Assembly: GCA_937885075.1 (NCBI GenBank)
Contig: CAKZYZ010000305.1
Coordinates: forward strand, 1-37,660
DNA length: 37,660 nt
Source: an uncultured bacterium
Lineage (GTDB): Bacteria; Auribacterota; Erginobacteria; Erginobacterales; Erginobacteraceae
Direction of reading: 5' to 3'
Position 1 is the first letter of the stretch, and every line of letters begins with the position of its first letter. The notes below the pieces were generated by a model, which saw only the letters and a list, made by a program, of their open reading frames with translations, did no database searches and was not told the origin of the DNA. Of the stretch, positions 1-37,660 are shown in pieces. Both the position numbers and the translations under genes were made by a program.

Positions 1-94
1 GACTCCCGTCGGGGTGGGCGACGATTATCTTTCTTACGACGGCAATCTCTTCCTCGGTGATTGAGCGACCACGAAATGTTATGACTTCATTCAT
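1..94 (-). CDS. N-terminal fragment (31 aa, cut by contig edge) resembling DUF4338/DruA-like proteins
   Basis: Reverse strand from ATG at 94 reads MNEVITFRGRSITEEEIAVVRKIIVAHPDGS, similar to the N-terminus of DUF4338 proteins; truncated at base 1. Confidence 0.4.
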   Translation of the reverse strand, partial: MNEVITFRGRSITEEEIAVVRKIIVAHPDGS

Positions 95-271
95 GGTGCC
101 ACTATATAAAATCGGGCGTTGGAATGCGCGTGTTTTTTATTTTTTTTGGCGGGAGGTGGAAAGGGATATTTGAGTTGGTTTTTGGACCTGGTTTAAGATA
201 CTATTCATCTATGATTTTTTTTGAAAATAATCCTCGCCCCGATTTATTGAGATGATACAGATGATACAATA

Positions 272-577
272 TTGACCATTACACTTGATAATGGATTAGA
301 GTTTGCACGACATAAAAGAATCTCAAAGAGCTTGAAAGCCGACGTCTACTTTGCCCATCCTTATCATTCTTGGGAACGTGGCTTAAATGAAAATACTAAT
401 GGTCTTATTCGGCAATATTTCCCTAGAAAAATGGACTTCCGAAAGATCGATAATAATAGTATAGAACTTGTTATGGAACGTTTGAATAATCGGCCCAGAA
501 AAACATTGGGATTTTATACTCCAAACGATGAGTTTTTGAAAGATGCCAACAATAACGCTATTGCACTTGTGAGTTGA
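272..577 (+). pseudogene. IS30-family transposase, C-terminal remnant
   Basis: LDNGLEFA..KSLKADVYFAHPYHSWERGLNENTNGLIRQYFPRK..RLNNRPRKTLGF is the IS30 DDE C-terminal signature; N-terminal part absent upstream. Confidence 0.9.
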
Positions 578-659
578 ATCCGCATGGCATTACGGAGACC
601 TATTTTATAGATCTCCCTATTATATCAGGAGTTATATGATGAGTAAACCCGATAGTCAT

Positions 660-797
660 ATTGGGGAATAGGGAATAGTACATCATTTTTCGCCTTGAAT
701 TTAGAAAGAATATCTTGGGTTTTTTAAATACGAATCTAGCCATTGGCTTCGCATCGGACAATTCTACCATTCCCTATTCTCTAATCCCTATTCCCTA
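660..797. repeat. Heptamer inverted repeat (GGGAATA)n / (CCCTATT)n
   Basis: ttggggaatagggaatag ... ccctattctctaatccctattcccta, arms inverted, period 7. Confidence 0.6.
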
Positions 798-819
798 AAT
801 TAGTGCCGAAGGCGCTAAT

Positions 820-1608
820 TTATTTCTTAAGAATCTTCTCCGCTTTTCGTTTCACATAAGGGTTTTCGCTCTCCAGGGCGACCTTTACAATCTCGATGGA
901 TTCGGGAGTATTGATCTTATCTAAGCCGGAGAGCGCCAGAAGAGGGAATGTCTGATCCCTCATCTTCGCCAGTGACTGCCGGCGTTTCTCCACCTCCTCT
1001 TCGGAGAGATTCCCGGCCGCTTCCGAACTCATTTCAATCTTCCAGTCTTCAAATGACTCACGGTTAATAATCTCAGAGAAGATCGGCAGCGGCGTTTCTT
1101 TCTCCCCCCGCCGGGCCAGGCTCAAAGCCGCGGTTAAGCGGACCCAGATATATTCATCAGTGACGGCCGGTTTCAGTATCTCGATAGCTTCCGGATCATC
1201 GATCATCCCAAGCGCCCGTGCGGCCTGACGGCGAGCCAGGGGATCCTTTGATGAGGCCAGTACCTCTCCCAGCACCGGGACCGCCCGGGAATCCTTGCTC
1301 CTCCCCAGAAGAGTGATGGGATTCGGTCCCTGGGCACCGGAGAACTTTTCACCGGCCGCCAGCTTTTCCCGAACCTCAATTACCAGTTCGTCAACCGCCT
1401 CATCCGATAACTTCTCCCGACGGGGCTTTTTCACCTCTTTTACATCGGGACCGGTCTGAGCGCTCACATCCCCTATTTCAATGGATTTTTCAGAGACGGG
1501 CGCGGAATCACTGACACCCCGGGTCTCCTCTTCCTTCTCCGACTCACCGCAGCCGGAAAGAACCATGAAAAATATTATTAGTACAATCCACCCGAAAGAA
1601 CTTCTCAT
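820..1608 (-). CDS. HEAT-repeat lipoprotein
   Basis: Lipobox VLSGCGES; HEAT-like repeats (DPLARRQAARALGMIDDPEAIEILKPAV..). Confidence 0.8.
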   Translation of the reverse strand: MRSSFGWIVLIIFFMVLSGCGESEKEEETRGVSDSAPVSEKSIEIGDVSAQTGPDVKEVKKPRREKLSDEAVDELVIEVREKLAAGEKFSGAQGPNPITLLGRSKDSRAVPVLGEVLASSKDPLARRQAARALGMIDDPEAIEILKPAVTDEYIWVRLTAALSLARRGEKETPLPIFSEIINRESFEDWKIEMSSEAAGNLSEEEVEKRRQSLAKMRDQTFPLLALSGLDKINTPESIEIVKVALESENPYVKRKAEKILKK

Positions 1609-1690
1609 CTTAAAACCTCCTTCTATACAACCAGCTCACGGTGTACCATGGGCTGCTTTTATGGTTTGAATAATAGCCCTCATAGTTATG

Positions 1691-1804
1691 GTAAGCTTCC
1701 AGTAAACCCCGTCGCCCCGTGCTCGTAGCGGCGACCTTCAGGTCGCCACTAGTGGCAGCCTGAAGGCAGCCGCTACGAGAGAACGGGGTTCACTGAAAGC
1801 TTAC
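1691..1804. mobile_element. MITE-like element, family A copy 1 (IS66-like ends)
   Basis: GTAAGCTTCCAGTAAACCCC...GGGGTTCACTGAAAGCTTAC terminal inverted repeats; perfect 8-bp flanking duplication TAGTTATG at 1683-1690 and 1805-1812. Confidence 0.85.
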
Positions 1805-1886
1805 TAGTTATGAGGTGCCAAAATATATGTAAAAAATATTCCAAGAAGCATACGTTATCTATAGACTAACAGTTCCACACCCTACA

Positions 1887-3194
1887 TCAAGACCTTTTAT
1901 CCAACAGTTCGACAAAAGCAGGCTCATCTCTGATATTATCCAGCTCTTTATCCTTAAGTAATAGCCCATAATCTTTAAATCCCTTTTTCAGAGCTTTCTT
2001 CAAGTTATCAAGGGCGGCTCGCTTTTTATTCTGGAGAGCGCTAACGCAGGCGAGGTTATAGTACGCGGGGGCGTAATCCGGATCCAGATCCAGCGCCTGC
2101 TGGAATTTTTGTTCCGCCTCCGGGTACATCTTCTCATGCGTATACACCGCGCCCAGGCTGACATATGCCTTCAGAAACCCCGGATCCAGTGTCAGGGACT
2201 TCTGAAAATAATCAACCGCCTCATACATCTTTTCGAGTTTTACCATCACGCTTCCCAGTGCATAATTAATCCAGGCCAGAGTGGGATTGATCTCATCAGC
2301 CGCCCGGTAGTACCTCCAGGCTCTCTGGAACTTTCCCTCAGTATAGAAGAGGTATCCCAGGAGATAATTTGCCGCCAGATCAAATGGCTCTATCATCAAT
2401 ACTCGCTTAAAACTCTCTTCCGCACTACTATTATCTCCCAGCTTCAGATATGTTAAACCGAGATTATTCCTAGCAAAAATATTACCTGAGCTTATTTCCA
2501 GAACCTTTAAAAAGCACTCCACCGCGTCATTAAATCGTCCCATCTTAAAATAAGTGATACCCAGATTATTATAGGCCCGGATATTTAATGGATCAAGCCT
2601 GACCGCTTCCTGGAACTGAGCGGCGGCATCTTCATAACGCCCCCTCATTCCCATCATTACTCCGGATATCAGAAAAGGATTCTGATAGTGGAGGCGGTCT
2701 CTATAATATAGACCCACTCCTTCAAGAAGATATAGATAGTCTCTCGGTGTGAGGAAAAGAACACCCAGCACCCCCTGATCCATGGAGACAATAATCGGAA
2801 AAATATCCCGGGGGGAACTATCCCTCCTCTCCTCTTCCCGGGTTATATCCAGGAGGGTATACGATTCTTCATATTTTTCTACCTTCTCCATCGTCTGAAA
2901 GAGATAAGCCCGAAGGAGCGCGGCCCGATCAGATCCCTCCGATATGGAGTGTGATTCTCCGGAGTCGCTGAAAGTTGGTTGAGGACCGGTAGTTCCCATG
3001 TCATTAGGGCCAGCGGATGGATTCAGCTGCCGATAATGCTTTATAGCGTTATAATAATCCCCTTCCCTGCCCTGAGCCCGGTATATCCGGGCCATCCTGA
3101 GGTAATTGTCGGCGGGAGGGCGGCAGGCCGGGAGAATTATCAGGATAATGCTCAGAATTATCAGGCTATATCGGTTGTTTTTTGATATCTTCAT
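1887..3194 (-). CDS. TPR-repeat lipoprotein
   Basis: Tandem TPRs (NNLGITYFKMGRFNDAVECFLKVLE...). Probable start MKISKNNRYSLIILSIILIILPAC at 3194; the upstream ORF part encodes repeat-derived SDWSDQSDS. Confidence 0.85.
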   Translation of the reverse strand: MKISKNNRYSLIILSIILIILPACRPPADNYLRMARIYRAQGREGDYYNAIKHYRQLNPSAGPNDMGTTGPQPTFSDSGESHSISEGSDRAALLRAYLFQTMEKVEKYEESYTLLDITREEERRDSSPRDIFPIIVSMDQGVLGVLFLTPRDYLYLLEGVGLYYRDRLHYQNPFLISGVMMGMRGRYEDAAAQFQEAVRLDPLNIRAYNNLGITYFKMGRFNDAVECFLKVLEISSGNIFARNNLGLTYLKLGDNSSAEESFKRVLMIEPFDLAANYLLGYLFYTEGKFQRAWRYYRAADEINPTLAWINYALGSVMVKLEKMYEAVDYFQKSLTLDPGFLKAYVSLGAVYTHEKMYPEAEQKFQQALDLDPDYAPAYYNLACVSALQNKKRAALDNLKKALKKGFKDYGLLLKDKELDNIRDEPAFVELLDKRS

Positions 3195-3338
3195 TTTAAT
3201 TAAACCACTAAGCGGACGACGGTCGGGCAGGGCCGAGGAGTCGGACTGGTCGGACCAGTCGGACAGCGCCCCCGACCTGCTCCTCCCTCCTATTCCCTCC
3301 TCCTCCCTTCTCTTCCTCCCCACTCCCTACTCCCCACT

Positions 3339-4982
3339 TTACCACCGTGAACTTAGCCGGTTCAGGAGAATCGATTTCTTCCCCATCAATACCAAGCTGC
3401 CGGGGAGAAGCATGACCTGCTTTAGAGTAGATGGGTCGGGCAATGCCTTATCCCGATAGACCTCGGACCATTGTCCGGTCGGATCCATTCCGAACCGGTT
3501 TAAATTCCTGGGGGAGAGCAGGAGATATTTCATCCCGGGATTATCGGCCTGCATCTGATGGAACATCTCGATATTCCAGGGGATCCTGACCGCCCGGCGA
3601 CGCCCATACCAACCAACCAACCACGGCAGATCGGTAGCTATAAGTTCATCTTCCCTGACCAACGATTGCAGGTATTGCAGACTGATCAATGTCTCATTTC
3701 GGTCCGGATCAGGGAGGGCCGGCCTGAATAAGAAGATCGGAGCGCAGTTGATAATGATAAACCCGGCTAGAATCACCGCTATGACACGGTCATTCCGCGG
3801 TCCAAACTTCTCCATTAAATCCGAGAAGAAATTTGTTCCGAGAAGAATAATCATGGGGATAAAAGGCACCCATATCTCCGGGCGATGGGTAGTAATCATG
3901 AACCAGGTCCCGGCGCCGATCAACAGCAGACATATAAGAAGACGGTATTCCTTCAGGTGATTATCTTTCCGTTTAAAGAAAAGAGATAGCCAGAAGAGGA
4001 TGCCTAACAGGTTGCCCGAGATGAGCAATCCGTCCCGATAGAGCAAGGAAAAACCCTGATGGAGTTTCCCGATAATCATCGGCAGCGTTAGAGAGACAGC
4101 TTGATATGAGAGTCCGTATGGACCACCAATCGTCCGGCCGGGGAAAAGAACCGTATCGGTCTTCCAGAGGAGATCCAGACCACTCAGATATGAACTTCGC
4201 CCGGCAGCGATCTCCCCGATAAGCCAGGGGGCGAAGACTACAAAGAATCCGGCGAAGAAAATCCCGATCACAGGCCATCGGTCATGACGATGCCGATATA
4301 GCAAATAGATAACAAAAAGCGGCAATAAAAATGACCAGGAATAATCGGTCAGGAAACCCAGACCAAAAATAACCCCGGCCAACCCCGCGGCATATCTTCC
4401 GGGCAATACTGTCAGTCCATAAAAAAGCAGGACAGTAAGAAAGGTTAAAAACGCGGTGGGGAGGCCATTGATGCTATAGCGCAATAAAACCGGATTGGTA
4501 AATGTAAATAGAAAGACAAAGAGAGCTATCCGGGAAAGGAGGAGCCGGCGAGCCAAAAGATAGTTGAGTAGAGCCGCGGCAAGAAAAAACAGTCCTCCGG
4601 CCATTACCGCCGCATTATCATTATAACCTCCTATCTTAAAGACAATCGCCTGGAGAACACAATAAACCGGAGGAAGTCGAGGAAAAATAGTATCATCTAT
4701 TGGAATATCCCTTTGGAGATAGGATGGGAGGATAATTAAGGGCGCGGGAGCCTTCCCCATTGCTATTCTCCGACCGGCGCCGGCGAATTCCATAGCCTCT
4801 TCCGAGACCAGACCCCGAAAATTAATCAGGAAATATACCAGGAGGACCCCCACCGGCAGGAGCGCCCAGAAGATCACCTTCTGCCACCTCTTGAATAGCT
4901 TATCGGCTTTCTCCTTTTTATTGAAGTAATACTGCCGACGGGCGCTTATTTTTACCGATTCTAATGTAGGGGATTCTTTCAA
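3339..4982 (-). CDS. Multi-pass membrane protein, ArnT/GT39-like glycosyltransferase
   Basis: Many TM segments; early acidic motif region (FPRLPPVYCVLQAIVFKIGG..), C-terminal soluble domain. Confidence 0.65.
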   Translation of the reverse strand: MKESPTLESVKISARRQYYFNKKEKADKLFKRWQKVIFWALLPVGVLLVYFLINFRGLVSEEAMEFAGAGRRIAMGKAPAPLIILPSYLQRDIPIDDTIFPRLPPVYCVLQAIVFKIGGYNDNAAVMAGGLFFLAAALLNYLLARRLLLSRIALFVFLFTFTNPVLLRYSINGLPTAFLTFLTVLLFYGLTVLPGRYAAGLAGVIFGLGFLTDYSWSFLLPLFVIYLLYRHRHDRWPVIGIFFAGFFVVFAPWLIGEIAAGRSSYLSGLDLLWKTDTVLFPGRTIGGPYGLSYQAVSLTLPMIIGKLHQGFSLLYRDGLLISGNLLGILFWLSLFFKRKDNHLKEYRLLICLLLIGAGTWFMITTHRPEIWVPFIPMIILLGTNFFSDLMEKFGPRNDRVIAVILAGFIIINCAPIFLFRPALPDPDRNETLISLQYLQSLVREDELIATDLPWLVGWYGRRRAVRIPWNIEMFHQMQADNPGMKYLLLSPRNLNRFGMDPTGQWSEVYRDKALPDPSTLKQVMLLPGSLVLMGKKSILLNRLSSRW

Positions 4983-5780
4983 AACTCAGGGATTCGAAGA
5001 TTGGGGAATAGAGATTATATTTCCGGACCTGGAAAATATAACTCATTCATTTGTTTCGTTATATTAAAAAACTATACTGCTTTTCATAATTATCGGCAAG
5101 AAATGAAAAGATGTGTCCCTCTTGCAACAATAATAAATCCAATAACCGGTTATGTCTTGAGGCATTACATTACCCCCGGCGAGTTCCCAACTTCGCCAAG
5201 GCTTCGTCGGACAGGTATCTCGCCGGAGTATAAGTTCAATAGTTACATGCGTTCTCAAAACAAAAACGACCCCTGCCACCCCCGATATGCACCGGGATGC
5301 CCCGGAATAATCGGGATGCAAGCACAAGCACTCGAATGGCAGGGGAGAAATCTCAAAAGCTAATCACCGGTTACCCTCCCCCATCGGGTGTGGTGTAAGA
5401 ATCGCGTATAGCTGATGAACTCATTCACCCGTCACATAAAGTGACGGGGGTCTGGGGGGAACTGGTTTTACCGGTGAAAATGGGGAATAATGGATAGATT
5501 TGGGATACATGATTCAGGACTGGACAGAAGGAGGGAGAAGCAGGGATGAGGAGGGATAAGCAAGGAATAGCAGGGAGGATGGAGGATAGGCTAAATATCC
5601 AACAAGGAATATCCAATGAAAAAGGAAATTTCGCGTAATTCGCGTAATTCGTAGTTCATAAATAGTCGAGGTGAGGGAACTTTTGCGAATTTTGCGCCTT
5701 TCTTGACCCGCCATAGCTCGAAGAGTGACGGTTGGTTTGCGGCAAAAAAAAAGGCGATGTAGAGGATAGAAATTCGTAGT

Positions 5781-7154
5781 TTAGAATGGGAACGATAGTT
5801 TCAATTTTTCCCACATGGATCGTTCTTCCATGCAGAGATAGATCGGCAAAATCAGGCTGTCTTTATTTAACGCGTCAATTAAAGTTCGATAGATCCGATA
5901 ACGGAGATGATCGGGGTAACGCAGTTTATCGTCGAAGCCCAGTACCATCTCCGCGTCAAGGATATCGTTCCCGGGGAATCGGGCTTCAATTATCTTTTTC
6001 AGCGCCGGATTGAACCGCAGTGTCCCCAGGCTGATCCAGGCGATCTTCTCCGGATTTACTACCCTGAATATCTTCTCAATCACTCCTCGATAATCGTCAT
6101 CCCAGCCATCATAATAAAATACCGGGTCAAAGTGAAAGGCCACCCGGTAACCGGCTTCCAGGACCCTCCGCGCGGAGTCAATACGGGCATCCAGAGAGGC
6201 GGAATATAATTCGTTGGAATCTATGACCTTCTGAGGGTTTAGCGACCAGCCGACAACAATATTCTCATCCCCCTCCATCTTGAGAAGATTCCCTATATTC
6301 GCGCTCTTGGTCTTAAATTCGAAGATGACATCATCCCGCCCCCGGAAGAACTTAACCAGCGGGATGGAGTAACCGGTCAGATCATCCAGCATCAGGGAGT
6401 CGGAGAACTCCCCGGTTCCTATCCTCAATCTGGATCCACCCCGCCAGCCACGGGTGGCCGGAAGATCCCGGAAGGATGAGAATCGAGACAGGAAGTGATC
6501 GACATTGGCGGGAAAGATCAAGCCCGGAGTATTGGTGTATTCCTGGAGATAACAATAGGTACACTCATAGATACACCCAAAACTAAGGTTGAATACGGTA
6601 TAACCGCAGGGTACCGCTCTTCCGGTGCAGGGGCAGAGCTTGAAGAAGTCCCGGTCTTCGCTGATGATAAATACAGTTTCGGTACGCTTATTATATTCCG
6701 CTATCCCCCGGCCGCCATATTTTGAGAGGAACTCCTTCAGATCCGATATCTCACTGCTCTCAGCTTTCGGGAACGCCTCCAGAAAAGCTTTGGCCAGCGC
6801 GGAATCCCGGACCGACTTCTCTATATATATCCGTCGGGGGTAGAATGATCCTTCCCGTAACCGCAGATAATTATCCGGAGAAAGCTCAAATCCGGGGAGA
6901 TAAGGTCGGAGTTTCGGATCTTCCCGGATGGTCGATGGGAATCTTCTCTTCAGGAGATATTCTTTCAGCCCGGCAAAGGAGACAGGAGAGTCGGAAGTGA
7001 GAAGCTCCTCCGGAGGAACATCTTCTCTCTTCGAGATCTCATAGAGGAGCCGGACAATCTCCCGGTTCTTATTTACTCCAAAACGCGGGAAGCTGTTTCC
7101 AACCAGACTACGGGCCCGGCTCAATCTCTCTGTTTCTTTCTGATAATCTCGCAT
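5781..7154 (-). CDS. SPL-family (spore photoproduct lyase-like) radical SAM protein
   Basis: PCGYTVFNLSFGCIYECTYCYLQEYTN CxxxCxYC motif with SPL context. Confidence 0.85.
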   Translation of the reverse strand: MRDYQKETERLSRARSLVGNSFPRFGVNKNREIVRLLYEISKREDVPPEELLTSDSPVSFAGLKEYLLKRRFPSTIREDPKLRPYLPGFELSPDNYLRLREGSFYPRRIYIEKSVRDSALAKAFLEAFPKAESSEISDLKEFLSKYGGRGIAEYNKRTETVFIISEDRDFFKLCPCTGRAVPCGYTVFNLSFGCIYECTYCYLQEYTNTPGLIFPANVDHFLSRFSSFRDLPATRGWRGGSRLRIGTGEFSDSLMLDDLTGYSIPLVKFFRGRDDVIFEFKTKSANIGNLLKMEGDENIVVGWSLNPQKVIDSNELYSASLDARIDSARRVLEAGYRVAFHFDPVFYYDGWDDDYRGVIEKIFRVVNPEKIAWISLGTLRFNPALKKIIEARFPGNDILDAEMVLGFDDKLRYPDHLRYRIYRTLIDALNKDSLILPIYLCMEERSMWEKLKLSFPF

Positions 7155-7831
7155 AATATCCGGGCCGCGGTTCGTAACGATCCGCTAACAAGTTCTCGAT
7201 CGCTCTCCTGATCCCACGGTATCTCTCCGACAATATCGCTGACCACCATCAAAGCGGCAGCGGGTCTCTCTATCTGCCGGGCAGCGGCAAAGAAGGCGGC
7301 CGATTCAAGATCCACCACCTGAACTCCCCTCTCCCGCCATTCACCTATCTTCTCTACCTGAAGTTTTAGAGACCCCGCGCTGATCCCGGTAACTTCCTTT
7401 ATCTCTCCTTCCCCCACCGCACTCATAAGTGCCCGATGGAGAAGTGAATCGGGGGTAGTTAATCTTTCGGGTTCCGACAGGCCGGAGAGAAGAGAAGTAA
7501 AGCTCTCCTGTGCGTAGCAACGGGAAGGACTCACCAGTGAACCGATCTTTAACCCGGGAACTTCCCGCAGTAATCCGCAGGTGCCGAGAAAATATAGTTC
7601 TCGACAGGGTGTCTCAGAGAGAGAGAGAACCGCGTCACCAGTGAAGGAAGCCCCCATCCTGGTATGAAAGACTGTAAAGGACTCCCCATTACCGGCACCG
7701 TAAAGCTTCCCCCGGGTGAGGCGATTTACACCAAATTCCTGTAAAACCACCTTTGGAACAAACGGCATTACAATACAGGATGCCTGTACTCTCTCCGCCT
7801 CAATCCCGAATAATTTCTCAAATAACTCCAT
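7121..7831 (-). CDS. Nucleoside phosphorylase / futalosine-hydrolase-like (PNP_UDP_1)
   Basis: GNGESFTVFHTRMGA, FLGTCGLL, VVDLESAAFFAAA motifs; overlaps the SPL gene. Confidence 0.7.
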   Translation of the reverse strand: MELFEKLFGIEAERVQASCIVMPFVPKVVLQEFGVNRLTRGKLYGAGNGESFTVFHTRMGASFTGDAVLSLSETPCRELYFLGTCGLLREVPGLKIGSLVSPSRCYAQESFTSLLSGLSEPERLTTPDSLLHRALMSAVGEGEIKEVTGISAGSLKLQVEKIGEWRERGVQVVDLESAAFFAAARQIERPAAALMVVSDIVGEIPWDQESDRELVSGSLRTAARILCEIIRKKQRD

Positions 7832-7845
7832 AAATGAAAGAGAGC

Positions 7846-7906
7846 CTCGCCAACCGCTTACCGCTCACTGCTTACTGCTTACCTTCTCTTTAATCGTCCT
7901 GTCAAA
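7846..7906. repeat. Family B heptamer element, partial copy B1
   Basis: ccgcttaccgctcactgcttactgcttaccttctctttaatcgtcctgtcaaaa matches the right half of B2/B3. Confidence 0.75.
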
Positions 7907-7918
7907 AATTATACGGCC

Positions 7919-10702
7919 CTACCTGGTCAACGGAATGTCATTTGATGCTCCGTAATAAACCCGGGTTACTCCCCGGATGGCCCATAGTCCGGAACCGGAA
8001 CGGAAGATGCCGATTCCGTCCGCCCCGTTCCCCTGGAAGTCGGCGGGAACAGGGTCGTCAGAACTGCCTCCGAAATAGACCCGGGTTACCCCCCTGATCG
8101 CCCAGAGTCCGGAACTGCTTCGGAATATCCCTGAACTCCAGGTTCCGCTCCCATCATAGTCCCCTGGAATGGTCGTATCGGCCGGGCCTCCGAAATAGAC
8201 CCGGCTGATTGCCCGGAAAGCCCAGAGGCCGGATGCCGATCGAAAGATTCCGATATCCTTAGTCCCATCCCCTCTATAATCCCCGGGGAGCGGGAGGTCG
8301 GAGGCTGAACCAAAATAGACGCGGCTTACTCCCCGCAACGCCCAGAGGCCGGAGGACGGGCGGAAGATACCAATATCCCGGGTTCCATCGCCATCATAAT
8401 CCGCCGGAATCGGTTCATCCGAGGTCCCCCCGAAGTAGACCCTGGTAGCTCCCCGGGCAGCCCAGAGACCGGAACTCACCCGAAAGATGGCGCAGTCCGC
8501 GGTCCCATCCCCGTCATAATCTCCCGGAAGCGGCTCATCCGTGCCTCCCCCGAAATATACCCGGGTAACCCCCCGGACCGCCCAGAGACCGGACTCGGGA
8601 CGGAAAATAGCGATATCCGAGGTTCCGTCCCCGGAAAAATCCGTGGAGTCGGGATCAAGGCTTGCCGGGGCGGCCTCCCATAGATTACAACAATTCGCGT
8701 CGTGATATGTGCTCCCTCCTCGATCCGGATAGATCAATCTCCCACTCCCGGTGCCGGGTATATAGGGGAGATAAATATTCTTGGTTCGTCCTCCGTCATA
8801 TTCCACGGTTATATAGTCTCCACTATGGACATTCCACACCGGATCAAGCCCTAACTTTAAATTAATCTCCAGTTGATAAGAGATGGCAATATCCGTGGTA
8901 GAGACAAATGAATTTTCACGATCATTAATATACCCCCAGTCAAGCGATTCAGTATTTGATAGGTAGGCCCTGAAGTAGTAGGTCCATCCTGCCGGATTAG
9001 TCGCCCTGGTGGGATGAATAGTCGCGTCCTCCAATACTTTCAGATATAACGGATCATGACACCCGGGAGGAACATCCCGCGGGGTTGGGGTAACGGTTGG
9101 AGTGGGGGTAGGTGTAATCGAAGGGGTCGGGGTCGGAGTAACGGATGGAGTCGGAGTTATAGATGGGGTTGGGGTATTTGTCGGCGTGGGCGTGGGGGTC
9201 GGAGTGATACTGGGTGTCGGAGTTACAGATGGGGTAGGTGTGACCCATTTCATCTTTACACAAAAGGCATCGTTCCCCCCAGCTCTAACAGACTGATAGG
9301 GATTGGCCGTGGGGAAATTATCCGATGTGGTATAGCCGGTCATGTATCCCCACTTATCAGGTCCGGCAAAGATCCCGTAACCGCGATCATTGCCGCTGCC
9401 GCCCAGATAGGTGGAATAGAGAAGAGATGTGCCTGAAGAGATGAAGACGGTGACAAAGGCATCATCCGTCCCTCCCCCGTAGCCGGGCTGATAGGAATTC
9501 CGGGTGGGGAAATTGGTTGATTGAGTGGCTCCGATCAGATATATCCTCCCCTCTCCATCAAGCGCAATGCCGCTTCCATCGGCACTGCCGTCGAATTTTC
9601 CACCGGTGTAATCAGCTAACAATCCTCCCAGATAGGTGGAAAAGAGCAATGACGAACCGGTTGATGAGAGGCGGGTGACAAAGGCGTCATAACTGCCGGC
9701 GTTATGGGCTTGAAAGGCATTAATGTTCGGAAAATCAGATGAGAAAGTATCACCGGCAACATAGGCAGAACCTAAAGCATCCAGTACGATACCATCGGCA
9801 ATATCATTATTATTTCCGGTTAGATAAGTAGAATAGATAAGCGCTGAACCGGATGAGTTCAATTTAGATATAAATGCGCCATAAGTCCCGTTTCCATCAA
9901 CCTTCTCAGACTGATAGGAATTAACAGTAGGAAAATTTGTGGACCTTGTATACCCCGCGATATATGCGCAGTTACTTCCATCAACCGCAATCCCATTGGC
10001 CCCATCCTTCCATCCCCCTCCCAGGTAGCTGGAATAGAGCAATGCTGATCCTGAAGTTGTAAGGATAAATATAAACGCGTCATCATCAGCCGAACGGCCT
10101 GATTGATAAGCATTAAGGGTCGGGAAATTATCCGAGTTCGTAAAACCGGTTACATAACTCCGTCCGGCAGATACAGCAATTCCCCGCCCTTCCTCATCTC
10201 CGCTTCCACCGGCATAGGTGGAATAGACAAGCGTGGAACCGGAAGAAGATATTTTAGCAATAAATATATCTGTTCCTCCGGCAAAGCTTGCCTGATATGG
10301 GTTCACGGTAGGAAAGTCGGATGAGGCGGTGCTTCCGCAGAGATAGGCGGACCCATCCGAAACAACCTCGATCGAGTAGCCGTAATCGCTATCAGCACCA
10401 CCGAGGTAGGTAGAATATACAAGCTCGGATCCAGAGGTGGTAAATTTAGTAACGAAGGCGTCTCTACTTCCATTCCCGCTCAACTGATAGGCCGACAGAG
10501 TGGGAAAATCACTGGATGATGTGTTTCCACAGATATAAGCTGACCCGCTGGCGTCAACCGCTATCGACCAGCCATAATCATTACCCGCGCCACCCAGATA
10601 GGTGGAGTAGTTAAAAAGAAATGTTCCATCCTGGGGCAGAGCATTGACCGCAGGAGATATTAATAACATTACTATCAATAGTATTTGATAAAAAATTCTC
10701 AT
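7919..10702 (-). CDS. Secreted SBBP beta-propeller protein with (TPTPS)n linker and C-terminal FG-GAP/VCBS-like repeats
   Basis: Signal peptide; repeated YSTYLGG..D..IAVD..G..Y..G.T.S.DFPT; Pro/Thr linker; six DGxGTxDxxIFRxxSGLWAxRG repeats. Confidence 0.9.
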
Positions 10703-10911
10703 AAGAACATAGCGCCTTCGGCGCTAACGTTAAAAAATAAGGACGTTGAAAAATAAAAACGTTGAAGAAAAAAGACGTTAAACGCAGTCTAAAGCCTGCG
10801 GCGCGAACTTGTAGAGTGCTATTGTGCGCCAGAGGCGCATCAGCCTCTGGCTGAAAATTTCGGATCAGGAACTTATCCCTCACTTTGTTCGGGCGACGTT
10901 ACCTCTAAGGA

Positions 10912-10965
10912 AAGCATGAAAGCAGGAAAATTTAAAATACCCCACCTTCCTGCCTTCCTAAGAGG
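10912..10965. repeat. Palindromic repeat family E copy 1
   Basis: cctctaaggaaagc...aagcaggaa...ttcctgccttcctaagagg inverted arms; second copy at 31339-31401. Confidence 0.65.
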
Positions 10966-11180
10966 CATTATAATTCCAAAGCGATAAATTAGTGCCTCCA
11001 ACAATCATTTAGAATATACCACACAATCGTAGAGACGAGTAAAAATTATTGTCAAATTTCTCCGTGCAAAATAATCAGATACTCATTATATTAATTCATC
11101 CAGCATTAACTTTAACTCAACATAATAATGAAGATCGTTATTCAAACCTATAAAGTAGCGAACGAAGTGAGCTAATTTAT

Positions 11181-12704
11181 ATGAGGAATCACTGGCAGAC
11201 TCTCAGCACAGTTCTCAGGGACATCGGATCGCTCTTGATTGTCCTGGGAGGGTTCCTCCTCCTTTCGGCGGCCTCGGTCTTTATATTTGGTGAATCCAGA
11301 ACCGGTCTTCTCACCTTCTTTGCCTTTATCGGGCCCGGGATTCTCTCCATCCTCCTGGGAGTTACCATCCGGAGATATCTCCCCCCCGGAGATTTGAACC
11401 GGCTACAGGCCATGCTGGTCTGCAGCCTGGGCTGGATTGTATTTTCTCTGATCGGGGCGCTCCCCTTTGTAATCGCGCTGGATGTCAATTACCTGGACGC
11501 CGTATTTGAAACCATGAGCGGTTTTACCACCACCGGAATCACTGTATTTATCGGCCTCGACCGGTTGCCGAAGAGCATCCTCTTCTGGAGAAGCCTCACG
11601 CAATGGATCGGGGGGTTGGGGATCCTGACCTTCTTTTTAGCCATCAGTTTTCAGGGAAGTAACACTCACCGTCTCTTCGGAGCGGAAAGCCATAAGATAG
11701 ATGTAGGGCGACCGGTACCGGGGGTGGCCAATACTCTGAAGATCCTCTGGGGGATATATATTCTCTTCACAGCGCTGATCGGCCTGGGATTGATTATCTC
11801 CGGAATGGGAATATTTGACAGTATCTGCCAGTCCTTTACCGCACTCTCCACCGGGGGGTTTTCCCCCCACGACGCAAGTATCGGATATTACCGGCTATCC
11901 GGATTTCCTCATTATATCGCCATCGAATACATAATAATCCTGGGAATGCTCCTGGGAGGGACCAACTTCCTCATTCATTACCGTCTGCTAATAGGTAAAT
12001 TCAAATCTATATACACCAATACCGAGTTGCGTTACTGGTTCGGCTTTATCGCAATCTTTATTGTCATTATTATCGGGGAACGGGCCATCCATCTCCAGAG
12101 GGCGGAGGTAGCCCTACCGGAGAATGCGGGCTATATACAGGTATTGGAGAGAAACTTCCGTACAGTAACATTCCAGGTTGTCTCCATCATCACCACCACC
12201 GGTTTCGCCACCCGTGATATCGGCGATCCCTACTTTGGAACCGTGGCCCGCCAGCTCTTTCTGGTTATGATGGTGATCGGAGGATGTGTTGGTTCCACCA
12301 GTGGAGGCTTCAAGGTACTTCGCGCCGCCATAATGGTCAAATCAGTCCGGAGGGAGGTATTCCGTCTTCGGGCTCCCCGGAGTGCTGTTTCAAGCATTAT
12401 TGTCGACGGCAAGCCGGTTAACTCCGATGAGGTCCGGCGGGTCGGGGCATTATTCTTCGCCTGGATAACCCTGTTAGCCGCCGGCGGCATTATTACCGCG
12501 CTCTTCTCGGACCTGCCGGGAATAAGCTCCTTCTCCGGGATGTTCAGCGCTCTGGGTAATATCGGCCCCTGCTACATCCCCGGCAGCGATATCCCCCAGC
12601 TAAACCCGGTAATTAAAATTACCTATATCTTCGGGATGCTGGCCGGCCGTCTGGAGATAATACCAGTGTTGTTACTTTTTAGCCGAAAGGCCTGGAGAAG
12701 TTAG
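11181..12704 (+). CDS. trkH: TrkH-family potassium uptake transporter
   Basis: Multi-TM, SGFTTTGIT, QWIGGLGI, TALSTGGFS, TTTGFATRD, GNIGPCY selectivity loops. Confidence 0.92.
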   Translation: MRNHWQTLSTVLRDIGSLLIVLGGFLLLSAASVFIFGESRTGLLTFFAFIGPGILSILLGVTIRRYLPPGDLNRLQAMLVCSLGWIVFSLIGALPFVIALDVNYLDAVFETMSGFTTTGITVFIGLDRLPKSILFWRSLTQWIGGLGILTFFLAISFQGSNTHRLFGAESHKIDVGRPVPGVANTLKILWGIYILFTALIGLGLIISGMGIFDSICQSFTALSTGGFSPHDASIGYYRLSGFPHYIAIEYIIILGMLLGGTNFLIHYRLLIGKFKSIYTNTELRYWFGFIAIFIVIIIGERAIHLQRAEVALPENAGYIQVLERNFRTVTFQVVSIITTTGFATRDIGDPYFGTVARQLFLVMMVIGGCVGSTSGGFKVLRAAIMVKSVRREVFRLRAPRSAVSSIIVDGKPVNSDEVRRVGALFFAWITLLAAGGIITALFSDLPGISSFSGMFSALGNIGPCYIPGSDIPQLNPVIKITYIFGMLAGRLEIIPVLLLFSRKAWRS

Positions 12705-12710
12705 AAAAGA

Positions 12711-12777
12711 AGTTGAAAGTGCCTAAAGTGAAGAGAAGTTGAAAGTGCCTAAAGTGCGCTAAAGTGCCTAAAGTTAA
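12711..12777. repeat. Nonamer array J1 (AAAGTGCCT)n
   Basis: gttgaaagtgcctaaagtgaagagaagttgaaagtgcctaaagtgcgctaaagtgcctaaagtt. Confidence 0.7.
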
Positions 12778-13016
12778 AAACCCCGCCTCACCAGCCCGGA
12801 AAAATGAGCACAGGACACGGGCGAAGGAGGCACTATTTTGCTTAATTTATTTACAATTATTGGCGAAGATCCGGCCGCCTCCAGATTGATAATTCCGAAA
12901 AGGTAATTTAAAATTTAGGTTTTGTTCTGAATTTTAATGTTGTAAACTGTGTTTTTGATTTAATAATGCTAATGAAAAATACAATCGTCGCTGGAAAGTA
13001 AATATTGAACAAACCT

Positions 13017-13085
13017 GTTCTCTCGTAGTGGCTGCCTTCAGGCTGCCACTAGTGGCGACCTGAAGGTCGCCGCTACGAGCACGGG
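13017..13085. repeat. Family A core, degenerate copy A2
   Basis: ctcgtagtggctgccttcaggctgccactagtggcgacctgaaggtcgccgctacgag; GTAAGCTT ends missing. Confidence 0.75.
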
Positions 13086-13112
13086 GCAACGAGATCACTG
13101 AAAAACCAGGCG

Positions 13113-13295
13113 AAAGCAACAACTTTAGGCACTTTAGCGCACTTTAGGCACTTCAAACTTCTTCGCGGCTGATTTAGACTAACACCCGGTGGCGACCTGA
13201 AGGTCGCCGCTACGAGCACCGGGCAACGACCACCGGAAGACCAGGCAAAAGCAACAACTTTAGGCACTTTAAACTTTAGGCACTTCAAACTCTTC
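13113..13295. repeat. Nonamer arrays J2/J3 with a partial family A core (A3) between them
   Basis: caacaactttaggcactttagcgcactttaggcacttcaaac ... ggtggcgacctgaaggtcgccgctacgag ... caacaactttaggcactttaaactttaggcacttcaaac. Confidence 0.7.
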
Positions 13296-13299
13296 TCTC

Positions 13300-13974
13300 A
13301 TGTACATTATCATCGCAGGAGCAGGACTGATCGGCCGTGAAACCACCATCATGCTGACGGGGAATAAACATGATGTGGTGGTTATTGATTCCGATCGCGA
13401 GGTCTGTAACAAGATTCACGCGGATACCGGAGCCATGGCGGTCAACGGTAACGCGACCAACATCAGAGTCCTGATCGAGGCGGGCGCCGGGAAAGCCGAT
13501 GTTGTCATCGCCGTTATGGATAATGACGCCGATAACATCTCCTGCGCCCTGCTCTCCAAAAGCCTGGGAGTTCCGCGAATTATCGCGCGGCTGATGGATC
13601 CCCGTTATGAGCAGGCCTATAAACTGGCCGGAGTTACCTCGGTGGTCAGGATGGCCGACCTCCTGCTCAATCAGATTATCATGGAAGTGGAACAGCCCCG
13701 GGTCCGGAAGATCATGGTGCTGGGCGGCGGCAAAGCCCAGATCTACGCGGTTAAAATCCCCGACAAGGCCCGGAGTATCGGGATGGCAATCCGGGAGATC
13801 ACCCTGGAGAAAAGATTTCCCAAGGAATGCGTCTTTACCGGTGTCTACCGGGAAGAAGAAGGAGAGTTTATCTTCCCCCGGGGAGATTATATAATCCGGG
13901 GAGGAGATACCGTCTCCCTGGTATCAACCACCCGCTATATTAAACCGGCCACTGATTTCCTTACTAAGGTATAA
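13300..13974 (+). CDS. trkA: TrkA-family potassium channel regulatory subunit
   Basis: MYIIIAGAGLIGRETTIML Rossmann TrkA_N; C-terminal TrkA_C. Confidence 0.92.
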   Translation: MYIIIAGAGLIGRETTIMLTGNKHDVVVIDSDREVCNKIHADTGAMAVNGNATNIRVLIEAGAGKADVVIAVMDNDADNISCALLSKSLGVPRIIARLMDPRYEQAYKLAGVTSVVRMADLLLNQIIMEVEQPRVRKIMVLGGGKAQIYAVKIPDKARSIGMAIREITLEKRFPKECVFTGVYREEEGEFIFPRGDYIIRGGDTVSLVSTTRYIKPATDFLTKV

Positions 13975-14026
13975 TTAGTATAAATATAAACAGAACTATT
14001 AATGGCAGGACTATTTTGACCAGACT

Positions 14027-14189
14027 ATTTTGGGACAGGACGATTAAAAAAGAAAGGTAAGCAGTAAGCAGTAAGCGGTGAGCAGTGGAGCCGGTTGCCA
14101 GGTGATGTTTACCGCTTACTGCTTACCGTTTACTGATTACTGTTCTTTGAAAAGGGTCCGAGGTAGGTGGAATCGTCCTGTCCCAAAAT
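14027..14189. mobile_element. Family B TIR element, most complete copy (B2)
   Basis: Perfect 19-bp TIRs ATTTTGGGACAGGACGATT / AATCGTCCTGTCCCAAAAT; interior of inverted heptamer arrays. Confidence 0.8.
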
Positions 14190-14244
14190 CGTTTTGTCAT
14201 AATGTTTGCGAAGTTATTTTTTAAACTGAGGCGATGAAAAAGAA

Positions 14245-15894
14245 ATGAATATTACCATTGCGCAACTGAATTCCATTGTCGGAGATATAACGGGGAATCT
14301 TGCCCGGGTTAAGGAGGCCATCACGGGCCTAAATAAGGAGACTGACCTGATTGTATTTCCGGAATTATTTATTACCGGATCTGTGCCGCGGGATCTCCTG
14401 AAGCTATCCTGGTTCATCAAAAAAGCAGAAGAAGCGGTCATGAACCTGGTGAAATTTTCTGCCGGTTATCCTGATCTGGGAATCATTATCGGTGCCCCTC
14501 TCCCTACCGGAGAAAGAGATGGTATCGGTCTCTATAACGCCGCGCTCCTGATATCCGGGGGAGAGATTCTCCTGAAACAGGCTAAATCGATACTCCCTTC
14601 TTATGATATCTCCGATGACGGGAGATATTTTGACCCTTCACCAGGTCTGAAGACAATCCCCTTCAAAGATGAGATCCTGGGGCTCACTATCGCCGAAGAC
14701 GCCGGGAACTATCCCGGCCTCTGGGAACAGAGATTTTTTCCGACCGATCCGATGGCCGATCTGGCGAAAAAAGGAGCCACCATCTTCATCAATATTGCGT
14801 CGTCACCTTTCACCGTCGGCGGCGATGAGGTCCGGTTCAATGTCCTGAAAAACCAGGCGCGGCATTATCGGATCCCTCTTCTCTTTGTCAATGCTATCGG
14901 CGGGAATGACGAATTGATCTTTGACGGCGGAAGTCTCTTACTCGATCAAGAAGGACGGGTGGTAGAGCTCTTCCCATACTTTGAAGAGCTGATTGCCGCC
15001 GTTGACACCTCTCTCGCGGGTATAGAGGATCGGTTTAGACCCCGGGATAAGATCGAGTCCATCCATGACGCGCTCGTTCTCGGCCTCCGGGATTATATGA
15101 AGAAGTGCGGGTTTATCGGGGCGATAATCGGTCTCTCCGGCGGAATCGACTCCGCGGTTACCTGCGCGCTGGCGGTGGAAGCGGCCGGGAGTAAAAATGT
15201 CTCCGGGATCGCGATGCCGTCGATCTACACCTCGGATGAGAGCAACCGCCTGGCGGAAGAACTGGCGGAGAACCTGGAGATTAATCTGACAGTTATCCCG
15301 ATCTCTCCCATCTTTGAATCCTATACCGCCGGACTGGGGGATCACCTGGAAGGCGACGCGGAGAAGAAGAGCCTGGCAATGGAGAATATTCAGGCCCGGA
15401 TCCGGGGGAATATTCTCATGACCTTCTCCAACCGATTCGGACCGATCGTTCTCTCCACCGGGAACAAAAGCGAATCGGCAACCGGTTACTGCACTCTCTA
15501 CGGCGATCTGACCGGAGGTCTGGCGGTGATATCCGACCTGTTTAAAACTACCGTCTATGAACTGGCCGAGTATATCAATCGCCAGGATGAGATTATTCCC
15601 CGGGGGATAATAGACCGACCACCGTCAGCGGAACTCAAACCGGATCAGACCGATCAGGATACCCTCCCCCCCTACCCTCTTCTTGACCGGATCCTACGCT
15701 GGTATCTGGAAGAGGGGAGATCAGCGGATGAGATCGAAGCGATGGGGATCGATTCCGAAGTCATAGACTGGGTAATCCGGGCGATAGCGAAGAGTGAGTA
15801 TAAGAAACATCAGGCTCCTCCAGGTCTGAAGGTAACCGGGAAAGCATTCGGCGCGGGCCGGAGAATGCCGATCGCCTGTCACGTCCTGATTTAA
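14245..15894 (+). CDS. nadE: Glutamine-hydrolysing NAD+ synthetase (nitrilase + NadE)
   Basis: N-terminal nitrilase (MNITIAQLNSIVGDITGN), C-terminal GLSGGIDSAVTCALA PP-loop, STGNKSE. Confidence 0.95.
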   Translation: MNITIAQLNSIVGDITGNLARVKEAITGLNKETDLIVFPELFITGSVPRDLLKLSWFIKKAEEAVMNLVKFSAGYPDLGIIIGAPLPTGERDGIGLYNAALLISGGEILLKQAKSILPSYDISDDGRYFDPSPGLKTIPFKDEILGLTIAEDAGNYPGLWEQRFFPTDPMADLAKKGATIFINIASSPFTVGGDEVRFNVLKNQARHYRIPLLFVNAIGGNDELIFDGGSLLLDQEGRVVELFPYFEELIAAVDTSLAGIEDRFRPRDKIESIHDALVLGLRDYMKKCGFIGAIIGLSGGIDSAVTCALAVEAAGSKNVSGIAMPSIYTSDESNRLAEELAENLEINLTVIPISPIFESYTAGLGDHLEGDAEKKSLAMENIQARIRGNILMTFSNRFGPIVLSTGNKSESATGYCTLYGDLTGGLAVISDLFKTTVYELAEYINRQDEIIPRGIIDRPPSAELKPDQTDQDTLPPYPLLDRILRWYLEEGRSADEIEAMGIDSEVIDWVIRAIAKSEYKKHQAPPGLKVTGKAFGAGRRMPIACHVLI

Positions 15895-15929
15895 AGTTGT
15901 CACTTTTTGCTTGTTAAAACTACTTCTTT

Positions 15930-16066
15930 CCCCTACCTCGGACCCTTTTTAAAGAACAGTAATCAGTAAACGGTAAGCAGTAAGCGGTAAACGTCACCTG
16001 GCAACCGAGTCCACTGCTCACCGCTCACCGCTTACTGCTTACCTTTCTTTTTCAATCGTCCTGTCT
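15930..16066. repeat. Family B heptamer element copy B3 (inverted relative to B2)
   Basis: cctacctcggaccctttttaaagaacagtaatcagtaaacggtaagcagtaagcggtaaacgtcacctggcaaccgag...caatcgtcctgtc, near-identical to the reverse complement of B2. Confidence 0.85.
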
Positions 16067-16126
16067 AAATTTCTTTTTGCTAGGGCTATTCCTTGTTGGA
16101 TGTTGGATATTCTGTCCCCCCATTCC

Positions 16127-16792
16127 CTATTCCCCAAACTCAGGTATCTCTAATATATTGCTCAACGGCTGGGGATTTCCGTAGGGGCCTTCGGCGAATT
16201 CGGCTAGAAACAGCGGCCATTCCGCCGGAGCAACTATCTCCATTACAATCTCTCCTTCTTCATCCTGGAAGAGTTTCGAATTTTTACTATCCAGGAGAAA
16301 TCTATTGGATGGGGTGTCTTGAGTCTGGAGGCAGATCCTGACATCCCCGCTAAAAGGTTTTAACTTTTTATAGCTGAGCTTGAGGTTAGCTTTATCCTCG
16401 CCTTCCAGGGATATCTCATATATATCGCCCCCTTCCGGTTCGTAGTCGGAATCCGCCACGATACTCTTAAATAGCATCGTAACCTTTTCGTCTTCGACTG
16501 GAACGGCCGGCTCCTCTCCCAATGCCGTCCGACAGACAGTCAGTCGGTTATCTACCGTCGCCGAGTTCCAATCCGGAAAATCCTGCCGGATCTTCTCCAG
16601 CAGGTAAGAGGCGGTAGTATATTGATCACGGGCCGAGTCGGTATCTCCCTTTAATTGAGACGCGTTCGCGTCACTCATCATCCCCTCTACATTCCGAAAG
16701 AGCAGTCCGGGGATATCATCTTCCCCAAAAGCTGTTCCTGACTGAATAAACAGACTTACCGACATTACAAGTAATAGAATTTTTATTAACAT
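16127..16792 (-). CDS. Secreted hypothetical protein
   Basis: Signal peptide MLIKILLLVMSVSLFIQSGTAFGED; coding frame intact. Confidence 0.6.
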   Translation of the reverse strand: MLIKILLLVMSVSLFIQSGTAFGEDDIPGLLFRNVEGMMSDANASQLKGDTDSARDQYTTASYLLEKIRQDFPDWNSATVDNRLTVCRTALGEEPAVPVEDEKVTMLFKSIVADSDYEPEGGDIYEISLEGEDKANLKLSYKKLKPFSGDVRICLQTQDTPSNRFLLDSKNSKLFQDEEGEIVMEIVAPAEWPLFLAEFAEGPYGNPQPLSNILEIPEFGE

Positions 16793-16830
16793 AACGATCT
16801 CCTTTAATCTTCTGTGTTCTTCCCCCTATA

Positions 16831-18405
16831 TTACTTCATCTGTGCGCTTAATATACGGCTTATCCCGGCCAGCGAGTAAGGTTTGGCTATCATCCCCGCG
16901 AAACCAGCCCTCTCATAGTCGGCCATCACCGAGTCAATCGAATAACCACTGGAGACAATTGCTTTCACTTCCGGGTCAATCTCCTTCAGTCTCTCCAGCG
17001 CTTCCTCCCCCCCCATCCCGCCTTTCACCGTCAAATCGAGTATCACCGCCACAAACGGCCTTCCGGACTCTCTGGCTTCCCTGTACTTCTCCACCGCTTC
17101 CTCCCCATCCACTGCTGTCTCCACCTCATAGCCCAGTTGCTCTATCAGACGTGCCGCCACCTTCCGTATCATCTCCTCATCATCCAACAGGAGCACTCTC
17201 CCCTCCCCTAAAATTATATCTTCTTTCATCTTTTTCTCTTGAGGTTCCTCTTTCGAGGCGGGAACGTAGATAATAAATGTGGTACCTTTCCCCGGTTCCG
17301 ATACCGCCCGGATAGCGCCGGAGTGATTTCTCACGATCGAGTAAACGCTGGCCAACCCCAGCCCGCTTCCCCTCTGTTTTGTGGTAAAATACGGGTCGAA
17401 TATCTTCTCTATATACTCTTTGGGGATTCCCACTCCTTTATCCGCCACCTCCACCTTTACAAATCTACCTCCTTCAATTGATGGCACCGCTCCTTTCTTA
17501 AGTTCCACGTTCCCCGCCCGCACTTCTATCTCCCCCCCTTCCGGCATCGCCTGGACGGCATTGATCACCAGGTTACTGATCACCTGATCAATCTGCCCCC
17601 GGTCCGCTTCCACCGGCCAGAGATCCCGAGAAATATCGAACCGGCAGCTCACATTGGATCCGTGGGTGGCAAATCCAGTTACCTCTTTCAGCAGTTCTCC
17701 GACCCGGATCACCTCCTTCACCGGCTTCCCCCCCCGGGAAAAGGTAAGAAGCTGATGGGTCAGCCCCTGGGCCCGGAGGCAGGCCGCCTCCGCTTCGACA
17801 AGTGGCTTATACAGTTCACTCCCCTCTTCGGCATAGATCCGGGCATAGGAGACATTTCCCAGGATAGCAGCCAGGATATTGTTGAAATCATGAGCTATCC
17901 CACCGGCCAGCGTACCCATCGACTCCAGCTTCCGGGCATTTATAAGTTCTTCCTCCATCAGCTTCCGTTCGGTGATATTCTCCGATATTCCCACGTACCC
18001 CAGAACCTGGCCTGAAGAATCCGCCAGAGGAGTCAGCTTGAGATTGATCGTTATCAGATCTCCATCTTTCCGCCGGTTGAATATCTCTCCTTCCCAGAAA
18101 CCGTCGGAAGCCTCGGCTGCGATCAGCCCCGCCAGATCAATCGGGTTACCCGGAATCCCCTCAAAATACTTATTCGCTTTCAACCCCATCAGCTCTTCCG
18201 GATTATAGCCCAGCAGATCAGTACAGGCCGCGTTGACATAAACAATCTTATGTTCAAGGTCGGTGATGACCACCATCTCGCTCAGCCCTTCCAGGGCAAA
18301 GAAGAAGGCGGAGAGAGGATCAGGTTCCCGGGGCGCAGTCTCTAGGCCGGTTAGGTCCCGGCGGATCTTCGACAATTCTTCTAATAAGGATGGATTGGGT
18401 TTCAT
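16831..18405 (-). CDS. PAS - histidine kinase - receiver hybrid sensor kinase
   Basis: GGIAHDFNNILAAILGN H-box, DKGVGIPKEYIEKIFDPYFTTK..GSGLGLASVY ATPase motifs, C-terminal REC VLLLDDEE..VILDLTVKGGMGG. Confidence 0.93.
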   Translation of the reverse strand: MKPNPSLLEELSKIRRDLTGLETAPREPDPLSAFFFALEGLSEMVVITDLEHKIVYVNAACTDLLGYNPEELMGLKANKYFEGIPGNPIDLAGLIAAEASDGFWEGEIFNRRKDGDLITINLKLTPLADSSGQVLGYVGISENITERKLMEEELINARKLESMGTLAGGIAHDFNNILAAILGNVSYARIYAEEGSELYKPLVEAEAACLRAQGLTHQLLTFSRGGKPVKEVIRVGELLKEVTGFATHGSNVSCRFDISRDLWPVEADRGQIDQVISNLVINAVQAMPEGGEIEVRAGNVELKKGAVPSIEGGRFVKVEVADKGVGIPKEYIEKIFDPYFTTKQRGSGLGLASVYSIVRNHSGAIRAVSEPGKGTTFIIYVPASKEEPQEKKMKEDIILGEGRVLLLDDEEMIRKVAARLIEQLGYEVETAVDGEEAVEKYREARESGRPFVAVILDLTVKGGMGGEEALERLKEIDPEVKAIVSSGYSIDSVMADYERAGFAGMIAKPYSLAGISRILSAQMK

Positions 18406-18450
18406 TCTATCTACACAGATTAGAAGATGGGGGGAGTGATCAGTAGAAGG

Positions 18451-18576
18451 CTAGTTATCGGTTATCGGTAAAATCATACCCAGTGAAGGGATATTAATCG
18501 GTAATCGGTAATCGGTTATCAGTAAAATCAAACCCGGTAAAAGGATAGTAATCGGTAATCAGTTATCGGGAATCAG
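18451..18576. repeat. Heptamer array H1 (GTAATCG/GTTATCG)n
   Basis: gttatcggttatcggtaaaatc...attaatcggtaatcggtaatcggttatcagtaaaatc...agtaatcggtaatcagttatcggg. Confidence 0.8.
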
Positions 18577-18588
18577 AACCTTTGATCT

Positions 18589-19026
18589 TTATGTTTTACC
18601 GACATCTCCATTGATCTCTTCAATGCTATATTCGACTGTTTCTTCTTTTATCAACTTCCCACAAAACTGCGACGATTTCCGTATCATTCCGTTGAGCATT
18701 CTCCCGATCTTCTGATACCGGTCTATTATTTCTTCATGCCTTGAAATATCGATATAGCCACAATCTAATGAAGTACCAAGCCAATGCTGGGTTTCTTGTT
18801 GTTCTCCATCAGAATCGGTTAACTTACTTATAAAATGATCCGGGTATCTTCTCTTCGCCCAGGCCTCGGCAAGCTGAGCTCCCACCGACCTTGAGGACCT
18901 ACGAATTTGAGATATTAAAGAATACCGCTCTTCTTTAGGGTAGGTTTTAGTTATCTCAAAGATCTCTTTCGCCAACTGTCGGGCAAGCTTATAGACTTCA
19001 AGATCACGATAACTTTTTACATACAT
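18589..19026 (-). CDS. Four-helix-bundle protein (23S rRNA intervening-sequence protein family, Avd-related fold)
   Basis: YRDLEVYKLARQLAKEIFEITKTYPKEERYSLISQIRRSSRSVGAQLAEAWAKRRY..F is the S23/IVP family signature; SD GGAGGAG upstream of ATG. Confidence 0.92.
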   Translation of the reverse strand: MYVKSYRDLEVYKLARQLAKEIFEITKTYPKEERYSLISQIRRSSRSVGAQLAEAWAKRRYPDHFISKLTDSDGEQQETQHWLGTSLDCGYIDISRHEEIIDRYQKIGRMLNGMIRKSSQFCGKLIKEETVEYSIEEINGDVGKT

Positions 19027-19044
19027 TAAGATATCTCCTCCCTG

Positions 19045-19126
19045 ATTACCAATCGCCGATCACTGATTACCGATCACCGTCCTGTCACCGATTACTGATA
19101 ACCGATTACCGTCCTGTCACCGGACC
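19045..19126. repeat. Heptamer array H2 (inverted relative to H1)
   Basis: gattaccaatcgccgatcactgattaccgatcaccgtcctgtcaccgattactgataaccgattaccgtcctgtcacc; contains the CGTCCTGTC of family B TIRs. Confidence 0.8.
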
Positions 19127-20076
19127 TGCCCACGCCAGTAATCAAGAATTGTCTTCAAGGTCTCATCGATTGAAAATTCCGGTTCCCAGCCGGTGGCTTC
19201 AGTAAAACGGGTATGGTCGCCCTGGAAGATCGGCACTTCGGAGTCGCGCATTCTCTCCGGATCCTGGACAATCTCAATCTCAACATCACTCAAAGCCAAC
19301 AACTTATCCAGGATATCCTTGATCTTATAAGCTCTTCCCGAGCATATATTATAGGGATCAGCCGGCTCACAGTACTCCGCGGCCAGCCGGTAAGCCCGAA
19401 CCATATCCCGGACATCGGTAAAATCACGGGAGGCCTGGAGATTTCCCACCTTCAGAACCGGATCTTGCTTCCCGGCCTCGATCCGGGCAATCTGGAGGGC
19501 GAAGGCGGATGTGACAAAACTCGGGCGCTGGCCGGGGCCGATATGATTAAACGGCCTTAATACCACGCATTTCACCCCCTTAACCCGATGATAGTAGGAA
19601 GCCGTCTCTTCCGCGCAGACCTTGGTAAGCGCGTAGATGTTCAAAGGCCTGAAGACATTATCCTCGGTGAGCGGCATCCGGGATCTATCAGCGTCTCCAT
19701 AGACTTCAGCGGAGCTGATAAGAATTACCCCGGCATCAGGCGCGTTCTCCCGGGCCTCTTCCAGCATGTTAAGGCTTCCCTTAACATTAATTTCGAAAGC
19801 CATCTGCGGGGCATTCTGAGCATCAGGAACGAATGAGGTTCCGGCCAGATGAAATATCGTATCCGGTCTCTGCTTCCTGATCACATGTCCCACATCCTTG
19901 GAACTTAGGATATCGCACTCATCCACCCGGACCCGGTATATAAGATCGGTGAGATTATTCAAGACCGCGCCATGACGTTCAATCCCGGAGACTATCCAGC
20001 CCTGCCCGATAAGCTCCCTCGCCAGATGACTGCCGGCGAAGCCGGCTATTCCGGTTATTAAAGCGCGTTTCGTCAT
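19117..20076 (-). CDS. NAD-dependent epimerase/dehydratase, GDP-6-deoxy-D-mannose reductase-like
   Basis: RALITGIAGFAGSHLARELI; FHLAGTSFV; ISSAEVYG; YALTK; adjacent to gmd. Confidence 0.85.
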   Translation of the reverse strand: MTKRALITGIAGFAGSHLARELIGQGWIVSGIERHGAVLNNLTDLIYRVRVDECDILSSKDVGHVIRKQRPDTIFHLAGTSFVPDAQNAPQMAFEINVKGSLNMLEEARENAPDAGVILISSAEVYGDADRSRMPLTEDNVFRPLNIYALTKVCAEETASYYHRVKGVKCVVLRPFNHIGPGQRPSFVTSAFALQIARIEAGKQDPVLKVGNLQASRDFTDVRDMVRAYRLAAEYCEPADPYNICSGRAYKIKDILDKLLALSDVEIEIVQDPERMRDSEVPIFQGDHTRFTEATGWEPEFSIDETLKTILDYWRGQVR

Positions 20077-20106
20077 TTAATGCCCCTTCTCAGGTAGAAA
20101 TTATAA

Positions 20107-21293
<1,187 letters not shown>

Positions 21294-21474
21294 TCAGATC
21301 CTCATGATGCTACATATAGTAACACTGTTTAAAGTAATTCTCTTCGCCAATGGATATTGGAAAATTTCGAAGCAGTAAAATATCCAGGCTTCTTTTAACA
21401 TAAATCATTGCTTTGCGATAACCATTTTTCTAAATAGACTATCTTGAATCGCACCTCGATTCACGGCAGGGTAT

Positions 21475-22596
21475 TTACCCTGAACTTTTTCTGCTCAGCA
21501 GATAGATAAATATACCGCCGCCCAGTATCCCTGTAACCACACCGACCGGCAGTTCCATCGGCGCCAGAACAGTTCGAGCCAGTGTGTCGCAGAGAACCAG
21601 AAAAATTCCACCCGCTAAAAATGAAGCCGGAATTAAGGATCGATGATCATTGCCGAAGAGAAGGCGGACGGTATGGGGTACTATCAACCCCACAAAACCG
21701 ATAATCCCGGCCACGGAGACAGCTGTTCCGGCCAGTAGTGCCCCCAGGAAAAATATCCATTTCTTATCCCGTTCCAGCCGGATCCCCAGGTGGTGTGCCC
21801 CTTCCTCTCCCAGCGCGAGAGCGTTCAAAGTCCAGGCCAGACCAAGGGATGCCGCCGTTCCCAGAAGAATCACCGGAACCGCGAAACGGATCAGAGTGAT
21901 ATCACACCCGGCTAAGGACCCCATGGTCCAATAGATTACCGCCCGGAAGGTGCTTAGATTCACCACTGAGAGCAGCAGCATTATCAGCGCTGAACAGATA
22001 AATGATATCATCACCCCTACCAGCAAGAGATACGGTATCTTCAGAAACCTCCGGCGCCGGGCGATAGTATAGGCAAAAGATACCGCTAACCAGGCGCCGG
22101 CGAATCCGAAGAGAGGCAGCAGCGCCTGAGGGAAAGCCCCCCCGAGCAGAAAGCCCAGACTGACACCCAGTGCCGCCCCCCCGGAAACACCCAGGGTATA
22201 TGGTTCAACCAGGGGATTGCGGAAGAGCCCCTGGAAGAGAACCCCGGAGACAGCCAATCCTCCCCCCACCACAATTCCCAGAATAATCCTGGGGAGCCGG
22301 AGGCGGAAGACAATTGTCGCGTCTATAGAACTATCCGTCTTCCCGAACAAAGAATCAAAGAACATCCGTAATATCCGAGCAAAAGAAAAGCTCACCGTCC
22401 CCACCTGGAGAGACCCTATGGATACCAAGATAAGGCCGGCCAGCAGGAGTATAAAGATGATAATTGTCCGTTGTTTGGTTCGTGACGGAAGACGGAAGAT
22501 GGAAGACGGAAGACGGTTGCCGGTTGCCGGTTGCCGGCAGCCTTTGCCTGGCGTCGTTGAACGTTGAAAGTTGAGCGTTGAACGTTGAATGTTCAT
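21475..22596 (-). CDS. FecCD/BtuC-type ABC transporter permease with repeat-encoded N-terminal extension
   Basis: Multi-TM FecCD motifs (LRLPRIILGIVVGGGLAVSGVLFQGLFRNPLVEPYTLGVSGGAALG); ATGA overlap with upstream BtuF-like gene. Confidence 0.9.
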   Translation of the reverse strand: MNIQRSTLNFQRSTTPGKGCRQPATGNRLPSSIFRLPSRTKQRTIIIFILLLAGLILVSIGSLQVGTVSFSFARILRMFFDSLFGKTDSSIDATIVFRLRLPRIILGIVVGGGLAVSGVLFQGLFRNPLVEPYTLGVSGGAALGVSLGFLLGGAFPQALLPLFGFAGAWLAVSFAYTIARRRRFLKIPYLLLVGVMISFICSALIMLLLSVVNLSTFRAVIYWTMGSLAGCDITLIRFAVPVILLGTAASLGLAWTLNALALGEEGAHHLGIRLERDKKWIFFLGALLAGTAVSVAGIIGFVGLIVPHTVRLLFGNDHRSLIPASFLAGGIFLVLCDTLARTVLAPMELPVGVVTGILGGGIFIYLLSRKSSG

Positions 22597-23546
22597 TCTT
22601 TATCCTCCGTCCCTTCGTCCATCATCCTACTTCCCTTCGTTTCAACAATAAACGATTCAATCTGAGAAACCCCCTCCATAACCCCCGGGCTCAACCGGCA
22701 GATAAGATCCGGGTCAATTATGTAAACTCTCTTATTTCGCACCGCCGACAATTCCGGGAACTTCTCCCAGAACGCTACCCCAGCCTCCGCCTCACTCCCC
22801 ATCGCGGCGATAATAATCACCTCCGGGTTATCGGCCAATACCCGTTCCCGGCTGATGGAAGGATACCGGGAAGATAGATCCGCCGCGATATTATCTCCCC
22901 CGGCAATCTCGATCATCTCCCCGATCAAGGTCTCTTTATTGATTGTTACCAGCGGCTTAACTCCAACCTGAAGAAAGACCGTTACCAAAGGCCGATCGGA
23001 CGCGGCATGGCGAATCCGGTTAAGCCGGTCCTTAAATTCAGTGATCAATCTCCCGGCTTCCTTCTCCCTTCCCAGAATATATCCTAGTTTCCGGAGGAGT
23101 TCAAAATAGTTCTGGAAAGATGAAGACTGCCCGGAGACAAAGACCGGGATATCAAGCCTTCTCAGAGTGGAGATAATCCCGGGGTTATTGCCCTCCCTGG
23201 TAGCCAGGACCAGTTCAGGCTTAAGAGCTACAATACGCTCCAGATTCGGCTGCCAGAGGCCGCCCAGCCGCTCCGGGGCAGTAAGATCATCCTGATACCG
23301 ACAGTAATCGGTTATCCCAACCAACCGGTCGCCAACTCCCAGAGCAATGATATTCCCGGTAAAATCAGGGTTGAGAGAAACAATCGTAAGCGGTGGTTTT
23401 GAAAACCGGAGCGTTTCCCCGGTAGAGTCAACAACAACTATCCCCTCCCCGCCCATGGAGATAACTCCACCCCAAAGAAAAAATACCCCCATAATCAGAA
23501 GAGGTTTAACCAAGCTTTTCCTTATATCGCAGGCCATCTTTTGCAA
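22593..23546 (-). CDS. BtuF/FepB-like ABC transporter periplasmic binding protein
   Basis: IVSLNPDFTGNIIALGVGDRLVGITDYCRY...LERIVALKPELVLA; signal peptide. Confidence 0.88.
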   Translation of the reverse strand: MQKMACDIRKSLVKPLLIMGVFFLWGGVISMGGEGIVVVDSTGETLRFSKPPLTIVSLNPDFTGNIIALGVGDRLVGITDYCRYQDDLTAPERLGGLWQPNLERIVALKPELVLATREGNNPGIISTLRRLDIPVFVSGQSSSFQNYFELLRKLGYILGREKEAGRLITEFKDRLNRIRHAASDRPLVTVFLQVGVKPLVTINKETLIGEMIEIAGGDNIAADLSSRYPSISRERVLADNPEVIIIAAMGSEAEAGVAFWEKFPELSAVRNKRVYIIDPDLICRLSPGVMEGVSQIESFIVETKGSRMMDEGTEDKE

Positions 23547-23631
23547 CTATTGGGGAGAAATTTCACGTTAAAACATGCCCGCAATGATGGATCAATGCTT
23601 GCACATTATTATTTTTCGGAGAAAAATAATA

Positions 23632-23715
23632 TACCGGAGGCGGGATTTGAACCCGCACGAGGTTTCCCTCAAGGGATTTTAAGTCCCTTGTGTCTGCCAA
23701 TTCCACCACTCCGGC
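23632..23715 (-). tRNA. tRNA-Leu(TAA)
   Basis: Reverse strand GCCGGAGTGGTGGAATTGGCAGACACAAGGGACTTAAAATCCCTTGAGG..GTGCGGGTTCAAATCCCGCCTCCGGTA; class II variable arm. Confidence 0.95.
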
Positions 23716-23769
23716 ATACCCTCTCTCTATCCTTACTCGAAACCCTTTTCGAGTAAGGTCTATCTACAT

Positions 23770-25134
23770 TCAGGAAAAAGTCGGGATTTTTAAGTTATAC
23801 GATTTAATCTTCCGCCAGAGAGTAATTCTATCGATGCCGAGCAGTCGGGCCGCGGCCTGCTTATTTCCCTTACACTCTCTCATCGCGCGGACAATCTGCG
23901 CCTGTTCGGTTCTATGAATCGCCTCAGAGAGACTTAATGCTGTCCCACTCTCATCGTTTACATCAGAGATCTCCATCCCCGGAGAGAGATGATAGGGGAG
24001 AATAGTATCATCCTGACAGAAGGTAACCGCCCGTTCTATGGTGTTCTTCAATTCCCGCACATTTCCCGGCCAATTCCGTGCCATCATAACGCTGAGCGCT
24101 GTGGATGAGATATTCCTGATAGATTTTTTCTGCTGCCGGGCGAAGTTCCGTAAAAAATAGTAACTGAGAAGCGGTATATCCTCTCTGTGATTCCGGAGAG
24201 GGGGGAGAGAGATCGTCAACACATTCAGACGGTGGTAGAGATCTTCCCGGAATTGACCGGAATTTACTCTCTCCTCCAGGTCGACATTTGTAGCCGCCAG
24301 GACCCGGGCATCCGATCTCAGATTCTGTGTTCCTCCGACCGGCCTGAACTCTCCGTTCTGCAGGAACCGGAGGAGCTGAGACTGGGCTTGATGGCTGATC
24401 TCACCAATCTCATCCAGAAGGATAGTGCTGCCGGAGGCCGCCTTCAATAAGCCTATCTTATCCTTGAAAGCCCCGGTGAAAGCCCCCCGAACATATCCGA
24501 ATAGCTCGCTCTGAAAAAGATGCTCCGAGAGAGCGCCGCAGTCCACAACCATCATCTCTCTCTCCCGGCGGTCACTGTTCAAATGGATGGCCCGGGCAAC
24601 CATCTCCTTCCCGGATCCTGTCTCCCCATAAATAATAACCGGGCTGCTGGTCTTCGCCACGGTCAGGATAGTATGGTAGATCTTCTTCATCTCCACGCTC
24701 TTGCCGGCCAGGCCGAAGAAGATATTCTCCGATATCATGTCTTCATAGCTGGTCTCCTCCTCTTCCATCAGCTTCTTCTCCGTCAGCGCGGTCTCAATCG
24801 TGTAATACATCTGCTCCATGGAGAAAGGCTTGATCACAAAAGAGGCCGCGCCTTTTTCAACGCATTCTTTGGCGACTTTCACCGAAGCGTGAGCGGTCAT
24901 AACGATAACCTTGCTATCGGGAGATACCTCTTTAATGAAAGAGATTAACTCCGTCCCTTTAACATCAGGCATCACCAGGTCGGTTACCACCACATCATAC
25001 TTCTTCCCCTTAAGTAATTCCCGGGCCGAATTACCGTCAATAGCGGTATTGACATCGTATCCATAAGATTTTACGCCCATAACGAGCATCCCACGGATCT
25101 CGGTGTCATCTTCTATTATCAATATTGTCGCCAT
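23770..25134 (-). CDS. NtrC/AtoC-family sigma-54-dependent response regulator
   Basis: REC domain; GETGSGKEM Walker A, ESELFGYVRGAFTGA GAFTGA loop; C-terminal Fis HTH. Confidence 0.95.
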   Translation of the reverse strand: MATILIIEDDTEIRGMLVMGVKSYGYDVNTAIDGNSARELLKGKKYDVVVTDLVMPDVKGTELISFIKEVSPDSKVIVMTAHASVKVAKECVEKGAASFVIKPFSMEQMYYTIETALTEKKLMEEEETSYEDMISENIFFGLAGKSVEMKKIYHTILTVAKTSSPVIIYGETGSGKEMVARAIHLNSDRREREMMVVDCGALSEHLFQSELFGYVRGAFTGAFKDKIGLLKAASGSTILLDEIGEISHQAQSQLLRFLQNGEFRPVGGTQNLRSDARVLAATNVDLEERVNSGQFREDLYHRLNVLTISLPPLRNHREDIPLLSYYFLRNFARQQKKSIRNISSTALSVMMARNWPGNVRELKNTIERAVTFCQDDTILPYHLSPGMEISDVNDESGTALSLSEAIHRTEQAQIVRAMRECKGNKQAAARLLGIDRITLWRKIKSYNLKIPTFS

Positions 25135-25555
25135 ATAAGTTATTCCCTACACTATTGCCCTATTGCAACTACATTGAAACTAACGCTGCTGGCAAATGAT
25201 AGCGGTCTATATCTAAAAAAGAAAAAAGGCACAGACTCGTATCTTTGTCTCTCCATACATTGAAGTTTAAATCATGTAAGTTATAAATGATTTTGCGGGT
25301 AGAATTCAAGTCTTTTATCAGAGAGTCCAGTGGATCCCCTTTCGGACTCAAGAGCTATTATAATCATTATCAATTTATTGTGGTCTATTCTTTCCCATAT
25401 GCGTATATCTTTGCTGGATAAGGGGGCGATATAGATGTGTAATTTTTTTGCTCAAATTTAATATTTCCCGTTTGAATAGTAACTCCTGCATGTTAATATA
25501 GTATTATTGCTATTTCTCCTATCTGAATATATCTGGATGCAGAACTTTTCGTAAT

Positions 25556-25946
25556 ATGAAATTTGGCCTAATTAGGATACTTGGATTTACTTTTCTTTTA
25601 ATCTTTGGGTGCAAGCAAAACCAACCAGAGGATGTAATTCCACCATATAATCTGGAATATATATCCAGCGAAATTTATAGTTGGAATTACCAAAAATATG
25701 TTCAAGGGATTATCATCAACAGAGATCAGCGGACCTGCCCTTTTGTTATGGTTATTATTTAAGCTATATGACCGAGACAAAAACATTTTAGACTAAACTT
25801 CAGATATTATTCATAATCTTGCCCCTGGAGGAAAATGGAAATTCAAAGCTCCTTATTCTGCGAGCGGAGCATCGTTCTACAGAATAGAGGATATCACTAC
25901 CGATAAACCCATTATTTATTTAGAGACTACTGTAACAGGAATATAA
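25556..25946 (+). pseudogene. FxLYD-domain lipoprotein, frameshifted and with an in-frame stop
   Basis: MKFGLIRILGFTFLLIFGCKQ..YVQGIIINRD..FVMV then +1 frame FKLYDRDKNILD*TSDIIHNLAPGGKWKFKAPYSASGASFYRIEDITTDKPIIYLETTVTGI*. Confidence 0.7.
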
Positions 25947-26053
25947 TGTGAAATTTTGGTTACACTTTTGGGGGATGCGCCTGGTGGGATTTTTAAATCA
26001 GCTGAGAATATAGGAGTTTTCGAGGGGTCGAATAATTCCGGGAAAGGATATCT

Positions 26054-26293
26054 ATGATAAAGAAAGAATGGAAAATAACAGGACAATTCAAAGCACGCTC
26101 AAAAGACGGCAAAGAATTTAAAATTATTGAACGCACCATATTTTTTACGATACCTAAATTTCAGAGTAGGCCAGAGCTGAAACCCGGGATAAAATCATAT
26201 TCAACCACTAATGGAATGCACGTTAATGTCATAAATGAAGATAAGGGGATTTACGAAATGTTAGACATAGGGATTACGATTTATAAAAACTAA
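26054..26293 (+). CDS. Small hypothetical protein
   Basis: 79-aa ORF, GGAAAGGATATCT upstream of ATG. Confidence 0.4.
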   Translation: MIKKEWKITGQFKARSKDGKEFKIIERTIFFTIPKFQSRPELKPGIKSYSTTNGMHVNVINEDKGIYEMLDIGITIYKN

Positions 26294-26427
26294 ACCCTCC
26301 GGGGAGATATCTCAAGCTCGGTCGATGGCTGATAAACATTACAGAAGCTGATACGCGTCGGGCCGGAGTGGCCGGATCCGATTCCATTGCCCCCAGCTTA
26401 GGGGCGGGGAAAGTGCTGATAAAAATG

Positions 26428-26745
26428 AGCATTGATAACACAAAATTATCTGAAGAATTATTTGAATCCTCAGAGCTCTCGCTTTCAAAAAAGGAGAAAG
26501 AGTTTATCCAAAAAAGTTCGACATGGCCAGAAACCTGGGTCAGGGCAACATCTGAATTATATTCTGCCAAGTTATCGGAACGATCCATCAAGGAGCACAC
26601 AGGCGCTCTAAGAGAACAAACTGAAGCCACTAAAAAGGCTTCGAAGTCATCGGACCGGCATTCGAGAGCCCTGATAATAATTACGGGGTGCTTGGTCTTG
26701 GTTACAGTCGCTCTGGTGGTGGTTACTTGTAATTCAATCCACTAA
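26428..26745 (+). CDS. Small single-TM hypothetical protein
   Basis: MSIDNTKLSEELFESSELSLSKKEKEFI... C-terminal TM ALIIITGCLVLVTVALVVV; ORF track starts at 26368 but MSIDN is the likelier start. Confidence 0.4.
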   Translation, partial: SIDNTKLSEELFESSELSLSKKEKEFIQKSSTWPETWVRATSELYSAKLSERSIKEHTGALREQTEATKKASKSSDRHSRALIIITGCLVLVTVALVVVTCNSIH

Positions 26746-26832
26746 ATCAAAGATCTCGGTTGCCATATTACAAAACCCTGGAACGAATGGTCGTTGCGGG
26801 AATTAAGTATAAACTAATTGGAGGTGATTCTA

Positions 26833-27018
26833 ATGGTAGATTTAAAAGTTGGAGATGTTGTTAGATTGAAGTCTGGCGGTCCCAAAATGACAATTCAAGA
26901 AATAGAAACATATGATTTTGGACCTGGTGCGGCCTGCCGGTGGTTTGATGAGAAACAGTCAAAAATGGAGGTTTTCCTGCTAGATACGATTGAAATTCCC
27001 AAGAAGATACAGATCTAG
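26833..27018 (+). CDS. YodC/DUF2158 family small protein
   Basis: MVDLKVGDVVRLKSGGPKMTIQEI...CRWFDEKQSKMEVFLLDTIE; SD GGAGGTGATTCT upstream. Confidence 0.8.
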   Translation: MVDLKVGDVVRLKSGGPKMTIQEIETYDFGPGAACRWFDEKQSKMEVFLLDTIEIPKKIQI

Positions 27019-27035
27019 CGGGAGTTTCTTAAAAC

Positions 27036-27075
27036 AAAAAAACCCCGGGATGAGTAATCGTCCCGGGGTTTTTTC
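27036..27075. terminator. Bidirectional intrinsic terminator
   Basis: aaaaaaccccgggatgagtaatcgtcccggggtttttt. Confidence 0.9.
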
Positions 27076-27089
27076 TTTTCTAAGTAATA

Positions 27090-27737
27090 TTAATGCCTTC
27101 GAAATTCGTCAATTTTTGCAGTTAAATTGAGGGACGACCAACAAGCATTGGCAAGAGAAGTTCCTTCTGGTGGAAATCCGGCATGTACTATTTTTTTTCC
27201 CTTGTCATGGAGAAACTCTACTGCGGGAATAAAATCACGGTCAGCTGAAACCAATACTCCTATTTGATACGAATCCTCCCAAGCGAGCTTGATCATATCA
27301 GTAACTATAGCAGTATCGATTCCCTTCTCCACTGTTCCTGCCAATTTTTCGCCGCAATGAGGACATTCTTTAATTGACTTATGGCATTTCTGACAAACAG
27401 GTGGATTCTTTGGCCTTCTCTCCTTGGCAATCAGCTGAAGTCCTGGCACTCTCTGCAGTCGCCTATGGGCCCAGTGGTGTAACTTACGACCTTGTGGGGT
27501 TTTTGCGTTATAGGAAAGATATACGTGTGCTCCTTCAAATTGAATGCGGGAATCGGGACTACCCAGTGCCAGGGAACCGGCATTGTTAGCCAACCATAAC
27601 GGTAATATATTCCAATCAACTCGATAGTGCGAATTTTTTGCTGTATATCGCTGCCAGCTAAGTTGGAAATTCCAAAAATCAATAAATACTCTGACCTTTT
27701 GTAAGTTGGTTGTGGTTGGGATATCCTGGTCGGCCAT
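27090..27737 (-). CDS. NYN/LabA-like (DUF88) PIN-fold protein with zinc ribbon
   Basis: VRVFIDFWNFQLSW, DTAIVTDMIKLAW..GVLVSADRDFIPAVEFLHDKGKKIVHAGFPP; CQKCHKSIKECPHCG; SD AGGAGG before ATG at 27737. Confidence 0.88.
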   Translation of the reverse strand: MADQDIPTTTNLQKVRVFIDFWNFQLSWQRYTAKNSHYRVDWNILPLWLANNAGSLALGSPDSRIQFEGAHVYLSYNAKTPQGRKLHHWAHRRLQRVPGLQLIAKERRPKNPPVCQKCHKSIKECPHCGEKLAGTVEKGIDTAIVTDMIKLAWEDSYQIGVLVSADRDFIPAVEFLHDKGKKIVHAGFPPEGTSLANACWSSLNLTAKIDEFRRH

Positions 27738-27772
27738 GGCAATGCCTCCTTTAATAAGTCCGGACAAAAAAC

Positions 27773-27796
27773 AGGGAGTACTCGAAAGTACTCCCT
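27773..27796 (-). terminator. Intrinsic terminator/attenuator upstream of the NYN gene
   Basis: Minus strand AGGGAGTACT TTCG AGTACTCCCT followed by GTTTTTTG, ~35 nt before the NYN start codon. Confidence 0.75.
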
Positions 27797-28050
27797 GGGG
27801 TAATAATAACAGGTGGAATAAGCCGGGTTGTCCCCGAACAACCACCTGTGGGGTTTATTAGCATTGTGCCAGATTATGAAATTATTTCATCGCCTGTCAA
27901 GAAAAAACTCAATTTTTTTTTAGATTTTTTTCTCCCCTTATAAATATATCATCCCAATCACAATATGACAACCCTACAACAGAATTTATCGATTCATATG
28001 TTTAGACGAATTTATGAGCATTTGGTTCAAACATATTTTAATAAACTGGG

Positions 28051-28108
28051 ATAGGCAACTCGCTAAAGTCGGCCAGTTTCTATTGTCCGACTTTAGCGAG
28101 TTGCCTAT
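28051..28108. repeat. Perfect 22-bp inverted repeat with 14-nt loop
   Basis: ataggcaactcgctaaagtcgg - ccagtttctattgt - ccgactttagcgagttgcctat. Confidence 0.9.
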
Positions 28109-28649
28109 CGCCTGTCAATGGAAAAAATAATCAGTTACTTATTTTCTTTATTCTTAAAATCGAACAGACGGGGATGCAGATTCGGGCCAGGTTCCGCATC
28201 TTCTTTGTGCTCCCACCCAGATGGAGTTCCATAGCTATCCAGCCATTCGATTAGTACTATTTTTCCATTTTGATTCTCCGGAGGATTTTTGGCGATCGCG
28301 AGTTGTCAACTAATATAGGGATAAATAAGGATCCTTGGTTTTATAATATTGCTTAATTCGTGCTTAACTATTCTTGGATCCTCCGGAGCATGGCAGCTAG
28401 GCCCCATCGTTTCTATTTAGACACTTTTACCCAATAAAGCCGCCAACCGGGGATCCGGGAGGGGGCTTTTCCCACAACGACTATCGCTACTTCCGAGCGG
28501 GAATCTGCAAATGCAGCGGCTTCGCGATCTTGTCGTTGGCTACCTAGGCAGCAGCAATGCTCAGTGTTGTCCTCCCCTCATTTAAGCTCTGAATATGCCC
28601 CCCCGGTCGGCCAGAGGGTTCTCAACAAATACCGTAGTTTTTAACAAAA

Positions 28650-28678
28650 AAGGCAGCCTGAGCATTCAGGCTGCCTTA
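28650..28678 (-). terminator. Intrinsic terminator downstream of tRNA-Cys
   Basis: Minus strand AAGGCAGCCTGAATGCTCAGGCTGCC followed by TTTTTTG. Confidence 0.85.
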
Positions 28679-28731
28679 TAATGAAATGAAATTTTTGCTT
28701 CCTTAAGGATAAACAGTCGGTTTATCCTATA

Positions 28732-28803
28732 AGGCGCGGACCGGATTCGAACCGGTGAATAGCGATTTTGCAGACCGCCGCCTTACCACTTGGCTACCGC
28801 GCC
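28732..28803 (-). tRNA. tRNA-Cys(GCA)
   Basis: Reverse strand GGCGCGGTAGCCAAGTGGTAAGGCGGCGGTCTGCAAAATCGCTATTCACCGGTTCGAATCCGGTCCGCGCCT. Confidence 0.95.
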
Positions 28804-28923
28804 ATAATTTTTACTCTGTAAAAATTATGCTATAAAATTAATCGTGAGATTAAACCTACTTCATTGCTATCTAAAATAAATCACGGTCATTTTTCAAAAC
28901 TATAGAGTAGCGAACAAAGTGAG

Positions 28924-29115
28924 CTACTCTATATACCAGACCCGAAAGAACCCTTCGTGAGTCTCGATATTGATTATCTTCCGGTTGTTCTTCGATATAT
29001 ATAGATCAATTGTCTTGAGAAAAGCATCCCTGGTCGGCGGGATTGCCCGTACCTTTCCCCGATTCCCATGGAGTGATGGGCGAAAATTAAAGTCTTTATA
29101 ATTGAGTCCGGTCAT
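28924..29115 (-). CDS. Small hypothetical protein
   Basis: MTGLNYKDFNFRPSLHGNRGKVRAIPPTRDAFLKTIDLYISKNNRKIINIETHEGFFRVWYIE. Confidence 0.4.
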   Translation of the reverse strand: MTGLNYKDFNFRPSLHGNRGKVRAIPPTRDAFLKTIDLYISKNNRKIINIETHEGFFRVWYIE

Positions 29116-29138
29116 AGTTCCCGTGCTATTAGCCCGAC

Positions 29139-29300
29139 TTATCTCCAATGCCCCGGCTTCCAGTGGCCACCCGGCGCTCGATGCGCCGGGACCCATTGAG
29201 CACCAGCATGAGGGCGGCGCGGCCGGGGTGGCGGAGGCGATGAGGAGGCACAGGCCGAGACTATAAATACCAGCAGTAACAGTAAAATTATCTTTTTCAT
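29139..29300 (-). CDS. Small lipoprotein with His/Trp-rich tail (WVPAHRAPGGHWKPGHWR)
   Basis: MKKIILLLLLVFIVSACASS lipobox; SD GAGGAG before ATG at 29300. Confidence 0.65.
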   Translation of the reverse strand: MKKIILLLLLVFIVSACASSSPPPPRPRRPHAGAQWVPAHRAPGGHWKPGHWR

Positions 29301-29336
29301 TAGCTCCTCTCCAGAACTCAGCTTCGCAACTTTTTT

Positions 29337-29428
29337 TGCCACTAAGACACTAAGGCACAAAGAGAAAACTTTAAAGGCAGATGACAAAATTATTGGTTTT
29401 TCTTGGTGTCTTTGTGCCTTTGTGGCGA
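29337..29428. repeat. Inverted repeat family F copy 1
   Basis: tgccactaagacactaaggcacaaag ... gtgtctttgtgcctttgtggcga. Confidence 0.8.
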
Positions 29429-29450
29429 CATTATTATCGTAGATACGGCT

Positions 29451-30128
29451 TCAGACATGAAATTCCGAATAATCCATCGTCCACTTGATGATACGGTCCG
29501 CCAGATTGTCTTTACTCATCATGGGCCATTGATCAGCCATCCCACGGCGATCAAAGACAATTACTTGATTTGTATCCCCGGCGAATCCGCTGCCGGGGGC
29601 GGAGATATCATTCGCGATTATTAAATCAAGATTCTTACTTTTTAACTTTTTCAAGGTATTGTCAATAATATTTTCTGTCTCCGCCGAGAATCCAACCAGG
29701 ATTGTATCTCCTTTTTTCTGACCAAGTTCTTCCAGAATATCCGGATTTCTTACCAGCTGAAGAGATATTTCCGCGCCGCCTTTTTTTAACTTATGGAGGA
29801 ACTTATCCTCCGGGCGATAATCCGCGACTGCCGCCGACATGATAACCGCGTCGGCGTAGGGAAAGTGACTATTCACCGCCTCTCTCATATCCAGAGCCGA
29901 AATCACCGGAACCAAAACCGCTCCTGGAATTGGAGGCAACTCGACCGGTCCACTGATCAGAATCACTTCCTGGCCCCGGCCTACCGCGGCCCGGGCCAGA
30001 GCGTAACCCATCTTTCCGCTGGAAGGGTTGGAGATAAATCGGAAGGGGTCGATAAACTCCCTGGTAGGACCGGCTGTGATGATGAACTTCATAGTAGTAT
30101 CGCCCTTTACTCCGTTTCGGACTTTCAC
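29451..30128 (-). CDS. coaB: Phosphopantothenate-cysteine ligase (CoaB) as a separate ORF
   Basis: MKFIITAGPTREFIDPFRFISNPSSGKMGYALARAA; NDISAPGSGFAGDTNQV. Confidence 0.93.
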   Translation of the reverse strand: MKVRNGVKGDTTMKFIITAGPTREFIDPFRFISNPSSGKMGYALARAAVGRGQEVILISGPVELPPIPGAVLVPVISALDMREAVNSHFPYADAVIMSAAVADYRPEDKFLHKLKKGGAEISLQLVRNPDILEELGQKKGDTILVGFSAETENIIDNTLKKLKSKNLDLIIANDISAPGSGFAGDTNQVIVFDRRGMADQWPMMSKDNLADRIIKWTMDYSEFHV

Positions 30129-30156
30129 GTCTGAAGCCGCATCTTCGACAATAAAT

Positions 30157-30263
30157 TTGCCACAAAGGCACTAAGACACTAAGAAAAACATCCGAAAAAT
30201 ATGAAGAGATGTAGCTATTGAGCCATTAATTCTATTCTTTGTGTCTTAGTGTCTTTGTGGCAA
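30157..30263. repeat. Inverted repeat family F copy 2, between coaC and coaB
   Basis: ttgccacaaaggcactaagacactaag ... gtgtcttagtgtctttgtggcaa. Confidence 0.85.
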
Positions 30264-30276
30264 GAAAGTTGCGAGG

Positions 30277-30846
30277 CTAAGTTCTTAAGATCTCCTCAAT
30301 CCCGCTAAGAATCATATCGGTCGATGCCAGCCGCCCTTTTCCCTCGTAGCCGCAGGCCAGGTATCCGGATTCCGGACCGATAAAAGTTATCCCCATATCG
30401 GAAAGTTTCTTGATATTTGACTGAACAATCGGGTTCTCATACATGCTGGTATTCATCGCCGGGGCGATAATAATAGGCGCGCGGGTTGCCATCGCAGCCG
30501 AACTGAGCAGATCATCGGCCAGGCCGACGGCCATCTTCCCGATAAAATTCGCGGTAGCCGGGGCGATTACCAATAGATCAGCCCGTTCTGCCAGAGAGAT
30601 ATGCACCGGAGAAAACTGCCTCTGCTCCTCAAAGAGATCCGTGTATACCGGGTTTCCGGATAAGGTCTCAAATGTCAGAGGAGCGATAAATTCACGGGCG
30701 GCGAGGGTCATTACCGCGAAGACCTCTCCTCCCCTCTGTTTCAGCTTGCTGACCAGGTCCGCGGCTTTATAAGCGGCGATAGAACCGGTAACTCCCAGAA
30801 TAATGGTAGTCCCGGCTAATGAAGAATCAGGATTCATCCGGTTCAT
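30277..30846 (-). CDS. coaC: Phosphopantothenoylcysteine decarboxylase (CoaC) as a separate ORF
   Basis: ILGVTGSIAAYKAADLVSKLKQRG; IAPAMNTSMYENPIVQSNIKKL. Confidence 0.93.
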   Translation of the reverse strand: MNRMNPDSSLAGTTIILGVTGSIAAYKAADLVSKLKQRGGEVFAVMTLAAREFIAPLTFETLSGNPVYTDLFEEQRQFSPVHISLAERADLLVIAPATANFIGKMAVGLADDLLSSAAMATRAPIIIAPAMNTSMYENPIVQSNIKKLSDMGITFIGPESGYLACGYEGKGRLASTDMILSGIEEILRT

Positions 30847-31048
30847 GATCCTCTTCCGGCAAAGCCAGTGCTATCTTTCCGGCAGCTATCTCCTCTATGG
30901 CGACCATAATCGGCTTCTCCCCTTCCATATCAGGAAGCAGACTCTTCTCCCCCCGATTGAGACTGACCGTTCTTTTCGCGGCGAGGTAAACCAGGGAATA
31001 AACATTATCAATTTTCTTCAGACAGGACTCTGTAGTTAGTGCAAACAT
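30827..31048 (-). CDS. rpoZ: RNA polymerase omega subunit
   Basis: Position between gmk and coaBC; DNVYSLVYLAAKRTVSLNRG; GEKPIMVAIEEIAAGKI. Confidence 0.85.
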   Translation of the reverse strand: MFALTTESCLKKIDNVYSLVYLAAKRTVSLNRGEKSLLPDMEGEKPIMVAIEEIAAGKIALALPEEDHEPDES

Positions 31049-31088
31049 TATATATTCTCCATTTTGAATATTTTTATTTGTTGTATTG

Positions 31089-31203
31089 GTAAGCTTTCAG
31101 TGAACCCCATTCTCTCGTAGCGGCTGCCTTTAGGCTGCCACACGATGGCCCCGCCGGCGGGGCCGCTACGAGCACGGGGCAACCGAGTTCACTGAAAGCT
31201 TAC
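31089..31203. mobile_element. MITE-like element, family A copy 4 (IS66-like ends)
   Basis: GTAAGCTTTCAGTGAACCCC...GTTCACTGAAAGCTTAC; perfect 8-bp duplication TTGTATTG at 31081-31088 and 31204-31211. Confidence 0.88.
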
Positions 31204-31338
31204 TTGTATTGTACCTTTGGATTCTTGATATAAAGTACTGGTTTGAATGGTTAGAGCTATTTTCGGCTCCGCATCAATATATTAGTGTTAGTCTTTTTTC
31301 ATAACGAACTTAGCCCTCGCTTCTCTCTGACAACTTTT

Positions 31339-31401
31339 CCGCTAAGGAAATCAGGAGAATTTAAATAATCCACTCTCCTGCCTTCCTGCTTTCCTTAGAG
31401 G
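31339..31401. repeat. Palindromic repeat family E copy 2
   Basis: ccgctaaggaaatcaggagaatttaaataatccactctcctgccttcctgctttccttagagg. Confidence 0.65.
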
Positions 31402-31407
31402 TTATTG

Positions 31408-31454
31408 TCCCGAGACTTAACATGAAATAACTCGGGATCCCGATGGATATCGGG
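31408..31454. repeat. Family K hairpin, single copy
   Basis: tcccgagacttaacatgaaataactcgggatcccgatggatatcggg, same as the 46-bp unit at 32344-32481. Confidence 0.75.
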
Positions 31455-31486
31455 AAAATTCCGAAGCAGCAAGTTAGCGCGAAGCG

Positions 31487-32092
31487 CTAACTTATACTGA
31501 CTATATCTTCTACGATGCTGTCAAAATAATCTACCCGGAATTTTTCGGCCCGGATAATCGCTTTTATATCCGCTACCGCGACCGGGAGGTCATCATTGAT
31601 AACACAGTAATCATATCTCTTATATTGGCTTATCTCCTCTCGGGCCTGGGCCGATCTCTTCATTACTACTTCAGGACTATCCGTCTTCCTATCTACCAAC
31701 CGCGCCTTCAGAACATCAAGCGAAGGGGGCAGGAGAAATATATATACGGCCTTGACCCCTGTCTCCTGTATTGACCGCGCTCCCTGAACATCTACCACCA
31801 GGATAACATCATGCCCGGCAGTAAGTTCCGATTCAATATAATCCCTCCCCGAACCATAATAGTTATCGTAGATAACCGCGGATTCCAGAAACCTCCCGGC
31901 CTTCAGTTTATCCTGAAACTCTTCCCGGGAGAGGAAGAAATAATCCACCCCGTTTACTTCACCGGTCCGGGGCTGACGGGTCGTGGTAGTAACCGCTCGC
32001 CTCAGATCAGGCAGTTCCTTCAGTAGAGCGTCACAGACCGTAGTCTTACCCGCTCCGGATGGTGCTGATAATATAAATAGATGTCCGTTCAT
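31487..32092 (-). CDS. gmk: Guanylate kinase
   Basis: GHLFILSAPSGAGKTTVCDALL; TTRQPRTGEVNGVDYFFLSREEF. Confidence 0.97.
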   Translation of the reverse strand: MNGHLFILSAPSGAGKTTVCDALLKELPDLRRAVTTTTRQPRTGEVNGVDYFFLSREEFQDKLKAGRFLESAVIYDNYYGSGRDYIESELTAGHDVILVVDVQGARSIQETGVKAVYIFLLPPSLDVLKARLVDRKTDSPEVVMKRSAQAREEISQYKRYDYCVINDDLPVAVADIKAIIRAEKFRVDYFDSIVEDIVSIS

Positions 32093-32096
32093 TATT

Positions 32097-32222
32097 AAGA
32101 ACTTATCGCCTTCGGCGCAACTTCGTAGTGCAGGACTTCAGTCCTGCCTTCGTTGGGCAGGACTGAAGTCCTGCACTACGAGCTTATTGAAATTCCGAAG
32201 CAGGAACTTAGCTTCGCAACTA
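32097..32222. repeat. Family D long hairpin element copy 1 (26-bp perfect stem)
   Basis: tcgtagtgcaggacttcagtcctgcc-ttcgttg-ggcaggactgaagtcctgcactacga; near-identical to 35428-35553. Confidence 0.9.
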
Positions 32223-32343
32223 ATTAAACCACGAATCTCGCGAATCTTCACGAATTAAAAGAAAAAATGAACTACGAATTTCGCGAATTACACGAATTTT
32301 ACTGAATTAGGGAGAATATCACCCGTTTAATCCGCGGTTATTG

Positions 32344-32481
32344 TCCCGAGACTTAATATTAAACAACTCGGGATCCTGAAGTATTTCGGTCCCGAGACTT
32401 AATGTGCAACAACTCGGGATCCCGAAGTATTTCGGTCCCGAGACTTAATGTGCAACAACTCGGGATCCCGAAGTATTTCGG
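32344..32481. repeat. Three tandem 46-bp hairpin units (family K)
   Basis: tcccgagacttaatgtgcaacaactcgggatcccgaagtatttcgg at 32344, 32390 and 32436. Confidence 0.95.
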
Positions 32482-32586
32482 GAGAGAAGAAATTCCAAAG
32501 CGACCAGTTATCATTGTTCAACAATCAGTGCACTACGTCCAGGCGACAACTTTTTTATCCGCCATAGCTTTAGCGACGGAGGAAGG

Positions 32587-32615
32587 CACTTTAGGCACTT
32601 TCAACTTCTCTTCAC
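32587..32615. repeat. Nonamer array J4 directly after the yicC stop
   Basis: cactttaggcactttcaacttctcttcac, same as J1-J3. Confidence 0.6.
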
Positions 32616-33449
32616 TTATTCTACATTCCTGGCTTGTTCCCGGAGACTCTCCAGTTCCGATTTCATCAGTATAACCTGACGGGAGATCAGACTGTCTGAC
32701 GCTTTATCCCCCAGAGTCGTAACTTCCCGGAGCATCTCCTGACAGAGAAACTCCAGTGATTTTCCGGAAGGATCGTCGGAATCGAGAAACTCCTTGAACT
32801 GTATTATGTGGCTATCCAGCCGGGAGGTCTCTTCCTTTACATTCACCACGCCCGATTTCTCCCCGCCGGATTTCCCGGATGGTCTCCCTTTTTTCTTTTC
32901 CTCTATCTCCTTCTCTTTCTTCTTCAGCCGTGCCCGTACCCTGATCAAAGATCCGTTGAGAGCGCGAAGGTGCTTTGATAAATCGGCTCTCATCCGGCCC
33001 CCTTCTTTCTCCCGCATGGATATAAGCTCGTCCAATGCCTCATTCAGGCTGGCTACAACCTGTCTCTTAAACCCCGTGACCGACGGCGTAATCGCTGATG
33101 TCTCCAGCACGCCGGGGAGGTTGATCAGAACCTCCGGTCCTATCGATGAGTCGGATTTAATAACCTTCTGAAGCCGGTTGAGGGAATTCCAATATTTTTT
33201 AGCCAGAGCTTCATTTATGATCACCCGATAACGTTCTCCGGTTTGCTTAAAAGCGATATAAACATTAACCCTTCCCCGGGAGAGACGATTCGATATTTTT
33301 TTAACGATATAACTCTCCAGACTCTGATACCGGGACGGGAGTTTAACTTTAATATCAAGAAAACGATGATTATACGATTGCAGTTCCGTCTTCACCGTAA
33401 AATCATTCGACTCTGAATCCCCACTGCCATATCCCGTCATACTGATCAT
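32616..33449 (-). CDS. yicC: YicC/YloC family endoribonuclease
   Basis: MISMTGYGSGDSE...LQSYNHRFLDIKVKLPSRY..LE; C-terminal FLCQEMLREVTTLGDKASD. Confidence 0.95.
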   Translation of the reverse strand: MISMTGYGSGDSESNDFTVKTELQSYNHRFLDIKVKLPSRYQSLESYIVKKISNRLSRGRVNVYIAFKQTGERYRVIINEALAKKYWNSLNRLQKVIKSDSSIGPEVLINLPGVLETSAITPSVTGFKRQVVASLNEALDELISMREKEGGRMRADLSKHLRALNGSLIRVRARLKKKEKEIEEKKKGRPSGKSGGEKSGVVNVKEETSRLDSHIIQFKEFLDSDDPSGKSLEFLCQEMLREVTTLGDKASDSLISRQVILMKSELESLREQARNVE

Positions 33450-33642
33450 AATTTAACTCTTCCTCTAAAATTTATATTTTCAACTGCAAAAATTGCCTGA
33501 AATACCGGTTCCATACTTGCAAACCCTTATTTTTTCGCCCCCCCCCGCTCTACCCCGAATCTTTAATCGTGGAGAGAGAAAATAAGATGGTGAAGGTATC
33601 AAAAGAACAGGTGATTGTCTATGGTATTAATCTAAACTGAAA

Positions 33643-33667
33643 AAGCGGCTCCTTTCGGAGCCGCCTT
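33643..33667. terminator. Hairpin terminator downstream of the FG-GAP remnant
   Basis: aagcggctcctttcggagccgcctt, A-tract on one side. Confidence 0.6.
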
Positions 33668-33731
33668 TCCCCCATTCTCAATTTTTACCCCGAGGTGCCG
33701 CAGGAACTTTTCGGGGCCCTATTCCCCAACC

Positions 33732-34001
33732 TTATCTGGTCACCGGGATATCGCCGGTGGTGCCGAAGTAGACCCGGGTTATCCCCCTCACCGCCCAGAG
33801 GCCGGAAGAGGGTCGGAAGATGCCGATATCGTCAAGCAAGCTCCCGATTAAGTGCCCTGTTACCGGTCTATCCTCAGTTTGGCCGAAATAAGACCGGCTC
33901 CAACCCCGGATCGCCCACAAGCCCGTGGCGGGGCGGAAGATCGCGATCTCGTCCCGGAAGTGAAAGGCGGTCTTCCCGGAAGTAAAACAAACAAGGGTCA
34001 A
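33732..34001 (-). pseudogene. Truncated C-terminal tail of an SBBP/FG-GAP paralog
   Basis: [57 protein letters not shown] aligns to the end of the 7919-10702 protein (..[17 protein letters not shown]). Confidence 0.7.
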
Positions 34002-34118
34002 ACCCTAAAACAAACAAGGGTCAAACCCTAAAACAAACAAGGGTCAAACCCTAAGTTCTAAGTTTGGTAGCAAACAAAAACAAACAAGAAACAAGCAAGG
34101 GTCAAACCCTAAGTTCTA
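33984..34118. repeat. 23-bp tandem repeat (AAAACAAACAAGGGTCAAACCCT) x3 plus a degenerate copy
   Basis: Identical units at 33984, 34007, 34030; partial unit near 34089-34118. Confidence 0.95.
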
Positions 34119-34401
34119 GTAAACCCCGTCCTCTCGTAGCGGCTGCCTTTAGGCTGCCACACAATGGCGACCTGAAGAGGCTGTCCGATAAATCAGACTT
34201 AAAGTCATTGCGAGCCAAAGGGCAAAGCAATCTATTTTATCTCTTATAATTGTTTCGTATCCAAAAAGATGAGATTGCTTCGTCGCTGCGCTCATCGCAA
34301 TCTGAATGACAACAAGATTTGCCAAAATAAGTTTTATCGGACAGCCTCTGAAGGTCGCCTCCACGAGTACCGGGCAACGGGGTTCACTGAAGCCTTACTA
34401 G
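34119..34401. mobile_element. Family A copy 5, interrupted by a nested TIR element
   Basis: aaaccccgtcctctcgtagcggctgccttt ... and ...ggtcgcctccacgagtaccgggcaacggggttcactgaagccttac either side of 34178-34347. Confidence 0.85.
34178..34347. mobile_element. Nested 170-bp MITE with AGGCTGTCCGATAAA TIRs
   Basis: AGGCTGTCCGATAAA / TTTATCGGACAGCCT perfect TIRs; host palindrome sequence CTGAAG duplicated at both junctions. Confidence 0.88.
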
Positions 34402-34476
34402 TATATGGAGGCATATCACTGATAAACTACTCAGAACTCCGGGTTACTCGTAAATGCTATTCTCTGCCGCGTGTGG

Positions 34477-35424
34477 CTATTTATTAAGACTCTTGTGATT
34501 AAACGTCAGTTTATCCAGCAGATCTTTCATATCGGCAGGGATGGGAGCAATGAAATCCATCGGCTCTCCGCTGACAGGGTGAGCAATCCGGAGACGATGA
34601 GCGTGCAGCATCTGCCGGTAAATGTTCAGACGGCGACTCTCCTCCGCCCCCCGGGAACCATACTCTCTGTCGCCCAGAACCGGATAACCGAATCGGGATA
34701 GATGGACCCGGATCTGATGGGTCCGGCCGGTCTTGATTACCAGCCGGAGGTAGGCGCAATTAGTGAATCTCTCAATCACCTCGTACTCCGTATGGGCTTT
34801 GCGCCCATCGGTATATTTTACGGCCATTTTGATTCTATTCCGATCGGAGCGGCCGATGGGATATGTCAGCCTTCCGAAGTTAAGAGGTGGTACCCCCCAT
34901 ACAACGGCAAGATACTCTTTTCCCACCGTACGATCCTTGAATTGGCTGACCAGTCGGTCGTGGGACCGATTATCTTTAGCGGCTATCATCACCCCGGTAG
35001 TATCCCGATCCAACCGGTGGACAATCCCCGGGCGGAGGACTCCGCCGCCGTCGGATAGTTGATCACAGTGATGGAGCAGAGCATTGACCAGTGTCCCCCC
35101 CTGCCCCGCCCGAACCGGATGAACCGTCAGCGCCGGAGGTTTGTTGATCACAATAATCGCGTCATCTTCATAGAGAATATCAAGAGGAATAGGCTCAGGG
35201 ATCGGGGATTGGGGAGGCGCCGGAGGAATTAATACCTCAACCCGATCTCCGGAGGAGACCGGATGGTGGGGCTTCAGCCGGTTCCGATTAACCAGGACTC
35301 CTCCCTCCTCAATCAGCGCCTTTAACCGGCTTCGGGAGTGCTCCGGTATCCGGTGAACCAGAAATAGATCCAGGCGGATCCCCGATTCTTCTTCGGAAAC
35401 CCAGAACTCTTTTTTCTCCGACAT
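34477..35424 (-). CDS. RluD-family 23S rRNA pseudouridine synthase
   Basis: S4 domain then INKPPALTVHP; GIVHRLDRDTTGVMIAAKD; GRTHQIRVH. Confidence 0.95.
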   Translation of the reverse strand: MSEKKEFWVSEEESGIRLDLFLVHRIPEHSRSRLKALIEEGGVLVNRNRLKPHHPVSSGDRVEVLIPPAPPQSPIPEPIPLDILYEDDAIIVINKPPALTVHPVRAGQGGTLVNALLHHCDQLSDGGGVLRPGIVHRLDRDTTGVMIAAKDNRSHDRLVSQFKDRTVGKEYLAVVWGVPPLNFGRLTYPIGRSDRNRIKMAVKYTDGRKAHTEYEVIERFTNCAYLRLVIKTGRTHQIRVHLSRFGYPVLGDREYGSRGAEESRRLNIYRQMLHAHRLRIAHPVSGEPMDFIAPIPADMKDLLDKLTFNHKSLNK

Positions 35425-35427
35425 TGG

Positions 35428-35553
35428 AATATAAGAACTTAGCGCCTATGGCGCAACCTCGTAGTGCAGGACTTTAGTCCTGCCCAATGAAGGCAGGACT
35501 GAAGTTCTGCACTACGAGGTTATTGAAATTCCGAAGCAGGAACTTAGCCTTCG
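35428..35553. repeat. Family D long hairpin element copy 2
   Basis: cgtagtgcaggactttagtcctgcccaatgaaggcaggactgaagttctgcactacg..ttattgaaattccgaagcaggaacttagc. Confidence 0.9.
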
Positions 35554-35619
35554 CAGGATTTTTGACAAGACGATTTCTGGGCCCCGAAATAAATGTCGGG
35601 GGAGACCAGGACAATTTCC

Positions 35620-35745
35620 CCCTACCTCGGCCCCTTTTTAAAGAACAGTAAACGGTAAGCAGTAAGCGGTAAACATCACCTGGCAACCGACTCCACTGCT
35701 CACCGCTTACCGATTACTGCTTACCTTTCTTTTTCAATCATTCTG
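35620..35745. repeat. Family B heptamer element copy B4
   Basis: cctacctcggccccttttta aagaacagtaaacggtaagcagtaagcggtaaacatcacctggcaaccgactccactgctcaccgcttaccgattactgcttacctttctttttcaatcattctg. Confidence 0.85.
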
Positions 35746-36186
35746 CTTTTTCCCGAAAAGGACCACTATGATTAAAAACGTCACCCCGACACAGATCGCG
35801 CTATCGGCGACATTAAAGGCCGGCCAGTGGTAGGAACCGAACTTAAAATCCAGGAAATCCACCACATAGTTGAAACGGAACCGGTCGATCAGGTTCCCGA
35901 CCGCGCCGCCCAGAATCAATCCTCCGGAGATTCGGGCCATCGAACTCCCGGAGAAGAAACTGCGATAGAAGAAGATCAGGGCTGCTATGGTCAGAAGAGA
36001 TAAAACAATAAAAAGATAGTTACGGCCGGGGAAGATACCGAAGGCCGCTCCCCGGTTATAGACCAGAGTAAGGTAGAAGAAATCATCGATCACCTTGATC
36101 TTCCCGGAACTGAGGAGATCGATCGCCCACCATTTGGCAATCTGATCGGCAATGATTATTATTAAAGCTATAGTCCCGGTTAGCAT
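35734..36186 (-). CDS. lspA: Lipoprotein signal peptidase
   Basis: DDFFYLTLVYNRGAAFGIF; GGAVGNLIDRFRFNYVVDFLDF; FNVADSAICVGV. Confidence 0.97.
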   Translation of the reverse strand: MLTGTIALIIIIADQIAKWWAIDLLSSGKIKVIDDFFYLTLVYNRGAAFGIFPGRNYLFIVLSLLTIAALIFFYRSFFSGSSMARISGGLILGGAVGNLIDRFRFNYVVDFLDFKFGSYHWPAFNVADSAICVGVTFLIIVVLFGKKQND

Positions 36187-36208
36187 GAGTTTACTAAAAA
36201 GCCTTTTT

Positions 36209-36334
36209 AACCACGAAGAACACGAAGTTCACGAAGGGATTTGAGAGAATCGAAAATAAGAATAATTATTCTTTTTCCTTCGTGATCTTCGTGCACCCCT
36301 CAAGGGGGTATTAAACAGAATCCTTCGTGGTTTC
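36209..36334. repeat. Inverted nonamer repeat (CACGAAGNN)n between ileS and lspA
   Basis: ttaaccacgaagaacacgaagttcacgaagg ... ccttcgtgatcttcgtg...ccttcgtggtttc. Confidence 0.75.
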
Positions 36335-36346
36335 AATTAGTGTCTC

Positions 36347-37563
36347 TCAAAACGAAATCTGCTCCCGGCAGTGGCCGCAGATAAGCGGGTCTTCCGGCGA
36401 CTCGCCGACTGTTAAGGAATACTTCCAGCAGCGGGAACATTTCTCCCCTTCCGCCCGGTCCACCAGGAGCCTGACCCCTTCTATCTCGGTAATCTGAGCT
36501 GCCGGACTGAAAGCATCATCGCTCACCCGGCGCACTTCCACCCCGGAGACAATCAGCAGTTCCGGAAGTTTTGCCTCATACTCTTTTAACAGGCTTGCCC
36601 ATCCGTCATCGGAAACCTCGATAATTATCGCGGCCTCCAGGGAAGTACCGATCTTTCCTTCGGAACGAAACTTTTCCAGCAGTTTCAGGGCTTCATCCCG
36701 GAGGATGAGTAACCTCTCCCATCTCTCTCTCAGTTTCTCATCCCGCCACTCCGGATGATCAGCCGGCCAGGACGCTAAGTGGACACTCCGCGGCAGATCC
36801 AGCTTCTCTCCCAGATGGCCCCAGACCTCTTCCGCGGTGAAGACTAGGATCGGAGCCAGCAATCTGGTCAGGATCGAAGTGATCTCCAGGAGCGCTGTCT
36901 GGGTGCTTCTCCGTTTCTCCCCGGCCGCGGCCCAGGTATAGAGACGATCTTTCAATACATCCATGTAAAATGACGACATCTGGTTCACGCAGAAAATATA
37001 AATATCCCGATAGACCTTATGAAATTCAAAATTACGGTAGGCGGCCTCTACTCGCTCTTTCAGTCCTTCCACTTCCATCAGCGCCCAGCGATCGATCTCA
37101 TCCATATCCTCATATCTCACCCGGTCGGTCTCCGGATTAAAATCATAGAGGTTGCCCAGGCAATACTTGAAGGTATTTCTGATCTTCCGGTAAGCCTCGG
37201 AAGTCTTCCTGATCAGATCAAATGAGACTCCGATATCTTTCTGGTAATCAACGGAGGCGAACCAGAGCCGGAGGATATCGGCCGGGGATTTTTTCAACGC
37301 CCCATCCACTGAAATATAATTCCCCCGGGACTTTGACATCTTCTCGCCCTTTTCATCGACCACAAAGCCGTGGGTAAGCACGGTCTTGAACGGGGCTTCA
37401 TCCATTGTCGCCGTAGAGAGGAGCAGTGAAAGCTGGAACCAACCGCGATGCTGATCCGATCCTTCCAGATAAAGATCAGCCGGGAAGCGGAGTTCCGGGT
37501 TCTCCATCACCACCGCGCGGTGAGATGAGCCGGATTCAAACCAGACATCGAAGATATCATTCT
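36347..37563 (-). CDS. ileS: Isoleucyl-tRNA synthetase, 3' part (5' end cut by adapter)
   Basis: NDIFDVWFESGSSHRAVV..YLEGSDQHRGWFQLSLL; KMSKSRGN; C-terminal zinc motif CSRCWKY..CGHCREQI. Confidence 0.96.
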
Positions 37564-37660
37564 AGATCGGAAGAGCACACGTCTGAACTCCAGTCACACT
37601 GATATATCTCGTATGCCGTCTTCTGCTTGAAAAAAAAAAAAAAAAAAACACAACCATACC
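37564..37660 (+). other. Illumina TruSeq adapter read-through (index ACTGATAT), poly-A and junk tail
   Basis: AGATCGGAAGAGCACACGTCTGAACTCCAGTCAC-ACTGATAT-ATCTCGTATGCCGTCTTCTGCTTG-A(n). Confidence 0.98.

Follow-up and report, generated by a model that had tools for sequence, protein, structure and literature searches.

A 23S rRNA IVP-family (PF05635) gene enclosed by inverted heptamer arrays: a candidate compact cassette of the intervening-sequence kind

An earlier note, made from the letters alone, had picked out a four-helix-bundle gene lying between inverted heptamer arrays in a 37,660-nucleotide stretch of bacterial DNA (the window, by which that whole stretch is meant). In the present study, this locus was followed up computationally, and the gene, both arms and their opposite orientation were found. 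A simple longest-ORF rule served to call the neighbouring genes, and their names were assigned by reading the sequence. The features are given below, with the strand where one was assigned.

12704-13291: AAAGTGCCT-type inverted arrays with no IVP gene, whose ends and inner sequence are common to three IVP cassettes of the same genome
14057-14126 (within 14034-14182): gene-less GTAAGCR hairpin, nearly identical to the hairpins at 15973 and 35655
15973-16042 (within 15973-16065): gene-less hairpin with GTAAGCR arms, from the sequence
16831-18405, minus: PAS sensor kinase with receiver domain, co-directional downstream neighbour, read from the sequence
18453-18576, minus: downstream (3') arm of 124 bp, antisense heptamers (CGATAACTGATTACCGATTAC...), from TRF (score 171) and the RNA fold
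18589-19026, minus: PF05635/TIGR02436 four-helix-bundle (23S rRNA IVP) gene, 145 aa, from profile matches and an AlphaFold model
19046-19122, minus: upstream (5') arm, sense GTNATCR heptamers (GGTAATCGGTTATCAGTAATCGG...), from TRF
19117-20076, minus: sugar-nucleotide epimerase/dehydratase-like gene, co-directional upstream neighbour, read from the sequence
20112-20308 (within 20107-20322): gene-less inverted array (hairpin) of the window heptamer family, from the sequence
35655-35724: gene-less hairpin with GTAAGCR arms, from the sequence

The upstream arm begins at the stop codon of the upstream gene and its first units stand at about 19046, 20 bp before the IVP start codon (TRF score 113 for 19056-19122), while the downstream arm, which holds an internal 54-bp higher-order repeat, ends about 12 bp from the IVP stop codon. 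Read along the gene, the 5' arm consists of GTAATCG/GTTATCA/GTGATCG and the 3' arm of the reverse complement. Rather than perfect heptamers, the arrays hold degenerate units (GTAATCG, GTTATCG, GTGATCG, GTAATCA), some of which are set apart by spacers. The two 250-bp flanks of the gene have 22 inverted 8-mers in common, and in the RNA fold of the cassette the arms pair nearly throughout, with the IVP gene as the loop (-207 kcal/mol against a shuffled mean of -172; z -4.25; 0 of 20 shuffles as low). In addition, the 5' arm contains CGTCCTGTC twice and also GACAGGACG twice, the latter having 6 copies in the whole window where 0.19 would be expected. The earlier note had recognized the repeat of a TIR element family (B) in the flanking array; this is a real sequence coincidence but no general feature of the cassettes. 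The occurrence of GACAGGACG beside the GTAAGCR hairpins suggests that the hairpin is carried inside a small TIR element. Two of the GTAAGCR hairpins flank an NAD synthetase-like gene (14245-15894) in inverted orientation.

The IVP protein matched PF05635 with 108.1 bits (cut-off 33.8) and TIGR02436 with 98.8 bits (cut-off 24) in profile searches. Its AlphaFold model (pLDDT 90) has the four-helix fold, with TMt of 0.81-0.93 to structures of the 2gsc and 2rld kind; 2gsc is the X. campestris protein Xcc0516. Furthermore, the likeness to the DGR accessory protein Avd that had been claimed for this fold was borne out, 4dwl being among the structure matches of the model (Foldseek TM 0.68/0.90). The bAvd profile PF22296 was reached with 47.3 bits (cut-off 40) and the DGR Avd profile was not (41.2 against a cut-off of 80). 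No nuclease or recombinase domain was recognized in the protein by profile searches or structure match, and a strong positive charge of IVP proteins was not seen, the net charge being +1 here with a median of +3. To judge from dN/dS values of 0.06-0.17 in eight of the nine measurable gene pairs, the protein is held under purifying selection. To our knowledge, structures are available for PF05635 and its function is not known.

The same genome carries 13 PF05635 genes above the cut-off and two weak ones. Strong inverted flank arrays (at least 10 inverted words) were found at 11 of these 15 genes and at 6 of 245 control genes (2.4%; P 2e-12), a conservative comparison, since the controls come mostly from contigs picked for arrays; the controls above the threshold were explained by separate gene-less hairpins or other flank repeats. 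The flank units differ from gene to gene and include CGTTGAA, GTGAGCG, GGACGGA, GTAATCG, the octamer ATCAGGAT, a GTATGGG type, AAAGTGCCT (three copies), AATGACG, TCGAACG and others, and two of the loci (L013 and L020) have a single arm each. The three AAAGTGCCT cassettes (L014, L015 and L016) lie in different places and are 77-84% identical, with homology that runs from array to array only. By its sequence, the gene-less unit at 12704-13291 of the window looks like an internally deleted relative of these cassettes. Inside it, at 13020-13230, there is a repeated palindrome, CTCGTAG(C/T)GGC...GACCTGAAGGTCGCCGCTACGAGCAC, which is also present in IVP locus L016 and which represents another hairpin family lying within the first one. 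At own-genome contig ends beside IVP arrays, adapter-like sequence (AGATCGGAAGAGCGTCGTGTAGGGAAAGAGTGT...) was seen (L005 at about 1890-2013, L012 at about 5400-5583), which is assembly contamination where repeats broke the assembly.

Heptamer hairpins elsewhere without a gene had also been anticipated, and they are numerous: 36 inverted pairs of the GTNATCR family, with short loops, were counted in 428 kb of the own genome, where gene-less arrays outnumber IVP genes. The third array noticed about 1 kb away, at 20107-20322, is present and is itself a gene-less inverted pair. In all 36 pairs the sense array precedes the antisense one, as it does in the cassette (36 to 0), and no strand bias was detected among gene-less hairpins (13:10). 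Their loops have a weak common core in either orientation to transcription (mean pair score 18.7; shuffled maximum 17.0). Overall, CGATTACCGATTAC with up to 2 mismatches gave 390 matches in the own genome against 9 for the reversed control. Tandem repeats of other kinds also occur in the window, namely a 46-bp unit three times at 32343-32481 (95% matches), a 23-bp unit three times at 33983-34054 (100%), and a 120-bp repeat at 8070-8633 that encodes a repeated motif of a long protein; this protein motif is found again in further ORFs of the own genome (window 33732-34001, L151).

Among GTDB representatives, a scan returned 67 relatives of the window IVP from at least 10 phyla, as judged by record title (Bacteroidota, Chloroflexota, Planctomycetota, Verrucomicrobiota, Calditrichota, KSB1, WOR-3, Desulfobacterota, Nitrospirota and others), a sample drawn by similarity to the window IVP, so that it tests the subfamily of that protein best. 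Most of them have the window heptamer, sense upstream and antisense downstream, with 171 sense and 44 antisense copies upstream and 33 and 156 downstream. The mean per 250 bp was 2.55 upstream and 2.33 downstream against a background of 0.135, a 17-19-fold excess. The genes upstream fall into 43 distinct families at 54 relatives, and in 18 of 50 measurable cases the upstream stop codon lies inside the first heptamers (offsets -4, -11, -18). These comparisons indicate that IVP cassettes have been transferred between phyla. No phage copies of the IVP were found at E 1e-5. Eight of eight inspected IVPs of cyanobacterial plasmids adjoin G-rich 7/8-mer arrays, and inverted words are common to both flanks in seven of the eight, strongly (at least 7) in five.

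The repeat unit follows the protein. In cross-genome pairs of 160 PF05635 genes from 88 genomes, counted with no correction for shared ancestry of loci, repeat words were common to 12, 23 and 32% of pairs at 50-60, 60-70 and more than 70% protein identity, and to 0.1% of pairs below 50% identity. For the class of at least 50% identity, the proportion was 20.2% and the permutation maximum 6.4%; outside the subfamily of the window IVP the sharing was weaker (4.9%, permutation maximum 3%). Furthermore, the own arms of a locus pair better than swapped arms, being the best of six in 83 of 160 loci with 26.7 expected (P 2e-24), and in 57 of 97 outside the subfamily. The unit thus changes between clades, and both arms change jointly. 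On these sequence comparisons, the repeat unit is evidently specific to the protein clade. A period of 7 was most common, in 68 of 81 flanks of PF05635 genes, followed by 8. In the genome G051, partial PF05635 matches stand head-to-head, about 30-200 bp apart, in at least 6 places (for example C7:104028-104554, C2:122174-122711 and C3:436717-437275); these are palindromic IVP pairs, possibly a different arrangement.

The earlier note had asked for enrichment of arrays near this family, and such enrichment exists in the own genome and in related and unrelated phyla. It had also held that genes of the family without arrays, or arrays no more frequent there than in the background, would speak against the idea. 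About a third of PF05635 genes indeed lack a clear inverted pair, and the enrichment over background is nevertheless strong. A requirement of arrays for a cognate IVP in their own genome was also considered and not upheld, since in 250 Bacteroidota genomes the window heptamer and such an IVP co-occurred only weakly, a cognate IVP being present in 5 of 16 with heptamer arrays and in 36 of 234 without.

Sites without gene and arrays, which had likewise been looked for, were found in two culturable genera. Between hemF and hemB in the genomes of 16 species of the genus Mesonia, seven sites are empty, five carry an IVP, one a decayed gene and three gene-less arrays. The empty sites measure 27-63 bp and have no arrays. 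The five cassettes are of two repeat types, TTAGCTT and AACAGTT, whose IVPs are 54-55% identical, the hemF and hemB of those species being 85-88% identical, and in a tree of hemF and hemB the gene-less states stand among filled ones. At one gene-less Mesonia site (L249), a homogeneous, expanded TTAGTAG array makes up the 5' arm and the AGCTAAA type, which is older, persists in the 3' arm, so that arms can be re-amplified independently after loss of the gene. In Pedobacter segetis, an IVP cassette lies between two part-ORFs of CusA, and in the 14 fetched relatives, none of which has the cassette and one of which is at 94% identity, these part-ORFs are directly adjacent. The CusA-type efflux pump consists of two adjacent ORFs in those relatives (L126, L258-L271); the cassette thus lies at a junction that was already there, and interruption of CusA by the cassette was rejected. 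At the Mesonia and Pedobacter sites, whose junctions have diverged, neither a target-site duplication nor a defined end was seen. Read from these alignments, cassettes are gained and lost at sites, and their copies are bounded by the arrays. The complementary arms, together with the enrichment of arrays and the empty sites, bear out the earlier suggestion that the gene and the inverted arrays form one unit.

We believe, with a probability of roughly 70%, that the window locus is a compact selfish cassette resembling an intervening sequence, which is read through from an operon and whose IVP recognizes its own heptamer. Such a cassette would consist of a sense heptamer array, the IVP gene and an inverted heptamer array, and would have entered between two genes of the same direction, right at the upstream stop codon. 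Transcription of the host operon would read through it, and the arms of the resulting RNA would pair into a long stem that leaves the IVP reading frame as its loop, the arrangement known from 23S rRNA intervening sequences. By analogy with those sequences, the stem would probably be cut by RNase III; this processing, like the chemistry of movement, is what we infer. An IVP oligomer would most likely recognize its own, clade-dependent heptamer, to judge from the way in which heptamer and protein clade go together and from the purifying selection on the protein. The IVP may thus bind its cognate heptamers or act on the hairpins, which is consistent with the clade-specific units, and would promote the spread or upkeep of array-bounded copies. 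The gene-less hairpins of the same heptamer would be relatives that lost the gene or that are served in trans. With tandem neighbours, IVP genes run in the same direction in 94 cases and in the opposite direction in 4 (308 and 42 for ordinary genes there), and 76% of IVP genes are co-directional with both neighbours against 64% of ordinary genes at these loci. This is most simply explained if the cassette must be read through from the operon or if antisense copies are selected against; ordinary genes are mostly co-directional too, so orientation alone is no proof of an RNA-level step.

Several other explanations were weighed against the selfish cassette. The arrays may be operators: the IVP would bind heptamers in its own mRNA or DNA and so regulate its own gene or the operon, and the cassette would move only together with its surroundings, by ordinary horizontal transfer. 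The clade-specific heptamers, the purifying selection, the sense orientation and the placement in operons would suit such a regulator. We consider it unlikely, since within one genus the same pair of genes may enclose a filled or an empty site, the homology of paralogous copies stops at the arrays, the cassettes stand beside many unrelated neighbours and gene-less arrays are many; regulation by the IVP could exist alongside mobility. If the arrays were instead pre-existing hot spots into which IVP genes inserted, the excess of gene-less arrays over genes in the own genome would be understood. This account is disfavoured and quite improbable, as the empty sites have no arrays, the heptamer matches the protein clade across phyla, and the copies at L014-L016 include both arrays.

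An element copied from RNA by a host reverse transcriptase in trans, with the IVP acting as Avd does in DGRs, could draw on the shared Avd fold (4dwl, bAvd), the sense orientation of cassettes and three RVT_1 genes in the own genome. RVT_1 was, however, present in 10 of 32 IVP-bearing and 8 of 27 IVP-free relatives and absent from several genomes with 13-19 IVP genes; the window contig gave no RVT_1 match, the own-genome enzymes being on other contigs; the IVP falls below the DGR Avd cut-off, and the gene-less hairpins have no strand bias. A reverse transcriptase partner was therefore rejected, there being no association with the IVP across the 59 genomes; it is not needed, and we give this route very little credence. 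Lastly, the arrays might have nothing to do with the gene and have arisen by slippage or as artefacts of assembly. Slippage was proposed for heptamers over-represented in several bacterial genomes (PMC4692102). As a full explanation this is refuted by the strict inverted polarity (36 sense-antisense pairs and no reverse one), the match of arrays to protein clade, and the persistence of the pattern in isolate genomes (Pedobacter, Mesonia) and complete plasmids, and it is the least credible of all.

Extending the selfish cassette to the whole family is more tentative, at somewhat less than an even chance. On this wider proposal, PF05635 proteins would be mobility proteins of very widespread miniature elements that end in clade-specific tandem heptamer hairpins and encode no recognized transposase, recombinase or reverse transcriptase; 23S rRNA intervening sequences would be those elements that came to lie in rRNA, and non-autonomous copies would account for many of the orphan heptamer arrays seen in bacteria and cyanobacteria. 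We know of decades of reports on heptamer arrays (cyanobacteria, Beggiatoa, Xanthomonas and others) and of no protein partner for them. A literature search, whose reach excluded preprints and most subscription journals, found no description of a generalized IVP-heptamer cassette. The match of heptamer to clade links PF05635 to these puzzling arrays and gives a testable ligand for the protein, the 23S intervening sequences would find a place in a wider class of tiny mobile elements, and Mesonia and Pedobacter offer natural presence/absence sites in culturable genera.

Like the cassette arrays, the published heptamer repeats are intergenic. PMC4679880 describes a TAACTGA heptamer in Beggiatoaceae, cyanobacteria and Bacteroidetes, for which horizontal transfer was suspected and 'no mechanism is evident'; repeated, it is the GTTATCA unit of the window heptamer family. 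PMC4692102 describes GGGAATC/GGGGATT of Xanthomonas and Nostoc, with 70-75 inverted pairs in Xanthomonas, and three heptanucleotides of Calothrix. In contrast to the cassette, neither names a protein partner in the accessible text, and the repeats are generally not found with mobile elements. Within the accessible parts of these two papers and PMC4990558, no link of repeat to IVP was found, except for the Coxiella heptamers before S23p. The DGR protein Avd resembles the IVP in fold, but no reverse transcriptase stands beside the IVP gene, and there is no correlation with reverse transcriptases across genomes. MITEs have gene-less inverted-repeat relatives in many copies, as this family does, whereas no transposase-encoding parent or target-site duplication was found for the cassettes. 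REPIN/REP elements with RAYT transposases are also short, palindromic and extragenic, and they too exist with and without a gene; the cassette differs in its tandem heptamer arrays, its four-helix-bundle protein and the lack of a transposase, PF05635 being the sole gene between the arrays, with no Y1 (HUH) transposase inside the unit.

The closest likeness is to the 23S rRNA intervening sequences of Leptospira, Coxiella and Brucella, which likewise have a PF05635 gene in the loop of a terminal-inverted-repeat stem (PMC4990558). In that paper, the Coxiella sequence carries tandem GACAGAT heptamers before the S23p gene and is cut by RNase III, and S23p is probably not made in vivo, per its authors. 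The cassette protein is under strong purifying selection, whereas that of Coxiella is decaying. The cassette lies in protein operons and not in rRNA and has long heptamer arrays for arms; one genome holds many copies whose heptamers differ, and gene-less hairpins exist. From the fold and the pairing of its arms, the cassette has the stem with a reading frame in the loop that marks a 23S intervening sequence; its window neighbours are protein-coding, and no 23S anchor motif was found in the fetched loci. Hence, being outside rRNA, the cassette is not a 23S intervening sequence by definition, but it would work like one.
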